This document shows positions 1-64,000 of a DNA stretch of 64,000 nt, in pieces (the stretch's first letter is position 1; each line of letters opens with the position of its first letter). The DNA is from Candidatus Acididesulfobacter guangdongensis (GTDB lineage Bacteria > SZUA-79 > Acidulodesulfobacterales > Acidulodesulfobacteraceae), in assembly GCA_004195045.1 (NCBI GenBank), contig SGBC01000001.1:186001-250000 (forward strand), given 5' to 3'. Position numbers and translations under genes: made by a program. The notes beneath the pieces are model-generated. The model saw only the letters and a program-made list of their open reading frames with translations. It was not told where the DNA came from and ran no database searches.

Positions 1-783
1 TTTAGACATAAATCTGACTCCAAGCGAATTTAGAAGATAAGCTCCTTCGCCTCTTGCTCCTTCCGTAACAAGAATACCCGTACTTTTAAGGGTTGTAGGA
101 TGAAACTGGACAAATTCCATGTCCATAAGAGGAACATCAGCTCTGATAGCAACCGACATGCCGTCGCCTGTATTTATTAAAGCGTTTGTATTGGATGAAT
201 ACACCTGACCGTATCCGCCCGTTGCGAATAAGACAGACTTTGCAGCAATACCGTGAAACCTTCCCTCTCTTATATCATAAGCAACTACTCCGCTTATTTT
301 TCCGTTATCTACAACCAAACTTGTGACAAAATATTCATATAGAATTTTCGTATTATATTTAAGAACATTATCAAACAATCCGTGAAGCATCATATGTCCT
401 ACGGCATCGGCATAATAGCATGACCTTGGAAAGCTTTGCCCTCCGAACGGTCTTTGCGCAATACCGCCTCTATCATTTCTGTTAAATACTACTCCCATTT
501 TTTGTAATTCAAGTATATTGCCCGGAGCTTCGCTCGTTAATATTTCAATAGCGTCCTGGTCGCCTATATAGTCGCTGCCTTTGACGGTGTCAAAAAAATG
601 CGATTCCCACGAATCATTTTCGTCAAAAGCGGCATTAACCCCGCCCTGAGCAGCACCGGAGTGCGACCTTGTAGGATATACTTTACTTACTATTACTGCG
701 TCTACGCCTCTTTTTCTGAGTTCGACGCATGCCCTCAGCCCTGCAAGTCCCGCACCAACTATAATAACATCATGTTTAAGCAT
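1..783 (-). CDS. sdhA: Succinate dehydrogenase/fumarate reductase flavoprotein subunit, partial
   Basis: The gene runs off the left edge, and the first 261 codons are visible. The product is the FAD subunit that interconverts succinate and fumarate at the membrane-associated complex II or fumarate reductase. The translation begins MLKHDVIIVGAGLAGLRA, a Rossmann FAD-binding motif. At residues 40-48 it has SHSGAAQGG, where the His (about residue 41) is the usual covalent FAD attachment site. It continues with GGIAQRPFGGQSFPRSCYY and ends near VQFHPTTL. The start ATG at 783 follows an AGAGGAC ribosome site at good spacing. SdhA, FrdA and L-aspartate oxidase share this fold; the RSHSGAAQGG and FGG-SFPR motifs favour SdhA/FrdA. 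Whether it works as dehydrogenase or fumarate reductase cannot be told from this part. Confidence 0.93.
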   Translation of the reverse strand, partial: MLKHDVIIVGAGLAGLRACVELRKRGVDAVIVSKVYPTRSHSGAAQGGVNAAFDENDSWESHFFDTVKGSDYIGDQDAIEILTSEAPGNILELQKMGVVFNRNDRGGIAQRPFGGQSFPRSCYYADAVGHMMLHGLFDNVLKYNTKILYEYFVTSLVVDNGKISGVVAYDIREGRFHGIAAKSVLFATGGYGQVYSSNTNALINTGDGMSVAIRADVPLMDMEFVQFHPTTLKSTGILVTEGARGEGAYLLNSLGVRFMSK

Positions 784-996
784 TTACAGTCCTCTGTTTT
801 TTATTCTTTTTTTTAGCAAGTTATAATTATTTTTCTAAATTCTTAATATTTTACAATAATTTTATTACAATATTCAATAAAAAAATAAGAAAGGCAATTA
901 ATATAAAAATATTTCAACTTTTAATTATATAATTCAATTTCATAAATGCTAAGATATTTTATAATTAATATATGTGATAATTAAATAATTAATATA

Positions 997-1500
997 TTAT
1001 TTTTTAGCGTATTCATATATTCCGCTTTTCCCGCCTTCTTTCCTCAGCAGATAAATATCGGTTATCCTGATAGATTTATCAACAGCCTTAAGCATATCAT
1101 AAATGGTAAGAGCTGCTACGGAAACAGCCGTAAGACTTTCCATTTCTACGCCGGTTTTTCCGGAAATTTTTACTATTGATTTAATATTTATGCAATTTTT
1201 GGATTTAACGGGCTCAAATATTATATCGCAATTTTCGATATTTAAAGGATGGCATAAAGGAATAAGCTCCGATGTTTTTTTTGCAGCCATAATTCCTGCA
1301 ATCTTAGCGGTAGAAAAAACATCCCCTTTTTTACCTTCCCCTGTTATTGCAAGCTCAAACGCGTCCTGCGACATATATACGCTGGCGGCAGCAGTAGCAA
1401 TTCTGACAGTTTCGGTTTTAGACGAAACATCGACCATAGTTGGCATACCGTTTTCATCTAAGTGAGTCAATTTTTTTTCTTCTGATTTTAATCCGTTCAT
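997..1500 (-). CDS. moaC: Cyclic pyranopterin monophosphate synthase MoaC
   Basis: MoaC acts after MoaA in molybdenum cofactor synthesis, turning 3',8-cyclo-7,8-dihydro-GTP into cyclic pyranopterin monophosphate in the cytoplasm. The 167-residue length is typical. Family motifs are complete: LTHLDENGMPTMVDVS at the N-terminus, KKTSELIPLCHPL near residues 75-87, GVEMESLTAVSVAALTIYDM and LKAVDK near residue 140, which supply the active-site Lys, His, Glu and Asp. The gene stands apart from the other Mo-cofactor genes of this window at 8.4-17.4 kb but must serve the same pathway. It has no clear Shine-Dalgarno sequence. Its start codon overlaps the stop of a short duplicated leader ORF, which may couple its translation. 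Confidence 0.96.
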   Translation of the reverse strand: MNGLKSEEKKLTHLDENGMPTMVDVSSKTETVRIATAAASVYMSQDAFELAITGEGKKGDVFSTAKIAGIMAAKKTSELIPLCHPLNIENCDIIFEPVKSKNCINIKSIVKISGKTGVEMESLTAVSVAALTIYDMLKAVDKSIRITDIYLLRKEGGKSGIYEYAKK

Positions 1501-1526
1501 TTTTCTTTAGATTTCAATCCGTTCAT
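1497..1526 (-). other. Nine-codon leader ORF made by tandem duplication of the moaC start
   Basis: The first roughly 26 bases of moaC, including its ATG, are duplicated directly upstream (period 26). The upstream copy reads MNGLKSKEK followed by TGA. That TGA overlaps the moaC ATG in an ATGA stop-start junction. The duplication is seen directly. A role as a translated, coupling leader peptide is inference; a recent slippage event with no function is the alternative. Confidence 0.5.
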
Positions 1527-1670
1527 TATATTCATTATATTATATTGATTATATTAATTGCCTAAATTATATTAATTAACTGTTAACTGACTACACTCTG
1601 ACAACAACTCTCTATGTGCTGGTAGATTATATCATAAACAAAATAAAAATCAAGGATTTAGCAAAACCTT

Positions 1671-1897
1671 ACTCCTGCAATAGAAAATATTTATGCAGTT
1701 CTTTGCTCAGTTAACCCAACTTCACCACTTTTATCATTCTAAAATTATAACCAATTGATATTATTATATTTTATTTTTTATTTTGTAGTCCTCATAGACA
1801 TTTTTATTACTCCATAAATATAATGCTATCAATGTGTTGCTGATAATTATGGTGAAGTTGGGTTAAGCAAAAGATAACTTTCTATTGCAAGATTAAA
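1671..1897. repeat. TGCAATAGAAA inverted repeat pair split by a MITE
   Basis: CTGCAATAGAAAATA lies at about 1675 and the reverse complement of TTGCAATAGAAAGTTATCT at 1871-1893. If the MITE between them is removed, the two halves form one hairpin-like element of about 70 bases. Related single copies occur at 8312, 15994 and 17931, two of them next to GGTGTC repeats. This looks like a REP-type dispersed repeat into which the MITE inserted. Confidence 0.55.
1711..1866. mobile_element. MITE copy 1, 156 bp with 17-bp terminal inverted repeats
   Basis: The element begins TTAACCCAACTTCACCA and ends with the reverse complement of the same 17 bases. It has no coding capacity. A second, about 170-bp copy in the same orientation lies at 5056-5225 and shares the interior, including TCTAAAATTATAACC and CAATGTGTTGCTGATAATTA. 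TTAA at both outer ends may be part of the inverted repeat or a duplicated TTAA target; no longer target duplication is visible. No transposase with these ends is present in the window, so it would be moved in trans. Confidence 0.8.
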
Positions 1898-1990
1898 GCA
1901 AAACTTTAATATCCGATTTAATATTTTTATCGTTATGTTATTTTTGATATAACGTATTATCTTACATTTTTACATTGTAAATATACAATG

Positions 1991-3670
1991 TCAAGAAATT
2001 TTTTCATTAACAAACCAGCGCCGTATGTCATATCCTATTCCGGCAGGCGCAGGCTTAATTCCTCCGACGGTGGATTTAACGACCGGCATTGCTTCTGGAA
2101 TATATAAGAACGTATAAGGGCAATCTTCTGCCAATAGACGCTGTATTGCAAAATAATATTTTTTTTGTATTTTCAAATTAAAAGTGCTTCTCGCCTTTAT
2201 AAAAAGTTTATTAATCTGCGCATTGTTAAACGAAGTAAAGTTTAGACCCTTAGGAACAATATCGTTTCCTGAAAATATAGAAGAAGCGTCTGCAGGGTCG
2301 GGAGTAATTGTAAAACCCAGCAAAACAGCCTGAAAATTTTTTTTCATTATAAATTCAGAAATAAGCGATGTCCATTCCATTACCCTGATATCTACTTTAA
2401 TACCTATTTTTTTTAAATTTTGCTGCATAATTTCGGCAGCCGAAAGTCTTTCTGGATTTCCCTGCGGCGTTAATATTGTAAATTTAAACCGTTTGCCGTT
2501 TTTAATAAGCCGACCGTCAACCAGATTCCAGCCGTTCTGTTTTAATAGCCTAAGTGCCTTTTCGGGATTGTACCTATATTTTTTCACGTTTCCGTTGTAG
2601 TAATAAGTTCCCGGCATATAAGGTCCGTAACAATGTCTTCCTAAACCGAGCAGCGCCCCTTTTATTATTTCCTGCTTGTTGATTGCATAGCTGAGCGCCT
2701 GTCTGACTTTACGTTTTTTAAATAATTTATCGAGAATATTGTATCCTAAAAAAGTAAAACTTAGAGACGGATGAATATATTTTTTGAATTTTTTAATAAA
2801 ATTTTTTCCTTTCGATTCAAACTTATACTGTATAGGGGTCAACCCCATATAATCTATACCGTTTGATTTCAGCATTAAAAACATGGAAGAAGAATCCGGC
2901 ACTATTCTGTATATTATCTCTTTTATATGGGGCGCTCCCATAAAATAATGAGGATTAGCCTTTAAAATAATTTCGTAGCCGTGAATCCATTTGTAAAATT
3001 CGTAAGGACCGGTTCCAACAGGATGGCTTCTCAGTCTGGTAGTCAGTAAATTCTTGCCTTTCAGAAGAAAACGCGGCAGTATGCTTAATCCCCAGCTTGA
3101 AAGAGCAGGCGCATAAGGCTTTTTATAAGTAACCTGAAAAATATATTTTCCTATAGTGCGCGCTTTTTCAACTTTAAGATAATCCGCGGAATACGGGGTC
3201 GGCGTTTTAGGGTTTATCATAAGATGATATGTAAACAAAACATCCCTTGCGGTAAACGGGTGTCCGTCCTGCCATAATACATGACGGCGCAGTTTAAATG
3301 TAATAGTCCTGCCGCCGTTTGTAATTTTCCATGATTTGGCTAAGTCGGGAACTATTTTTAAATTCCTGTTGTACCTGACTAACCCGTCATATATTTGAGA
3401 TGTAACCTCTGCCGTAGGCGCGTCCGCCGCCATATTGCCTATAAGATTTGTGGCGTCGGCTGACAATCCTATTATAAGTACGCTATTATTTTTATTAAAA
3501 TTGCTATTTATACTTCCGGCATAATTTATATTGTTAACACTATGATTATGATTACTATGCGCATATACGTTTTTTTTGCCTGAAGCTGCGCATCCGCTTA
3601 AAACTGCTATAGATATTAAAATAAATAGCGCGGATAAAAATTTAAAAGATATTTTACGGAGTGTAGTCAT
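1991..3670 (-). CDS. OppA/DppA-family peptide ABC transporter substrate-binding lipoprotein
   Basis: This is a solute-binding protein (SBP family 5) that captures oligopeptides or similar ligands outside the inner membrane and hands them to an ABC permease. A lipoprotein signal is clear: basic residues, a hydrophobic stretch and the lipobox LSGC with lipidated Cys at residue 27. A low-complexity Asn/His/Ser linker (about residues 36-62) precedes the mature fold. The family signature is at residues 109-150 (AKSWKITNGGRTITFKLR, then WQDGHPFTARDVLFTYHLM). The C-terminal half carries the usual QEIIKGALLGLG and IPEAMPVVKS segments. At 559 aa its length is normal. No permease or ATPase genes are adjacent, so it is an orphan or works with a distant transporter; the ligand is unknown. 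Confidence 0.88.
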   Translation of the reverse strand: MTTLRKISFKFLSALFILISIAVLSGCAASGKKNVYAHSNHNHSVNNINYAGSINSNFNKNNSVLIIGLSADATNLIGNMAADAPTAEVTSQIYDGLVRYNRNLKIVPDLAKSWKITNGGRTITFKLRRHVLWQDGHPFTARDVLFTYHLMINPKTPTPYSADYLKVEKARTIGKYIFQVTYKKPYAPALSSWGLSILPRFLLKGKNLLTTRLRSHPVGTGPYEFYKWIHGYEIILKANPHYFMGAPHIKEIIYRIVPDSSSMFLMLKSNGIDYMGLTPIQYKFESKGKNFIKKFKKYIHPSLSFTFLGYNILDKLFKKRKVRQALSYAINKQEIIKGALLGLGRHCYGPYMPGTYYYNGNVKKYRYNPEKALRLLKQNGWNLVDGRLIKNGKRFKFTILTPQGNPERLSAAEIMQQNLKKIGIKVDIRVMEWTSLISEFIMKKNFQAVLLGFTITPDPADASSIFSGNDIVPKGLNFTSFNNAQINKLFIKARSTFNLKIQKKYYFAIQRLLAEDCPYTFLYIPEAMPVVKSTVGGIKPAPAGIGYDIRRWFVNEKIS

Positions 3671-3738
3671 AATGAATAATAATCAACGATAAATAAAAAA
3701 TAACAAAAATTCAAAAGATATCTGCGCCTGCCTACGAT

Positions 3739-4941
3739 TTACGGATAAGGCGTAAAATCGCGTATTTCATAATCCGCCGGCAGCCCGAACATAAGATTCA
3801 TATTCTGTACAGCCTGCAGAGAAGCGCCTTTTCCCAAATTGTCTATAGCGCTGACTAATATGAGATATGCGCCGTTTTTTGAAAAAGATATATGACAGAC
3901 ATTTGAATAAATTACATTTTTAATGTCAGGCAGAATACCGTTTTTCAGCAAAACAACAAAGGGGCTGTTTTTATAAAAATTATTGTATATATCTTCAATT
4001 GCATTTTCGCTGATAGCGATGCTATTTAACTTAATATAGATTGTTGTTAGTATTCCGCGTATCACCGGTATAATATGCGGAGTAAAAATTATTTCTGGAT
4101 AATTTTCCTCACTGTGCGTCTGTTCATATTTCCGTTGAATTTCCGCAGGTTCGGCTTCGTGCTTATGCAGATACGCAGGTTCATCATATATGGAAGGCTT
4201 ATAACCATCAGACTTACCGTTACCGCACGCAGATTTATACCCGCCCGTAAGCATTTCGTTGCAGATCTTTTCTTTAATTTCAGGAAGATGCCGATGTTTC
4301 CATAAATTATAAGCTCTCACGGAATTTTGAGCTTCGCAGAATAGATTCGATATATTAGCGCTGCTTCTGCCGGCTCCTGAAATGCCGGATTTAGAATCAA
4401 TAATAACAGGGCTATTAAAATTTATAATTCCTGCCTTTATGAGAGGCAATAGCGGTAAAAGAGCGCCGGTCGGATAACATCCGGGATTTGAAACAAACTG
4501 AACTCCTTTAATTTTATCTTCATAAACGTCTGCCAACCCATAGACAAAATATTTATTCAGGTCAGGCGCTGCATGTTTTTCATAATTTAGCTCGTAGTTT
4601 TCTAATCTGTCAAAACGAAAGTCCGCCCCTATATCTATTATTTTAATTAACGGATTGAGCTTTAAAATAGAAGACACGATTGAAGAGCTTTTTCCGTGAG
4701 GCAGACATAAGAAAACAACATCGCTCGAAGCAGCTATAAGCTTTTCGTCTAATTTTTCAAAATTAACCGAACATCCGCATCCGTTCATCTTACTAAATGA
4801 AGGGAATACTTCAGATATTTCTTTGCCTGCATTGCTCTGAGACGTAATATGAACCAGCTCGACATCTTTTCTTAGCAGAAGCGTATAAGCCAGATAAATT
4901 CCGCTATATCCTGAAGCGCCGACAATAGATACTTTAATCAT
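3739..4941 (-). CDS. argC: N-acetyl-gamma-glutamyl-phosphate reductase ArgC with an inserted loop
   Basis: ArgC carries out the NADPH-dependent reduction of N-acetylglutamyl phosphate to the semialdehyde, the third step of arginine synthesis. The NADP-binding motif VGASGYSGI opens the protein. The catalytic Cys is residue 155 in SNPGCYPTGALL, SKSGISGAGRSS follows, and the catalytic His lies in WKHRHLPEI near residues 215-222. The protein has 400 residues against about 345 in the family. The excess is a hydrophilic insert at about residues 228-280, rich in Glu, Tyr, Ser and Lys, before the conserved PEIIFTPHIIPVIRGI. The insert is in frame and all active-site motifs are intact, so the enzyme should work. 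It is not linked to other arg genes here. Confidence 0.95.
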   Translation of the reverse strand: MIKVSIVGASGYSGIYLAYTLLLRKDVELVHITSQSNAGKEISEVFPSFSKMNGCGCSVNFEKLDEKLIAASSDVVFLCLPHGKSSSIVSSILKLNPLIKIIDIGADFRFDRLENYELNYEKHAAPDLNKYFVYGLADVYEDKIKGVQFVSNPGCYPTGALLPLLPLIKAGIINFNSPVIIDSKSGISGAGRSSANISNLFCEAQNSVRAYNLWKHRHLPEIKEKICNEMLTGGYKSACGNGKSDGYKPSIYDEPAYLHKHEAEPAEIQRKYEQTHSEENYPEIIFTPHIIPVIRGILTTIYIKLNSIAISENAIEDIYNNFYKNSPFVVLLKNGILPDIKNVIYSNVCHISFSKNGAYLILVSAIDNLGKGASLQAVQNMNLMFGLPADYEIRDFTPYP

Positions 4942-5055
4942 GTTTATATAATTTATAATATATAATTTATAATAATGTAATAATTAGTGTATTCTCAAAC
5001 TGCCCTCGCACTACAACACTTTTTTTCGGAGTGGACTACTTGCTAAAACATACAA

Positions 5056-5225
5056 TTAACCCAACTTCATCATTTTACCACTTCACCGCTTTTATTATTC
5101 TAAAATTATAACCCATTGATATTATTACATTATATTTTTTATTTTTAGTCCCCATAGACATTTTATTGCCACATAAATATAGTAATACCAATGTGTTGCT
5201 GATAATTATGGTGAAGTTGGATTAA
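5056..5225. mobile_element. MITE copy 2, about 170 bp
   Basis: This is a second copy of the element at 1711-1866, in the same orientation. The left end reads TTAACCCAACTTCATCA and the right end GGTGAAGTTGGATTAA, each differing by one base from copy 1. It carries about 14 extra bases near the left end, apparently a partial duplication of the terminal TTCACC stretch. It sits between argC and the rplM-rpsI terminator. The divergence between copies suggests they did not transpose very recently. Confidence 0.78.
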
Positions 5226-5227
5226 AA

Positions 5228-5277
5228 ATAAAAAAAACCAGAAACAACCCATAATAATCGGAGTAAATTTCTGGTTT
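5228..5277 (-). terminator. Rho-independent terminator of the rplM-rpsI operon
   Basis: On the minus strand AAACCAGAAA pairs with TTTCTGGTTT (5268-5277 with 5235-5244) around a loop of about 23 bases. It is followed directly by a run of eight T. It lies 90 bases past the rpsI stop codon. The long loop makes it a moderate rather than textbook terminator. Confidence 0.6.
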
Positions 5278-5367
5278 ATAATATATTTATATCGTACTTC
5301 TATAAAGTATTCTACTTTTATAACTAAAGAATAATAATAGAAATAGCAATAATAATTATTCTTACAA

Positions 5368-5763
5368 TTATCTTTTTGAAAATTGAAATCTCGCTCTTGC
5401 TCCCTTTTGACCGTACTTCTTCCTTTCCTTAATCCTTGAATCTCTTGTAAGCATACCTGCTTTCGACAGGGTAGTTTTCAATTCAGGATTTAGCAGAAGC
5501 AATAAATGAGCGATTGCAAGCTTAATTGCGCCTGCCTGACCGTTAAGACCGCCGCCTCTGACATTGACAAAAACATCATACTTGTCTTCAATAGGAAAAA
5601 ATGCAAGCGATTTAACCGCCATGACCCTCTGATTTTCAATAGGGAAATAATCATTAAAATCTCTTCCGTTTATTGTTATCTTTCCCTTGCCTTCCTTGAA
5701 CAAAACCCTAGCAATAGAGGTTTTACGTTTTCCGGCTGCCTGCAATATATTTTTTTTAGCCAT
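5368..5763 (-). CDS. rpsI: 30S ribosomal protein S9
   Basis: S9 is a small-subunit ribosomal protein whose C-terminal tail reaches the P-site tRNA. At 131 aa it matches the normal length. Signature segments are visible: AAGKRKTSIARV at residues 9-20, FPIENQRVMAVKSL, the GGGLNGQAGAIKLAIAHLL region at about residues 71-89, and the basic tail ending ARARFQFSKR. It is the second gene of the classic rplM-rpsI pair, 124 bases downstream of rplM, and is followed by a terminator. Confidence 0.98.
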   Translation of the reverse strand: MAKKNILQAAGKRKTSIARVLFKEGKGKITINGRDFNDYFPIENQRVMAVKSLAFFPIEDKYDVFVNVRGGGLNGQAGAIKLAIAHLLLLLNPELKTTLSKAGMLTRDSRIKERKKYGQKGARARFQFSKR

Positions 5764-5887
5764 ATTCCAAATTACTCCGTATTTTATTACTTAATTAATT
5801 TATTTTAATTTATCCTATTTTTTCATAAATCTGCGTATTTTAGTATATAAAATTACATACCTTAATACTGCGTACGTATAGTATAAT

Positions 5888-6319
5888 TTAAATCATCGTT
5901 TTTATGTCAACCGCAACGGGATTCTGCGCAATATGCGGATGATTTTCGTCTGCATAAATTTTTAATTTTTTAATTAAAACATCAGCAAGCTTGTTCTTCG
6001 GCAGCATTCCTTTAACGGCATGGTAAACCGGAAAAGTCGCGTCTTTATGCAGCATATCTTTATAATTAAATGTTTTTAAACCGCCCGGATATCCGCTATG
6101 AAAATAATATTGCTTGTCCGTTAATTTTTTTCCTGTAATTTTAGCTTTTGCGCTATTAATGACAACTATGGAATCTCCCTTATTGGCATAAGGTGCATAG
6201 TCTGCTTTGTCCTTGCCCATTAATTTATTGGCGATAAAACTTGCAAGCCTCCCTAAGCTGACATCTTTAGCGTCAATTAAAATCCAATTATTTGAAATAT
6301 CGTCACTGCTTTTAGACAT
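5888..6319 (-). CDS. rplM: 50S ribosomal protein L13
   Basis: L13 is an early-assembling large-subunit protein. It shows NWILIDAKDVSLGRLASFIA, then KADYAPYANKGDSIVVINS, KYYFHSGYPGGLKT-type residues (here KQYYFHSGYPGGLKTF) and AVKGMLPKNKLADVLIKKL. The open frame extends to a TTG at 6331, but the true start is the ATG at 6319. The strong site GGAGGA lies five bases before that ATG and would be inside the longer frame. This gives 143 aa, the normal size. It leads the rplM-rpsI operon. Confidence 0.97.
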   Translation of the reverse strand: MSKSSDDISNNWILIDAKDVSLGRLASFIANKLMGKDKADYAPYANKGDSIVVINSAKAKITGKKLTDKQYYFHSGYPGGLKTFNYKDMLHKDATFPVYHAVKGMLPKNKLADVLIKKLKIYADENHPHIAQNPVAVDIKTMI

Positions 6320-6436
6320 TTGTTCCTCCAATATAAGATAATTAGTTATTTTCTTATAATATTAATTTTTTGTCAAGAACTTTTTTTTAATCAGTCTTTC
6401 GTATTTTAATCATTTCTTGCAATGCAACGTATTATT

Positions 6437-6874
6437 TTATTTTATTTTTTTTCTTTTTGAGATATTTAATTTAACCAATTCTCCACAGACATGGACGCTA
6501 TATGCCGGGTGTTTAGAACTCCGCTCTGCATGATATGAAGAAGTCATAATCATATTTAAGTAAGCGTTTGCGCCTACCTTTTCGGCTTCAGGTTTAATAA
6601 TTTCATTTATCTTTTTATTTATCTGCAAATATTGAAACGTTCCTGAATATTTAAAAGTCCGGCAGTATGTTCCGTAGTCTTTTGCAATTATTTTGCCTTT
6701 TATGCTGCGCTTTGTAGAAACTAAAAAATTATATTTCTTCGTCTGTATCTGTTTTTTTAAAGCAGAACCGGATTTTTTGCCGCTTAATTTTTTACTGCAG
6801 GCGCTTACCGTTAAAATAATTATAAAAATAGCCGCCGCCAGTATAATTTTTTTTATATAATTTTTATTTTTCAT
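6437..6874 (-). CDS. Small lipoprotein of unknown function
   Basis: This is a 145-residue protein with a short basic N-terminus, a hydrophobic stretch and a probable lipobox, TVSAC, with Cys at residue 26. A Lys/Ser linker follows. The mature domain (about residues 50-140) contains INEIIKPEAEKVGANAYLNM and a C-terminal YSVHVCGELVKL strand. The helix plus GANA pattern is loosely reminiscent of YbjQ-type small domains, but I do not recognise it with confidence. It lies on the same strand 117 bases from rplM, probably as a separate transcript. It would sit in the inner or outer membrane facing the periplasm. Confidence 0.6.
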   Translation of the reverse strand: MKNKNYIKKIILAAAIFIIILTVSACSKKLSGKKSGSALKKQIQTKKYNFLVSTKRSIKGKIIAKDYGTYCRTFKYSGTFQYLQINKKINEIIKPEAEKVGANAYLNMIMTSSYHAERSSKHPAYSVHVCGELVKLNISKRKKIK

Positions 6875-7042
6875 AAATTATTATTGCAGCAATAATATCA
6901 ACCGTCATCACAATATATGCAATCTATTAATCTATTGATAGTTTATTAAGTTATTAAGTTATTAATTAATAATCTACTGGCATAATTAATCTATTATATA
7001 TTTAATTAATTTATTTATTTAATTAATTGATTAAATAAATAA

Positions 7043-8278
7043 TCAATCAAACGTTAGTTTCTTAAATAAAACCTTTTTTGACGAAATATCTTTTAAACCC
7101 GCCGGTTTCACCATTTTCACCGCTCCAAAACTGCAAAGGTCTTTGCATAATCTGCATCCAGTGCATAGATAAGGGTCAAGTATAACGGCGCCGGCTTCAT
7201 CATTATTATTATACGTTAATGCGCCGGTTGGACAAAATTCCCAGCAATTAGCGCAAAGCAGACAATTTCTATTTATTGACGGCAATCTGATATCCAGCAG
7301 ATCTAAACAATCAGGATTGCATTTTATAAAATTAAACAGTTTAAATCTTTTTTTAAAAAAAAGCTTATTTAGATTTTTGTCCTCATTTGATAAAAAAAAT
7401 TCATTAAATGGTAATTCTTCCAATGGAAAATTTTTTGCTAACTTTACGGCATTTTCTTTTATAGTTTTGCTCATTTCCCGAAAAAACAACCTTCTTTGCG
7501 AATATTCATCAGTTGAATTATTTATATTGCCGGACTCCATCCGCGTATTTGCAAGCATATTTGAAACAGCGGCAGCATTATCATTAATATTGTCATTATT
7601 ATTATCATCATAATTATCATTATAATTATCATTATCGGAACCGGTCATAGAAACAGCAATACTTTTTATTTTTTTGCTTTCTTTTTCATTATTATTAATA
7701 ATACAAGAAAAATCAAATTTATTATGATCAATAAACTTAATTTTTTCCGCTATGTTTATATTATTACCTTCCGCATCCGTCAAACCGTTTAAAATACGGT
7801 TTATTGCTTTCATTTTCCTTTTATAAAAAAAATTATATCTGCAATCTTCGCAGCCGGCGGTAACAAAATTAATATCATCGGCATCGTTAAGATGTTTTAT
7901 TATATCAGCATCGTCAACTTCGTTAATACATGATACAATTCTGCCGATATTTGACTTAAGATTAGAATTGACCATACTGCAAAAATAATATGCGCTATTT
8001 TGGTACATTAGAACTTTGTCCGATATGTCTGTTCCTTCTTTTAAATCAAAAACATAATTGGGGCAAATATTTATGCATAGTTTGCATAGAGAACATTTAT
8101 CCGATATTTTAATTGCAGAATCATTTATTTCTATAGCCTGTTCAGGGCATTTATTTATACATACATAGCAGCTTGACATGGGGCTTCTGAGCCTTGTGCA
8201 ATAATATTCATTAATTAAAATTTTATTGCCGTTTTCGCTGCCGCTTATAATTTTATCGATTATTCTTAATAAATTCAT
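7043..8278 (-). CDS. Polyferredoxin with four [4Fe-4S] motifs
   Basis: The protein has 411 residues and no membrane segment, so it is a cytoplasmic electron carrier. Two N-terminal motifs are CYVCINKCPEQAI and CSLCKLCINICP (about residues 37-75). Two C-terminal ones are CLLCANCWEFCPTGAL and CTGCRLCKDLCSFGAV (about residues 340-395). The middle region is an unrecognised domain with its own Cys pair (GCEDC). A low-complexity Asn/Asp stretch at about residues 213-236 looks like an in-frame repeat expansion. The gene clusters with mobB and the other Mo-cofactor genes, so it probably shuttles electrons to or from the Mo enzyme encoded at 19-21.5 kb. That link is inference. Confidence 0.8.
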   Translation of the reverse strand: MNLLRIIDKIISGSENGNKILINEYYCTRLRSPMSSCYVCINKCPEQAIEINDSAIKISDKCSLCKLCINICPNYVFDLKEGTDISDKVLMYQNSAYYFCSMVNSNLKSNIGRIVSCINEVDDADIIKHLNDADDINFVTAGCEDCRYNFFYKRKMKAINRILNGLTDAEGNNINIAEKIKFIDHNKFDFSCIINNNEKESKKIKSIAVSMTGSDNDNYNDNYDDNNNDNINDNAAAVSNMLANTRMESGNINNSTDEYSQRRLFFREMSKTIKENAVKLAKNFPLEELPFNEFFLSNEDKNLNKLFFKKRFKLFNFIKCNPDCLDLLDIRLPSINRNCLLCANCWEFCPTGALTYNNNDEAGAVILDPYLCTGCRLCKDLCSFGAVKMVKPAGLKDISSKKVLFKKLTFD

Positions 8279-8307
8279 AGGTGAACTATTTATGTCTAAC
8301 TATTTAT

Positions 8308-8381
8308 CCTTAATCCTGCAATAGAAAGGTATCTACTTGGAAAAGGTGTCTTACTTGGAAAAGGTGTCTGACACCTTTTCC
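8308..8381. repeat. Composite dispersed repeat: TGCAATAGAAAG unit plus GGTGTC palindrome
   Basis: TAATCCTGCAATAGAAAGG is followed by two tandem TTGGAAAAGGTGTC units. The second is completed into a perfect 25-base palindrome at 8357-8381, with arms GGAAAAGGTGTC around a central T. The same composite order occurs at 17928. It lies between the polyferredoxin and mobB genes and could form a strong hairpin in the transcript. Confidence 0.75.
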
Positions 8382-8441
8382 TTAAAAATAGAAAAACAGC
8401 AAAAAAAATAGCGTCCGTCCCAGACAATTCTATTATTTATT

Positions 8442-8987
8442 TTACTGCTTTTCCTTCTTATTTTTTATAAACTTCTCTAAAAAAATAGCTATTTTATCAG
8501 GTTGATTTATATCAATCTGCGGTATTTTCAGATTATTTATCGCAACATCTCCGCAAACCAAGATACAATTTGCATCGTCTGTGTATTTTAAACGCAATTC
8601 AGGGTTCAATTCCTTTCTGAAAAGTTCAACTTTAGGAATCGTAATATCTCTGAAACCTTCTACTATTAAAATATCGGCGTCATTAAAAAATTTATTAATT
8701 AAATTGTCTATCATGTTAATATTTTCATTTTTTTTAATATCGCTAAAAAAAGCCATAGAATCATCGGATAAAAGCATCGTGGAAAACGCTCCGGCATGTT
8801 TATGCCGCCATGAATCTTTTCCCTTAATATCCGCTTCAAATTTATGGTCGGTATGTTTTATAGAAGAAACTCTGTAATTTTTTTCAGCGAATATGCGTAT
8901 CAGTTTTTCTATAAGGGTTGTTTTTCCTGTGCCAGATTTTGCAAGAAATGAAACTGCGAAAGGTTTGCGCTCTGAATTATTTTTCAT
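8442..8987 (-). CDS. mobB: Molybdopterin-guanine dinucleotide biosynthesis adaptor MobB
   Basis: MobB is a P-loop GTP-binding partner of MobA that helps deliver bis-MGD cofactor to DMSO-reductase-family enzymes. The Walker A motif AKSGTGKTTLIEKLI is at about residues 16-30. It is followed by the family hallmark SSIKHTDHKFEADIKGKDSWRHKHAGA (split: SSIKHTDHKFEAD, then DSWRHKHAGA) and LIVEGFRD. The 181 aa length is typical. It is transcribed downstream of dus and upstream of the polyferredoxin, separated from the latter by a palindromic repeat. Confidence 0.93.
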   Translation of the reverse strand: MKNNSERKPFAVSFLAKSGTGKTTLIEKLIRIFAEKNYRVSSIKHTDHKFEADIKGKDSWRHKHAGAFSTMLLSDDSMAFFSDIKKNENINMIDNLINKFFNDADILIVEGFRDITIPKVELFRKELNPELRLKYTDDANCILVCGDVAINNLKIPQIDINQPDKIAIFLEKFIKNKKEKQ

Positions 8988-9088
8988 GCCTGTTATATCT
9001 TATAGGTTATTTATTATATATTATATTAAAATGCAGCCATCAATAGTCTTTTAACAATTATGTAAAAATTTTTCAATAGTTTTTTATG

Positions 9089-10159
9089 CTAAATCTTTTT
9101 TATATTATTAAAGGATTTTATTATATCACAATAATTTCTCGCATTGTTAACTTCAAGTCTAAATATTTTTGCATTATCAAATCCTGTTAAAAAATTATAC
9201 AGATGAGGTTTTATTAAATTAGCTGCTCTTTTTTCTCCATAAAATGCGAGCATCTCTTCAAAGAGTTCTATGAGTTTATCTAAATTATCCAATTTATGCA
9301 GCTTATCTTCATCTTCATCTTCATCTTTATCTTCATCTTCGCAGTAATTTAAATTTTCTATGCTATTTAACTTATTTAAATTATTTAAATTATTTAAATT
9401 ATCTGCATCAGTTAATTTATTTAACTGGGAGTGCAGTTCCGAATAGTTTATGAAATCTTGAAAAATCCATGGTTTGCCTATGGCTCCTCTGGCAAACATA
9501 ATACCGTCGGCAGCAGTACTTTCTTTAATATTTTTTGCGGAGTGTATATCAAAAATATCACCTGTTGCGTAAACAGGTATGGAAATGTTTTTTTTTAACA
9601 GTGCAGTCAAACTATGGTCAGCTTTTCCGGAAAACATTTGAGCTCTAGTTCTCGGATGAAAAGAAATAGAATCTACGCCTTCTTTTTCGGCTATTTTACA
9701 GGATTCGAGATAATTTTTGGAACTTTCGTCGAATCCGCTGCGTAGTTTTATAGTTAAAAGGTTATCGTTTCCGATATTATTCTTTACTTCGGCAATAATT
9801 GCCTTAAATTTATCTAAATCTTTTAATGCCGCGCTTCCTGCCCCTGTTTTTATAACCTTTTTAGCAGGACATCCAAAATTTATATCTATTGCTTTAAACC
9901 CGGACTGAATTGCCTTTTTTGCAGCTAAACCCATGATATACGGGTCTGAACCGAAAAGTTGAATCCCTGTGTTTGCCGTATGCAAACCGGAATATGTTAA
10001 TTCCAGCGTAGTTTTATCGTTCTTTATATAGCCGATAGCGCTTACCATTTCCGTAAAACAAAATGATGCACCATACTTCAAGGCTATTTTTCTAAAAGGA
10101 TAGCCTGTAATTCCCGCCATAGGGGCTAAAATGCAATCCCCTATAATCTGGTTATTCAT
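9089..10159 (-). CDS. dus: tRNA-dihydrouridine synthase (DusA/DusB family)
   Basis: This is an FMN enzyme that reduces uridines in the tRNA D-loop with NADPH. The N-terminus APMAGITGYPFRKIALKYG and the active-site region NFGCPAKKVIKTGAGSAAL (catalytic Cys near residue 101) are clear. IKLRSGFDES, SFHPRTRAQMF and PVYATGDIFD follow in family order. A low-complexity insert at about residues 247-290 contains repeated LNNLNK units and an Asp/Glu/Lys run. At DNA level it is built of TTTAAATTA and ATCTTC repeats. Apart from this the protein is of normal size. It sits among the Mo-cofactor genes by position only. Confidence 0.92.
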   Translation of the reverse strand: MNNQIIGDCILAPMAGITGYPFRKIALKYGASFCFTEMVSAIGYIKNDKTTLELTYSGLHTANTGIQLFGSDPYIMGLAAKKAIQSGFKAIDINFGCPAKKVIKTGAGSAALKDLDKFKAIIAEVKNNIGNDNLLTIKLRSGFDESSKNYLESCKIAEKEGVDSISFHPRTRAQMFSGKADHSLTALLKKNISIPVYATGDIFDIHSAKNIKESTAADGIMFARGAIGKPWIFQDFINYSELHSQLNKLTDADNLNNLNNLNKLNSIENLNYCEDEDKDEDEDEDKLHKLDNLDKLIELFEEMLAFYGEKRAANLIKPHLYNFLTGFDNAKIFRLEVNNARNYCDIIKSFNNIKKI

Positions 10160-10206
10160 AATTTTACATAATTAGATAATTATTTGCTAATTTTATTAAT
10201 CAGCCG

Positions 10207-10413
10207 TTAGCCGTTACAAATTTTATCATCAGGAAAAATTGCCGACGCATAATTTAAATACTTAATAAATTCCTGCTTCGTCGGTTTCCTTTTAGCGCCC
10301 ACATTAAATATTTTTCTTTTTTTTTCATACCATGCGTCAAAATTCTCTTCAGGTATGCTTTCAATTTCTATAAGCAGCTGCTGAATTATATTGCTGTCGC
10401 CTTCATTATTCAT
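10207..10413 (-). CDS. Small hypothetical protein, 68 aa
   Basis: I do not recognise this protein. It is soluble, 68 residues, with a helical N-terminus (NIIQQLLIEIESIPEENFDAW) and a second part carrying KRKPTKQEFIKYLNYAS. A GAAGG ribosome site lies about ten bases before the ATG, and the frame ends 47 bases before the dus start codon, which argues that it is real. It is probably co-transcribed with dus. Confidence 0.5.
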   Translation of the reverse strand: MNNEGDSNIIQQLLIEIESIPEENFDAWYEKKRKIFNVGAKRKPTKQEFIKYLNYASAIFPDDKICNG

Positions 10414-10715
10414 ATTTTTAGCCTTCTTTAATTACTTTAAATATATAATATTAATATATTTTATGTAAATTTTATATAAATCTTGTATAAACTTTACTTA
10501 AATTCCATAAAAATCTTTCATCTCTGTTTTAAAAAAGAGAGAATTTCACTAATCATCTTATATATGTTATATATATATTTATATGTATATATGTATATTT
10601 ATATGTATATGTATATGTATATGTTAAAATTTTCTCATTTCTTTATAGTTAGTTATTGTCTCTTATATATATTAATATACAGTTAGACCTTAAAAGCATA
10701 AATATCTCTTGCCTC
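10414..10715. repeat. Gene-free spacer with TATATG simple repeats
   Basis: This 302-base spacer holds no credible gene. At 10558-10622 there is a run built from TATATG, TATATT and TATATA units, so apparent frames across it are artefacts. It probably contains the promoter for the 68-aa/dus transcript. No hairpin with a T-run was found. Confidence 0.6.
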
Positions 10716-12044
10716 TTACCTCCAGTTAGATCTTGAAAACTGGGGAAGATCCTCAAAATCGCCTCTTATGGCATAGCCTTCATTAATATTATATACTTCA
10801 AACTCGTTATCTATAACAAACGAGTATATGTTGCCTTTTAAGAATTCATCTTTATATTTTAAACATTTTTGTCCCTGCCTTATTATAGCCGATAATATGC
10901 CTGCTCCTGCAACATCGCCTAAAAGTATTGCTCCTACAAGAACTTGACCGTCATAAACTAATTTTCTGTAAATAGATTCGCCTTCCTGATGAACAAACAC
11001 GGTTTGCGATGGATCGTTTGGATTAGTAAGCCCTATGGTTATAATAGGCAGTCCGTATATCTCGACTGAATTAAGTCCCATGCCGCCGTAATATTCTCTA
11101 TATACTCCAGCCATATTTGTGCCGGCAATTCTTCCCTGTTCACAGGCAAGAGGAACTATAGCTATTATATTGGGTTTTTTATTTAAAATATCATACGATA
11201 CTATAGCGTCGCCGCCGGCATATACATCTTTAATATTGGTCATCATGGTTTTATCTACTATTATTCCTCTGTCAATTGTAATACCGCTGCCTTCAAGAAA
11301 ACCTATGTTCGGTCTTACGCCTATTGCCACAATAACGATATCTGCAACAAGCTCCCTGCCGCTTTTCATTATAACGCTGGTAGGATTGCCAGCCTCATCT
11401 ACGTTAATTTTGGTAACGGTGTCGTTAGTTGCCGTGTCAATGCCGTTTTCGTTCAGTTTTTTTGCCGTTATGCCGCCTGATATTTCATCAAGCGCCAAAC
11501 CTAAGACACGCGGAAGAAGTTCTGCTATTGTAACGTGCATATCAAGAGCTCTCAAACCTTCCGATGCTTTCAGACCTATCAATCCGCCGCCTATAACTAT
11601 AGCCTCTTTATGTTTAGCTAATTTTGCGCCTCTTTCCATTTTTTTTGCATCATCAAATTTAGTAAAAGTTCCCATCATTGGGGATTCTGCGTTAAATCCA
11701 TCTATCGGCGGCACAAACGGGACGCCTCCAGGTCCAATAAATAACTTATCGTATTCAATAGACTCATTGTCGTCCAGCACTACTTTTTTATCTGCCGTGT
11801 TTACCGATACAACTTTTTTTCCGAATAATGTTTTATAATTATTTTTTTCGTAATAATCATCATCTTTATACCATATAGTTTCGTCTGTTGTTTTACCTTC
11901 CAGATAATATGAAATCAAAGGTCTTGCATATGCCTTATATGATTCGTCGGATATTATCGTAATCTCTCCAGTTTTATCAAATCTTCTTATCGCATCGGCG
12001 CATGAAAGACCTGAATAAGAATTACCGATTATTACATATCTCAT
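10716..12044 (-). CDS. NAD(P)/FAD-dependent pyridine nucleotide-disulfide oxidoreductase
   Basis: A 442-residue flavoprotein of the NirB/rubredoxin-reductase/NADH oxidase-like group. The N-terminal FAD motif reads YVIIGNSYSGLSCADAIRR. The NAD(P)H-binding motif VIGGGLIGLKASEGLRAL is at about residues 150-167. The second FAD segment ends in VYAGGDA near residue 280. A C-terminal domain with YGLPIITIGL and GAILLGDVAGAG follows. There is no redox-active CxxC pair. It lies directly downstream of a CooF-like ferredoxin gene, so it most likely passes electrons between NAD(P)H and ferredoxins of the Mo-enzyme module. That is inference from position. Confidence 0.85.
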   Translation of the reverse strand: MRYVIIGNSYSGLSCADAIRRFDKTGEITIISDESYKAYARPLISYYLEGKTTDETIWYKDDDYYEKNNYKTLFGKKVVSVNTADKKVVLDDNESIEYDKLFIGPGGVPFVPPIDGFNAESPMMGTFTKFDDAKKMERGAKLAKHKEAIVIGGGLIGLKASEGLRALDMHVTIAELLPRVLGLALDEISGGITAKKLNENGIDTATNDTVTKINVDEAGNPTSVIMKSGRELVADIVIVAIGVRPNIGFLEGSGITIDRGIIVDKTMMTNIKDVYAGGDAIVSYDILNKKPNIIAIVPLACEQGRIAGTNMAGVYREYYGGMGLNSVEIYGLPIITIGLTNPNDPSQTVFVHQEGESIYRKLVYDGQVLVGAILLGDVAGAGILSAIIRQGQKCLKYKDEFLKGNIYSFVIDNEFEVYNINEGYAIRGDFEDLPQFSRSNWR

Positions 12045-12122
12045 TTTTATCCCCTTCTCCGTAATTTATATTAATTTGACAAACAATATATAAATAAAGC
12101 AATTTTATATCTATTCTATAAC

Positions 12123-12152
12123 GGACGGCAGCTTGGTTTATAAATACCGTCC
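12123..12152. other. Intergenic GC-rich hairpin
   Basis: GGACGG at 12123-12128 pairs with CCGTCC at 12147-12152 across an 18-base loop, in the 126-base gap between the ferredoxin gene and the flavoprotein gene. There is no T-run after it on the minus strand, so it is more likely an mRNA processing or stabilising stem than a terminator. Confidence 0.4.
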
Positions 12153-12170
12153 TGCTTTATCTGTTCTTTT

Positions 12171-12752
12171 TTAGCGATTATTATTCTTATAACGGTTATA
12201 ATTAATTTTTAAATGCGGTCCGTATAATTTATTTGCAATCATCAACCTTCTTTCATATGAATAATTTTTAATGCCTGTTTTCTTTAAAGCTCCTTTTTTA
12301 CACGCTTCTACGCATTTTGGCGTATCTTCATCAATGCACCCGTCGCATTTTGAAGCATAGTGGTCTTTGCCAACCCGTTCTATTGCGCCGAACGGACAAA
12401 CCATGACGCACATCCAGCATCCCACGCATTTTTTGTAGTTTGTCAAAGTCCAGCCGTTTTCAATATCCCTATACCTTGCGCCTGGCATACATGCATCAAC
12501 GCACGGGGCTTCTTCGCAATTATGGCATAAAATAGGAAAAAATTTATTTCCTTTAGATTTTATATTAATTCTTGCGGTGTTATACTTTCCGTATTTTTCC
12601 TTCATATGAGTTTCGCAGGCCTGAACGCATGATTTATACTCCTGCCCTTCGCATCCGTCACATTTTGAAGGGTAAAGCATTATTTCTATCTGATTTTTTT
12701 TAAGGTCCTCTTCAAGGTTTGTAAGTTTTATACTCTTCATATTTTTTTCCAT
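12171..12752 (-). CDS. CooF/HycB-like ferredoxin with four [4Fe-4S] clusters
   Basis: The protein has 193 residues and 16 cluster cysteines in the usual DmsB/HycB order: CDGCEGQEYKSCVQAC, CHNCEEAPCVDACMPGA, CVGCWMCVMVCPFGAI, and CDGCIDEDTPKCVEACKKGA. It is a soluble electron-transfer subunit. The ATG at 12752 follows CTGGAG at good spacing and is preferred to the internal ATG four codons later. It lies between mobA and the FAD oxidoreductase, so it likely links the flavoprotein to a molybdenum enzyme. It is distinct from the second ferredoxin at 18.1-18.8 kb, which sits beside the catalytic subunit. Confidence 0.88.
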   Translation of the reverse strand: MEKNMKSIKLTNLEEDLKKNQIEIMLYPSKCDGCEGQEYKSCVQACETHMKEKYGKYNTARINIKSKGNKFFPILCHNCEEAPCVDACMPGARYRDIENGWTLTNYKKCVGCWMCVMVCPFGAIERVGKDHYASKCDGCIDEDTPKCVEACKKGALKKTGIKNYSYERRLMIANKLYGPHLKINYNRYKNNNR

Positions 12753-12779
12753 TTCAATGTCTCCAGAAATATAATTTTA

Positions 12780-14402
12780 TTATAATTTTTTGTAAAAATT
12801 TATAGCTTTTTGAATTTTAGCTGCAATAAAAAATAAATTTTTATTTAAATAAAAATTTTTTTCTTTATTTAAATAAAAGATAAGTTTTTTTAAATATATT
12901 TTATCGATTTTATCGGCATTGTTTTTATTATTATTTTCGTTAATATTTTTGTTATTATTTCCGTCGTAGTTATTTATGTCATTTATTATATTGTTATTTA
13001 TTATATGGTTATTTATTATATTCTCTCTATAATTATCATTATTATTATTGCCGATATTTTTACTGTTATTAATATCCTTTTTATTTTTGCTGTAAAGTTT
13101 TAAATAATATAATTGATTAGCTAAATAACCGTAAGGCTTAGCTAATTTGCCGTTATGTATATCTTCAGCCAGATTTTTTTTACGGTTCAGCTTACCTGAT
13201 AATATAAGAAAATTATTCCTTTTAACTGCTATTATGCTTTTTTTATGTTCTGTATCCTTCTTATATTTATCTTTGTATTTATATTTACCCCTATCTTTAC
13301 AGTCATCTTTATATTTATATTGATTTTTATTTTTATCCTTTGTTTTAGACTCTGATTTTATCTCGTCTAAATTGACGCTGTTGACAATATTTACATTGAT
13401 GCTGTTAACAGTTCCGTTACTTTCACCCTTATCGGTATTACCTGATGTATTTTCGCAATTTAATTGTTTCAGAATACCGATTAAACTGTCTTTGTCATTA
13501 ATATTGCGAAAGTATTCAGATTTTATCCGATTATTTTCTTTAATTATATCATTTATATAAAAATAATAAACCCTGCCGATAAATCTTGCAATATTTATTG
13601 CATCGTTATAAATAAAATCGTCGTAATTTGCCAAATTTAAAGCATAACTGTTTAGCATTGATAAAATGCTTAACGTTTTTTTTCTATTATAGCATGCAAG
13701 AAGCGGCTCTATTGTAGAATCTGACCACATAGGCACTACAGCATCGAAATTTTTATAATTACCGCCTTCTCCGTTTTGTATCTTATTTATTAGAATGTTA
13801 GCACAGTCAAAATTAAAAAAAGGCGCGTCGCATTCTAACAACAAAACATAATCATTTTTTAGATAATTAAAACAGCTGAAAATGCCTTTTAACGGTCCTG
13901 CCAATCTGCTATTTTTATCATCGGCATCGGCTATTATTTTGAAATTTAAATATTTTTTATTGTTATGCCGATTAACATGGCGATTATTTTTATCAGCATC
14001 TTTATCAGCGTGTATTTTTTTATTTTTTAAATCATTTTTTATTTTACCGCAATTACGGTTGATATTACCGTCTATTATATAATTATCAAGCTGTATATCC
14101 TGCGCATTCTGTATAGCAACCGCAATTTCAACCAATTCTTTTTTATATCTGACGTTCGATTTGCAATTTATTGCAAAATCTGAACCGCTATAGATTTTGT
14201 TTAAAATAGCGATTAACGCACAGCGGAATTCATCTAAATTATTTATGTTCCTTACTGAAATTATTATATCGTCTGCAACTTTCAAAGCCGTTTCCAAAAC
14301 TCTTTCAAAAAGAGACTTCCCATCAAATACATAAAGGGCTTTGTTTTCTCCGAATCTTTTTGACTGTCCGCCCGCCAATATTAAACAGCTTATATTGTCC
14401 AT
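12780..14402 (-). CDS. mobA: Molybdenum cofactor guanylyltransferase MobA with large low-complexity inserts
   Basis: MobA joins GMP to molybdopterin to make the guanine dinucleotide cofactor. The nucleotide-binding start ILAGGQSKRFGENKAL, then RLAGPLKGIF at residues 166-175, ECDAPFFNFD at 190-199 and PMWSDSTIEPLLACY at 224-238 are all family hallmarks. The protein has 540 residues against about 200 normally. One insert (about 80-155) splits the catalytic domain. A tail from about residue 285 on is dominated by Asn, Lys, Asp and Tyr. The DNA there is AT-rich, repeat-like and still open. Catalytic motifs are intact, so the enzyme may be active despite the disordered additions. It ends 28 bases from the next gene and starts 8 bases after the PTPS-like gene stop, so it is in an operon. 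Confidence 0.88.
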   Translation of the reverse strand: MDNISCLILAGGQSKRFGENKALYVFDGKSLFERVLETALKVADDIIISVRNINNLDEFRCALIAILNKIYSGSDFAINCKSNVRYKKELVEIAVAIQNAQDIQLDNYIIDGNINRNCGKIKNDLKNKKIHADKDADKNNRHVNRHNNKKYLNFKIIADADDKNSRLAGPLKGIFSCFNYLKNDYVLLLECDAPFFNFDCANILINKIQNGEGGNYKNFDAVVPMWSDSTIEPLLACYNRKKTLSILSMLNSYALNLANYDDFIYNDAINIARFIGRVYYFYINDIIKENNRIKSEYFRNINDKDSLIGILKQLNCENTSGNTDKGESNGTVNSINVNIVNSVNLDEIKSESKTKDKNKNQYKYKDDCKDRGKYKYKDKYKKDTEHKKSIIAVKRNNFLILSGKLNRKKNLAEDIHNGKLAKPYGYLANQLYYLKLYSKNKKDINNSKNIGNNNNDNYRENIINNHIINNNIINDINNYDGNNNKNINENNNKNNADKIDKIYLKKLIFYLNKEKNFYLNKNLFFIAAKIQKAINFYKKL

Positions 14403-14409
14403 TAATTAT

Positions 14410-14898
14410 TTATCTTAAATTTTTTTTAATTTTTCCTCTCTGTCCGTGACCTTCGCTTAAAACAACTTCTATATAATTAAGCGATGCAAATGCGTCGTCG
14501 TTTTTAATATCTGTAATAAGCTGGTCAATACAATAAACCGCAAGATCTTCTATGTTTAGAGACGGAATATTTATTCTGAATATATCAGATTTTGGAATCA
14601 GATAATATTTATTATTAATTTCTATATGATAGTGCGTTTGTTTATCTGTAATTTTTTGAATTGATTCAGGGTAGTCAGCCAATAATATTTTGTCTTCAAA
14701 AGTTGAACATAGTCTGGCTATTATAGCTTTTAGATTATACAGATGAACAATTCTTCTTTTATCGTCAAATTCCCCGTCCACAGAGACGTCTATGTAGTGA
14801 AAATGCGGATGAATTCTTGAACAGTCTCCTCTTCCCGGAACAATATGCATACATTCAAATGTTAATCCTGCTTCTCTTCCCAACAATTCGACTATCAT
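14410..14898 (-). CDS. 6-pyruvoyl-tetrahydropterin synthase/QueD-family protein
   Basis: A 162-residue T-fold enzyme. Zinc ligands fit His18 (FECMH) and the pair His30 and His32 in CSRIHPHFHY. Cys26 stands where QueD/PTPS has its catalytic Cys (C-x3-H-x-H). A strand IDVSVDGEFDD follows, and the C-terminal region carries VVLSEGHGQ. Known family members make 6-carboxytetrahydropterin (queuosine pathway) or pyruvoyl- or hydroxymethyl-pterins. Here the gene is eight bases upstream of mobA and downstream of a MoaA-like gene, not next to que genes. This suggests a role tied to pterin or molybdopterin metabolism, but the substrate is not known. Confidence 0.75.
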   Translation of the reverse strand: MIVELLGREAGLTFECMHIVPGRGDCSRIHPHFHYIDVSVDGEFDDKRRIVHLYNLKAIIARLCSTFEDKILLADYPESIQKITDKQTHYHIEINNKYYLIPKSDIFRINIPSLNIEDLAVYCIDQLITDIKNDDAFASLNYIEVVLSEGHGQRGKIKKNLR

Positions 14899-14949
14899 AA
14901 AACCGTCCCCTCTTTAATTTTTAATATGTCTCTTTTTAATATGACTCTA

Positions 14950-14980
14950 TACGGAAAAGGTGTCAGACACCTTTTCCGTA
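14950..14980. repeat. Perfect 31-base GGTGTC palindrome
   Basis: Arms TACGGAAAAGGTGTC pair perfectly around a central A at 14965. It belongs to the dispersed GGTGTC-n-GACACC family also seen at 8357, 24507, 25064 and 26274. It lies between the MoaA-like and PTPS-like genes and would form a 15-bp hairpin in their transcript. Confidence 0.85.
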
Positions 14981-15032
14981 TATCTTTAAATAATTAATTA
15001 ATTTATTAATTCTAAATTAAGCTAAATTAATG

Positions 15033-15890
15033 CTAATAGTTAAAATCGGTCAGCTGTCCGTCGGGAAGCATTCTAAGCCCTGAGCATCTTCCGTTTGACG
15101 ATAAGCAAACGTCTTTAATGCTGCGGCAAAGGGTGATGTTTATTCCCTTATATTTAATTTTTTTTCTGTCATTATATCTGTCTATATTAAAATCAAGTCC
15201 TATTTTTTTTAAAACGTTTATCGGCTCAGCGTAATATTTTTTGTAAACGTTTAAATTTCCCGCCTCGGATAATTCTATAAATTGCAAATTAAAATTATTT
15301 AAACTGCAGAAATCAATTATTTTAAGCAGGTCTTTTTTATTTGTATTTATTGATTTTAGCAGAACGGAATCAATTTCTATATTAAAATTTTTTTCGCGTA
15401 AGGTCTCTAATCCTTTTATAACTTTACTGTAATAGTTTTTTCCAGTGAGCAGCCTATATTTTTCTTCATCAAGCGTATCTAAGCTTATTGAAATTTTTTT
15501 AATAAGCGATGGACTTATTTCATCAATTCTTCTATCGATTAAGGTTCCGTTGGTAGTTATAAATATGTCTATATCGCCTATTTGTTTTATGGCATAAATA
15601 AGCTGTTTTATTTTTTTATAGAGAAAAGGCTCTCCTCCGGTCAATTTTACTTTTTTAAGGCCAAATTCCTTCAATGAATAAATTGTGCTGATGATATTTT
15701 CAATTTCAATACTATGCTTTGAAGATTTAGAAATTCCTTCGTTATGGCAATACAGGCAGTCTTCGTTGCACTCTCCCGTCAATGAAATCCTTAACGAATT
15801 AATTGTAAAATCCTTGTCTGCGTCGTAATCATCTAATTCTTCGTTAACAGGAAATGCACCTTCGTAATAATTAAACAAATAATTTTTCAT
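15033..15890 (-). CDS. MoaA-like radical SAM protein with shortened C-terminus
   Basis: The radical SAM core is clear: CNEDCLYC near residues 38-45 binds the first [4Fe-4S] cluster, with KLTGGEPFLYKKI at about 83-95 and ISLDTLDEEKYRLLTG. This resembles GTP 3',8-cyclase MoaA. However, the protein ends at 285 residues, against about 330. In the C-terminal CSGLRMLPDGQLTDFNY stretch, the position of the third Cys of MoaA's second cluster is occupied by Phe, and the final helices are missing. It could be a degenerate MoaA, or a related enzyme acting on another pterin or nucleotide with its PTPS-like neighbour. Its place between moeA and the PTPS-like gene supports a cofactor role. Confidence 0.72.
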   Translation of the reverse strand: MKNYLFNYYEGAFPVNEELDDYDADKDFTINSLRISLTGECNEDCLYCHNEGISKSSKHSIEIENIISTIYSLKEFGLKKVKLTGGEPFLYKKIKQLIYAIKQIGDIDIFITTNGTLIDRRIDEISPSLIKKISISLDTLDEEKYRLLTGKNYYSKVIKGLETLREKNFNIEIDSVLLKSINTNKKDLLKIIDFCSLNNFNLQFIELSEAGNLNVYKKYYAEPINVLKKIGLDFNIDRYNDRKKIKYKGINITLCRSIKDVCLSSNGRCSGLRMLPDGQLTDFNY

Positions 15891-16002
15891 ATTTTAGATT
15901 TAAGTCAAAATTAAAAAATAAATTGCATTAATATCAAATTAATTGACATACTCCCTATTACTGAAACATGTCAAAGAGCTTTAAAACAAATATCTGCAAT
16001 AG

Positions 16003-16111
16003 AAATAGATTAGTTAAAAAATATTATAATCATTTAAGACTTTCATAGAAGCGGATATATCTAAAGCATCAAGAATAAATAGATTAGTTAAAAAATATTA
16101 TAATCATTTAA
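16003..16111. repeat. 35-base direct repeat at the moeA 3' end
   Basis: An exact 35-base repeat beginning AAATAGATTAGTTAAAAAAT occurs at 16003-16037 and 16077-16111, with a period of 74 bases. The second copy contains the last seven codons and the stop of moeA; the first lies downstream. It is a local duplication of the gene end with no evident function. Confidence 0.8.
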
Positions 16112-17383
16112 AGTAACCGCGACCTCTTCACCGGCATGTATAACCACGGTTTCCTCGTCCATCGCAAAACTTCCGTTTGCCCTTATCAGCGGCGAAAGTG
16201 ACCTGGCTGCGGACGGCGGTTTTGGCGGCTGAATAACTGAAGCCGTTAATTTTCCGTTTTCCTCTCTGGCTATTTTAACCTGAAAATATTTCCGAACGCC
16301 TTTTTCCGAGGTTACCTCTTCTTTCAATATTGCTTTAATTTCAGGGTATCTTTTATAAATATTATTTATACCGGTCATTTTTTGAATAAACGGTCTTACG
16401 AATAAATCAAAGGTTATTATAACAGAATACGGCCATCCTGCCAAAGCAAAAATGGGCGTATTATTATTAAGTAATCCAAATGAAGTAGGTTTTCCGGGAA
16501 CTAAGTTTAAGCCGTGAAAACACAATTTTCCTGCTTTGCCGATAGCGGACGGTATTAAATCGTAAAAATTTGTAATTTCTTTGTTATCAAGAACTAAAAA
16601 ACTTGCACCTGTTCCTCCGGTTGAAATCAGCAGATTGTATTTTTCGGATTTATCTGCAGATATGAGAGCATTTACGATACTTTCTGCATTATCCTCTACC
16701 ACGCCTATAACTTCCGGAATTCCTCCGGCATCTTTTATCAATGCTTTTAAAGCGGTAGTGTTAATATCATATATTTTATTGTTTTGTAATTCATCGCCGG
16801 GCTGTACAAGCTCATTGCCTCCGGATAAAATTCCGATAACCGGTTTTTTAAAAACCGATATATTTTTATATCCTATTCCAGCCAGAGCCGCTATGTCGCA
16901 CAGTCTGATTTTATTGCCTTTAGAATAGAGCTTTTTACCGGATTGAATATCATCGCCGACAGGAGAAAGATACGAGCCTGACTCAACTTTTTTATCGTAT
17001 GATACATATCCGCCAGAGTAATCCAAGGTATCTTCAATTAAAATAACAGAATCCGCGCCAGGTGGAACCGGAGCGCCTGTCGTAACAAACGCAGCCTCGC
17101 CATGATGTATTTCGTTAAGAGCATTATTAAATCCGGCAGTTATCTGCTGCACAACTTTTAATTTTGTAATTTTATTTTCTGAAAAATCACTAGCTATAAC
17201 GGCAAAACCGTCAACGGCAGACCTGACAAAAGGCGGAATATCAACTTCAGGAATGACATCATTCGACAGAACCCTGTCTAAACTGTTCTCAACAGGTACT
17301 TCTTCTTTATCCGTTATTCTCCGTATGTATTTATCCGTCAGTTCCAGCAGGTCCGAAGCTTGTTTTTTATTTTTATCGCTCAT
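16088..17383 (-). CDS. moeA: Molybdopterin molybdenumtransferase MoeA
   Basis: MoeA inserts molybdate into adenylylated molybdopterin. At 431 residues it has the normal size and domain order: PPFVRSAVDGFAV at about 56-68, AFVTTGAPVPPGADSVILIED, the MogA-like domain GILSGGNELVQPGDELQ near 190-206, and LNLVPGKPTSFGL. The usual GGxSxG loop reads STGGTGASF, a mild variant. A terminator lies just upstream, at 17.42-17.48 kb, so moeA seems to head its own minus-strand transcript toward the MoaA-like, PTPS-like and mobA genes. Confidence 0.94.
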   Translation of the reverse strand: MSDKNKKQASDLLELTDKYIRRITDKEEVPVENSLDRVLSNDVIPEVDIPPFVRSAVDGFAVIASDFSENKITKLKVVQQITAGFNNALNEIHHGEAAFVTTGAPVPPGADSVILIEDTLDYSGGYVSYDKKVESGSYLSPVGDDIQSGKKLYSKGNKIRLCDIAALAGIGYKNISVFKKPVIGILSGGNELVQPGDELQNNKIYDINTTALKALIKDAGGIPEVIGVVEDNAESIVNALISADKSEKYNLLISTGGTGASFLVLDNKEITNFYDLIPSAIGKAGKLCFHGLNLVPGKPTSFGLLNNNTPIFALAGWPYSVIITFDLFVRPFIQKMTGINNIYKRYPEIKAILKEEVTSEKGVRKYFQVKIAREENGKLTASVIQPPKPPSAARSLSPLIRANGSFAMDEETVVIHAGEEVAVTLNDYNIF

Positions 17384-17415
17384 ATTTTTATCGTAAATTA
17401 AGTTACAATCTTTTT

Positions 17416-17476
17416 AATTAAAAAGCCGGCGTATTATCGCTTCTATAATTTATTATAGATATTATAACGACGCCGG
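17416..17476 (-). terminator. Rho-independent terminator after the Mo-oxidoreductase structural genes
   Basis: On the minus strand CCGGCGT (17470-17476) pairs with ACGCCGG (17426-17432), and the loop holds a second perfect stem, TCTATAAT with ATTATAGA (17442-17459). The stem is followed by CTTTTTAATT. This is the clearest terminator in the window and ends the transcript of the 81-aa gene before moeA. Confidence 0.72.
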
Positions 17477-17592
17477 TCTAAAGTTTACTGATATAACAAA
17501 TATTTTTCATTTTACATTCACTATCTTGCAAATTGAACTTCAAGAGTGAATAGTTAAAATAAAAAGAAAATAAACAAAATAAACAATTAAAA

Positions 17593-17838
17593 TTAAAAAT
17601 AAGGTTCTACGGGATACATTTTGATACCTGCACCCTCTAATATTTTCTTGGCATTTGCCTCGTCTTCAAGATTTACGAAGATAGTCGCATGATAGGGCGT
17701 GATGCTGGCAACATTTCTTCCTACAATCGCAATTTTTGATTTTTTTAAAGTATCTTCCGCTTTATCAAAATCTCCATTATTGTAGTCAACCCTGATAGGC
17801 GCATTGTATATAGTTCCGACCGAACTTAACTTTGCCAT
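17593..17838 (-). CDS. Small soluble protein of the Mo-oxidoreductase operon, 81 aa
   Basis: I do not recognise a named family. The 81-residue protein has no Cys and no membrane segment. Its pattern (strand PIRVDY, helix FDKAEDTLKKS, strand KIAIVGRNV, strand ATIFVNL, helix DEANAKKILEGAG, final IKMYPVEPYF) resembles a small alpha/beta ACT- or ferredoxin-like fold. GGAGG precedes the ATG. It lies downstream of the ferredoxin and catalytic subunits and just before a terminator, so it may be an accessory or regulatory subunit of the enzyme. Confidence 0.6.
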   Translation of the reverse strand: MAKLSSVGTIYNAPIRVDYNNGDFDKAEDTLKKSKIAIVGRNVASITPYHATIFVNLEDEANAKKILEGAGIKMYPVEPYF

Positions 17839-17927
17839 ATTTGATCAATCCTCCGTATTAAACGTATTAAATAAATATTATTAAATAAATTTAACTAAAT
17901 ATTTGTTATATATATCTATTGTACTTT

Positions 17928-18047
17928 AATCCTGCAATAGAAAGTTATCTACCCGGATAAGGTGTCAGATTAATTTTTTTGCAAATATTTTCTTTGTTAA
18001 TTGAACTACTCCGTATGCAAAAAAATAAAATCTGACACCTTATTCCT
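17928..18047. repeat. Composite repeat with long GGTGTC inverted arms
   Basis: TTAATCCTGCAATAGAAAG is followed by GGATAAGGTGTCAGATTA (from 17955). About 30 bases of near-perfect inverted repeat end with TCTGACACCTTATTCC at 18047. The central spacer of about 33 bases includes GAACTACTCCG. A similar sandwich of about 94 bases lies at 26159-26252. It fills the gap between the 81-aa gene and the ferredoxin gene. Confidence 0.75.
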
Positions 18048-18142
18048 CATATATTACTAAGATGTATATTATATATCACTTGATGTATATTATATATCAT
18101 TAAATTTATATATAAATTATAATTTATCGTTAATAAATTAAA

Positions 18143-18796
18143 TCAACCTACCTTGGAACTGTTATCGTTATCTTCGACGGAAGAAGTGCCCTGTGTAGAA
18201 TGCGGCAAATCAAATCCGAAGAAGTGTTCCGTCATTTTACGGGCGGTTTTTTCTCTGTCGATTGTTGAAATTCTGTTTATATTGCCGAACCAGAGCGCAT
18301 CCGTAGAACAGAGAGTAACGCATGCAGGCAGTAATCCTTCGTCTATTCTGTGTCTGCAATAATCGCATTTTGTAACCTTTCCGGTCGCATCGTTAAACTG
18401 GGGCGAACCGAAAGGGCACGCATGTATGCATGATTTGCATCCAATGCATGTAGTCGGGTCGTTAAAGACTATGCCGTCAGTTCTTTTTTGCATTGAACCT
18501 GTAGGGCAGGCTTTAACGCAGGCTGCATCATCGCAATGAAAACAATTCATTGGTAAATAAACGGTTTTAAGCTGACCTTTCTTAACAAAATATGGTCCTA
18601 CCTGGATAACTCTCATTCTTCTCGGTCCAACCGGAAGATTATGCTCTTTTTTGCAGGATACTTCGCAAGACATACACCCTATGCATCTATCAATATTAAC
18701 CTTCATAGAATATTTAGGGTTTGAAGATTTAAGAGTTATTCTTGCCGCTCTTTCTTCTCCAAGATGAAATCTGTCAAATCCATATTCAGATGACAT
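18143..18796 (-). CDS. Four-cluster ferredoxin subunit of the Mo oxidoreductase (PhsB/DmsB-like)
   Basis: The protein has 217 residues with cysteine groups CIGCMSCEVSCKKEH, CFHCDDAACVKACPTGS, CIGCKSCIHACPFGSP and CDYCRHRIDEGLLPACVTLC. This is the usual layout of the electron-transfer subunit beside DMSO-reductase-family catalytic subunits. It lacks a signal peptide and a membrane anchor, as does the catalytic subunit encoded just upstream at 19.0-21.5 kb, so the pair should be cytoplasmic. The short gap between the two genes holds a possible stem-loop at 18851-18923. Confidence 0.9.
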   Translation of the reverse strand: MSSEYGFDRFHLGEERAARITLKSSNPKYSMKVNIDRCIGCMSCEVSCKKEHNLPVGPRRMRVIQVGPYFVKKGQLKTVYLPMNCFHCDDAACVKACPTGSMQKRTDGIVFNDPTTCIGCKSCIHACPFGSPQFNDATGKVTKCDYCRHRIDEGLLPACVTLCSTDALWFGNINRISTIDREKTARKMTEHFFGFDLPHSTQGTSSVEDNDNSSKVG

Positions 18797-18850
18797 ATTT
18801 GACTCCTTTATAATATAATTTAATTATTAAAATTATTTTTATATTTTTAA

Positions 18851-18923
18851 CAATAAGGGCATCACTAATTACATTACAATAATTATATTATACATTGTAT
18901 GCCATTATATGGTACCCTTATTG
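18851..18923. other. Intergenic inverted repeat between the two Mo-enzyme subunit genes
   Basis: CAATAAGGG at 18851-18859 is complementary to CCCTTATTG at 18915-18923, with a 55-base AT-rich loop. No T-run follows on the minus strand. It could stabilise the upstream catalytic-subunit mRNA or set subunit ratios; this is inference. Confidence 0.4.
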
Positions 18924-19002
18924 TCAACAAACAATCCATGCACATGCAATTTAAATAAAGTTTAATTAATATTTATTATATTTATTAATCAATATTTATT
19001 TA

Positions 19003-21549
19003 TTAATATTTTCTCGTATCGCATGAAACAGGCGTACACTCTACCGGTTCTTTGAAATTAACCAATTTTTTCCATCCGATACTCAGTTCGTGATATTCTT
19101 TCCAGTGGTCTTTCCATTTACCGATAATAACATCCTTGTCTTGATGTTTCGGGTCCCAAACCTCAGGAAATTTCTTCTGTAAAAACTCGACTACGTTTTT
19201 AGCAGTTCCTTCCGGATCTTCATCGCCTTTTCTATATACTCTGCACAGAATAGCTTTGAATTGAATCTGACCGTAAACAGGGTCTTTTATAATATCATCG
19301 ATAACGGTATTAATTGACTCATACGGATGAAAAGGCTGATATCTGTCGAAACCAAAATTAGCCCAAATTCCGTCTTCAGGCACCATTTCGGTAACCCATG
19401 CCGGACCTTCAACCCAGCCTCTGTCATTTTCAACTATTACCATATCTCCGTCTTCAATACCCATAACGGCAGCGGTAGCAGGATTTATTTCGATATTTCT
19501 ATCCGGTTCCAGCTCATCGTTCCATGGCCACCAATGACCGCCTTCATGAAATGATTGAGCAATTCTGGTAGTATTCAGAATAAGCGGATATTTTTTTGCT
19601 CTTTCAAAATTTCCTAAAGGAGATTCCGAACCTTCAACCTGGGTAGGAACTTTGTACCAGCCGATTTTCTCCAGAGGTTCCGAAGCAAGTTCAATTTTAC
19701 CGGAAGGTGTAGGAAATCTTTTATCTGATTCAGGATAATTTTCACCTTCTTTATACATTATCCATTTTCCGCGAAGAACGGCTTCGTCATCCTGAAAAAC
19801 CGCTTCTTCTTTAGAAAATACAGGCCACATAAGTCCGCCTTTAGGATTTTTCTCAGGATTCAGAACATCATATTTTATGCCTCTTGTAAAGGGCTCCTGA
19901 TCATTAAAGAAATCTGTCATATGTATTTCATTAACCCTGCCTTTATCGGGACCGTCTTCATAATAGCCCCATGGATTGAATTCGACTTCGTTAAAATGAC
20001 CGACGCCGGCATTTTTTAATCTCTTCGCAATACCGTCAAATACGTCTATATCCGCCCTATGTTCATGCTGATAAGGAATTACTTTGTTATGCCATTGTAT
20101 AAGTCTGTTATTGCCGTGATGACAAATGCTGTCGGTTTCAACGGACATAGCAATCGGAAACGCTACATGACTGAACATATAGGTATGATTCGGATATATG
20201 GAAAGATGCACATTAATTATATTTCTTTTCATTGCTTCTTCCATTTTCCACGAGTTCGGAAACTGGGGAAGATGATCTCCGTTCCAGATAATACCTTTTA
20301 CCGGATACGGTTTTTCATACATCATCGCATTTATAATACACGGAACTGAACTATCGCCCCACGAAATCAATTTGTCGGTAATTTGAGGTCTTTTCGGCAA
20401 TGGAATATCATGCAGGTCGTTCCCGTAATTTAGCGGGGGTCTGCAGTTATGAAGCCAATTCCAGCCGCCGCCTTTCACACCGATAGAACCGGTTAATGCA
20501 AGAAGAGCCGCAATAGACCTGTTGACATTGTTTGAATTATAAATCTGAGCTGTTCCTAAATTTCCGGTAACAGAAGCAGGTCTTGCCATACCGAACCTTC
20601 TTGCCGCTTCAATTATTGTTTCTTTAGGAATATAAGTAAGTTTTTCAGCGCGTTCAGGAGACCATTTTGCGCATTCTTTAGCATATTCCTCAAAACCTGT
20701 TACCCATTTATCGACAAATTCTTTATTGTAAAGTTTTTCCTGAATTATTATATTTCCCATAGCAAGAAATAATATCGCATCTGAACCTGAGCGGATTCTC
20801 ATGCCTATATCGCATTTTGAAAGCGTTGCGTTGAAACGCGGGTCTACGCCTATTAAGAAAGCTCCGTTATCGCGTGCATCAAGAAGATGAGTCATTGTAA
20901 TGGTTTCTTGTGCAGCCATATTTGTTCCTACTAGCAGAATACATTTTGAATTTTTCCAATCCTGCGACGGATTCATAAGTCTTCCGAGACCTTTTGCCCC
21001 AAATACGTAATTCATTGACACGCCTGGGCTTTCGCAGCATATTGGACCTTGACCGTAAACATTGGGAGTGCCGAATATTTTGCCAAACCTTGCAGCTCCC
21101 TCTTTGTTACCGAAAGACGACCTGCCTGTTCTAAAAATAGCAAGAGCTTCTGGTCCCTGTTCGTTATAGAGTTTGATAAGCCGTTCAGCCGTAAAATCAA
21201 GAGCGTCATCCCACGAAACGCGTTTGAAATCATCGGTCAAAGACTTTCTCATGTATGGATAGTTTACCCTTAACGGGTCATACCACCACTGAATCTGTCC
21301 AACACCTTTAGAGCAAAGACCTCCTCTATTCTGAGGATGTTCAGAATCGCCCATTACATCGACAATTCTGCCATTTTTTAAAAATATTTTGAGACCGCAT
21401 CCGCTCTCGCACATATTCGTACATGTGGAATAACGAACAGTGTCATGCTCTTTGGAAGATTCCTGCGGGCGATGGTCGGGCTTTATTTTCATAAGCCTGT
21501 TATCTTTCACTCTCAAGAATCTTTCTTTGCCTAATTCATCAAAATCCAT
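19003..21549 (-). CDS. Cytoplasmic molybdopterin oxidoreductase, DMSO reductase family catalytic subunit
   Basis: An 848-residue Mo-bisPGD enzyme. An N-terminal [4Fe-4S] site uses Cys43, 47, 51 and 79 (CTNMCESGC, GGLCSKG). The segment YGQGPICCESPGVSMN near residues 165-180 supplies the probable Mo ligand Cys (171 or 172). TPSGKIELASEPLEKIGW and INPATAAVMGIEDGDMVIV mark the C-terminal cofactor domain. There is no twin-arginine signal, unlike periplasmic Phs, Psr, Arr or Ttr enzymes. The frame opens at 21561, but GGAGGGC immediately before the second ATG (21549) makes that the better start. The gene sits between an HdrB-like gene and a ferredoxin gene. Candidate reactions include sulfur-oxyanion or polysulfide reduction, arsenate chemistry or an acetylene-hydratase-like reaction. 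The substrate cannot be assigned. Confidence 0.9.
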   Translation of the reverse strand: MDFDELGKERFLRVKDNRLMKIKPDHRPQESSKEHDTVRYSTCTNMCESGCGLKIFLKNGRIVDVMGDSEHPQNRGGLCSKGVGQIQWWYDPLRVNYPYMRKSLTDDFKRVSWDDALDFTAERLIKLYNEQGPEALAIFRTGRSSFGNKEGAARFGKIFGTPNVYGQGPICCESPGVSMNYVFGAKGLGRLMNPSQDWKNSKCILLVGTNMAAQETITMTHLLDARDNGAFLIGVDPRFNATLSKCDIGMRIRSGSDAILFLAMGNIIIQEKLYNKEFVDKWVTGFEEYAKECAKWSPERAEKLTYIPKETIIEAARRFGMARPASVTGNLGTAQIYNSNNVNRSIAALLALTGSIGVKGGGWNWLHNCRPPLNYGNDLHDIPLPKRPQITDKLISWGDSSVPCIINAMMYEKPYPVKGIIWNGDHLPQFPNSWKMEEAMKRNIINVHLSIYPNHTYMFSHVAFPIAMSVETDSICHHGNNRLIQWHNKVIPYQHEHRADIDVFDGIAKRLKNAGVGHFNEVEFNPWGYYEDGPDKGRVNEIHMTDFFNDQEPFTRGIKYDVLNPEKNPKGGLMWPVFSKEEAVFQDDEAVLRGKWIMYKEGENYPESDKRFPTPSGKIELASEPLEKIGWYKVPTQVEGSESPLGNFERAKKYPLILNTTRIAQSFHEGGHWWPWNDELEPDRNIEINPATAAVMGIEDGDMVIVENDRGWVEGPAWVTEMVPEDGIWANFGFDRYQPFHPYESINTVIDDIIKDPVYGQIQFKAILCRVYRKGDEDPEGTAKNVVEFLQKKFPEVWDPKHQDKDVIIGKWKDHWKEYHELSIGWKKLVNFKEPVECTPVSCDTRKY

Positions 21550-21591
21550 GTTGCCCTCCATATTATTAATTAATTAACACTAAAAATAAAA

Positions 21592-22509
21592 TTAAATTGC
21601 GGTTTCCGAATATAAATTAAACGCATAATTTGCATATTCGCCAAGCTCAACCTCTAAGCCTGCCAAGTATCCGATAAGCTCTTCAAAACCAACCATCGGC
21701 GCAAACGATTCTAAATCCGACATATCGACAGCATTAATCAAATTCTGCTGACACATGGAACATATTGTTAAAATATAATCCGAATCGGTTTCATTTGCTT
21801 TTTGATTTATTGACTTGAAAAATTCATTTAAATCATTTGCGCTTTCTATTCTTTTATTCCTCAACGGAGTGACATTTTGCAGTTTCTCTCCGCCGCAGCA
21901 CTCAGAATATAAAGACACCCTCGCGCCCAGATTTTCTAAAAATTTTGTTAATTGAAGTATATTGTCTTGATTGTCGTAACAACCTGTATAGAGTAATATA
22001 GAATGACCTTTTAAATTTTTAACTGCTTTTTTTAAAAAATTTTCTGCGGTTTTATTTTCAGCTGCAATATCGCCGGAATCATTCGTTTCTATATTTGTCT
22101 CATTAAGGGCGAACATTAAATCCAGAATATGTTTTGCTCCGGTTTTATCGGTATCGGTATCGGACAGAACAGCCTTAAACGGCTTAAGACTATAATCTAT
22201 CTGATTTTTATACATAGAATTTTTATTAACGGTATCAAGAGCTTTATTTATGGATTTGCTGCATACCTGACAACCTGTATATAAATACTTAGCTCCTTTG
22301 CTCTGTGCTAATCCCAGATTTCTAAGCGGCATAACAACTTTATTAAAAAATTTATGGTCATAATAGCCCGGAGCTGCGCCGCAGCAATTCCATTCTTCAA
22401 GAAGTTCCGCTTCTATATCCAGAAATTCAAAGATTTTATAAAGATTTTTATTTTTAGCTTTTATATTATTTGACTCCACGCATCCGGGATAATATAATAT
22501 TTTTTTCAA
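21592..22509 (-). CDS. HdrB-like CCG-domain iron-sulfur protein
   Basis: A 305-residue protein with two complete CCG motifs. The first uses Cys10, Cys42-Cys43 (NCCGAAPG) and Cys80/83 (GCQVC). The second has TGCYDNQ, ECCGGEKL and ICSMCQ. In heterodisulfide reductase HdrB such motifs bind non-cubane [4Fe-4S] clusters that handle disulfide or thiol chemistry and electron transfer. It starts the minus-strand cluster and lies 43 bases before the Mo enzyme start, so the two are almost certainly co-transcribed. It suggests that the Mo enzyme exchanges electrons with a thiol/disulfide or ferredoxin couple in the cytoplasm. Confidence 0.85.
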   Translation of the reverse strand: MKKILYYPGCVESNNIKAKNKNLYKIFEFLDIEAELLEEWNCCGAAPGYYDHKFFNKVVMPLRNLGLAQSKGAKYLYTGCQVCSKSINKALDTVNKNSMYKNQIDYSLKPFKAVLSDTDTDKTGAKHILDLMFALNETNIETNDSGDIAAENKTAENFLKKAVKNLKGHSILLYTGCYDNQDNILQLTKFLENLGARVSLYSECCGGEKLQNVTPLRNKRIESANDLNEFFKSINQKANETDSDYILTICSMCQQNLINAVDMSDLESFAPMVGFEELIGYLAGLEVELGEYANYAFNLYSETAI

Positions 22510-23505
22510 AATTAAACCTGCTTTATTTTTAATACAATTATATAATTATATAATTATCTATAGTTAATTTAATTTAATTTTAATATGGTTAATTTAATAA
22601 TTTGATACAGTTAATTTAGCTATATTATTCTGCTATTCTGCTTCTTTACTATTTATTCTTTACTATTTACTATTTACTAGTTACTAGTTACTATTTATTA
22701 TTTATTGCAAAAAACTTAATTTTTCTATTTTTTTTGCAGTCTAAAAATCAATAAGATATCGGTTGATAATTTTAACGGTTATAGAACAATTATTATAATC
22801 TTATTTAAAATCTAAAATCAAGTATTTTTTTGGCAAAAAATTAAATTCATAAAAAATTTTTAAAAAACTATTTTATTATTAATATTATCGGTATATGAGC
22901 AAAAATATACGCAAAATATGCTGCTTGCAACATAATTTATTAATTTAATTTTTAAAAATATGATAATTATAATTTATAATGCTATATTTAAAACACTTTT
23001 TGGTATTTAATTACCATATAGAAGTATTCTAATATATAAATAATATCAATAAATAATCAAACAAATAATACAAATAATACAATAAATAATCTATACAATG
23101 TAATTGTTTATTAACATTTCTAATAAATATTTTTTTATGCTATTTTATTTTATGCTTTTGATTTGATACTATCTTAATGCTTTTGATTTTATTCTATCTT
23201 AATCTTAATGCTTTTGATTTTAAAAAACTTTTCGAAAAAATATATGCCTAAAAAAACACAAATATTTTAAAAAAATTTTTTAATATTGTCGAAAAAATAT
23301 TAAAAACATATCAAAAAAAATATTGTAATATAAAATAATTTATGTTATGATTTGTCAACTAACCATTATTTATGGTTTGCGCATATTTTTTTTCGTATAT
23401 ATGTTGTTTTTTCATTTTCATATATATTTGGTTTATGTATATTTTCGTGTTATCTGCTATTAAGTTAATTTGTATAATATGCCAGCAGTAAAGCAATAAT
23501 GATAT
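22510..23505. other. Gene-free AT-rich region, about 1 kb
   Basis: No gene with a ribosome site or family match is visible. The stretch holds short direct repeats of TTTACTA/TAGTTACTA units at 22655-22700, the promoter region of the HdrB-Mo enzyme operon next to 22510, and tandem repeats at 23152-23220. The base composition is extreme even for this genome. I see no DnaA-box cluster that would argue for an origin. Confidence 0.5.
23152..23220. repeat. Three tandem ATGCTTTTGATTT units
   Basis: ATGCTTTTGATTT occurs three times, at about 23152, 23177 and 23208, joined by related CTATCTTAAT linkers. It lies upstream of the tRNA genes. Function is unknown; slippage is the simplest origin. Confidence 0.7.
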
Positions 23506-23581
<76 letters not shown>

Positions 23582-23737
23582 CTTAAAAATCTTACAAATC
23601 TATCTAAACTTCAGATTTATTTTTCCGAATAAAGCTATAAAGAAAATTTATGCTTTATATCCAACTATTATACTTTATCTTGAAATTTGTAATATAAATA
23701 GACTATAATGTCATATAATGTTATATAGATTTTAGAT

Positions 23738-23814
23738 GCCCCCGTAGCTCAGTAGGATAGAGCAGAGGTTTCCTAAACCTTTGGTCATCGGTTCGATTCC
23801 GGTCGGGGGCACCA
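23738..23814 (+). tRNA. tRNA-Arg (CCT)
   Basis: A complete 77-base cloverleaf: acceptor GCCCCCG with CGGGGGC, anticodon loop TTCCTAA with anticodon CCT, T-arm CGGTTCGATTCCGG and an encoded CCA. It marks the left border of a 6-kb region of mobile-element and toxin-antitoxin remnants. This would fit use of the tRNA 3' end as an integration site, but no integrase gene or second att copy was found. Confidence 0.96.
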
Positions 23815-23907
23815 CTAAAAGACGCAGTAAATAAGGCACTTCGGTAAAATACCGCTTAAAAAAGATAAGCATAAAAATGTATAAATATGAATAGAAATGA
23901 CGTATTT

Positions 23908-24040
23908 TTACTACCATATTGCTATCATTTACTACTAAAAAAATTATTCCCGAAATTAAACCGTTAATAGAAAAAATATTTATTAGCTTTAAAAATTATT
24001 GATAAGGATTCTATTATTTGCTACTATATTGCTACTGCAT
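23908..24040. repeat. Imperfect direct repeats downstream of tRNA-Arg
   Basis: CTACCATATTGCTATCATTT (23911-23930) and CTACTATATTGCTACTGCAT (24021-24040) are related copies 110 bases apart, in gene-free DNA just after the tRNA. Such repeats can be relics of an integration or excision region, but nothing else here proves it. Confidence 0.4.
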
Positions 24041-24141
24041 TTTAAATACGCCAATATTTATTAATAATATCAATAAGTTATAATTAAAAAATTAAATGGG
24101 GGGCAGATTTATTTATTCTCATACTGCACTGCTGCCTATGT

Positions 24142-24196
24142 TTTCAAATTATTTATTTCCGATAGCGTAACTTTTTATATCGTCCATAACCGCATC
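24142..24196 (-). pseudogene. 3'-end fragment of a GT9 glycosyltransferase gene
   Basis: The minus strand encodes LIDAVMDDIKSYAIGNK and a stop. It closely matches the last codons and the post-stop TAAATAATTTGAAAA of the GT9 gene at 57202-58557 (IDAVINDIKR and so on). It is a short truncated copy, about 33 kb from its relative. Its upstream end is cut by the HigA-like remnant. Confidence 0.65.
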
Positions 24197-24301
24197 TATA
24201 AGCTATCGGAATATTTTAAAACTATCCCTGAATTCTGGATGAATTTGCAGACAAAATACGATCTTTATAAAACAAAAGAAAATATGCTTCGCACGGCTTA
24301 A
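24195..24301 (+). pseudogene. HigA-type antitoxin C-terminal remnant
   Basis: In frame on the plus strand the text reads YKLSEYFKTIPEFWMNLQ, then TKYDLYKTKENMLRTA and a stop. The YF-x3-PEFW-x-NLQ-x-YDL pattern is the hallmark of the C-terminal end of HigA/VapI helix-turn-helix antitoxins. The DNA-binding N-terminal part and any HigB toxin are missing, so it is a dead fragment. It directly abuts the GT9 fragment on its left. Confidence 0.7.
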
Positions 24302-24352
24302 AAAAAATGTCTATTAATAGTATATATATATTAAATTTAAAATGGAATATAC

Positions 24353-24505
24353 CGATTATGGCGAGGCAAAAATATAATATAAAGCAGGTCGAGGTTATAA
24401 CCATAAATGAAGATAATGACATTATAATAATTACGGCAATAGCAAAATATTTTTAATTAACCGAAGGAGTTTTAAATGAAAGTAACGTATGACCCGAAAT
24501 ATAAA
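24353..24505 (+). pseudogene. Truncated copy of the DUF4258-DUF2283 gene junction
   Basis: This stretch is almost identical to 28654-28808. It includes the last 32 or so codons of the DUF4258 gene (QVEVITINEDNDIIIITAI), its stop, the GAAGGAG ribosome site and the first eight codons of the DUF2283 gene. It then ends abruptly at a GGTGTC palindrome. Only a few bases differ, so the copy is recent. Confidence 0.85.
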
Positions 24506-24506
24506 T

Positions 24507-24527
24507 AAAAGGTGTCAGACACCTTTT
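24507..24527. repeat. GGTGTC palindrome at a fragment junction
   Basis: AAAAGGTGTC and GACACCTTTT flank a central A at 24517. It lies exactly between the copied DUF4258/DUF2283 fragment and the end of the TnpB pseudogene. Confidence 0.85.
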
Positions 24528-24532
24528 CCCTT

Positions 24533-25062
24533 AAGTGAACTACCTCGCCCTCACGGACGAGGATTCCTGTTTCGTCGTATGACGGCTATATCCGATACTC
24601 TGGATACCCGCCGGAGCATACTCCGCAGGCGTTAGACTTTTGTCCGGTTCAGGCGATACCCGCCTTACCTTTAGACGTGTGCTGCCGTAGGCAGCATTAA
24701 GACCCACAAGAAATAGGTTAATACTGGCGTTTATATCTCTGTCGTGAGTAGTATTGCAGTCGGGGCAAGTCCACTCTCTATCTTTTAATTGCAAGTCTTG
24801 CTTGATAGATAGAACCTGTTGACTTTAAAAATATCCCTCCCGTACCAATCGGCTTTATATTTAAGCTGGTCGGTAAACATGCCCCACGATACATCGGATA
24901 TAGACTTAGACAAATGCCTGTTTTTAACCATTCCTTTGATATTTAAATCCTCAAGAACGATAACTTGGCTATCGTTTACCATTCTTAATGAAGCTCTGTT
25001 TATATAATCTTTACGTTGATTAGCTACTTTTTCATACACGGTTGACAACTGTTTTCTGAAAA
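24533..25062 (-). pseudogene. IS200/IS605-family TnpB (RuvC-like nuclease) pseudogene
   Basis: The 25048-24785 part encodes KVANQRKDYINRASLRMV and VLEDLNIKGMVKNRHLSKS, the TnpB core with the second RuvC acidic residue. It runs to NRFYLSSKTCN. After a frame change the 24794-24540 part gives LKDREWTCPDCNTTHDRDIN, with the last RuvC Asp and one zinc-ribbon CxxC. The first CxxC partner (about ten residues) is deleted at the junction. The N-terminal half, with the first RuvC Asp, is absent. The 3' end ATTCCTCGTCCGTGAGGGCG is a typical IS605 right-end hairpin. No TnpA is present. The remnant is bracketed by two GGTGTC palindromes. Confidence 0.9.
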
Positions 25063-25063
25063 G

Positions 25064-25084
25064 AAAAGGTGTCAGATACCTTTT
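25064..25084. repeat. GGTGTC palindrome at the other side of the TnpB remnant
   Basis: AAAAGGTGTCAGATACCTTTT is a near-perfect palindrome with one mismatch. The TnpB similarity stops on its left, and a copied rmd fragment begins within ten bases on its right. Confidence 0.8.
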
Positions 25085-25090
25085 CCTCTT

Positions 25091-25205
25091 AAATCAACCG
25101 TACCTCTTTCATCTATTAGCGGAACACACAAGTGTGAACCTTGGATAAAACTTGTGTTATATGGTTTCCTACAAAACCGGAAGCGCCTGTTAGTAAAATA
25201 TTCAT
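25091..25205 (-). pseudogene. 5'-end fragment copied from the rmd-like gene
   Basis: Starting at an ATG (25203-25205), the minus strand encodes MNILLTGASGFVGNHITQ, then VLSKVHTCVFR and a stop. It matches the first 35 or so codons of the gene at 30841-31767. A two-base insertion (TGTGTTCC versus TGTTCC) shifts the frame. The similarity runs to the CTCTTAA next to the palindrome. It is a non-functional partial duplicate. Confidence 0.85.
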
Positions 25206-25289
25206 ATGTTTCATATGTTATTTTAATTTTAATATATTTATTTAAATATAGTAAAATATTTAATTAATATCAAAAATCCATCTTAAAAT

Positions 25290-25452
25290 ATGAAAAATTA
25301 ATCAGATACCTTTTTCTTTAAAACAAACGGCAGATACAGACAGAAGTAAGAGATAAAATAAATCAGATATGATTTATACGATCACTTAAAATGCAGTCGG
25401 GAGTACGAGAATAAATAGATCTAGAATAAATATATCTGACACCTTTATTTAT
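25290..25452. repeat. Degenerate GGTGTC-type repeat cluster
   Basis: AATCAGATACCTTTTTC (25298), AATCAGATATGATTTA (25360) and TATCTGACACCTTTATTT (25433) surround AAAATGCAGTCGGGAGTACG. The last motif recurs as CACAGTCGAGAGTAAAGG near 26697 and inverted near 60874. This 250-base gap has no gene. Confidence 0.55.
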
Positions 25453-25456
25453 ACTA

Positions 25457-25702
25457 CTATCTTCTTGTTGATGCATCTAATATTGTCAAGCCGACAATAT
25501 CTTTTCCGCTATATCTAAGCAAAATGCCATTTTTTAACATTTCTGAATCAGTTGCTTGTTGAGGCTTCTTAAAACTAATATATAAGACATCCGCTTCATC
25601 GTCGTAATCTATCCACATTCTTTTATTAGGAAAGTTTAAGAGATGCGGGGTAATTTTAGAAATATCACCGATTATTTTTGAATCTATAGTTATTTTTTCC
25701 AT
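25457..25702 (-). CDS. DUF2283 family protein, probable antitoxin
   Basis: An 81-residue protein with the DUF2283 core RMWIDYDDEADVLYISFKKP, then LKNGILLRYSGKDIVGLTIL. Members are small beta-rich proteins commonly encoded next to small toxin-like proteins. Its start overlaps the 3' end of the upstream nuclease-like gene by 13 bases, as in toxin-antitoxin operons. The antitoxin role is inferred from context. Confidence 0.75.
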   Translation of the reverse strand: MEKITIDSKIIGDISKITPHLLNFPNKRMWIDYDDEADVLYISFKKPQQATDSEMLKNGILLRYSGKDIVGLTILDASTRR

Positions 25703-25995
25703 AAAATTTCCTCTTTTTCCAATTTTATCTTATTAGTGAAATATGCGGTAATAGCAAATCCATCGGTTTTATCAATTTCCTTATATATAACGGCTAAAAA
25801 TTTTATCTCGGAAAACTTTTTTAAAGCGATTAATGCATTATTATAACCTTTTATTATAAAATCTGGGTTTTCAATACATTCCAGCACGAAATCATAATAT
25901 CCGGCAATATCTTCATGGTTTTCTATTATATGAAACCATCTCTCTGCGGTTATCCTGATATCAACTCCGTTTATTGATTTAGCCGTATCGAACAT
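25690..25995 (-). CDS. Probable nuclease-like toxin partner of the DUF2283 protein
   Basis: A 101-residue protein containing RITAERWFHIIENHEDIAGY, then CIENPDFIIKGY, ALIALKKF and FAITAYFTNKI. The layout (His near the start, a beta-sheet with K/R and a C-terminal TAYF-T-KI strand) resembles small RelE/barnase-like nuclease folds seen beside DUF2283 genes. The exact family name is uncertain. It is the first gene of an overlapping pair and appears intact. Confidence 0.55.
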   Translation of the reverse strand: MFDTAKSINGVDIRITAERWFHIIENHEDIAGYYDFVLECIENPDFIIKGYNNALIALKKFSEIKFLAVIYKEIDKTDGFAITAYFTNKIKLEKEEILWKK

Positions 25996-26158
25996 TCTTG
26001 CTAATTAATTAACATCTAAATTTATATAAGTTATATATAATATTTAAGTAAAATATAGACGGATATAAAATTATAATAAACTAATTCCCTTAAATAATCA
26101 AGTTTACATAACGGGATATTATGGGGGTAGATAAGCCGACGAACGAGAAAATGCGGTT

Positions 26159-26252
26159 AAGAAAAAGGTATCGGATTTTATTTTCCGCCAAATAATAATA
26201 TAGGAAACTTACAATCAGCAACTGCGGAGAATTAATCGGATACCTTTTTCTA
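26159..26252. repeat. GGTATC sandwich element, about 94 bp
   Basis: AGAAAAAGGTATCGGATT at the left pairs with AATCGGATACCTTTTTCT at the right. The internal AATCAGCAACTGCGGAGA is similar to the centre of the 17955-18047 element. It is a second member of a REP-sandwich (BIME-like) family, with T replacing G in the core. No gene lies between 26000 and 26258. Confidence 0.7.
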
Positions 26253-26273
26253 AAAATATTGATAGGTATAATT

Positions 26274-26306
26274 AAAAGGAAAAGGTGTCTGACACCTTTT
26301 CCTTTT
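26274..26306. repeat. Perfect 33-base GGTGTC palindrome at the RAYT remnant
   Basis: Arms AAAAGGAAAAGGTGTC pair perfectly around T26290. It sits at the truncated left end of the REP-associated transposase remnant, the expected position for a REP recognised by that enzyme. Confidence 0.85.
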
Positions 26307-26308
26307 AC

Positions 26309-26645
26309 CGAAAAAATAATTTATGGAAAAGCTGATGATAAAGATATATATAATGGTATAAATAAAGATAAAGATGCTGAACACATAAACGACAAAATAG
26401 AAAATTGCCGTATATTAGATTTAGATCAAATTTTTTTAAGTCTTGGAGAAACCAACAGCGCAAGATTTCAAAACTATGAAAAATTCATCGGCGAAAATAT
26501 CCCGCTAGAAGAAATTAATTTTTTGAGAGATTCTGTAAAACGCGGGCAGCTGACCGGAAATTTTCTATTTGAAGAAGCTGTACAGCGTATTATAGGGGTT
26601 AGAATAGAAAGACGCTCGCAAGGAAGACCGTTTAAAAATAAATGA
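26309..26645 (+). pseudogene. REP-associated tyrosine transposase (RAYT) C-terminal remnant
   Basis: The conserved part reads ARFQNYEKFIGENIPLEE, INFLRDSVKRGQLTGNFLFE and EAVQRIIGVRIERRSQGRP. The RGQLTG-x-F-x-EE-x6-G-R-x-E-R-x2-GRP pattern is the C-terminal signature of Y1/HUH RAYT proteins. The catalytic HUH and Tyr region is missing, and the 5' part is low-complexity. The frame opens at 26259 inside the palindrome, which is not a credible start. A related GAATCTGACACATTTTC follows the stop. This ties the dispersed GGTGTC palindromes to a RAYT system. Confidence 0.8.
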
Positions 26646-26689
26646 ATCTGACACATTTTCTTAATTTTTCTTTAAAACTCCCAATCACG

Positions 26690-26757
26690 CAAAACACAGT
26701 CGAGAGTAAAGGAATAAATAGATCAGACACCTTTATTTAGACACCTTTATTTTTATT
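26690..26757. repeat. GGTGTC-type repeat between RAYT and VapC genes
   Basis: CACAGTCGAGAGTAAAGGAA, then AATAGATCAGACACCTTTAT and a second AGACACCTTTATTTTT. It is similar to 25390-25450 and, inverted, to 60840-60955. Confidence 0.65.
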
Positions 26758-26759
26758 TA

Positions 26760-27176
26760 TTAAATGTTTATTATATTTAACCAATCAATTCTTGAAAAAT
26801 GCTTCTTATCAAGCGTTAATATGTCGGTCAAGCTATGTTCTTTCATAAAGAAAGCGTTGTATGCATCTACGAAATCAATATTTTTAGATACATAAAAATT
26901 AAGCGCGTCTAAAATTAGACCAGAATCTTTCACTCCAAGACCGTTTGTATTCATAATTTTTAAAACAGCCGTTTCTATTTCTTTTTTTGATTTATCGTAG
27001 TATGATTCTAAAACAAATATAATTTCTATAATTACAAGCGAATTTGTGATAAGTAAAATCTCTCCTAACGAAGCTTTTTTAAATGTCTCTTCGATTTTAT
27101 CCGAAATAGATTTATTATCGTTTATGAGATATCTTAGAAAAATATTTGTATCGACAAAAAACTTTTTATTCATCAT
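26760..27176 (-). CDS. VapC-type PIN domain toxin
   Basis: A 138-residue PIN ribonuclease. The acidic residues are in FFVDTNIFLRYL (Asp9), the VIIEIIFVLE helix (Glu near 50) and DFVDAYNAFF (Asp near 102), with TLDKKHF at the end. Such toxins cleave tRNA or rRNA when not bound by their antitoxin. The gene overlaps the AbrB-type antitoxin gene by 11 bases, and all key residues are present, so the pair may be functional. Confidence 0.88.
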   Translation of the reverse strand: MMNKKFFVDTNIFLRYLINDNKSISDKIEETFKKASLGEILLITNSLVIIEIIFVLESYYDKSKKEIETAVLKIMNTNGLGVKDSGLILDALNFYVSKNIDFVDAYNAFFMKEHSLTDILTLDKKHFSRIDWLNIINI

Positions 27177-27435
27177 TTAACGATAACGACTCTTCTATAA
27201 TTTTTTTTGCGGCTGATTTTCGTGCTATATTTCTAATCTTTTCAAAATCTTCGTATTCTTTTATAGGTTTTAAACTGCCCCTTAGATCAAAAATATCTCC
27301 GCTTATATGTTTTAAGATTATATCGCCGTCTTTTTTAACGAACATTACCTTATCATGCTCTTTAATTCCTAAAATATTTCTTATCTCTTTAGGTATAGTA
27401 ACCTGACCTTTTTTGGTTAATGTGCTTACAGACAT
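27166..27435 (-). CDS. AbrB/SpoVT-type antitoxin of the VapC pair
   Basis: An 89-residue protein with the swapped-hairpin DNA-binding core STLTKKGQVTIPKEIRNILG, then DKVMFVKKDGDIILK. A C-terminal helix (about 60-85) would bind the PIN toxin. It precedes the toxin gene and overlaps it, the usual order. It likely represses its own promoter just upstream of 27435. Confidence 0.9.
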   Translation of the reverse strand: MSVSTLTKKGQVTIPKEIRNILGIKEHDKVMFVKKDGDIILKHISGDIFDLRGSLKPIKEYEDFEKIRNIARKSAAKKIIEESLSLNDE

Positions 27436-27637
27436 CTAACGCCTCCAAATATTTAAATTTGTATTTAAAATTCTTACTTTTTTATTTTAGCATTACTTTT
27501 ATCTAAAAGCAATAAAAAATCTTTTTGGCATAAAATTTAATAAATAATTAAATTAAAATTAAAACAATTATAAAATCTATTTCCTTCTAGGAAGTGTGCG
27601 GAAAATAGTAGAAAATAGGGACAGTAACCGTTTTTTA

Positions 27638-27766
27638 TTGTTTAAGCTTGAGGATTTCAGGCTTTATTTGGAAAGCATGTTGGGACGGGAAGTTGATATC
27701 GCAAATAAAAAAAAATTGAAACCTTATATCTGCAGACACATATTGGAAGAGGTAATGTATATTTGA
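27638..27766 (+). pseudogene. MntA-type nucleotidyltransferase antitoxin remnant
   Basis: An in-frame stretch reads FKLEDFRLYLESMLGREVDI, then ANKKKLKPYICRHILEEVMYI and stop. This is the C-terminal end of MNT-domain antitoxins. The N-terminal catalytic GSxAxG part is missing. Its stop overlaps the TTG start of the HepT-like gene by four bases, preserving the original operon layout. Confidence 0.75.
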
Positions 27767-28059
27767 AAAATAAAGATATTCGTGATTATTTAAACGATAT
27801 TATCGATGCTGCGGCTAAGATACTGGAATTCACTCAAAACATTACTTCTTATGATGAATTTATTGAAAACGATATGCTGTTATCCGCCGTTATTAGAAAA
27901 TTTGAAATAATCGGCGAAGCAATAAAAAAGATTCCTATTGATACTCGCTAAAAATATAATAATGTTCCATGGAAAAATATAGCCGGTGCAAGAGATAGGC
28001 TTATCCATAGCTATGACGATATAGATTATTAAATTTTATGGGTTTTAGCGATACTTGAT
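27763..28059 (+). pseudogene. HepT-type HEPN toxin with two in-frame stops
   Basis: The frame reads MKNKDIRDYLNDIIDAA, FEIIGEAIKKIPIDTR, then TAA (27949). It continues in the same frame with KYNNVPWKNIAGARDRLIHS, YDDIDY, then TAA (28030) and ILWVL. The RNase motif R-x4-H-x-Y (RDRLIHSY) is intact but lies after the first stop. Both stops replace sense codons expected in the family. The partner antitoxin is also broken, consistent with decay of the whole module. Confidence 0.8.
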
Positions 28060-28074
28060 GGGAAAGAAATTCGT

Positions 28075-28221
28075 TTGAAAAAATTAGAAATAGGAAGTCC
28101 ATTAAGCGAAAATGACCCCATATGGAAAATTATAGGTGCCGGCGAGAGTAATAAAAAACATATTTCGGTAAACCACGATAAATATCTTGCTGAAGGAGAA
28201 ACAAAACATTGGGCCGAATAA
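28075..28221 (+). pseudogene. Antitoxin C-terminal remnant upstream of a PIN gene
   Basis: In frame: LKKLEIGSPLSENDPIWKII, GAGESNKKHISVNHDKYLAE, then GETKHWAE and TAA. The SENDP and VNHDKYLAE pattern is typical of the C-terminal end of small ribbon-helix-helix antitoxins encoded before PIN toxins. The DNA-binding part is lost, apparently by fusion to the HepT end. Confidence 0.6.
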
Positions 28222-28427
28222 TGGTTGATACTAGCGCAATATATGCTCTTCTTGATAAATCCGACGCAAATCATAATGATGCGGTTAAACTTTTAAAGAC
28301 AATAGCGATGGAGAAGAAGGACGCTATTCTTACTAATTTTATTGTTGCCGAAACCCATGCATTAATTTTCGTAGAAAAAATGGCGTCCGATTTATTTATT
28401 CTTCCCGATACCATTAACATGATATAA
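28209..28427 (+). pseudogene. Truncated PIN domain toxin
   Basis: The start (TTG 28209 or ATG 28221) overlaps the antitoxin stop. MVDTSAIYALLDKSDANHND and LTNFIVAETHALI are the first PIN strands and helix, with the first Asp and the Glu. The rest (about 60 residues with the remaining acidic residues) is replaced by an unrelated tail ending DTINMI. It is unlikely to be active. Confidence 0.75.
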
Positions 28428-28510
28428 TTTACGTTAATGATAATTTATTTTACATTTTATTTTTTTGTGACATATAATATATTATAGCATAATATAATTA
28501 ATAATTATTT

Positions 28511-28759
28511 ATGATGATAATTCACCCTCATGCAAAAGAACGAATGACTGAAAGGGGCATTAACGAAAAAGAAGTTATAGAAACTTTAGAAGATGGAGAA
28601 TGTTTTCCCGTTAAATTTGGCAGAAACGGTTTTAGAAGAAATTTTATTTTTAACGATTTATGGCGAGGCAAAAAATATAATATAAAGCAGGTCGAGGTTA
28701 TAACCGTAAATGAAGATAATGACATTATAATAATTACGGCAATAGCAAAATATTTTTAA
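28511..28759 (+). CDS. DUF4258 family protein, putative toxin
   Basis: An 82-residue protein: HPHAKERMTERGINEKEVIE, then NFIFNDLWRGKKYNIKQVEV and ITAIAKYF. DUF4258 proteins have a small RelE/BrnT-like fold and are often encoded before DUF2283 proteins. It is followed after 19 bases by such a gene with a strong GAAGGAG site. A truncated copy of the junction of this pair lies at 24353-24505. Confidence 0.75.
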   Translation: MMIIHPHAKERMTERGINEKEVIETLEDGECFPVKFGRNGFRRNFIFNDLWRGKKYNIKQVEVITVNEDNDIIIITAIAKYF

Positions 28760-28778
28760 TTAACCGAAGGAGTTTTAA

Positions 28779-29006
28779 ATGAAAGTAACGTATGACCCGA
28801 AATATAATATTTCTTATATTAAATTAGCTGAATCTTCTGAAAAAGTCGAAACTATAAAAATAAGCGATGAAGTCAATATCGACTTATCCCCCGACGGAAA
28901 AATTTACGGCATAGAACTTTTAAATGCAAACGAATTGATGAAGCAAGACGGGGAACTTGTTTTTCTTAATGAAGGCACAGGCGAAGAAACTAAAATTGCA
29001 ATTTGA
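28779..29006 (+). CDS. DUF2283 family protein, putative antitoxin
   Basis: A 75-residue protein with the family core VTYDPKYNISYIKLAESSEK and VNIDLSPDGKIYGIELLNA. It is paired with the upstream DUF4258 gene. The order toxin-then-antitoxin is usual for this pair, as in BrnT-BrnA. It looks intact. Confidence 0.78.
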   Translation: MKVTYDPKYNISYIKLAESSEKVETIKISDEVNIDLSPDGKIYGIELLNANELMKQDGELVFLNEGTGEETKIAI

Positions 29007-29025
29007 GTAAGGGGCACTATAATAT

Positions 29026-29253
29026 ATGACTACATCAGTTAGACTTACCTAAAAAATAGAAGAAAGACTTAATTTTTTATCTTCAATGACTGGACGCACG
29101 AAAGCTTATTATTTACGCCAAATTATAGAAAAAGGTCTGAACGATATGGAAGATTACTATCTTGCATCGGAGGTCTTAGAACGTATCCGCAAAGGCGAAG
29201 AGAAAATATTTTCTGCAGAAGGGGCGGAGAAATATCTTTATATTGCAGATTAA
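29026..29253 (+). pseudogene. RelB/CopG-type antitoxin with an early stop
   Basis: The 76-codon frame reads MTTSVRLT, TAA at codon 9 (29050-29052), then KIEERLNFLSSMTGRTKAYY and LRQIIEKGLNDMEDYYLASE, ending EKYLYIAD. This is the usual ribbon-helix-helix RelB-like antitoxin, broken by one nonsense change in the beta-strand region. The stop overlaps the RelE-like gene. Confidence 0.8.
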
Positions 29254-29482
29254 ATTTTCCGAAACAGCGGTCAAACAGCTAAAAAAAATTGATAAAAATA
29301 CGTCGAAAAGAATTGCCAAAACCAATAATCCACGCAACATCGGTAAAGCGCTGACTGGACCTTTGGGTAATTTTTGGCGTTACAGAGTCAGCGATTACCG
29401 CATTATTTGCAATATTCAGGATAATAATTTTGTTATTCTTGTTTTGAAAGTAGCAAACAGAAACGAAGTATATAGAAAATAA
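29243..29482 (+). CDS. RelE-like toxin with an internal deletion
   Basis: A 79-residue protein starting at TTG: IKFSETAVKQLKKIDKNTSK, then GNFWRYRVSDYRIICNIQD and VLKVANRNEVYRK. The RelE fold is clear, but about 11 residues of the second helix are missing between KRIAK and TNNPRNIG. A polar residue replaces the usual His near the C-terminus. With its antitoxin interrupted, survival of the cell implies that the toxin is inactive. Confidence 0.75.
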   Translation: MQIKFSETAVKQLKKIDKNTSKRIAKTNNPRNIGKALTGPLGNFWRYRVSDYRIICNIQDNNFVILVLKVANRNEVYRK

Positions 29483-29633
29483 AAATATGCAAAAGAAAGT
29501 AAAGTCAATTTCTCAAAGCTCTTATTTAATCAAAAATCAATATTTTCAAGTATTGCTTTAAATGACTCAGCAAACGACAAAGAAAAGCTTCTTTTTTATT
29601 TATTTAGGCTAATCGGAAGGCGAAACCCCAAAT

Positions 29634-30623
<990 letters not shown>

Positions 30624-30840
30624 TTAACTCCTCCTTTTTTTATCATAATTATTTTGTATATTATCTTGTATTTTGTTAAATGTCGATATTTATAAACGAT
30701 TCATATAACTTTTATTAATTAATCAAATAACGGCATGATAATTTATTAGCATAATTATTATATAGTTCCATAATGTAATTATGGAATGATAGTAATTAAA
30801 ACAATTTAACTATAAAATATGATTTTAAGCAAGAAAAAAT

Positions 30841-31767
30841 TTATTTTTTTAGCCTTTCTTTCCAATATCCTAAAATATCCGCCAAACTTTTTTCAAGCGG
30901 TTTTTTTTGCTCCCATCCTATAATTTTCTTAATCTTTTCATTACTGCCGCATACCCTTTTCTGTTCATTAGGTCTTAATTTATTTTCATCTATTTCTATT
31001 TCAACCTCAACACCGGCAATATTACAAAGAGTATCGATTATAGAGCGCATTGCGACCTCTTTTCCAGAGCATACATTGTATATGTCATATATGTCGGAAT
31101 TTATCCCTTTTTCTAATAATAGCTTATAGGCAGCCGCGACATCTCTTACATCTAAAAAATCTCTTGTAGTATCGATATTACCGATTATAATTGCCGGTTT
31201 TTTTAGACCGAGACTAATTTCGGCTATCTGTTTTGCAAAACTTGATACGGCAAATCTTTCGCTCTGATTAGGTCCTATATGATTAAAAGGTCTTGCTATA
31301 ACAATTTCAACATCTTCAGTAGCAGACCACTGGTAACACAGCGCTTCAGCCGCAGCTTTGCTCACAGCGTAGGGATTTCTCGGTTTTAACGGATAATCTT
31401 CTGTTATTGGGAGTTTGTTTTCGCTGACATAACCGTAAATATCGCTGGAGCTTATATAAAGTATTTTACCGCAAAAACCGTATTCTTTTAAAACACTAAA
31501 CAGGTTATAAGTGCCGATGAAATTTATATTATAAGTTTCAAGAGGATTTTTGAAAGATTCAGGAACAAAACTCTGTGCGGCTAAATGGATTACAGCATCA
31601 TAGCGGCAATTTTGCGAAGAATTTAAAAAAGATTTTATTCTACCGATATCTCTTAAGTCAACCGTACCTCTTTCATCTATTAGCGGAACACAAGTGTGAA
31701 ACCGAGATAACTCTTGTATTATATAATGTCCCACAAAACCGGAAGCGCCTGTTAAAAGAATGTTCAT
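30841..31767 (-). CDS. rmd: GDP-6-deoxy-4-keto-mannose reductase (Rmd-like epimerase family)
   Basis: A 308-residue extended short-chain dehydrogenase: MNILLTGASGFVGHYIIQEL cofactor loop, ISSSDIYGYV, Tyr-Lys pair in NPYAVSKAAAEALCYQW, and ARPFNHIGPNQSERFAVSSF. The HIGPNQ-RF motif fits Rmd, which reduces the Gmd product to GDP-D-rhamnose; a related sugar-nucleotide reductase is possible. It is transcribed just upstream of gmd on the minus strand and downstream of ugd. A frameshifted copy of its 5' end lies at 25091-25205. Confidence 0.85.
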   Translation of the reverse strand: MNILLTGASGFVGHYIIQELSRFHTCVPLIDERGTVDLRDIGRIKSFLNSSQNCRYDAVIHLAAQSFVPESFKNPLETYNINFIGTYNLFSVLKEYGFCGKILYISSSDIYGYVSENKLPITEDYPLKPRNPYAVSKAAAEALCYQWSATEDVEIVIARPFNHIGPNQSERFAVSSFAKQIAEISLGLKKPAIIIGNIDTTRDFLDVRDVAAAYKLLLEKGINSDIYDIYNVCSGKEVAMRSIIDTLCNIAGVEVEIEIDENKLRPNEQKRVCGSNEKIKKIIGWEQKKPLEKSLADILGYWKERLKK

Positions 31768-31804
31768 AAGTTAATTATTAATTAATTAAAACTGTTAGTT
31801 ATGT

Positions 31805-33112
31805 CTATCTCCCGACAGAATAATAATCAAAACCGTATTCTTTCATCTTATCTTTATCGTAAATATTTCTTCCGTCGAACACGGCGGGGGTTTTTAGAAG
31901 CGACTTTATTTTGTTAAAATCAGGCATTCTGAAATCGTTCCATTCGGTGGCTAATATAAGTCCGTCAGAATCTTTTAAGGCATTATACATATCGTCAAAA
32001 TAGTCTATCTGCGGAAATACGTTTTTTGTATTTTCCATGGCAATAGGGTCAAAAGCTTTGACGGATGCTCCGTACGACAGAAGTTTAGATATTATGGTAA
32101 GGGCGGGCGCTTCTCTTATATCGTCTGTTTTCGGTTTAAAAGCAAGACCCCACAGTGTAAATGTTTTGTTTTTAATATCAGATTTAAAATGTTTTAAAAG
32201 CATATTGACGATTATTTCTTTCTGGATATTGTTAACCTCGTCCACGGCTTTTAATATTTTAAAATCGTATCTGTGCTGTTTAGCGCTGTGATAAAGAGCC
32301 TTTACGTCTTTCGGAAAACAGCTGCCGCCGTAGCCTATTCCTGGGAAAAGAAAAGATTTGCCTATTCTTTTGTCGGAGCCTATTCCGATTCTTATGCTGT
32401 CTATGTCCGCTCCCGTTATATTGCAGAGATTGGCAAGTTCGTTCATATAGGATATTCTTAAAGCAAGCATGGCGTTTGAGGCGTATTTTGTTAATTCCGA
32501 AGACAGTCTGTCCATAAAATATATTGGAGCGCCCGTTCTCACGAAGGGTTCGTATATTTCGGAAATAAGCTCTTTTGCTTTGGTGTTTTCTTTATGATTA
32601 TTTAAACCGGCTATAATCCTGTCCGGTCTCTGAAAGTCATCTATTGCCGCCCCTTCTTTTAAAAACTCCGGATTAGACACGACATCGAAAGGAATTCCCG
32701 TTAATTCTTTTATTCTTTTTTCTACTGAATCGCATGTGCCTACCGGAACTGTGCTTTTAACTATAATTACTTTGTATGAATCCATGGACAGAGCTACGCT
32801 TTCCGCTACCTTAAAGACGTTTGAAAGGTCTGCTTCGCCGTTTTCTCTCGGAGGTGTGCCGACGGCTATAAATATGACTTCCGAGTTTTTAACGGCTTTC
32901 GATAAATCGGAACCAAACTGCAGCCTTTTAAGTTTAGCGTTTTTATCGCAGAGTTCTTTGAGTCCTGGCTCATATATAGGGATAATACCTTTATTTAAAG
33001 AATTTATTTTATCTTCGTCGTTATCTATGCAATAAACGGTATTGCCGGAATCCGAAAGGCAGACGCCGGTGACAAGACCTACATAGCCTGTGCCTATTAT
33101 TGAAATGCGCAT
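31805..33112 (-). CDS. ugd: UDP-glucose 6-dehydrogenase
   Basis: The enzyme oxidises UDP-glucose to UDP-glucuronate with two NAD. The N-terminal motif ISIIGTGYVGLVTGVCLSDSG binds NAD. The catalytic Cys is in GIGYGGSCFPKDV (about residues 258-270), and LWGLAFKPKTDDIREAP marks the C-terminal domain. At 435 aa it is complete. GGAGGATAT precedes the ATG. It starts a minus-strand transcript with rmd and gmd, divergent from the plus-strand polysaccharide genes. Confidence 0.96.
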   Translation of the reverse strand: MRISIIGTGYVGLVTGVCLSDSGNTVYCIDNDEDKINSLNKGIIPIYEPGLKELCDKNAKLKRLQFGSDLSKAVKNSEVIFIAVGTPPRENGEADLSNVFKVAESVALSMDSYKVIIVKSTVPVGTCDSVEKRIKELTGIPFDVVSNPEFLKEGAAIDDFQRPDRIIAGLNNHKENTKAKELISEIYEPFVRTGAPIYFMDRLSSELTKYASNAMLALRISYMNELANLCNITGADIDSIRIGIGSDKRIGKSFLFPGIGYGGSCFPKDVKALYHSAKQHRYDFKILKAVDEVNNIQKEIIVNMLLKHFKSDIKNKTFTLWGLAFKPKTDDIREAPALTIISKLLSYGASVKAFDPIAMENTKNVFPQIDYFDDMYNALKDSDGLILATEWNDFRMPDFNKIKSLLKTPAVFDGRNIYDKDKMKEYGFDYYSVGR

Positions 33113-33172
33113 ATATCCTCCTAATTAAACCAAATTAAATTAATTTATTCTACTTAATTATAGTAAATACTT

Positions 33173-33249
33173 ATACTATGCAAAGAAATATTGCAAAAAT
33201 TTATTTAAATAATATATACTATGCAAAGAAATATTGCAAAAATTTATTT
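33173..33249. repeat. 34-base direct repeat in the divergent promoter region
   Basis: A stretch starting ATACTATGCAAAGAAATATT is repeated exactly with a period of 43 bases (33173-33206 and 33216-33249). It lies in the 190-base gap between the divergent ugd and GT2 genes. It could carry duplicated promoter or regulator sites; function is inference. Confidence 0.75.
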
Positions 33250-33303
33250 TATTTATTTAAATAATATATACCTACAAAATTTAAACTAAATTTAAGTGCA
33301 CAT

Positions 33304-34053
33304 TTGTTTAACATGAAATTATACAAAGGTAAAATTTCTATCCTTATGCCCGCCTACAACGAAGGCGAAAAAATATATGAAAATTTGATTTATGCCTATA
33401 AGATATTTAAAAAGTTCAGATTTCCTTTTGAAATAATATTAATAGACGACGGCAGCACCGATAATACAAAAGCTATGGCTTTAAAAGCGGCGGAGGAGCA
33501 TGAAGAAATTAATTTTGTTTCAAATGTGCGTAATGCCGGCAAAGGGTATGCATTAAAAAACGGTTTTGAACATTCTACAGGCGATATAATAGTATTTTTA
33601 GACAGCGACCTTGAAAATCACCCTTCGCAAGTAGGAAAATTGCTTAAAGCGATGAGTGATAATAACGCCGATGTTGTTATAGGCACAAGAAGAAGCAAAA
33701 AATTGAAAGCAAAATATACATTACAAAGAAAAATATTAAGTTTTGGTTATTATTTAATGATAAAATCTTTGTTTAAACTAAATCTTACGGATACCCAAGC
33801 CGGTATTAAAGTTTTTAAGCGAAATGTTTTAGAAATTATTTTTCCAAAAATTTTATGTAAAAAATTTGCTTTTGATATTGAAATTTTAGCCATAGCTATC
33901 CGAAAAAAATTTAAAGTAATTGAAATACCTACCACATATATTTTTTCACGCGAAAACAGTTTAGGAAGAATTAAGATTAAAGATGTTTTTGATATGGGGT
34001 TGGATACCCTTGCTATATTTTATCGAATGAAAATATTACATTATTATGATTAA
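33304..34053 (+). CDS. GT2 family glycosyltransferase, DPM1-like
   Basis: A 249-residue GT-A enzyme: SILMPAYNEGEKIYENLIYA, IILIDDGSTDNTKA, then the DxD site VFLDSDLENHP and the DTQAGIKVFKR segment typical of polyprenyl-phosphate mannosyl/glucosyltransferases (DPM1-like). It probably charges a lipid carrier with sugar for later transfer by a GT-C enzyme. The frame opens with TTG at 33304; the ATG at 33313 is an equally plausible start. It is the first gene of the plus-strand polysaccharide operon. Confidence 0.88.
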   Translation: MFNMKLYKGKISILMPAYNEGEKIYENLIYAYKIFKKFRFPFEIILIDDGSTDNTKAMALKAAEEHEEINFVSNVRNAGKGYALKNGFEHSTGDIIVFLDSDLENHPSQVGKLLKAMSDNNADVVIGTRRSKKLKAKYTLQRKILSFGYYLMIKSLFKLNLTDTQAGIKVFKRNVLEIIFPKILCKKFAFDIEILAIAIRKKFKVIEIPTTYIFSRENSLGRIKIKDVFDMGLDTLAIFYRMKILHYYD

Positions 34054-34171
34054 AAAAATGTATGTTTTGTCCATTTTCTCCATATTGTTATTGTTTTGTA
34101 TTGATTTGTTATTTTTTCAATTTAGTGTAATGTATGATGTCATTATTATTGCAGCAATCAGATCTAAATGA
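34046..34171 (+). CDS. 41-aa membrane peptide coupled to both neighbours
   Basis: A short frame begins with ATG inside the last codons of the GT2 gene and ends with TGA overlapping the ATG of the flippase gene (ATGA). It encodes MIKKMYVLSIFSILLLFC, then IDLLFFQFSVMYD and so on, mostly one hydrophobic segment. Overlap at both ends suggests translational coupling and a real gene. The flippase has no ribosome site of its own. I cannot name a family; it may be a shortened DUF2304-like helper protein, often found after such GT2 genes. Confidence 0.5.
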   Translation: MIKKMYVLSIFSILLLFCIDLLFFQFSVMYDVIIIAAIRSK

Positions 34172-35478
34172 AAAATATATTAAACGATAGTTTGCTTAAA
34201 AACGGAATTTACATCTTTATTTTTTCCATGTCGGCAAATTTCTTCAATTATCTTTTTCAAATTGCCATGGGTCGTTTATTAACCGTATCAGAATACGGCA
34301 CATTAAATTCGCTATTTTCAATTTTATTAATAATTTCTGTGCCCGCAGGCACTATAACTATAATAGCTGCAAAAAATATATCTCATAATTTAGCAATTTC
34401 CGAATTTAATAAAGTTAAAAAATTTATTAAAAGCATATCTTTAAAGGTTCTTTTTTTCGGATTTTTCATTCTTGCCATTTATTCTATTCTCATACCCCAT
34501 TTAATGAATTTCATGAAAATAAATGTTTTTTTATATTTTGCTATATTGGGTGCAGTTTTGTTGACAAGTTTCTTTTTTTCACTAATTTTAGGCATACTTC
34601 AAGGTTCTAAAAAGTATGGCTTATATGGGTTTGTTGGAAGTTTATCGTCAGCTGGAAAATTAGTTATAGCCATTATTCTAGTGCTGTTTGGCTTAAATAT
34701 AACTGGAGCGCTCCTTTCAACTTTAATAACGCAGGTTGCCGTGTCTTTTGTAACGGTTATATTTATATACAATTACTTTAAAAAAATAGGTTTAGAACAG
34801 GTTTTAGACGAAAATAACGGTGAGACGTTAGAATATATTTTGACGATTAAGTATTTTCTGCTTGTATTTTTTTCATTATTTTTCTATACTTTTTTTACTA
34901 ATATAGATTTAATAATGGTTAAACATTTTTTTTCTTCAAAAGAAGCCGGCATTTATGCAGTAAGCGCGTTACTCGGAAAAATTATATTATACCTGCCAGC
35001 CAGTTTTGCAGTTGTAATGTTTCCGGAAGTATCGCACGCACACGCTTTAAACAATAAAACAAAAAGGATTTTGTTTAAAACTATTTTCATCACAATTTTA
35101 TTATGTTTTTTTGGTGAAATTTTTTATATACTTTTTCCTAATTTTATAATATCAGTTCTTATGGGAAGTAAATATTTGAAAGCCGCGCCTTTATTAAGTC
35201 TCTACGGATTAAGCATGTTTTCTTTTGCTATTGTCAGCATAATGGTTAATTATTATATGGCGGTGCAAAAATATTTTTTTGTATTTTTAATGTTTCTTTT
35301 CGCGATGTTAGAAGTTGTTTTAATAAGTTTGTTTCATCAGACATTGGTTTCTGTTATATATTGCGTAATGATTACTGGCTATATTCTCGCTATAGCATCT
35401 TTAATTAATATCTTTTATTATGATTTTATTTTATTGTATAAAAAAATTTATGTATTTTTATATAATTTAAGAGGATAA
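34168..35478 (+). CDS. Wzx-type polysaccharide flippase (MATE/MOP superfamily)
   Basis: A 436-residue integral membrane protein with about 12 to 14 helices. It starts GIYIFIFSMSANFFNYLFQI, followed by AMGRLLTVSEYGTLNSLFS, the typical N-terminal segment of the polysaccharide transporter group. It should move lipid-linked sugar units across the inner membrane. It overlaps the small ORF at its start and is followed by a GT2 gene after seven bases. A second flippase gene lies at 51.2 kb, so the locus may build two glycans. Confidence 0.85.
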   Translation: MKNILNDSLLKNGIYIFIFSMSANFFNYLFQIAMGRLLTVSEYGTLNSLFSILLIISVPAGTITIIAAKNISHNLAISEFNKVKKFIKSISLKVLFFGFFILAIYSILIPHLMNFMKINVFLYFAILGAVLLTSFFFSLILGILQGSKKYGLYGFVGSLSSAGKLVIAIILVLFGLNITGALLSTLITQVAVSFVTVIFIYNYFKKIGLEQVLDENNGETLEYILTIKYFLLVFFSLFFYTFFTNIDLIMVKHFFSSKEAGIYAVSALLGKIILYLPASFAVVMFPEVSHAHALNNKTKRILFKTIFITILLCFFGEIFYILFPNFIISVLMGSKYLKAAPLLSLYGLSMFSFAIVSIMVNYYMAVQKYFFVFLMFLFAMLEVVLISLFHQTLVSVIYCVMITGYILAIASLINIFYYDFILLYKKIYVFLYNLRG

Positions 35479-35485
35479 ACAACAA

Positions 35486-36514
35486 ATGATAAATACTATT
35501 AAAAATAATTTAAACACCAACGCCAATACCAATATAATTGGGACATCCAATAATCATTTAGTTTCTATTATTATTCCAGTTGCTAAGATTAATAATTATA
35601 TTATTGAAGCTATTTCATACTATCTTAATATGAGTTATAAAAATTTTGAAATCATAATTTTACCGGATGAAGAAGAAAATTATACTTTTAAAAAATCAGT
35701 AATTGTTCCAACAGGTCACGTAGGTCCTGCTACAAAAAGAGACATAGGCGCCAAAAATGCTAAAGGCGATATACTTGCGTTTATTGATGATGACGCCTAT
35801 CCTCAGGCGAACTGGTTATTAAACGCTTTAAAAATACTCAAAGATGATTCAATAGCTGCGGTCGGTGGACCAGCAATAACACCTGAAGAAGATAAATTTT
35901 TTCAAAAAGTTTCAGGCTCTGTATTTTTAACTAAAATAAGCGGCATAGACCCAAGGAAATATTATCCTATTGGAAAATCAGCTGATGTAAAAGAATGGCC
36001 GTCCGTTAACTTTATAATAAAAAAAGATATTTTTTTACTTATAAACGGTTTTAATTCGGATTTATGGCCTGGAGAAGATACCGAACTCTGTTTTAAAATT
36101 ACAGAAATAGGAAAAAGAATTGTTTATGACCCGTATACTATTGTATATCATCATAGAAGAGGCAATTTTGCAATGCATCTAAGACAAATAGGAAATTATG
36201 GGATCGTAAGAGGATGGTTGGCTAAAAAACATCCTTTGCACTCATTTAAGTTAAAATATTTCTTATCATCTTTTTTTGTGTTATACTTCTTAATGACTTT
36301 TTTATTATTGTTTTTAGATTTCAAACTTTTTACTTATATGTTTTTAGGTTTATTATTTTATATCCTTATTTTACTTTACGCTTTTTTCGATATCAATAAA
36401 AAAACCAAAAATGTAAAAATTTCATTATTTGGAACTGTTTATATATTTATTACGCATATTTATTATGGTATTTCTTTTTCTTATGGCTTCTTATTTGTAA
36501 AAAAAATAACTTGA
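35486..36514 (+). CDS. GT2 glycosyltransferase with C-terminal membrane segments
   Basis: A 342-residue enzyme. The GT-A domain has VSIIIPVAK, RDIGAKNAKGDILAFIDDDA (DxD-type metal site near residue 95) and WPGEDTELCFKI (ED acid-base region). About three membrane helices follow (residues 250-340). A stretch of NTNANTN at the N-terminus is another small Asn/Thr repeat. It is co-transcribed with the flippase and the radical SAM gene. Confidence 0.85.
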   Translation: MINTIKNNLNTNANTNIIGTSNNHLVSIIIPVAKINNYIIEAISYYLNMSYKNFEIIILPDEEENYTFKKSVIVPTGHVGPATKRDIGAKNAKGDILAFIDDDAYPQANWLLNALKILKDDSIAAVGGPAITPEEDKFFQKVSGSVFLTKISGIDPRKYYPIGKSADVKEWPSVNFIIKKDIFLLINGFNSDLWPGEDTELCFKITEIGKRIVYDPYTIVYHHRRGNFAMHLRQIGNYGIVRGWLAKKHPLHSFKLKYFLSSFFVLYFLMTFLLLFLDFKLFTYMFLGLLFYILILLYAFFDINKKTKNVKISLFGTVYIFITHIYYGISFSYGFLFVKKIT

Positions 36515-36527
36515 GGTTTAAATAATT

Positions 36528-38051
36528 ATGAAAATTTCTATATCTTATCCGCCATTAGAATCTAAAAAGGGCACCCCATTGCTTTCCCAAAACAGGCAGT
36601 TTCAGTGGTTTAAAGACCCTACATATATATATCCTGTGGTGCCTGCTTATGCCGCGACACTTCTTAAAGAAAACGGATTTGATGTTTTTTGGGATGACGG
36701 GATAGCTGAATCGTTAACATATGATAAATGGATCTTGAGGCTCAAAAACGAAAAACCAGATATTATTGTTTTTGAAACTAAAACACCTGTTGTAAAAAGG
36801 CACTGGCAAATAATCTCAGATATAAAAAAAATTTATGATCAACCAGCAAATGAAGATAAATTAAAGAATTGTTATAATTTTCCTATAGTTATTCTTATGG
36901 GTGATCATGTAACAGCAATGCCTGAAGAGTCTTTGATAAACTCCAAAGTAGATTTTATTATTACCGGTGGTGATTATGATTTTTCCCTTCTTGGACTATG
37001 TAATGCATTAAAAAATATATCCTCGCTTGATGATTTGAAAAATATACCGTCGGGCATATATTATAGGAAAGGACAAGAGATTCTGAATTCAGGAAAATTT
37101 AAATTAGATAATGATTTAAATAAACTTCCTTACATTGACAGAAACCTCACAAATTGGAAACTCTATGCTTACAAGAACGGAAATTTTAAACATACGCCAG
37201 GCACATATGTAATGGCGGGAAGAGACTGCTGGTACGGAAGGTGTAGTTTTTGTTCATGGACAACTCTTTACCCAGGCAAAAATTTTAGAACGACAAATGT
37301 TTCAAAATATCTTGATGAAATAGGAATTTTAATTGAAAAGTTTAAGGTCAAGGAAATATTTGATGATACAGGCTGTTTTCCGATAGGAAACTGGTTGGAT
37401 GAATTTTGCAAAGGCATGATAAAAAGAGGTTATAACAAAAAAGTAACAATGGGCTGCAATATGAGGGTTGGTGCGCTGTCTCAACAAGAATGGAGTTTAT
37501 TAAAACAGGCAAATTTCAGAATGATTCTTATAGGTTTAGAATCAATAGTTCCTTCTACACTGGAGAGATTAAATAAGGGAATTAATGCATCAAATATTGA
37601 AACTACTCTAAAGATGGCAAAATACGCTGGATTAGAACCCCAACTTACGACAATGATAGGCTATCCTTGGGAAACTATTGACGACGCCGCTATGACTATC
37701 AATTTTGCCAAAAAAATGTTTAAAAAAGGGTATATTGATACATTACAGGCAACTATCGTCGTACCTTATCCAGGGACGCCTTTATTTGATGATGCAAGAA
37801 ATAACGGCTGGCTTTTGACGGAAGATTGGAATAGATATGATATGAAAGAATCTGTCTGGAGAAGTCCTGTAACAAATGAAGATGTGCTAAAATTTGCTCA
37901 AGATTTGTACACTTCAGCCTTGAATCCTTATTTTATTTTTAAAAAGTTAGTTTCTATAAGAAATATTGACGATATAAAATTTATATTTAAGGCTGGGAAA
38001 AAAGTATTATCGCATTTTACAGATTTTAAAAAAGAAAATAATGGATACTGA
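36528..38051 (+). CDS. Cobalamin-binding radical SAM enzyme with a CX4CX2C cluster motif
   Basis: A 507-residue protein. The N-terminal B12-binding-like domain spans about residues 1-190 (PAYAATLLKENGFDVFWDDG, and ILMGDHVTAMPEES). The radical SAM core follows from about 225. Its cluster motif is Cys234-x4-Cys239-x2-Cys242 (GRDCWYGRCSFCSW) instead of CX3CX2C. GLESIVPSTLERLNKG and TTMIGYPWET are typical of the BchE/HpnJ-like branch. In a polysaccharide operon it may methylate or rearrange a sugar or lipid carrier; the reaction is unknown. It overlaps the next gene by 11 bases. Confidence 0.82.
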   Translation: MKISISYPPLESKKGTPLLSQNRQFQWFKDPTYIYPVVPAYAATLLKENGFDVFWDDGIAESLTYDKWILRLKNEKPDIIVFETKTPVVKRHWQIISDIKKIYDQPANEDKLKNCYNFPIVILMGDHVTAMPEESLINSKVDFIITGGDYDFSLLGLCNALKNISSLDDLKNIPSGIYYRKGQEILNSGKFKLDNDLNKLPYIDRNLTNWKLYAYKNGNFKHTPGTYVMAGRDCWYGRCSFCSWTTLYPGKNFRTTNVSKYLDEIGILIEKFKVKEIFDDTGCFPIGNWLDEFCKGMIKRGYNKKVTMGCNMRVGALSQQEWSLLKQANFRMILIGLESIVPSTLERLNKGINASNIETTLKMAKYAGLEPQLTTMIGYPWETIDDAAMTINFAKKMFKKGYIDTLQATIVVPYPGTPLFDDARNNGWLLTEDWNRYDMKESVWRSPVTNEDVLKFAQDLYTSALNPYFIFKKLVSIRNIDDIKFIFKAGKKVLSHFTDFKKENNGY

Positions 38052-39009
38052 TATGAGTTCAGTGTTAGTTTCGGTTATAATAACAACGAAAAACGAAGAA
38101 AAAAATATAGAGATGTGCCTTAAAAGCATTAAATTTCAATCTTATAATAATATCGAAATAATAGTCGTTGATAATCAGTCGAGCGATAAAACAAAAGAAA
38201 TCGCAGCTAAATTTACCGATTTGATTTATGATAAAGGACCTGAAAGGTCGGCTCAAAGAAATTACGGCGTTAGCGTAAGTCATGGAGAATATATATTGTA
38301 TTTAGACTCCGATATGATTTTAGCTCCTTTTGTCATTGAATCATGCGTAGATGAATTTAAAAAGAGTTCCTCCGTTGTCGGATTATATATACCGGAAATA
38401 ATAATGGGCAACGGATTATTTTGCAAAACAAGAAGATTTGAAAGGTCTTTTTACAACGCCACTCCGATAGACGCTATAAGATTTGTGAAAAATGATATTT
38501 TTATTAAAGCAGACGGTTTTGATGAAAGTTTTTCAGGACCGGAAGATTGGGATTTTAACAGAAAAGTTTCAAAGTTAGGAGAGCTTAAGCTTTTAGGCGG
38601 TTATAAAGTTCTATCTGAAGAAAAAGGGGTAAAGGAATGGAAGAAAAATGGTTTTTCAAAAGAAATTATAACTTTTTTAATTTCAAACGGGATTAAGTCT
38701 AATGATTTAAATAATAAATATAATAATGTAATATTTCATAACGAAACAAATATAACTTTATCAAAATATTTTGGCAAAAAAAATTATTATATGAAAGGCT
38801 TTGATATATATATAAATAAATGGGGCAAAAATGATATTATCGTTAAAAAACAATTTGGCTTATATTACAGGTATATAGGGGTTTTTATAGAAAACGGCAA
38901 GTGGAGAAAATTGGTTAGGCATCCGCTGTTAACGGTTAGTGTGTATTTTCTAAAGGGTGCAGTAGGAGTTGTATATGTTTGGCATAAGTTATATAAATTC
39001 ATTAAATAA
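38041..39009 (+). CDS. GT2 family glycosyltransferase
   Basis: A 322-residue GT-A enzyme: VSVIITTKNEEKNIEMCLKS, IIVVDNQSSDKTKEIA, RNYGVSVSHGEYILYLDSDM (DxD near residue 92) and FSGPEDWDFNRKV (the ED motif). A hydrophobic C-terminal segment may touch the membrane. The ATG at 38041 or the internal ATG at 38053 could serve as start; overlap with the upstream gene is 11 bases in the first case. Confidence 0.87.
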   Translation: MDTDMSSVLVSVIITTKNEEKNIEMCLKSIKFQSYNNIEIIVVDNQSSDKTKEIAAKFTDLIYDKGPERSAQRNYGVSVSHGEYILYLDSDMILAPFVIESCVDEFKKSSSVVGLYIPEIIMGNGLFCKTRRFERSFYNATPIDAIRFVKNDIFIKADGFDESFSGPEDWDFNRKVSKLGELKLLGGYKVLSEEKGVKEWKKNGFSKEIITFLISNGIKSNDLNNKYNNVIFHNETNITLSKYFGKKNYYMKGFDIYINKWGKNDIIVKKQFGLYYRYIGVFIENGKWRKLVRHPLLTVSVYFLKGAVGVVYVWHKLYKFIK

Positions 39010-39206
39010 TTTTTTTGTGTATACAGTATTAATATATTATTTTATTTAAAATATTAAGATAAAGAAATTATATCGGTTTGCAATATTGTTGTTATTTCTT
39101 ATTTATATTGGTTGATAAGATGTATTTTCGACAAAAATTTATAAAGTTGATGTAAATTCAATAGTTCAAATTCAATTAAATTAAAAAATATCTTGAGGGT
39201 ATTGTT

Positions 39207-39896
39207 GTGAATCTTGAGGAATTGTATAATAAGAAGTATTATTTAGATAGGGATTATTTACCTATACATCTTCAAAATGCTATAGAAAATGTTCTTATAC
39301 AAAACAATTTTCATAACATTTTAGAAGTAGGTGTTGGAACAGGAAGGCTTATGAATTCCCTGAGAGACAAGGGTTATAATGTCAAGGGAATTGATTCTTC
39401 ACCTATTGCTGCAGAGATGACTGGTGCTATAATTGGAGATGCTACTTCAATACCTTTTGAAAACGAATCATTCGATTGTGTTTTGGGCATCAGTATTATC
39501 GAACATTTAAATGAAAAAGACGGTTTAGTATTTATTAAGGAAATTTATAGAGTATTGAAAAAAGGTGGTGGCGTATTTTTAGTCACTCCAAATTATTCTT
39601 CTCCTTTAAGAATTATAAAAGGGAATAATTGGTATGCTTATACCGATAAAACACATTTATTTTATTATACTCCAAAAAATTTACGTAATTTATTAAAAGT
39701 AAATGGCTTCAATAAAATAAAATTTACATTTAGATTAAAAGATCTTCCCGATTTCTGGCCTGTTGAATGGCCAATGGGATCAATTTTTAAAAAATTACCA
39801 AATTTTTTTAAGCATATCCCCTATCGCATTCTCATATCATCTCCGTTAGGACTTTATAGAGATACTTTTTGGATTTTTGGGAGGAAGATGTTATGA
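39207..39896 (+). CDS. SAM-dependent class I methyltransferase
   Basis: A 229-residue methyltransferase. ILEVGVGTGRLMNSLRDKGY is motif I, GIDSSPIAAEM motif II, DCVLGISIIEHL motif IV and YRVLKKGGGVFLVTPN motif VI. It probably methylates a sugar of the glycan. The start codon is GTG at 39207 after GAGGGT. Its stop overlaps the next start in ATGA. Confidence 0.88.
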   Translation: MNLEELYNKKYYLDRDYLPIHLQNAIENVLIQNNFHNILEVGVGTGRLMNSLRDKGYNVKGIDSSPIAAEMTGAIIGDATSIPFENESFDCVLGISIIEHLNEKDGLVFIKEIYRVLKKGGGVFLVTPNYSSPLRIIKGNNWYAYTDKTHLFYYTPKNLRNLLKVNGFNKIKFTFRLKDLPDFWPVEWPMGSIFKKLPNFFKHIPYRILISSPLGLYRDTFWIFGRKML

Positions 39897-41065
39897 AAAT
39901 AGGTGTTTTAATTGATAGATTAAACATTGGTGGCGTTGAAAAAATAGCAATCGAAGAGGTAAAAGCTCTGATTGACATTGGCGAAGATGCCTATTTATTA
40001 GTACTTTCAAGAAAAGCTGTTATTAAAGACGCTTTTGCAGATTTATTAAAAAATATTCCTGTAGTATATTTAGACGATAGATTACCTAAAATATTAAAAT
40101 ACTCCTTTAAAATACCAGGTTTTTATTTTTTTTCCTTTTTTCATTTGACTTACCCTTTTTTATTGCCTTTTGTCATCAAAAAAAAAGAATATGACATCAT
40201 AATAAGTCATAATATATACACAACATTTTCTGCACTTTCCTTATCAAAATTCAATGCTATTCCATATTCTGTCTATGTCTGGGACCCACTTGCTTACAAT
40301 CTAAAAAAAACATACAATAAAGGATTTATCCACAATATAATGTTTTTTATTCTTTTTTTAGGAAAAATAATCGATAAGATTTTAGTTAATAACTCAATGT
40401 TGGTTTTTGTTTCTGGCTATATTCACTATTCACAGCTTAAAAGTATCATTAAAGATGACAAAAAAATAAAATTAATACCATTAGGACATGATTATTTAAG
40501 GAAAATAAAAAATTATCGCGGTGATTATATTTTTATTGCAACTGCATGGAAGGAAGGAAAAGGGCTTGAAAATTTATTAAATGTTATTCAACAAATTCCG
40601 AATTGCGAACTTAAGGTAGGAGGCAAATGGATACAGGATAACTATAAAAATAAAATAGAATCAATTATAAAAAATTTAAAAATTTCAAATAAAGTTAAAT
40701 TATTAGGAGAAATTAGCGAACAAGAATTAAATGATTTATACGCGAATGCTAGAGTTACCGTTATTATAAACGATGAACCAGGTTTTGGCATGCCTATTTT
40801 AGAAGCTGCTTCTAATGGATGTACTTTTATTGCAACTGAAACAAGCGGAGCAGCATATTTTTTTGAAAAAAATAAAGATGGATTTTTTTATCAATACAAG
40901 GATTATATAACTTTGAAATCATATTTAATAAAATTATTATATAATGAACGACTTGCCTATGATATGGGAAAAAATGCATGGCAAAAGGTAAAAGAGAATT
41001 ATACTTGGCAAAAACACGCTCAAATTTTAATAAATGAAATAAAAAGCTTGATGATTGGAAAATAG
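39893..41065 (+). CDS. GT4 family glycosyltransferase
   Basis: A 390-residue GT-B enzyme: MKIGVLIDRLNIGGVEKIAI at the start and the donor-site EPGFGMPILEAASNG near the C-terminus (E-x7-E pattern). The frame extends to 39869, but the ATG at 39893 follows GGGAGG at ideal spacing and overlaps the methyltransferase stop, so it is the better start. It should add one sugar in the cytoplasm. Confidence 0.88.
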   Translation: MKIGVLIDRLNIGGVEKIAIEEVKALIDIGEDAYLLVLSRKAVIKDAFADLLKNIPVVYLDDRLPKILKYSFKIPGFYFFSFFHLTYPFLLPFVIKKKEYDIIISHNIYTTFSALSLSKFNAIPYSVYVWDPLAYNLKKTYNKGFIHNIMFFILFLGKIIDKILVNNSMLVFVSGYIHYSQLKSIIKDDKKIKLIPLGHDYLRKIKNYRGDYIFIATAWKEGKGLENLLNVIQQIPNCELKVGGKWIQDNYKNKIESIIKNLKISNKVKLLGEISEQELNDLYANARVTVIINDEPGFGMPILEAASNGCTFIATETSGAAYFFEKNKDGFFYQYKDYITLKSYLIKLLYNERLAYDMGKNAWQKVKENYTWQKHAQILINEIKSLMIGK

Positions 41066-41192
41066 GGCTATATAAAGTGCGATGATATTATTATGCGATA
41101 TTGATTCTTAGACATAAGAGCTCTTACAATACGATAAAACAATATTGTTAAAGTTTAATTGTTTTTATATATAATTGATATACTGGAGAGAA

Positions 41193-42398
41193 ATGAATCA
41201 GGTAATAATAATAGCAAATAATACTTTCGGAAAGATGATGAGTGGCGGAGATAGAATATGGATTGAACTCACAAAAAATTTAACGAAAACATTGAACATC
41301 GTTTTATTTACATCTGAAGAAGGTTTATTATTGCTTAAGAAGAGTCAAAAAAAAGAAGCTAATATTAGCATTATTAAAACCGATAAGGAGTTTGAATATA
41401 ATAATTTATATTCTATTTTAGGATTAATTAAGATGCAAATCCGAAGAACATACAAAGGTATAAAATATATTTCAGCAAATATAGATATTATTAAAAATTC
41501 AGATTTTATATATTCATCATCTGACTTTTATCCTGATTTTTTACCAGCTTTTTTTGCAAAAATAATTAATAAAAAAATAAAATGGGTAGCCGGATTTTAT
41601 CTTTTTGCACCTTTTCCATTATTCAGAAATACACCATATAAAGGAATTCATAGAGTAAAAGGACTACTTTACTGGTTTATGCAACTGCCGTCATATTTTA
41701 TTGTTAAATATTTCGCAGATTATGTGTTTGTAACTAGCGAACCCGACATTAAACGATTTCACTTTAAGAAAAAGAATAAATCTAGAATTTTAGCAATAAA
41801 AGGTGGTATAGATATATCAGAATCTGAAAAATATTTGAAATTTAATGATAATATCATTCCGCTAGATAAAAGAAAATATGATGCCTGTTTCGTTGGAAGA
41901 TTCCATGCCCAAAAAGGATGCCTTGAACTTATAGATATATGGAGTAATGTAAATAATAAAAAAAAATTAAAACTTGTATTGATAGGCGACGGAGAATTAA
42001 GACATGAGATAGAAAATAAAGTAGCCAAACTTTCTCTGCAGAACCAGATTGATATATTAGGCTTTTTAGACGGAAAAGATAAATATGAAATATTTAAACA
42101 ATCAAAATTAATGATCCATCCTGCAATTTACGATAGTGGTGGAATGGCTATGGCTGAAGGGATGGCCTTTGGGTTACCAGGAATGAGTTTTGACCTTGAG
42201 GCTTTAAAGTCATATTATCCAAAAGGTGTTATTAAAATACCATGTTTTGATATTGATGCTTTTGCTAATGCAATTATTAGTTTGTTGGAAAATGAAAAAC
42301 TTTACAAAGAATTTTCAAAAGAAGCTTATAAATATGCTAAAACCTGGGACTGGAGAGAAAGAGCAAATTATATTTATAAACAGGTTTTTGAAAAATAA
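41193..42398 (+). CDS. GT4 family glycosyltransferase
   Basis: A 401-residue GT-B enzyme: IIANNTFGKMMSGGDRIWIE at the N-terminus, CFVGRFHAQKGCLELIDIW, LIGDGELR and DSGGMAMAEGMAFGLP (donor site). The longer frame from 41175 starts with TTG, but GGAGAG lies just before the ATG at 41193. It is separated by 127 bases from the upstream GT4 gene. Confidence 0.87.
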   Translation: MNQVIIIANNTFGKMMSGGDRIWIELTKNLTKTLNIVLFTSEEGLLLLKKSQKKEANISIIKTDKEFEYNNLYSILGLIKMQIRRTYKGIKYISANIDIIKNSDFIYSSSDFYPDFLPAFFAKIINKKIKWVAGFYLFAPFPLFRNTPYKGIHRVKGLLYWFMQLPSYFIVKYFADYVFVTSEPDIKRFHFKKKNKSRILAIKGGIDISESEKYLKFNDNIIPLDKRKYDACFVGRFHAQKGCLELIDIWSNVNNKKKLKLVLIGDGELRHEIENKVAKLSLQNQIDILGFLDGKDKYEIFKQSKLMIHPAIYDSGGMAMAEGMAFGLPGMSFDLEALKSYYPKGVIKIPCFDIDAFANAIISLLENEKLYKEFSKEAYKYAKTWDWRERANYIYKQVFEK

Positions 42399-42544
42399 CA
42401 TAAAATAGCGAATAATTAATTTTCTTTATAACTTAACTTAAGTAACAAAATATATATATAAAGTTTAATTGATGAATTAAAGTCTTTAATAATAATTTAA
42501 GTAAATATAATATTATCTAAAATTTAGTTAATTAATTTATCAAT

Positions 42545-45292
42545 ATGATTGTTAAGAAAATTATTAATAAACTAAATTTCCATAAGTATCCGATAATTGT
42601 TTTTATAATACTTTCCTTTATTCCTTTTTTATGGTTTCATGGTGAGCCAATATCTTTTGGAGACCCAGGATTTTTTTTTATATTTTATCATCCTAATTAT
42701 ATTATTAAAAAAGGCTTTTATTTAATTCTTCCAACAAACTTAGGTATCTTTCCTTATTTATTATATTTTTATCCTGTGCTTCTAATCTTTTCCGCTATTT
42801 TTTTTGTCAGCGGACATAATTATTTAATTTCGCAAGAAATTATATTTGTTTTAATAATGTTTTTTTCAATGTTATATTTTTATTTATTTTGTATGGAACT
42901 AAATATTTTTGAAAGAAACAAAAAATTTATTTCTACTATAGCTGCTATTTTTTATTTATTTAATTTATTTGTTCTTATTTATTATATTACAATATTTCAA
43001 TTCAGCTTTTACTTATTGCCATTTACTTCAATATTCCTCTATATCCTTATAAAATGGTTAAATACAAAAAAAATTATTTATATTGTAATTATGTCATTAA
43101 TTATTTCATTATTCTCCATAGGCGAATTTGAATTTCCAACCTATACTGTGATTATTTTATTATTTTTGTTTATCTTTATATATAAAGCTTTGGAAACGAT
43201 TAATTTCAAAAATATAAAAGAAAAAATTAAATACTCAGGACTATCTTTGTTAATAATTTTTTTGATTAATATGTGGTTTATCTTGCCATTTCTATATAAT
43301 TCTTTTTCAGAATATTATAGTTTTCAAAAATATACCCCAGCCTTTAAACAAATTTATTATGGAAATTCATATTTCACAAATATTTTGGAGTATTTTTCCA
43401 ATGGTGCTTCTTTTGTTAATAGCGGATTTCTTAGTTCGATGCATTTTAATTGGGTAAATATGTACCATAATGATATTTTTACTATTTTAGGTTTTTTAGA
43501 AATTTTTATAATTTTAATTCCTATCATAATAAATTTTAAAAAATTTATTATGATAATATTATTATTTTTATTAGGCATTTATTTCAGCATTGGCGCAAAG
43601 CCACCGTTTAGCGATATTAAGATATGGCTATTCCAGCACTTACCTTTTACAAAGTTATTTAATGAAAATTATGCTTTTAATTCATTCGTTGTTGTCTCTG
43701 CGTCAATTTTATTTGCTTATGGCATTGGAATAATTTATAATGCTATTAAAAAAAAATTAAGATATTTATATGCCAATATTATAATATCAATTCTTCTATT
43801 TATATTTTTAGGTTTATATGTTTTTCCTTTATGGTCAAATAATATTTTTAAAGGTTATCAATTTTATAATGGAAAAAAAATATTATTTAGTATAAAAATT
43901 CCCGACTATTATAATAAAGTTAAAAAATATTTTAAACAGAGGAAAGTTAATTATAATATCCTTACGTTACCATTAGTCAGTAGTGAAAATCATTATAATT
44001 GGCATTTTGGTTTTGAAGGAAATGGCCTCACATTTTTATTATATGAGCACTCCAGCATATCAAATCTAATGCATGGTTTATTTTCTCAGGATATTTTAAT
44101 AAATAAATTTCAAAATAATGATTATAAAAAATTCATTAACGCAGCAAATCTGTTTTCCATAAAGTACATCGTCTTGCAAAATGATATACTAGAATACCAT
44201 AAGTATTACACATTAATAAAAAATCATTTTAATCTGAAACATATATCTAAGGCAGAATTACGCTCAATTTTAAACACATCAAAAGGCATAAAATTAGCAA
44301 GGAAATTCGGCAAACTCGACATATACAAGATATCCGATAAATATTTCCTATTCAAAGTATGGACGCCAAAAAGAGTAATATTTGTAAAGCATGAGTTAAA
44401 ATTGCATGATTTAGACAATTATATGGTGCCTATTGCAATGCAAAATAGCTTTAAAGTCAGAACAGCGGTATTTGCAAAACTATTTTCTCAAAACAGGCAT
44501 TCGGAAAGAATAAAAAATCATGAATTAAATAATATTGCGGATAAATATTCAAAACAGTATTCATTAATCAATAAAACATTATATATACCAGAATCTGATA
44601 AAACGCTGAAAATATCTGAAACAGTAAAAAAAATTACAGCTCCGACCATTGAATTTAAAGAAATTAACCCTTCAAAATATGCGGTTATAGTGCATAATGC
44701 AAAAGCAAGTTTCCCCCTTATCTTTAATTTAATGTATCTGAAAGGCTGGGATGTTTACCCTCAGGTTTATCCTAAAAAGACAAACGTTAATTATTCAGAA
44801 AATAATTTTAATCATAATAATAATGTAGGCGATATGTCAACGCAGCCTGATAGCAATACTTATAAAAATACGATATTTCCGGGCAATAAATTTATCTCCA
44901 AAGATATAAACGGAACAGCGCAAAACAATAACATTCCAGACGGGCATATCCTGCAGACTTTGTTTGAAAAACCCCTTCCCGCCAAATATCATTTTGTTGC
45001 CGACGGCTATTCTAATTCGTGGTGGATTAATCTTAACTATATTAAAAAATTAGGTCGGCAGTATTATAAAGTAAACAAAAACGGAACGGTAAATTTTGAA
45101 CTGATAATTGATTACTGGCCTCAAAGACTGCTGTATATAGGTTTGATTATTTCAGGTTCATCACTATTTATTATAATAGCTTATCTAATTTACGACGCTA
45201 CAAGAAAAAGAAAAAATAAAAAGGGCATAAAAAATAATATTGAAAGTAGCAATGCAGATGAAGATATAAACGTTAAAAATACAAAAATTTAG
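42545..45292 (+). CDS. Large GT-C-like membrane glycosyltransferase
   Basis: A 915-residue protein. The first 450 or so residues form about 12 membrane helices; between the first helices is an exposed loop FHGEPISFGDPGFF with acidic residues, as in GT-C enzymes. A large extracytoplasmic domain (about 450-860) and one final helix (about 862-885) follow. The architecture resembles arabinofuranosyl/mannosyltransferases of the AftD/YfhO kind, which use lipid-linked sugars outside the inner membrane. A short Asn-rich stretch (NNFNHNNN) is in the soluble part. The donor and acceptor are unknown. Confidence 0.65.
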   Translation: MIVKKIINKLNFHKYPIIVFIILSFIPFLWFHGEPISFGDPGFFFIFYHPNYIIKKGFYLILPTNLGIFPYLLYFYPVLLIFSAIFFVSGHNYLISQEIIFVLIMFFSMLYFYLFCMELNIFERNKKFISTIAAIFYLFNLFVLIYYITIFQFSFYLLPFTSIFLYILIKWLNTKKIIYIVIMSLIISLFSIGEFEFPTYTVIILLFLFIFIYKALETINFKNIKEKIKYSGLSLLIIFLINMWFILPFLYNSFSEYYSFQKYTPAFKQIYYGNSYFTNILEYFSNGASFVNSGFLSSMHFNWVNMYHNDIFTILGFLEIFIILIPIIINFKKFIMIILLFLLGIYFSIGAKPPFSDIKIWLFQHLPFTKLFNENYAFNSFVVVSASILFAYGIGIIYNAIKKKLRYLYANIIISILLFIFLGLYVFPLWSNNIFKGYQFYNGKKILFSIKIPDYYNKVKKYFKQRKVNYNILTLPLVSSENHYNWHFGFEGNGLTFLLYEHSSISNLMHGLFSQDILINKFQNNDYKKFINAANLFSIKYIVLQNDILEYHKYYTLIKNHFNLKHISKAELRSILNTSKGIKLARKFGKLDIYKISDKYFLFKVWTPKRVIFVKHELKLHDLDNYMVPIAMQNSFKVRTAVFAKLFSQNRHSERIKNHELNNIADKYSKQYSLINKTLYIPESDKTLKISETVKKITAPTIEFKEINPSKYAVIVHNAKASFPLIFNLMYLKGWDVYPQVYPKKTNVNYSENNFNHNNNVGDMSTQPDSNTYKNTIFPGNKFISKDINGTAQNNNIPDGHILQTLFEKPLPAKYHFVADGYSNSWWINLNYIKKLGRQYYKVNKNGTVNFELIIDYWPQRLLYIGLIISGSSLFIIIAYLIYDATRKRKNKKGIKNNIESSNADEDINVKNTKI

Positions 45293-45370
45293 CTAATTAA
45301 TCAGTTAAATAAGATTAAAATATTAAATAATATCTGACACTTAAAAAAATATATTGTTTATTAGGCGATT

Positions 45371-47871
<2,501 letters not shown>

Positions 47872-47875
<4 letters not shown>

Positions 47876-48267
47876 AAACACTGACAAATAATATTATATT
47901 TATCATATTACACATTGTAGGTATAGCTTTTGCCATAGATTTGATTTTTAGGATTGTCCACGGTAAACTGGGTTTCGGATTTCAATGGCTTGGATTAATT
48001 GTTGTTATCCTGTACGGGTTATGGGTGCGCTATATATTAAGAGAAAAATATTTTAATAAAATTGAATTTTTTAAAACAAGGCTGTCCGCCCCGTATTCTC
48101 TAGGGGCTGTTTTAATGCTTTTTATTGCCATGATTATTGATTTAGCCGGCAATGAAAGGCTTGCGAACGGTTTTGCAATTATTGTTTTTTATCTTTTAAT
48201 AGCGACTGTGGTTATTGAAGGAACAGACTCTATTAAACAGAGGTTAAAACATCGAATGCAAAACTAA
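47872..48267 (+). CDS. Small four-helix membrane protein of unknown function
   Basis: A 131-residue protein with about four membrane helices (IIFIILHIVGIAFAIDLIF, WLGLIVVILYGLWVRYIL, SLGAVLMLFIAMIIDLAG and FAIIVFYLLIATVVIEG). Its ATG overlaps the stop of the 834-aa gene, so the two are translationally coupled and probably act together. No family is recognised. Confidence 0.65.
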
Positions 48268-48321
48268 TGCATATAAAATAAAATTCATATAAAAGTTAAG
48301 TCCATATTTTATTTTAATAAA

Positions 48322-49842
48322 TTAATTATTAAAATTCCCATTAGAATTAATTCTTTTGAGAATAAAATTACATTGGCTGTTATAAATTATTTTAAATTTT
48401 CCTTTGTTTATAATGCCGTCAAGATCTTTAATCAGTTTTTTATCTTTTCTATGATACATTTGCCGATATACGCATGTTGAAATAATTATATATCTCACAT
48501 TTTTATTAATTTGCGGAAATAAATATACCTTCTTTTCCTTAAAATCCCACGGATAAGCGAACATACTGACGGAAGTTACAGAATCTTCGGGTATCTTTTT
48601 TAATGCCGTTTTATAACTTTTTATATCAATATTTTTATCTAATTTGTAAATTTTTAAATTAAATATATTATCTAACACGTTGTAATTTAGCTGAGAATAA
48701 TTCTGAATTATATAAGGAATTACGATAAGCATTGCTAACAGTGTGAAATTAAAAAGTTTACTGTTTTTGTCTAATTTTTTAACTAAAAAACTCTGCTTAA
48801 GATTTTTTATACCGTAAATACTTGCTAAAACAAAAAACGGAATAACGTAAAATGAATACTGTAATATAAATTCTGATTGAAACGAATAATTAACCAATAA
48901 ATTCATCATTAATGCAGGAATGATTATTAGAAAATATCTTCCGGAAAACAATGGCAATAAAAGAAATGCTAAAAAAAGAAATAAAACAAATTTAAAATAG
49001 ATAGTGATGTTGTTATAAAAAGGTAAAAAAATTGATTTCAAAAGTCCCGAAAAATTAAATTCATATAAATCCTTTAAACCATAACTAATCATAGGGAATC
49101 TGTTCGTATCCATATATGACCCACCATTTGTTACAAGTGCTTTATAGGTATCGTAATTCATATGCGGCAACATAATGAAAATTGCAGACAATCCATAAAT
49201 TATGGAAATAACCGCCAAAACGTAGGCGTGTTTATTTCTATAATCCGTTAAAAACATAAATATACATACCCCGGTTGCATAAATAAAGGAATCTATTTTC
49301 GTTATTAAAATTAAAAAAAAGAATATATAAAGCAATAGATTTTGTTTTTTTTTTGCAAAATATAACGCAAAAGATATGAAAGGAACATAAAATACCGAAA
49401 CATGAAAATCAAACATATTTCCGGTATGAAGCTGAGGATTTAAAAGCAGAAGCAAAGGAGCAAGGTAAGCCCCATTTTTTCCGATTATGTCTTTATAAAG
49501 CCAGTAGAAAGGAAAAGCGCTTATTCCAATTAAAAAAGACTGCAGTATAAGAAATAATGAAACATGAGGAATGATTTTGTATAGAAAACCTAAAAAGAAA
49601 TATAAGGGTTCCAAATATCCGCTTCCATAAAAAATATGGGTTCCGTAACTCATAAAATGTCCGTGAGCAATGCGATAAATATTATGCATTTCAGCTCCAA
49701 AATCCATATAAGACGCGTGAAATGTTTCATATCTTAATATAGTTGCTGCTGAAAAAATAATTGTATATATTACGGCAAATACTAAGGGGGGATAATTTTC
49801 TTCTATTTTTTTAAAAAAAGTCATTTTGTTTTCAATATTCAA
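48322..49842 (-). CDS. DUF2079-type multi-pass membrane protein, probable GT-C
   Basis: A 506-residue protein with about 11 helices. The segment YMDFGAEMHNIYRIAHGHF after the first helix, and LHTGNMFDFHVSVFYVPF with its FDFHVS motif, are the DUF2079 signature. DUF2079 proteins are thought to be GT-C-fold transferases acting on lipid-linked sugars. It is convergent with the plus-strand operon. With the GT2 gene just upstream (17 bases) it forms a minus-strand pair. Confidence 0.8.
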   Translation of the reverse strand: MNIENKMTFFKKIEENYPPLVFAVIYTIIFSAATILRYETFHASYMDFGAEMHNIYRIAHGHFMSYGTHIFYGSGYLEPLYFFLGFLYKIIPHVSLFLILQSFLIGISAFPFYWLYKDIIGKNGAYLAPLLLLLNPQLHTGNMFDFHVSVFYVPFISFALYFAKKKQNLLLYIFFFLILITKIDSFIYATGVCIFMFLTDYRNKHAYVLAVISIIYGLSAIFIMLPHMNYDTYKALVTNGGSYMDTNRFPMISYGLKDLYEFNFSGLLKSIFLPFYNNITIYFKFVLFLFLAFLLLPLFSGRYFLIIIPALMMNLLVNYSFQSEFILQYSFYVIPFFVLASIYGIKNLKQSFLVKKLDKNSKLFNFTLLAMLIVIPYIIQNYSQLNYNVLDNIFNLKIYKLDKNIDIKSYKTALKKIPEDSVTSVSMFAYPWDFKEKKVYLFPQINKNVRYIIISTCVYRQMYHRKDKKLIKDLDGIINKGKFKIIYNSQCNFILKRINSNGNFNN

Positions 49843-49858
49843 TATTATTAAATTTTAA

Positions 49859-50938
49859 TCATAAATAATACTTATTTCTATTTTTGATAATAGCAATATT
49901 TGTCATGTGTTTATAATGCAGGGTTTTTAATTCATAATCCCACTTTTGTTTGAATTTTTCTTTATTGCATACATTAACATTATTATTTTCATTTTTAGCA
50001 TCATCATTAAATCTTATATTATTTCTATTTTTACTAATTGCTTTTTTCTTTCCATAGGTAACATTCTCATAATGTATTACTAACGATTTAGGCTGATAAA
50101 CGACTTTGTATCCCCTTTTCCTTACTTCAAATGCAAGGTCCGCATCTTCATAATATGCAGGGGCATATCTTTCGTCAAACCCGCCTATATCTTTAAATAA
50201 CTCTTTTCTGATCATTATACAGGCGCCTGAAATATAATCAGCTTCTTTAATGTAATTATATTCGGGTCTGTTTGGATTGTCTAATCTTCCAAATTGCCAT
50301 GAATCGCCTTCTTGCCATATTATTCCTCCTGCCTCAAGAAGAACGCCGTTAGGATATATAAATTTAGGACCGACCATTCCTATGCTTTTATCCTTTTCTA
50401 TCAATAGTAAAAGATTATTAAGCCAGTCTTTTTGGACCTTGGTATCGTTATTTAAAAACAGGATATATTTGCCTGACGCATGTTCAGCCGCATTATTGCA
50501 GTTTTTTATAAAACCAAGATTGTTTTTATTTCTGATTATTTTTACATTTTTCACATATTTTTCAATATTTACTGTTTCATCGGATGACTTATCGTCGGCT
50601 ATTATTATTTCATAACTGCAATTAATATCCCCTATCTCATTATAGTCTTTTGATCTGCAATAATCCTTCGTATTTTCTAAAATGGACTTTAAACACATAT
50701 AGGTAAAATTCCACTGGTTATAAACAGGAATTACAATAGATACTGAACAAGGGTATTTATGGGCAGACATTTCAAAAGTTGGGAAAATAAGCGGGGTGAA
50801 ATTTTGTTTTAACTTTTTAAAATTTTTATTATAACTGCTGCTAAAAAATATTAAATTAATAGCGTTTATAAATACATTAAACCTGCACTTTTTTAAATAA
50901 TACCATACCTTCATTATCCTATTTTTAGAAATTATCAT
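49859..50938 (-). CDS. GT2 family glycosyltransferase, rhamnosyltransferase-like
   Basis: A 359-residue enzyme: VSIVIPVYNQWNFTYMCLKS, IIIADDKSSDETVNI, LGFIKNCNNAAEHASGKYIL and FLNNDTKVQKDWL (the NND metal site). GGFDERYAPAYYEDADLAFE is the ED acid-base region. These features match the GT2 group with many rhamnosyltransferases, fitting the GDP-rhamnose genes nearby. The first ATG (50938) is used here; an ATG eight codons in is possible. Confidence 0.87.
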   Translation of the reverse strand: MIISKNRIMKVWYYLKKCRFNVFINAINLIFFSSSYNKNFKKLKQNFTPLIFPTFEMSAHKYPCSVSIVIPVYNQWNFTYMCLKSILENTKDYCRSKDYNEIGDINCSYEIIIADDKSSDETVNIEKYVKNVKIIRNKNNLGFIKNCNNAAEHASGKYILFLNNDTKVQKDWLNNLLLLIEKDKSIGMVGPKFIYPNGVLLEAGGIIWQEGDSWQFGRLDNPNRPEYNYIKEADYISGACIMIRKELFKDIGGFDERYAPAYYEDADLAFEVRKRGYKVVYQPKSLVIHYENVTYGKKKAISKNRNNIRFNDDAKNENNNVNVCNKEKFKQKWDYELKTLHYKHMTNIAIIKNRNKYYL

Positions 50939-51175
50939 GTTATAGTAAGATGTTAAGTTTTTTATATAATTTTTTTAACTTATTTTATTTGCAATTATAT
51001 TATAATAGTAATTAATGCAATGTTTATGTACATATTTAGTAAATTAACAACAATAACAATAAGCTGTAACATTAATATTTTATAAAAAAGTTTTTACAAT
51101 AGTTATGTAATTAATATAATTAATATGGTATCGATAAAAAATTATAACATATAAGTAAGTGAAATAAAAACCATT

Positions 51176-52612
51176 TTGCCATTAAATAATCTATCAAATA
51201 AACAAAGATTTATAAGAAATTTTTCGCTACTGCTAAGCTCCCGCGTTTTAACCGCAGTATTAACGCTTCTTGTCAATATTCTGCTTATTAAGAGACTTGG
51301 TACCTCTATCTACGGCGAATTCGCTTTCGCTCTTACTCTGAGCGGATATTTTTTGTCTATCGCCGATACTGGCTTATCGCCTTTCGGAGAGACGGAGGCT
51401 GCAAAACATAAAAGCGATATAAATAAAATCGTCGAAGATATATCTTCTGCAAGATTTTTGCTTTCATTAATTTCAACGGTTATTATTATCTTTATAGGAC
51501 TATTAATGTTTAAAGATAGCCCGCGGCAAAAAAGCATGCTGATAGTTATTGCCTTTCTACCCCTAATATACTCTTCCAATTTTTCATGGGCGTTAAGAGG
51601 CATTGAAAAAAACCATGTAATTCTGACAACTAACCTTATAGGAGGATTAATTTATTTTCTTGGAGTTTTATTAATAGTTAAAAATTCAAAATGGTATTTA
51701 ACCGCTGTTTTGTTATTTTTAGCCAGCAATATTATAACTTCCGCTTTTCAATTCGGTTATATTAAAAAATTAATAAAAAAAATAAAAATTAGTTTTTCAT
51801 ACGTTTCAGTTAAAAAAACCGTTAAGAATTCCCTGCCGTTCGGGATTTTTTCATGGTTCAGTGTTTTATATATAAGCTATCCTATTGTTTTTCTAAAAAT
51901 TTTCAGCGATAATAAAAATATCGGATTATACTATATAACATACAAGCTTATGGTGTTTATCTTCGTTATATTCAATTTAACGGGCAATGCTTTCATTCCA
52001 GTCATTTCGGACGCTATAAAAGCAAAAGACAATGAAAAAGAATCAAAAATTTTAAGCGAACTCATTAAATTTACTTACACTTTTTCAATTCCTGTATGCT
52101 TCGGCGGTTTTGTAGTCAGCCACAATTTGATTGCCGAACTCTTCGGGATAAAAATTATTGAGAGCGCACTTCTTTTAAGAATGATGATATGGGCTGTTAT
52201 TCCGGTTGGAATAAGTTCGGCGCTGATATCCTATCTTATGGCAAAAAACGCAAAAAAATCTCTGGTAAAATCTGCAGCTTTTGCATCAATAACCGGATTT
52301 ATATTTTCAATTTTTTTAATTAAATATCTTGGAGTAAAAGGCGCGGCGTATTCGTTAAATTTTATTGAACTTATAATGGCAGGCGGTTTAATATATTTTA
52401 CGTATAAAATTATAAAAATTAAATTTGATATAATAAACTTCATAAAAGTTTTGGCGGCATCCGCGATTATGGCGTATGCCGTTATGCTGACTCATCAGAA
52501 ATTAATTTTAAGCATTTTTATAGGAATGGCGGTTTACGCCACATTATCGCTGATTTTAAAGACTATAACAAAAAAAGATATTAAAGAGCTTAGAAGTTTA
52601 ATCGTAAAATAA
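51176..52612 (+). CDS. Second Wzx-type polysaccharide flippase
   Basis: A 478-residue membrane protein with about 14 helices. It starts with LSSRVLTAVLTLLVNILLI and the conserved RLGTSIYGEFAFALTLSGYF, then WALRGIEKNHVILTTNLIGG. It belongs to the polysaccharide transporter family of the MOP superfamily. The apparent start codon is TTG at 51176 with a weak ribosome site. The 237-base region upstream is a divergent promoter with the GT2 gene. Confidence 0.86.
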   Translation: MPLNNLSNKQRFIRNFSLLLSSRVLTAVLTLLVNILLIKRLGTSIYGEFAFALTLSGYFLSIADTGLSPFGETEAAKHKSDINKIVEDISSARFLLSLISTVIIIFIGLLMFKDSPRQKSMLIVIAFLPLIYSSNFSWALRGIEKNHVILTTNLIGGLIYFLGVLLIVKNSKWYLTAVLLFLASNIITSAFQFGYIKKLIKKIKISFSYVSVKKTVKNSLPFGIFSWFSVLYISYPIVFLKIFSDNKNIGLYYITYKLMVFIFVIFNLTGNAFIPVISDAIKAKDNEKESKILSELIKFTYTFSIPVCFGGFVVSHNLIAELFGIKIIESALLLRMMIWAVIPVGISSALISYLMAKNAKKSLVKSAAFASITGFIFSIFLIKYLGVKGAAYSLNFIELIMAGGLIYFTYKIIKIKFDIINFIKVLAASAIMAYAVMLTHQKLILSIFIGMAVYATLSLILKTITKKDIKELRSLIVK

Positions 52613-52811
52613 TACCCTCCCACTTCTCTTATATCTCATAAAATATCTTTTTACCTTCTTTTAAAGAGCATTAATTCTGGTTTTATCTCCTCGTCCTCAA
52701 AAAAATGAAAAGAATAAATCAAGAATTTAAAACCTTTTATTTTATATTTATATATTTTATTAAACACTCCTTATTCAGAAACTGAATTAATTTTCTGTGC
52801 TGAACCGTTTA

Positions 52812-54104
52812 TTATTTTTTTTTAAGCAGTTTTTCTATTTTTTGAATGACGGATTCGACAGTTATCTCTGCAATATCAAACTTATCATCGTAGCCGTGCC
52901 CCGTCCTCTTTGTTGTTTTGATGTAATCGTCAATGTTTTTTTCTATTTCAGGATGAAAAACGGCTGCATAATTATTGCTGCCGGCAATTCCGGCGGGATA
53001 AGGAACAAAAAGACCGTATGGAGGTCCTCCGGTAGAAATTACAATTACGGCGGATTTTGCAAGAGCCATTGCTATGTGCGGCGCCATAGTTTCGTTTGAA
53101 ACGACCAATGATGCGCCTTTAATTACGGAAAGAAGTTCTATAAGCGAAATTTTGCCCACGGTGTCCGTAAATGGAAACGGAAAATATTTTTTAAATTCTG
53201 AAGTATCGTTCAGTTCGTCTTTGCCGCCGCATAAAACTGTTTCGTAACCGTGTTTGTTCTTTAGATATGATGCAACCTCGGCAAAGTTTTTAGCAGACCA
53301 CTTTCTATGTTTAACGCTTGCGCCGATAAAAAAGGCGGCGTAAGGAGGACGGGCTTTATCAGTAAAATCCAGATTTATAAAAGGTTTTTCAAGTTTTATT
53401 TCCCTGCCCGTCATTTTTTCAAAAAAGTTCCTGTTTTTATAAAATTCAAACCGTAAGCCTTCGGCGTCAGGTATTAAAATATCGTATATTTTTTCAAGTA
53501 TTATTCTGCGGTACGGTTTTAAAAAACGGGAGCTTCTTATACTGCCTATTTTTTTGTCCGCTTTAATAAGATATGCCAAATCGTTGTCGGCGTTAAAAAA
53601 TTCTCTGCCGAAAGGATGAATAAGAATATCGTATTTAACGGACGTTATTTCTTTAAATTTTTTATATCTGTAAAAAAAATCTGTTGTAATCCGTTTTTTG
53701 TCGAGCCAGATAAATTCATCGACAAATTCTTTGTCTAAAAATTCTGCCAAATCTTTCCATGCGGCATTGCCGAGAAGCGTGATTTTGTAATCCGAAAATG
53801 CTGGGGTTTTTTTTAATATTTCTAAAAAGTTTCTAAATAAAATATAATCCCCTATGCCGTCCTGACGAAATATAATGATGCGTTTAGTATTTAAATTGGG
53901 ATTTGAGTTTGAGTTTTGATTTGGATTTCTATTTCGATTTGAAGGCTGACGTAGCAATATACGGAATAATGTTACGAATGTTAATAGCAATGAACGCAAA
54001 AAAATCAGCGCCGCAGCAGGCATGTATATAAAAAGCTTATTGTAAAGCTTATACAAACGCCTTTTTAACGTTTTTGCAATTCGTTTTATGTTAAAATCAG
54101 TCAT
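52812..54104 (-). CDS. GT9 family glycosyltransferase (heptosyltransferase-like)
   Basis: A 430-residue GT-B enzyme of the lipopolysaccharide heptosyltransferase family: IIIFRQDGIGDYILFRNFLE (about residue 73), AFFIGASVKHRKWSAKNFAE, VLCGGKDEL and ASLVVSNETMAPHIAMALAK. It acts in the cytoplasm on a lipid or core acceptor. An N-terminal hydrophobic stretch is followed by a low-complexity NRNPNQNSNSNPN segment (about residues 53-73) before the conserved fold. It is transcribed after the other GT9 gene (27-base gap). Confidence 0.85.
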   Translation of the reverse strand: MTDFNIKRIAKTLKRRLYKLYNKLFIYMPAAALIFLRSLLLTFVTLFRILLRQPSNRNRNPNQNSNSNPNLNTKRIIIFRQDGIGDYILFRNFLEILKKTPAFSDYKITLLGNAAWKDLAEFLDKEFVDEFIWLDKKRITTDFFYRYKKFKEITSVKYDILIHPFGREFFNADNDLAYLIKADKKIGSIRSSRFLKPYRRIILEKIYDILIPDAEGLRFEFYKNRNFFEKMTGREIKLEKPFINLDFTDKARPPYAAFFIGASVKHRKWSAKNFAEVASYLKNKHGYETVLCGGKDELNDTSEFKKYFPFPFTDTVGKISLIELLSVIKGASLVVSNETMAPHIAMALAKSAVIVISTGGPPYGLFVPYPAGIAGSNNYAAVFHPEIEKNIDDYIKTTKRTGHGYDDKFDIAEITVESVIQKIEKLLKKK

Positions 54105-54131
54105 AGTAATGTTATAAACAGTTGAATTATG

Positions 54132-55733
54132 TCATAAGTTAATTTTTTGTTTTATCTCTTTGATAATATCGGCAGGTTCTATTGAATTCATGCATTCGGG
54201 CGTACTTAACCCTTTGGGGCATGCGTTCATCCAGTCGTCGGCGCTCCACCAGCAATTTCCGCAAATACGCGGAGATATGTTTATATTTTCGGAATATGAA
54301 CAATATTGAGCGTTTGTAGGCCCGAAAATGACGGCACTGACTGTTCCGAGACAGGCTGCTATGTGAACAAGTCCTGAATCTGTATCTATGTGCAGGCTTG
54401 CTTCCGAAATAACGGAAGCCGCCTCTTTTAAAGTAGTTTTGCCCCTTAGGTTTAAATCGACGCCTATTATATCTGAGCCGTTGCCGAGTCCCCCAAGCTG
54501 AACGATTTTATGGTGCGGAAAATTCAGCTTTAATAATTTGACAAGTTCGTTCCATTTTTCAAGCGGATACGATTTTGTAGAACTTTTGTTTTTGCTGCGT
54601 ATTTTTGTGTTCTCATCCCATCCGTCGTGAACTGTAATAAATTTAACGTCTTTAAGCTTGAATTTTGAAAGGGCGGATAAATCTGTTTCAATGGGGATTT
54701 TGGCAGTTGTTCTGCGAATGTTAGAGATTCTTTCATTAACTCTTAAGGCGGATGCCGCGACATTTGAAAGGTTCTGTAAAGCGGTAGCGGTTGGTTCTAA
54801 GCCGATGCCCGCCGCCCAGTTTAAATACGACTCTCTAGAAAGTCCCATGTCCGTCACGGCTTCCGCTAATATCCCCTCGCTGAACGGACGTGTTTTAATA
54901 TATTTTTCTATAGGTTTTTGGTTTGTTTTAATATTTTCTATAATTTTTAATAACGGCTTAAACTTTTGTGAAAGTTTCTTTTCGTTTCCGTTTGACCAGT
55001 TTATTTCCACTTTGATAAAAAAAGTGTTAAGTTTTAAATCTATATCATAAAATTTATGCAGATAAGAATAATCGGTCAAGCCCATTAGCTTTCTTATAAA
55101 AGTATGCGGAGATGTTATAAATTTTATAGAATCAGGAGTTCTGTAGAATATGTCGAACACAATTTTGCTTACGCCTTGAGGAAAGCCCGCATAATCAAAG
55201 TTCCCAAGCGGTAAGCTATCGCCCTGAAAACCATCCGCATATAAATAATAATCGGCAAGGTCTTTTAAAAATCTTATTGCGACAATAGCATCTCCTATGC
55301 CTGCGTTACCTATATTAACCGCTATAAAGCATGTGTCAGAGCCGACGGTATCAGCTTTGCCTGTTCTTCTTGTTCTCGTTTCTGTCTCTGTTTCTGTCTC
55401 TGTTTCTGTCTCTGTACCGGTTTTATCGCCACTATTAACTTTGTCTGTTCCTGTTCCTGTTCTTATCTCTGTTTCTGTCTCTGTACCGGTTTTGCCGCCG
55501 CTATCAACAATAACCGCCTGCAGACCCAATGCTGCATTGCATCTCTTTATACGCGTTTTTATTTTTTTAAAAGGTATTATAAAAATATATGCGAAAGAAT
55601 ATTTAATAAATTTATCTATCGGCATCCCGCCTTTTAAAAGATAGCAGATTTTTTTTATTTTTATTCTTAGCGGAGAAGCAGCAAGCTTTTCTATTTCATT
55701 TTTTTTCTTTAATTTTATTTCTTCCAATTCCAT
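54132..55733 (-). CDS. GT9 family glycosyltransferase with a Thr-Glu repeat insert
   Basis: A 533-residue heptosyltransferase-like enzyme. The C-terminal half is typical: FITVHDGWDENTKIRSKN, KIVQLGGLGNG, ASLHIDTDSGLVHIAACLG and VIFGPTNAQYCSYSENI, ending with a Cys-rich CGNCWWSADDWMNACPKGL tail. Residues about 78-124 are a duplicated block of SG-KTGTETETE units. It lies between the N-terminal helix and the VNIGNAGIGDAIVAIRFLKD nucleotide-binding start. The insert is in frame and encoded by hexanucleotide repeats. A copy of the gene's first 13 codons lies at 57131-57171. Confidence 0.83.
   Translation of the reverse strand: MELEEIKLKKKNEIEKLAASPLRIKIKKICYLLKGGMPIDKFIKYSFAYIFIIPFKKIKTRIKRCNAALGLQAVIVDSGGKTGTETETEIRTGTGTDKVNSGDKTGTETETETETETETRTRRTGKADTVGSDTCFIAVNIGNAGIGDAIVAIRFLKDLADYYLYADGFQGDSLPLGNFDYAGFPQGVSKIVFDIFYRTPDSIKFITSPHTFIRKLMGLTDYSYLHKFYDIDLKLNTFFIKVEINWSNGNEKKLSQKFKPLLKIIENIKTNQKPIEKYIKTRPFSEGILAEAVTDMGLSRESYLNWAAGIGLEPTATALQNLSNVAASALRVNERISNIRRTTAKIPIETDLSALSKFKLKDVKFITVHDGWDENTKIRSKNKSSTKSYPLEKWNELVKLLKLNFPHHKIVQLGGLGNGSDIIGVDLNLRGKTTLKEAASVISEASLHIDTDSGLVHIAACLGTVSAVIFGPTNAQYCSYSENINISPRICGNCWWSADDWMNACPKGLSTPECMNSIEPADIIKEIKQKINL
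55362..55500. repeat. Hexanucleotide repeat and block duplication inside a GT9 gene
   Basis: Plus-strand TCTGTT/TCTGTC units repeat about eight times at 55379-55416. The block ending CTCTGTACCGGTTTT occurs twice about 72 bases apart. Together they encode the Thr-Glu-rich insert. All units are multiples of three, so the frame is maintained. Confidence 0.9.
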
Positions 55734-56087
55734 TTGTTTTTGAAAATAGGGAGTAAAAATATCGACAAAGACCGTTTTTTGAGAATAAATAAATCTGACA
55801 ACTTTTTAAGCAACGAGGTAAAAATTAAGGAAGCGTTAGACATTTCGTGTCAGTCTGATTTTTTATTGGTTAATTTGTAAAAATTATATCATATTTTTTG
55901 TTTTTAAATTAAAAATATTTGCCGCCGTAATAAAAGTTGGTCAAGGTTAATCTACAGTTTTTTCAATAACGGTTTTTTGTTGTTGAAGAAATAAGGTCAA
56001 CTATATTATTTAATCACTGAACCACTTGTCAAATCTGAAAATAAGGGGGGGGGGACAAATTAAAATTAAAAATTAAAGGCAGTAGAC
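55734..56087. other. Gene-free spacer with repeat arms and a G10 tract
   Basis: This 354-base spacer has a GTCAG-type repeat relic near 55793 and a 45-base repeat arm at 55996-56040 that recurs inverted at 58616-58661. A run of ten G lies at 56045-56054. Such a G tract is striking in DNA this AT-rich. It lies just downstream of the coiled-coil gene's stop. No gene is visible. Confidence 0.6.
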
Positions 56088-56897
56088 TTATTGATTTGTA
56101 TTGGAAATCTCTTCTATCTGATAAGTCTTGAAGAAATCTATATGAGGATATTTCTCTGTTAAGTAGTCTTCGACTTCCGGAGCGTAAATATACCCTATCA
56201 TAAAACCTTTGACTTCGGCGTTAAAATGCTTTTCTAATCTTTTAAGCATAAGGTCGAATTTATCGACGTCTTTTTTGCCGGGCTGAGCTTTGGATTCGCC
56301 TATGATATAAATCTTTCTGCCGTTTATTTCCCCTTCGAGATGAAGGTTGACCTCGTCATAAGACCCGTTTGCATACTTAACGTTTTTTCTTTCCACTTTA
56401 TTAATAACGGCATTATATTGATTTAAGGCAAACTTTTTCATAAAAGGCATATATTTGTCTTCTATGCCGTAACCTACAGCCATTGAAAGACCGCCTAACT
56501 GTTTTTTAACGTCTGCCATATCTATAACGAGCTGTCTTACGGTTTCTTCCGTCTTCTTCTGCGCCTCAGCAAGCTCTTCGACTCTTACCTCAGTTCTCTT
56601 CTGCGCTTCAGCAAGCTCTTCGACTCTTGCCTCAGTTCTCTTCTGCGCTTCAGCAAGCTCTTCGACTCTTGCCTCAGTTCTCTTCTGCGCTTCAGCAAGC
56701 TCTTCGACTCTTGCCTCAGTTCTCTTCTGCGCTTCAGCAAGCTCTTCCATTATACGCTCAAGCCTGTTAAATTCAACCTTGGTTACTATGTTCGACTCGT
56801 CGATTATCACTTGAGATATAATCTTAGTAAGGGCTCTCGCCTGCTGTTCGCTGAACGAATCTTGAAGATCTTCGTAAATTTTAAATGTATTAGCCAT
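56088..56897 (-). CDS. DUF3782-like coiled-coil protein with a PD-(D/E)XK-type domain
   Basis: A 269-residue protein. Residues about 50-114 are four to five nearly identical 14-residue repeats ([14 protein letters not shown]), two heptads each, so a parallel coiled coil is expected. The C-terminal domain has [19 protein letters not shown], followed by [20 protein letters not shown]; the E-x-n-E-x-K spacing suits a nuclease-like PD-(D/E)XK fold, as in DUF3782-type proteins. Function is unknown; some relatives are linked to mobile DNA. It lies between repeats that suggest insertion into the GT9 gene cluster. Confidence 0.75.
56556..56749. repeat. Tandem 42-bp coding repeats
   Basis: Four full copies and a partial copy of a 42-base unit start at 56556, 56598, 56640, 56682 and 56724. 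They are nearly identical at DNA level, so copy number has changed recently. They encode the coiled-coil heptads of the DUF3782-like protein. Confidence 0.95.
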
Positions 56898-57201
56898 ATC
56901 GGTTTATGGGGTTGTATCTTTGCCTTTCGGTTTATTTATAAATTATTATTATAAAAAAAATATAATATGCTTTTATTAATAAATTTTAACATTTAAAACT
57001 GTTTTTTTCAAATTAAAAATTATGGATTATTAATCCGTAAATTATGAATAATAACTCATTTTAATATAAAAAATTGAATAAAAATTGTGCGATTAAAGGG
57101 CGATGATTAAATTCAACTATATTATTTATTCTATTTTTTTTAATTTTATTTCTTCCAATTCCATTTGTTTCTTACTCCAGCGTGCATTTTCAAATTATTT
57201 A
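56898..57201. other. Spacer with a copied GT9 5' fragment
   Basis: This 304-base spacer contains TCAACTATATTATTTA at 57113-57128, shared with 55997 and, inverted, with 58645. At 57131-57171 it matches the first 13 codons of the GT9 gene that starts at 55733 (encoding MELEEIKLKK). Both point to rearrangement among the GT9 genes. The rest is AT-rich with no gene. Confidence 0.6.
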
Positions 57202-58557
57202 TCATATATTTATTCCGCTGCTGTTACGTTTTATATCGTTTATAACCGCATCTATGTCTATTAAATCCATACATTTTAAATTATATCGGCAGTCGCTTAT
57301 TTTATAAAAAGAACACGGAGCGCAGTCTGAATGAGACCGGAAATAGCCTATATTGTTAAACGGCAGAGAGTTAGCCGGATTTGAATATCCGAAAAGGCAG
57401 TAGGTGTTGGTATTAACTAAAGAGGATAAGTGCATGAGTCCGGAATCGATGCATATGTTTAAAGCCGAATTTTTCAACAAAACCATAGCCTCTTCTATAT
57501 TTTTGGTTTTTTCTATTGTTATGCCTTCTTTTTTTATGCGGTAGTTTTGTTGATTATTATCTCGTAACTTATCATGCCGGTTACAACGTCCGCCAATGTT
57601 ACTAATGTTATCAGCAGTGTCGTTACTATTATTATCATAATCGCTGTTATCGCAATAGTAATCACAATCAACCTCTGCGGCATTTTTAATTTCTTCCAGA
57701 CAAGCGTAATCGTCTGGTCCGCCTAAAAGACTTATATTACAGCCGTTAAATTCATTTCGGAGAAGTTTTATCAGCTTCACGGAACCTGCAAGCGGCAGTT
57801 TCCTATGCATAAGTCCTCCGCTGTTGCTTGATAGCACGAGGATTATGTTTTTCTGATTGCCTTTCTGATTGACGGCGGTTTCATTTTTATTTTCATTTTT
57901 ATTTTTATTTTTATTTTTATTTTCTAATTCAACGGGTTTTAAGGTAAATTCTTTCACTGGCGGCAGATTAAAAATCTTAAATAGTTTAAGATAATTATCA
58001 AATATGTGTATATCTGCGTTTAAATCTTCAAGGCGGTCGTATATGCTTTTTTTAATCTTAAGCGTATTAAATCCTATTATATATGTTTTAGAGGTTTTTG
58101 CAAAAGCAAGCATCAGCGGTATATTTACCGGCATTCCGGTCGTATCGATAATGACGTCGTAGTTATTTTTGTTTATTGATTTTATCGTTTTTATATAATC
58201 CGACAAATTTAGCGGATTAATAAAAATAACGTTTACACGGTTTAAACCTTCAGTGTTTAATTTTTCTTCAGAATTCAAACTTGAAGCGAAAATTCGAAAA
58301 ACGGGGACTTTAGCGGTAGTTAAAATGTCTATCTTTATTTTGGAATATTTTGTTTTAAGCCTGTTTATAATTTCGGTCAGATAAACTGCATCGCCCATTC
58401 CTTCGAGTTTTATTACGAGTATTTTTTCAATAGAATCTGACAAGGGAACGTTTTTGTCGTATTTGTTGCTTTTGCGTTTAAAAAGCGCAAGAATTTTAAC
58501 AAAAATTAAATTATCTATCAATCTTGCAACAATACGGTTAAGTTTTTTATTATTCAT
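57202..58557 (-). CDS. GT9 family glycosyltransferase (heptosyltransferase-like)
   Basis: A 451-residue GT-B enzyme: ILVIKLEGMGDAVYLTEIIN at about residues 46-65, VIIDTTGMPVNIPLMLA, SLLGGPDDYACLEEI and ALNICIDSGLMHLSSLVNTN, with a Cys-rich CAPCSFYKISDCRYNLKC end. Two low-complexity stretches interrupt the conserved parts: NKNKNKNENKNE (about 212-223), and a Asp/Asn-rich block (about 301-322). A short copy of its 3' end lies at 24142-24196. It probably adds a core or glycan sugar. Confidence 0.83.
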   Translation of the reverse strand: MNNKKLNRIVARLIDNLIFVKILALFKRKSNKYDKNVPLSDSIEKILVIKLEGMGDAVYLTEIINRLKTKYSKIKIDILTTAKVPVFRIFASSLNSEEKLNTEGLNRVNVIFINPLNLSDYIKTIKSINKNNYDVIIDTTGMPVNIPLMLAFAKTSKTYIIGFNTLKIKKSIYDRLEDLNADIHIFDNYLKLFKIFNLPPVKEFTLKPVELENKNKNKNKNENKNETAVNQKGNQKNIILVLSSNSGGLMHRKLPLAGSVKLIKLLRNEFNGCNISLLGGPDDYACLEEIKNAAEVDCDYYCDNSDYDNNSNDTADNISNIGGRCNRHDKLRDNNQQNYRIKKEGITIEKTKNIEEAMVLLKNSALNICIDSGLMHLSSLVNTNTYCLFGYSNPANSLPFNNIGYFRSHSDCAPCSFYKISDCRYNLKCMDLIDIDAVINDIKRNSSGINI

Positions 58558-58615
58558 ATTTAAACAACAAAAATAAAAAGTGTCAGATTATTGCACAAAT
58601 GCCAATAAGTCCTGA

Positions 58616-58661
58616 AATGCAGATTTGACAAGGGTTTAACAAATTAAATAATATAGTTGAC
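58616..58661. repeat. Inverted copy of the 55996-56040 repeat
   Basis: Read on the minus strand, this segment gives AGTCAACTATATTATTTAAT and then CTTGTCAAATCTG, matching 55995-56036 with some differences in the middle. The two copies face each other around the DUF3782-like and third GT9 genes. Confidence 0.6.
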
Positions 58662-58730
58662 TTTTCCTCTTTAGCAGCCTGATATAGTGTCTTGCCGTAA
58701 CTGAGTTTTTCAATAAAACAATAGCATCTT

Positions 58731-59156
58731 CTATGCCGATTTATAAATTTCGGTTCCGGATTTTTTCACGGCTTTAATTAAATCTTCGTCTAATGTGGCT
58801 AAAGGAATATTTCTGCGCAAAGCTAATTCCAAGTAGGAAGCATCATAGGCGGATAGCCCGTAACGTCTGGCTAAATTCAAAATATCGTTTAATGAGTATA
58901 AATAAGTCTGCATATCCGGCTGTATATCAAGGTTGTTAAGCATTTGAATAAATAAGGTACTTCTTGACTCCGCTATTAAGCCTTTTGCTTCGGCTTTAGC
59001 AATAACATTAGAAACTTCAAGTCCCCATATTGCCGGCACCGATGCCTCAGCTTCTTTCATTGTTTCAAGAACGGCAATAGCATAATCTAAATCTTCCTTT
59101 TTTTCGTCTCCGAAAAGCCATCTCATAGTTATAGAATTATCGAGGACAAATTTCAT
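58731..59156 (-). CDS. VapC-type PIN domain toxin
   Basis: A 141-residue PIN ribonuclease: FVLDNSITMRWLFGDE (Asp6), VPAIWGLEVSNVIAKAE (Glu), GLSAYDASYLELALRR (Asp) and LATLDEDLIKA (last acidic pair). All catalytic acids are present. Its start overlaps the Phd-type antitoxin stop by four bases, so this is an intact type II toxin-antitoxin pair. Confidence 0.9.
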   Translation of the reverse strand: MKFVLDNSITMRWLFGDEKKEDLDYAIAVLETMKEAEASVPAIWGLEVSNVIAKAEAKGLIAESRSTLFIQMLNNLDIQPDMQTYLYSLNDILNLARRYGLSAYDASYLELALRRNIPLATLDEDLIKAVKKSGTEIYKSA

Positions 59157-59395
59157 GCCCTGCCCTCGGAAATAAGGTCTTTTATGTTAATGCCTTGCAC
59201 CGAATTTTCTAACATAAGTGCTTTAATTTGTTCGATGGCTAGGTCTTTATTTTTTTTATCGAAATTTAAAATCGGTATAAGTTCGGCAATATCTTCTCCT
59301 CTGTTTGTTATTGTATAAGACTGTCCTGATTTTACTCTGCGCAGTATTTCCGGAAGTTTAGTCTTTGCTTCGTACGAACCTACTTTAATTTTCAT
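59153..59395 (-). CDS. Phd/YefM-type antitoxin
   Basis: An 80-residue antitoxin: KVGSYEAKTKLPEILRRVKS, then YTITNRGEDIAELIPI, the Phd DNA-binding fold. A C-terminal tail would wrap around the PIN toxin. The gene precedes and overlaps vapC-like, as usual. AT-rich repeats upstream (ATATAGACC twice near 59430-59450) may be operator half-sites. Confidence 0.88.
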   Translation of the reverse strand: MKIKVGSYEAKTKLPEILRRVKSGQSYTITNRGEDIAELIPILNFDKKNKDLAIEQIKALMLENSVQGINIKDLISEGRA

Positions 59396-59574
59396 AATGG
59401 CAATACCTCTTAATACAATTAAATTATATATAGACCATTATATAGACCGGTCTGTACAATGTCAAGAATTAAAAATTAGTTGGTTGCAGTCAACAAATTT
59501 GATATAATTTTGTATAGGTAGAAGTACGATTCAAATTAAAAAAATTAAATATAAATAAACAGAACAAATAATCA

Positions 59575-60759
59575 ATGTTAGATTACCTTAAAGAACTATT
59601 TATAACTCTTTTATCCAATTTTAATATTCAATATAAAAGGTATTTGTTCGATTTAGTAAATTTTAACGACAAATTAATAGGAGTATTAGGACCTAGAGGC
59701 GCTGGAAAAACAACATTTTTACTCCAATATTTAAAAGACCTTGATCTGCCGTTAGATAAAAAGTTATATTTCAGTGCAGACAGTATAGAGGTCAGTGACG
59801 CCACTTTATTTGAAATTGCAAATGACTTTGCAAAAAACGACGGAGCGGTTTTAGTCATAGACGAAATACACAAATATCCTAATTTCGAAAAAGATTTAAA
59901 GCAAATTTATGATTTTTTGCCCATAAAAGTTATCTTTTCTGGATCATCTGCCGTTACTCTTGAAAATTCTAAAAGCGATCTAAGCAGAAGGGCAGTTTTA
60001 TATAGAATAAACGGACTATCTTTTAGGGAATTTTTAGAATTAAAAACAAAAAATAAGTATAAACCATATAAAATAGAAGAAATTTTACATAATCATACAG
60101 AAATTGCTTATGAAATCTTACGTGAAATAAGGCCTCTGAAATTATTTAAGGAGTATTTGCAGAAAGGTTTCTACCCGTTTTATTTCGAAAATCCGGATAC
60201 TTATTTTAAGAAATTAGAAGAAACGATAAATGTAGTAATAGAAACAGATTTGCCTTTCATATTCGGAATCGACATAAAAAATACGATAAAACTTAAAAAA
60301 CTTGTGAAGCTTATTTGTCAGTCCGAACCTTTTGAAATAAATATAACAAAACTTGCCCAAAAAATGGAAATTGACAGAGCCACGTTATATCAATATATAA
60401 GTTATTTAAACAAGGGAAATATTTTTAATATATTAAAATCAAAAACAAGGGGCGATTCTATTTTTGTAAAACCTGAAAAAATATACCTGCATAATACCAA
60501 TCTTAACTATTGCTATTGTGAAGAGCAAAAGATAGGCAATATAAGAGAAACCTTCATCATATCCCAGCTTATATATTTTCATGACATAGAGTATCCTAAA
60601 AAAGGCGATTTGATATTAGATAAAAAATATATATTCGAAATAGGCGGCAAAAATAAAGATTTTTCGCAAATAAAAGATGGCGGCTATCTAATATTAGACG
60701 ACATCGAAATCGGGAGTAAAAGAAAGATTCCGATTTGGCTGTTCGGTTTTTTGTATTGA
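59575..60759 (+). CDS. AAA ATPase with C-terminal DUF4143-type domain
   Basis: A 394-residue ATPase: Walker A in LIGVLGPRGAGKTTFLLQYL (about residues 37-56), Walker B in AVLVIDEIHKYP, and sensor-like IFSGSSAVTLE. A winged-helix part (LAQKMEIDRATLYQYISYL) and the C-terminal DUF4143-like segment with YIFEIGGKNKDFSQI follow. Such ATPases are common, often horizontally acquired, and of unclear role. It is intact, and a truncated relative lies at 61581-61829. Confidence 0.83.
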   Translation: MLDYLKELFITLLSNFNIQYKRYLFDLVNFNDKLIGVLGPRGAGKTTFLLQYLKDLDLPLDKKLYFSADSIEVSDATLFEIANDFAKNDGAVLVIDEIHKYPNFEKDLKQIYDFLPIKVIFSGSSAVTLENSKSDLSRRAVLYRINGLSFREFLELKTKNKYKPYKIEEILHNHTEIAYEILREIRPLKLFKEYLQKGFYPFYFENPDTYFKKLEETINVVIETDLPFIFGIDIKNTIKLKKLVKLICQSEPFEINITKLAQKMEIDRATLYQYISYLNKGNIFNILKSKTRGDSIFVKPEKIYLHNTNLNYCYCEEQKIGNIRETFIISQLIYFHDIEYPKKGDLILDKKYIFEIGGKNKDFSQIKDGGYLILDDIEIGSKRKIPIWLFGFLY

Positions 60760-60769
60760 AACTCTTTTA

Positions 60770-60955
60770 AATAAAGGATTCAGATTTATTTAAAATAAAA
60801 TAAAGAAAATAAAGGCAAATAAAGAAAATAAAGGGGTCTAAATAAAGGGGTCAGATTTATTTAATCTCTTACTCTTTACTGCATTTACAGGTTATTTGAA
60901 TAAAAATAAAGAATAATTGAATCCGACACCTTTATTTTTGACACCTTTATTTTTC
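60770..60955. repeat. GGTGTC-type repeat cluster before the Phd-RelE pair
   Basis: AAATAAAGGGGTCAGATTTA and ATTGAATCCGACACCTTTAT are opposed arms, followed by a second TGACACCTTTATTTT. The centre CTCTTACTCTTTACTGCATT is the inverse of the motif in the 25390 and 26697 repeats. It belongs to the same dispersed family. Confidence 0.65.
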
Positions 60956-61010
60956 CAAGGATTAAATATCTATTTTTATATTGATAAAATTATTTTAATA
61001 TCTTATAATA

Positions 61011-61027
61011 CTATTAATAGTACTATT
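61011..61027. promoter_or_regulatory. Palindromic operator candidate of the Phd-RelE operon
   Basis: CTATTAATAG overlaps TAATAGTACTATTA, two perfect palindromes, 19 bases before the antitoxin start. Phd-type antitoxins usually repress their own promoter through such sites. Inference only; AT-rich palindromes can arise by chance here. Confidence 0.4.
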
Positions 61028-61045
61028 AAACAGGAGATTAAAATT

Positions 61046-61294
61046 ATGATTATAAGCGCTAACGATATAAAAACAAAAGGTCTATCAAATATTGAAAAGA
61101 TAATAGAAGACGGAGATGAAGTTTTTATATCTAAAAGAGGGAAAACAAAATTTGTATTGCTTTCATTAAAAGAATATGAAAGATTAAAAGAAGCCGATAT
61201 TTTTAAGGCTATAATAGATGCGGAAACCGATTATAAAAACGGAAAATTTATAACCGAAAGTTCTGAAGAACATTTTAAAAGGCTCGGTATCTGA
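61046..61294 (+). CDS. Phd/YefM-type antitoxin
   Basis: An 82-residue antitoxin: MIISANDIKTKGLSNIEKII, then GDEVFISKRGKTKFVLLSL and KEYERLKEA, the Phd/YefM pattern. The open frame extends to 60917, but that part is repeat DNA. The ATG at 61046 follows AGGAG with a ten-base gap and gives the right length. Its stop overlaps the toxin start by one base (TGATG). Confidence 0.87.
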   Translation: MIISANDIKTKGLSNIEKIIEDGDEVFISKRGKTKFVLLSLKEYERLKEADIFKAIIDAETDYKNGKFITESSEEHFKRLGI

Positions 61295-61566
61295 TGTTTA
61301 AATTAATTTTCACGGAAAGTTATTTTAAAAAAGAAAAAACTTTTTTAAGAAAGCATGATGAATTAACAGATAAATATAAAAATATTTTAAAATTATTAGA
61401 ACTTAATCCGAAACATCCATCCTTGAAACTTCACAAATTGCAGGGAAAATTTCAAGATAACTACGCTGTATCTCTAACGTATTCTTACCGAATACTTTTA
61501 TCTTTTGCCGTGGTTGAAAATAAAATAATACTAATAGATATCGGAAGCCATGGGGATGTTTATTAA
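61294..61566 (+). CDS. RelE/YafQ-type toxin
   Basis: A 90-residue toxin: FKLIFTESYFKKEKTFLRKH, KHPSLKLHKLQGKFQDNYAV and SLTYSYRILLSFAV, ending DIGSHGDVY. The H-K-L-x-G, S-YRIL and IGSHDxVY patterns are typical of RelE/YafQ mRNA interferases, with the C-terminal His and Tyr present. It is intact and paired with its antitoxin. Confidence 0.88.
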   Translation: MFKLIFTESYFKKEKTFLRKHDELTDKYKNILKLLELNPKHPSLKLHKLQGKFQDNYAVSLTYSYRILLSFAVVENKIILIDIGSHGDVY

Positions 61567-61580
61567 AATTAACGCCTTCC

Positions 61581-61829
61581 CTATATGTTAATTGTTTTAT
61601 GCTGAAAATTTACACTTTCAAGAATTCTTATTGCAGAATTTTTAAATCTAATTCTTTCATCAGGGTCGTCAAACGTATAATATTTAAAGGATTTACCTAT
61701 AGTTTTCGGAATAATATTTCTGCAAAGAGTGGTTTTGCCGGTTTGCCTTGCTCCGGTTATTGCAATAACGCGTCTTTGTTTAAATTTTGATATAATTTTA
61801 TCGGTAATTGACCTTTCTATGTAATCCAT
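61581..61829 (-). pseudogene. AAA ATPase N-terminal remnant
   Basis: The 82 codons start MDYIERSITDKIISKFKQRR, followed by VIAITGARQTGKTTLCRNII (Walker A) and YYTFDDPDERIRFKN. This is the beginning of a DUF4143-type ATPase that normally exceeds 380 residues. The frame ends in an unrelated tail, and no further ATPase sequence follows. It is a truncated relic. Confidence 0.75.
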
Positions 61830-61998
61830 AAAAACATTGTATCAACCATATTGCAAAATTACAAGGTATTTCTATTAATATAATGCAATAATCCGATTTA
61901 TTCTATTAAATCAATTCTTTTTCGTTTTGTTAATTTTGGTAATTTAAATTGATTGCCAAAAGCCGTCTATGGATAAAAATAACGGTCAAAAATAGTGG
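61830..61998. other. Spacer with short tandem repeats
   Basis: Only AT-rich DNA is seen, with two adjacent units AAAAATAACGGTC and AAAAATAGTGGTC at 61974-62000. No gene or terminator was identified. Confidence 0.4.
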
Positions 61999-64000
61999 TC
62001 AAAAATAACCCAAGTCCCGCAATTTATCCATTACAGCCTCTTTTTCTTTTGAGCGCCCTGCCCTTTCCGCTTCGTCCGCTGATTTTGCCTTATGCGTACA
62101 CGGCATACAGTCAATTGACCTGTACCCTTGTTCATAAAGACTGCAATAAGGCAGATTATACAATTTTATATAATCCCAAATATCGTTTTCGGTAAAATGC
62201 AATATAGGATGTATCCTGTAATGGTGCGGATGCTCTCTTTTAGAAAAATAAATTTCGCCGGCACGGGATTCCTGCTCATCTTTTCTAATGCCCGTCATTA
62301 AACCTTTCAAACCCAATTCCTTTATGGCATTTTTCAGAGGAACGGTTTTCAGCAGATTGCAGCATACTTGCCTGTCTGCTGCAATAGTTACAGTTCTTAA
62401 GGCTTCTTTATTAGAATAAACATTCAAATCAAAATTCCAGTCTTTTTTTAATTTATTCATAAACTCTACAATCTCGGGAAATTCGCAGCTGGTATCGACA
62501 GTTATTATTTTAAAAGGAATTACTCCGTTATAAGCCCTTCTGACTAAATCAAGCAATACGGTTGAGTCCTTTCCGCCGGTGAACGCAATGCCGATTTTAT
62601 CTCCGTATCTGTTATGTGCTTCCTTGATAATTTCAGTGCTGAATAGAATTTTTGATTTAAGCAGTTCAATTTTCTTTTTATTATTTATTATATTAATATC
62701 ATTATTATCATCATTAATGCTGTCTTTATTGCTATCTTTGCCTTGACCGTTGCTATTGCTATTACCGCTGCCGCGTCCGCCCGTGTTCCCCTGTCTTGAG
62801 GAAACATTGCCGCTCCTATTGCCGTTACTGCCGTCACTTTTATCCTTTTTATCCTTCACTTTTGTTGAACTATTGTCAAAATATGTAAAAACATCGGCAG
62901 TATCAACAGATTTGCTTTTTAATTCATTTAAAAATTTTAGATTTTCATTAACATCCGCCAAATTCATATTTGCAAAAACAAGCGGTTTTTCTTCGAACGG
63001 GTCAATCGCTAAATCGTAATAATAATTTAACGGTCTGTTATAATCGACTGACCCCATAACAGTTTTGTAAACATCCGCTCTTGAACCTGCTTTTGTCTTC
63101 AGAAGATTTAAAAAATATAAATATTCGGCTTTGACTATCCGTTTTCTCAATACAAAACTGAAGAGCCATATAATATAATCTTCATTGCTGATACTCAAAT
63201 TTTCTATCATTTTCTGCACTTCTTCCTTCGTCATTCTTTCAGGCATAAAAATATATTTTTTATCTTTAGTTCTTATTGCCTGCTGAGCCAGAAAATATTT
63301 ATCTCTAATTGAAGCGCCCTGTTTGTTTCTGTCAAATTCATTGGACGCAAACTGCATGACTTCGTTATACATATTCTGAATGAAATATTCGGAATAGCAG
63401 CTTTGCCTTTCCTCGAACAGCAGCACTCCGTCTATTTCTGCATTTTTTGATATTGCCTCATCGCTAAAATTTTTATTTTTATCTAATTCCGACAAAGAAA
63501 TCAATGAAGGATAAATATCGGTTATAGAAACAAGTTTATCATATGTTTTATTTTCTATTCCGGGCGCATGAAAAATCAGAGGAACGTGAATTACTTCATC
63601 GAACAATTCACCCATATGCCCAAACACCGGCTTATCGATAAGCGATATCCTGCCTTCTCCGTGATCTGAAAAAATAGCGTATATATTATCTTCGTTAAAA
63701 TAATTTAATTCTTTCAATGAATCATAAATTAATTTAAATCTCCCTGCGTCAAATTTGTTTACGCCGTAAATATACGGCGGCAGCATAAAACTCTGACCGA
63801 AATGCGTTGCGGTACTGAAACTGTTCCATAGAGCGTACGGGTCGTTTTTAGGCATCTGTATATTATACAGATTTGACATATTTTTCATAAATTCAAAATA
63901 GTCGTCGTTATAGTGCATATCAGGAGGACATTCTGAAAAAATATAAGGCTCATGTATATCGAATACATGAATAAACGCAAAAACTTTCTCCTCTTTAAAG
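61999..64000 (-). CDS. Sulfatase-like/PAPS-reductase-like fusion protein, partial
   Basis: The frame stays open through the right edge. An internal ATG at 63918 is not the true start, because FAFIHVFDIHEPY upstream of it is normal sulfatase sequence. The visible N-terminal part is an alkaline-phosphatase/sulfatase domain: YAIFSDHGEGRI, FGHMGELFDEVIHVPLIFHA and SITDIYPSLI. A Ser/Asn/Gly-rich linker (DNA 62680-62880) follows. The C-terminal domain is a PP-loop sulfotransferase-type reductase: AFTGGKDSTVLLDLV, VCCNLLKTVPL, GIRKDEQESRAG and SIDCMPCTHKA. The CC and CxxC pairs match the cluster ligands of APS reductases. A role in sulfate transfer or removal on the surface glycan is a guess. Confidence 0.82.
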   Translation of the reverse strand, partial: FKEEKVFAFIHVFDIHEPYIFSECPPDMHYNDDYFEFMKNMSNLYNIQMPKNDPYALWNSFSTATHFGQSFMLPPYIYGVNKFDAGRFKLIYDSLKELNYFNEDNIYAIFSDHGEGRISLIDKPVFGHMGELFDEVIHVPLIFHAPGIENKTYDKLVSITDIYPSLISLSELDKNKNFSDEAISKNAEIDGVLLFEERQSCYSEYFIQNMYNEVMQFASNEFDRNKQGASIRDKYFLAQQAIRTKDKKYIFMPERMTKEEVQKMIENLSISNEDYIIWLFSFVLRKRIVKAEYLYFLNLLKTKAGSRADVYKTVMGSVDYNRPLNYYYDLAIDPFEEKPLVFANMNLADVNENLKFLNELKSKSVDTADVFTYFDNSSTKVKDKKDKSDGSNGNRSGNVSSRQGNTGGRGSGNSNSNGQGKDSNKDSINDDNNDINIINNKKKIELLKSKILFSTEIIKEAHNRYGDKIGIAFTGGKDSTVLLDLVRRAYNGVIPFKIITVDTSCEFPEIVEFMNKLKKDWNFDLNVYSNKEALRTVTIAADRQVCCNLLKTVPLKNAIKELGLKGLMTGIRKDEQESRAGEIYFSKREHPHHYRIHPILHFTENDIWDYIKLYNLPYCSLYEQGYRSIDCMPCTHKAKSADEAERAGRSKEKEAVMDKLRDLGYF

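Follow-up and report, generated by a model that had tools for sequence, protein, structure and literature searches.

The question raised by this locus is which electron partner serves a soluble molybdenum enzyme whose gene directly follows one for an HdrB-like protein, and on what substrate such an enzyme would act. The locus lies in a window of 64,000 nucleotides of the Candidatus Acididesulfobacter guangdongensis genome (contig SGBC01000001.1, positions 186,001 to 250,000), where a first-pass annotation had described a four-gene unit pairing HdrB with a cytoplasmic Mo-bisPGD oxidoreductase, with HdrB as its defining partner. On the minus strand, positions 18143-22509 hold three real genes, for the HdrB-like protein, the Mo catalytic subunit and an FeS subunit, in that order, and a gene for an 81-aa protein comes next. 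The four genes and their coordinates had been placed correctly; the unit had been ended too early, as the operon runs past the 81-aa gene down to 10716 and forms a conserved ten-gene run (22509-10716, minus strand) that includes a second ferredoxin subunit, FeS193, and an FAD/NAD(P)H oxidoreductase, FAD-OR. The conserved operon contains no gene for HdrC or HdrA, which belong to a separate HdrABC cluster elsewhere in the genome, and no gene for an NrfD/DmsC/SoeC-type membrane anchor.

The catalytic subunit (19003-21561, minus strand) was called with 852 residues. We suggest that its true start is the second ATG, at 21549, which would give 848 residues, because homologues begin there and a GGAGG lies upstream. 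It carries the Pfam domains Molybdop_Fe4S4, Molybdopterin and Molydop_binding, one [4Fe-4S] motif of its own, and a Mo ligand, Cys176, within GPICCESPGV. The residue after Cys176 is a Glu in all sequences, including the most distant relative considered below (G312), whereas formate dehydrogenases have their catalytic His there. Neither a twin-Arg signal nor a membrane-crossing hydrophobic stretch occurs in the HdrB, Mo and FeS trio (19-residue hydropathy maxima of 1.09, 1.11 and 1.22), and the proposal of a soluble, cytoplasmic enzyme was thus borne out. No NCBIfam model approaches its cut-off for the catalytic subunit; the top match is Fdh-alpha at 257.6 bits, far under the cut-off of 666. 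AlphaFold2 returned a model with a pLDDT of 30 from an alignment of 16 near-identical sequences.

Maximum-likelihood trees were built with FDH, Nap, Nas, Dms, PhsA, PsrA, acetylene hydratase (Ahy) and several plasmid enzymes as references; SoeA, bSreA, ArrA and ArxA were not among them, and the PsrA and Ahy rows were partial. The catalytic subunits and their G312 relative form a deep clade on a long branch, split from FDH, Nap and Nas at 100/99. PhsA and PsrA pair at 100/100 with the Mo subunit outside, and Ahy groups with other rows at moderate support (82/90 and 82/93). The sister group, again at moderate support (82/93), consists of uncharacterised Tat-type enzymes of Nostoc, Streptomyces and one further genome (G091). 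Judged from these trees, the Mo subunit is a member of a deep unnamed clade in the Psr/Phs/acetylene hydratase half of the DMSO-reductase superfamily and is not a formate dehydrogenase. The comparison proposed earlier, with Phs, Psr, acetylene hydratase and FDH among others, matched it to no named family. The Streptomyces enzyme of the sister branch, an uncharacterised Tat-type Mo-bisPGD protein, is encoded at 3875-6400 of a Streptomyces sp. NBC_01708 plasmid (L070), in an arsenic-resistance island with ArsC, ACR3, ArsO and ArsR.

The first gene of the run (21592-22509, minus strand, TTG start) encodes a 305-aa protein with two CCG domains (PF02754 twice). It has ten Cys in total, at positions 10, 42, 43, 80, 83, 177, 204, 205, 250 and 253; all are CCG ligands and all are invariant in 19 homologues, so the two intact CCG motifs reported earlier hold. 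The second motif has an unusual spacing, CX26CCX44CXXC. Sequence and fold searches of the PDB both gave HdrB as the best match, the predicted model being of moderate quality (pLDDT 67), and NCBIfam placed SdhE and HdrB nearly equal (41.5 vs 37.6 bits). Among paralogues in its own genome, the HdrB of the HdrABC cluster and one sHdrB2 copy are nearer (E 1e-12 to 1e-23) than SdhE (E 1e-8 to 1e-11).

Downstream of the catalytic subunit, FeS217 (18143-18796, minus strand; 217 aa) has 16 Cys in four [4Fe-4S] motifs, is DmsB/TtrB-like with Fer4_11 and related Pfam matches, and has no anchor. The 81-aa protein (17593-17838, minus strand) has no Pfam or NCBIfam match; a very shallow profile comparison gave no similarity to NapD. 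Genes linked to Moco follow, all on the minus strand: MoeA for Moco biosynthesis (16088-17383), a MoaA-like radical SAM protein (15033-15890), a PTPS/QueD-like protein of 162 aa (14410-14898) and a MobA-like NTP transferase (12780-14402). The PTPS/QueD-like gene is fixed between MoaA and MobA across the phylum; any role in Moco pterin chemistry would be conjectural. The MobA-like protein is 540 aa long here vs 321-324 aa in relatives, with a long low-complexity insertion rich in Asn, Lys and Asp in this genome. Separated from the Mo gene by these Moco genes are FeS193 (12171-12752, minus strand; 193 aa), again with 16 Cys in four [4Fe-4S] motifs and with the PadI N-terminus as best NCBIfam match, and FAD-OR (10716-12044, minus strand; 442 aa), which matches PadH best (279 bits). 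PadI and PadH are parts of an NADH-linked enzyme.

Two non-coding features lie within the operon. A stable hairpin (18850-18924; z -2.8 vs shuffles) lies in the 206 bp that separate the Mo gene from the FeS gene; it may act in processing or attenuation, or be one more small repeat. A palindromic element, present in the genome as inverted pairs of ends AAGGTGTCAGATT about 80 to 380 bp apart, has one copy in the spacer that follows the FeS gene and precedes the 81-aa gene; its positions include 17959-18041, 25066-25445 and 60845-60932 of the window, among others. Matches to these ends number nine in the window against 0.02 expected, and the element looks like a small non-autonomous mobile element.

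We compared 30 genomes of the phylum, with the host placed in the order Acidulodesulfobacterales and related contigs including SZUA-79 and Ca. Acididesulfobacter. The Mo subunit occurs in 25 of the 30, once in each and at 88-99% identity (the G002 copy is split over two contigs). Five genomes lack it. In G020 the contig ends right after the 81-aa gene, G013 and G023 are 86% and 59% complete, G027 has neither the Mo enzyme nor MoeA and keeps sHdr, Apr and Dsr, and G014 is considered below. Outside the phylum, a wider sample of 386 bacterial genomes yielded a single relative above 50% identity (G312, 54%), the next best being at about 31%; plasmid collections held nothing above about 30%, and viral contigs held no relatives. 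The HdrB-Mo-FeS-81aa order, whose conservation had been put forward as a check, is kept wherever contigs reach, apart from G014 where the whole set is lost, and so is far beyond chance.

Against G012, from another genus, identities were 91% for Mo, 90% for FeS217, 81% for FAD-OR, 78% for FeS193, 67% for the 81-aa protein, 65% for MoeA and 49% for HdrB. As yardsticks, SdhA gave 87%, SdhE 81%, AprA 82%, ribosomal proteins S9 and L13 about 71%, and the sHdr subunits 86-94%. Mo and FeS217 are thus conserved on par with the sulfur-oxidising sHdr proteins and above SdhA and AprA. Because their identity across the phylum (88-91%) equals that of sHdr and exceeds that of SdhA and AprA, these sequence comparisons suggest that the Mo enzyme is probably part of core catabolism. 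Among the redox proteins of the set HdrB has diverged most, with 48-58% identity across the phylum vs 88-91% for Mo and FeS217, and its sequence drifts while its cluster ligands stay fixed.

Two genomes bear on which genes belong together. In G014 (99% complete, 6% contamination), a 114-kb contig still carries MoeA, MoaA, PTPS, MobA and MobB in their usual places, but the position directly beside MoeA expected for the 81aa-FeS-Mo-HdrB set is taken by ATP synthase genes, and FeS193 and FAD-OR are gone from between MobA and MobB. Nowhere in this genome is there a Mo subunit, and the portion examined for all six structural genes, 0.94 of about 2.0 Mb, contained none of them. Because the losses come from two sites around retained Moco genes, they support the view that HdrB, Mo, FeS217, the 81-aa protein, FeS193 and FAD-OR form a single functional unit and work together, HdrB included; the co-conservation of HdrB and Mo anticipated earlier is seen in their joint loss. 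G312, from the other phylum, encodes Mo (54%), FeS217 (58%) and the 81-aa protein (53%), the last again 3′ of the FeS gene, consecutively up to a contig end, and a second small contig carries a TorD-like gene, FeS193 (46%), FAD-OR (49%) and a permease resembling a molybdate transporter. We infer from their ends that the two contigs are adjacent; a fragment of this genome may be missing. A profile search of G312 found no orthologous HdrB, the sole match (66 bits) being the HdrB subunit encoded in an HdrABC cluster alongside NuoF-type genes. Since G312 keeps them, the companions that appear constant across both phyla, as read from the genes, are the 81-aa protein and the NAD(P)H module of FeS193 and FAD-OR. 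These redox subunits, and not HdrB, accompany the enzyme in G312, which shifts the role of defining partner away from HdrB: the NAD(P)H module would be the constant electron partner and HdrB a phylum-specific addition.

The host genome provides the setting in which such an enzyme would work. It encodes an NAD-linked FDH, a Tat-exported TtrA-like enzyme, NuoG, SdhABE, an HdrABC cluster, AprA and two sHdr clusters. Both sHdr clusters are complete and lie on contig C3 at 171-178 kb and 327-335 kb, the second also holding lipoate-ligase-like genes, a gene for an ArsR-type regulator and two for LbpA. With just 46% identity between them, the two sHdrA proteins may act on different carriers. The SdhABE-type complex II, with its SdhE CCG subunit, is encoded at C1:183101-186784 (the start of the window and just before it), and SdhABE lies about 20 kb from the Mo operon in the compared genomes of the phylum. 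Across the phylum, AprA scores above its cut-off in 26/30 genomes and sHdrA homologues match in 27/30. A tie of the Mo enzyme to DsrAB was rejected, since the host and four congeners have no DsrA and keep the enzyme, which is therefore independent of Dsr. In seven genomes of the phylum (G013, G015, G017, G020, G021, G024 and G026), DsrA has an in-frame TAG or TAA, which may reflect sequencing error, a pseudogene or recoding.

Taking these results together, we tentatively favor the view that the operon encodes a Mo-bisPGD oxidoreductase from a new clade, soluble in the cytoplasm and linked to NAD(P), to which HdrB has been added and whose substrate would be a small sulfur oxyanion, sulfite in the first place. 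A single gene set across the phylum, the loss of all six genes in G014 and the retention of Mo-FeS-81aa and FeS193-FAD-OR in G312 (46-58% identity) argue for the NAD(P) link. The small substrate would react at the Mo held by Cys176, and electrons would pass through the [4Fe-4S] cluster of the Mo subunit to the four clusters of FeS217, from there to the four clusters of FeS193 and on to the FAD subunit, which would exchange hydride with NAD(P). In this phylum, HdrB with its two CCG sites would probably give electrons another way out or in, connecting with a disulfide or sulfane-carrier couple.

The sulfate/sulfite couple lies at about -0.52 V and can reduce NAD+. Release of sulfite into the cytoplasm is attributed to the sHdr system, and Acidithiobacillus caldus has soeABC beside its hdr cluster (PMC6335251). 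Oxidation of sulfite to sulfate is our first choice, and a best guess as to both substrate and direction, because sHdr-LbpA is thought to supply cytoplasmic sulfite and sulfite is reducing enough for NADH. The guess is weakened by AprA, which gives sulfite an oxidation route already in 26 of the 30 genomes, and by G027, where sHdr, Apr and Dsr are present but the enzyme is not. In its most specific form, the reading would be a soluble NAD+-reducing sulfite dehydrogenase with an HdrB site, turning sulfite from sHdr-LbpA into sulfate and NADH without quinones, while HdrB would let it share electrons with a carrier of the disulfide or sulfane type, and we regard this as rather doubtful. Against a single complex, Mo and HdrB evolve at very different rates. 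FeS193 and FAD-OR could also be a free NAD(P)H:ferredoxin reductase, because Moco genes separate them from Mo.

The same module could run the other way, with NAD(P)H reducing the FAD subunit and the Mo center reducing an acceptor in the cytoplasm, such as polysulfide, thiosulfate or an oxyanion of a metalloid. An NAD(P)H module is reversible, the reductases PsrA, PhsA and DmsA lie on the same side of the tree as the Mo subunit, and the sister branch of the latter includes the enzyme of the Streptomyces arsenic-resistance island; however, conservation as strict as that of sHdr suits a catabolic entry enzyme better than detoxification, and the genome already has its exported TtrA-like reductase. 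A reductive direction thus has an appreciable but lesser chance of being correct. It would be unlikely, though still credible, for HdrB to be the main partner, with electrons passing between Mo, the 217-aa subunit, HdrB and a disulfide (DsrC-type or a carrier) that is reduced or oxidized, and with the FAD/NAD(P)H pair as a separate enzyme. HdrB does stand directly before Mo wherever contigs reach (30 bp apart in the window), is closest to HdrB proper in fold and sequence, keeps all ten cluster ligands and was lost along with Mo in G014. That loss took FeS193 and FAD-OR likewise, however, and the operon has neither HdrC nor HdrA, HdrB is its least conserved redox protein, and G312 has kept FeS193 and FAD-OR with only the HdrB of an HdrABC cluster.

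Two further identities were disfavored. If the CCG subunit were an SdhE-like monotopic anchor, replacing an NrfD/SoeC anchor in a quinone oxidoreductase on the cytoplasmic side, then the small NCBIfam margin for SdhE and the true SdhABE operon nearby would be accounted for; the paralogue comparison, which puts the protein nearer HdrB and sHdrB2, the lack of a strongly hydrophobic segment and the HdrB folds at the top of the structure search make this improbable. That the enzyme is simply a cytoplasmic formate dehydrogenase, or an assimilatory nitrate reductase, of the usual kind is hardly to be expected. The Fdh-alpha profile and the FDH-like layout of the NAD(P)H module point toward it, but the 100/99 split in the tree and the Glu in place of the FDH His after Sec/Cys led us to reject both enzymes, and the genome has a separate NAD-linked FDH.

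The locus matters because a single-copy enzyme kept nearly phylum-wide at the level of sulfur oxidation, and belonging to no curated family, points to a gap in what is understood of how these abundant bacteria of acid mine drainage obtain energy. A cytoplasmic link from a sulfur oxyanion to NAD(P)H, if the enzyme provides one, would spare sulfur autotrophs the long-standing problem of reverse electron transport; if the enzyme is an NAD+-reducing sulfite dehydrogenase, chemolithoautotrophs would gain NADH without such transport. The clean co-loss in G014 delimits a well-defined unit that is directly testable. No molybdopterin enzyme is mentioned in the main text of the 2019 paper that described the organisms (PMC6776010), our literature search found no paper pairing HdrB-like, molybdopterin and CCG, and papers on sulfur disproportionators mostly concern exported enzymes or normal HdrABC.

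Mo-bisPGD enzymes, NAD(P)H modules and HdrB are each known, and among the libraries and papers searched the catalytic clade and the combination match nothing named. HdrB pairing had been called unusual, which fits this branch of enzymes; as a general statement it does not stand, given HdrB- or HdrD-like proteins with Mo/W enzymes in FdhAB-HdrABC (PDB 7bkb, 9t1s) and in BamB-BamDE (PMC12016498). FdhAB-HdrABC of methanogens likewise links a cytoplasmic Mo/W enzyme of the DMSO-reductase family to HdrB, whereas its catalytic subunits are those of formate dehydrogenases, coupled to flavin modules of the F420 or HdrA kind, and the operon described here has no HdrA, HdrC or FDH His. The class II benzoyl-CoA reductase BamBCDEFGHI similarly brings a W enzyme, a ferredoxin, the Hdr-like BamDE and an NADH module into one soluble complex, but its catalytic subunit is unrelated at the family level and it has an HdrA-type flavin subunit that is absent here. 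PsrA and PhsA, the polysulfide and thiosulfate reductases, share the Mo-FeS pairing and the same half of the catalytic tree; they form their own clade (100/100) and have Tat export and a membrane subunit, neither of which is found here. SoeABC sulfite dehydrogenase and the bacterial SreA clade (PMC10100899) are also cytoplasmic, Cys-ligated Mo-bisPGD enzymes with a 4x[4Fe-4S] subunit from sulfur bacteria with Hdr-like clusters; they use a SoeC/NrfD-type anchor where this operon has the NAD(P)H module and HdrB. AorABC of Aromatoleum is an NAD-linked tungsten aldehyde oxidoreductase in which electrons pass from the W subunit to a four-cluster subunit and on to FAD and NAD (PMC6365974, PMC10413684). 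The shared design, here read from genes, is a soluble W/Mo enzyme, a 4x[4Fe-4S] subunit and an FAD subunit passing electrons to NAD. AorABC differs in its catalytic subunit, which is of the AOR superfamily rather than the DMSO-reductase superfamily (Pfam Molybdopterin/Molydop_binding), in having one 4x[4Fe-4S] subunit where there are two here, and in having neither HdrB nor the 81-aa protein. An AorABC-type NAD module, a four-cluster ferredoxin and an FAD/NAD subunit, is thus encoded with the Mo enzyme throughout the phylum and in G312, and was lost with it in G014.
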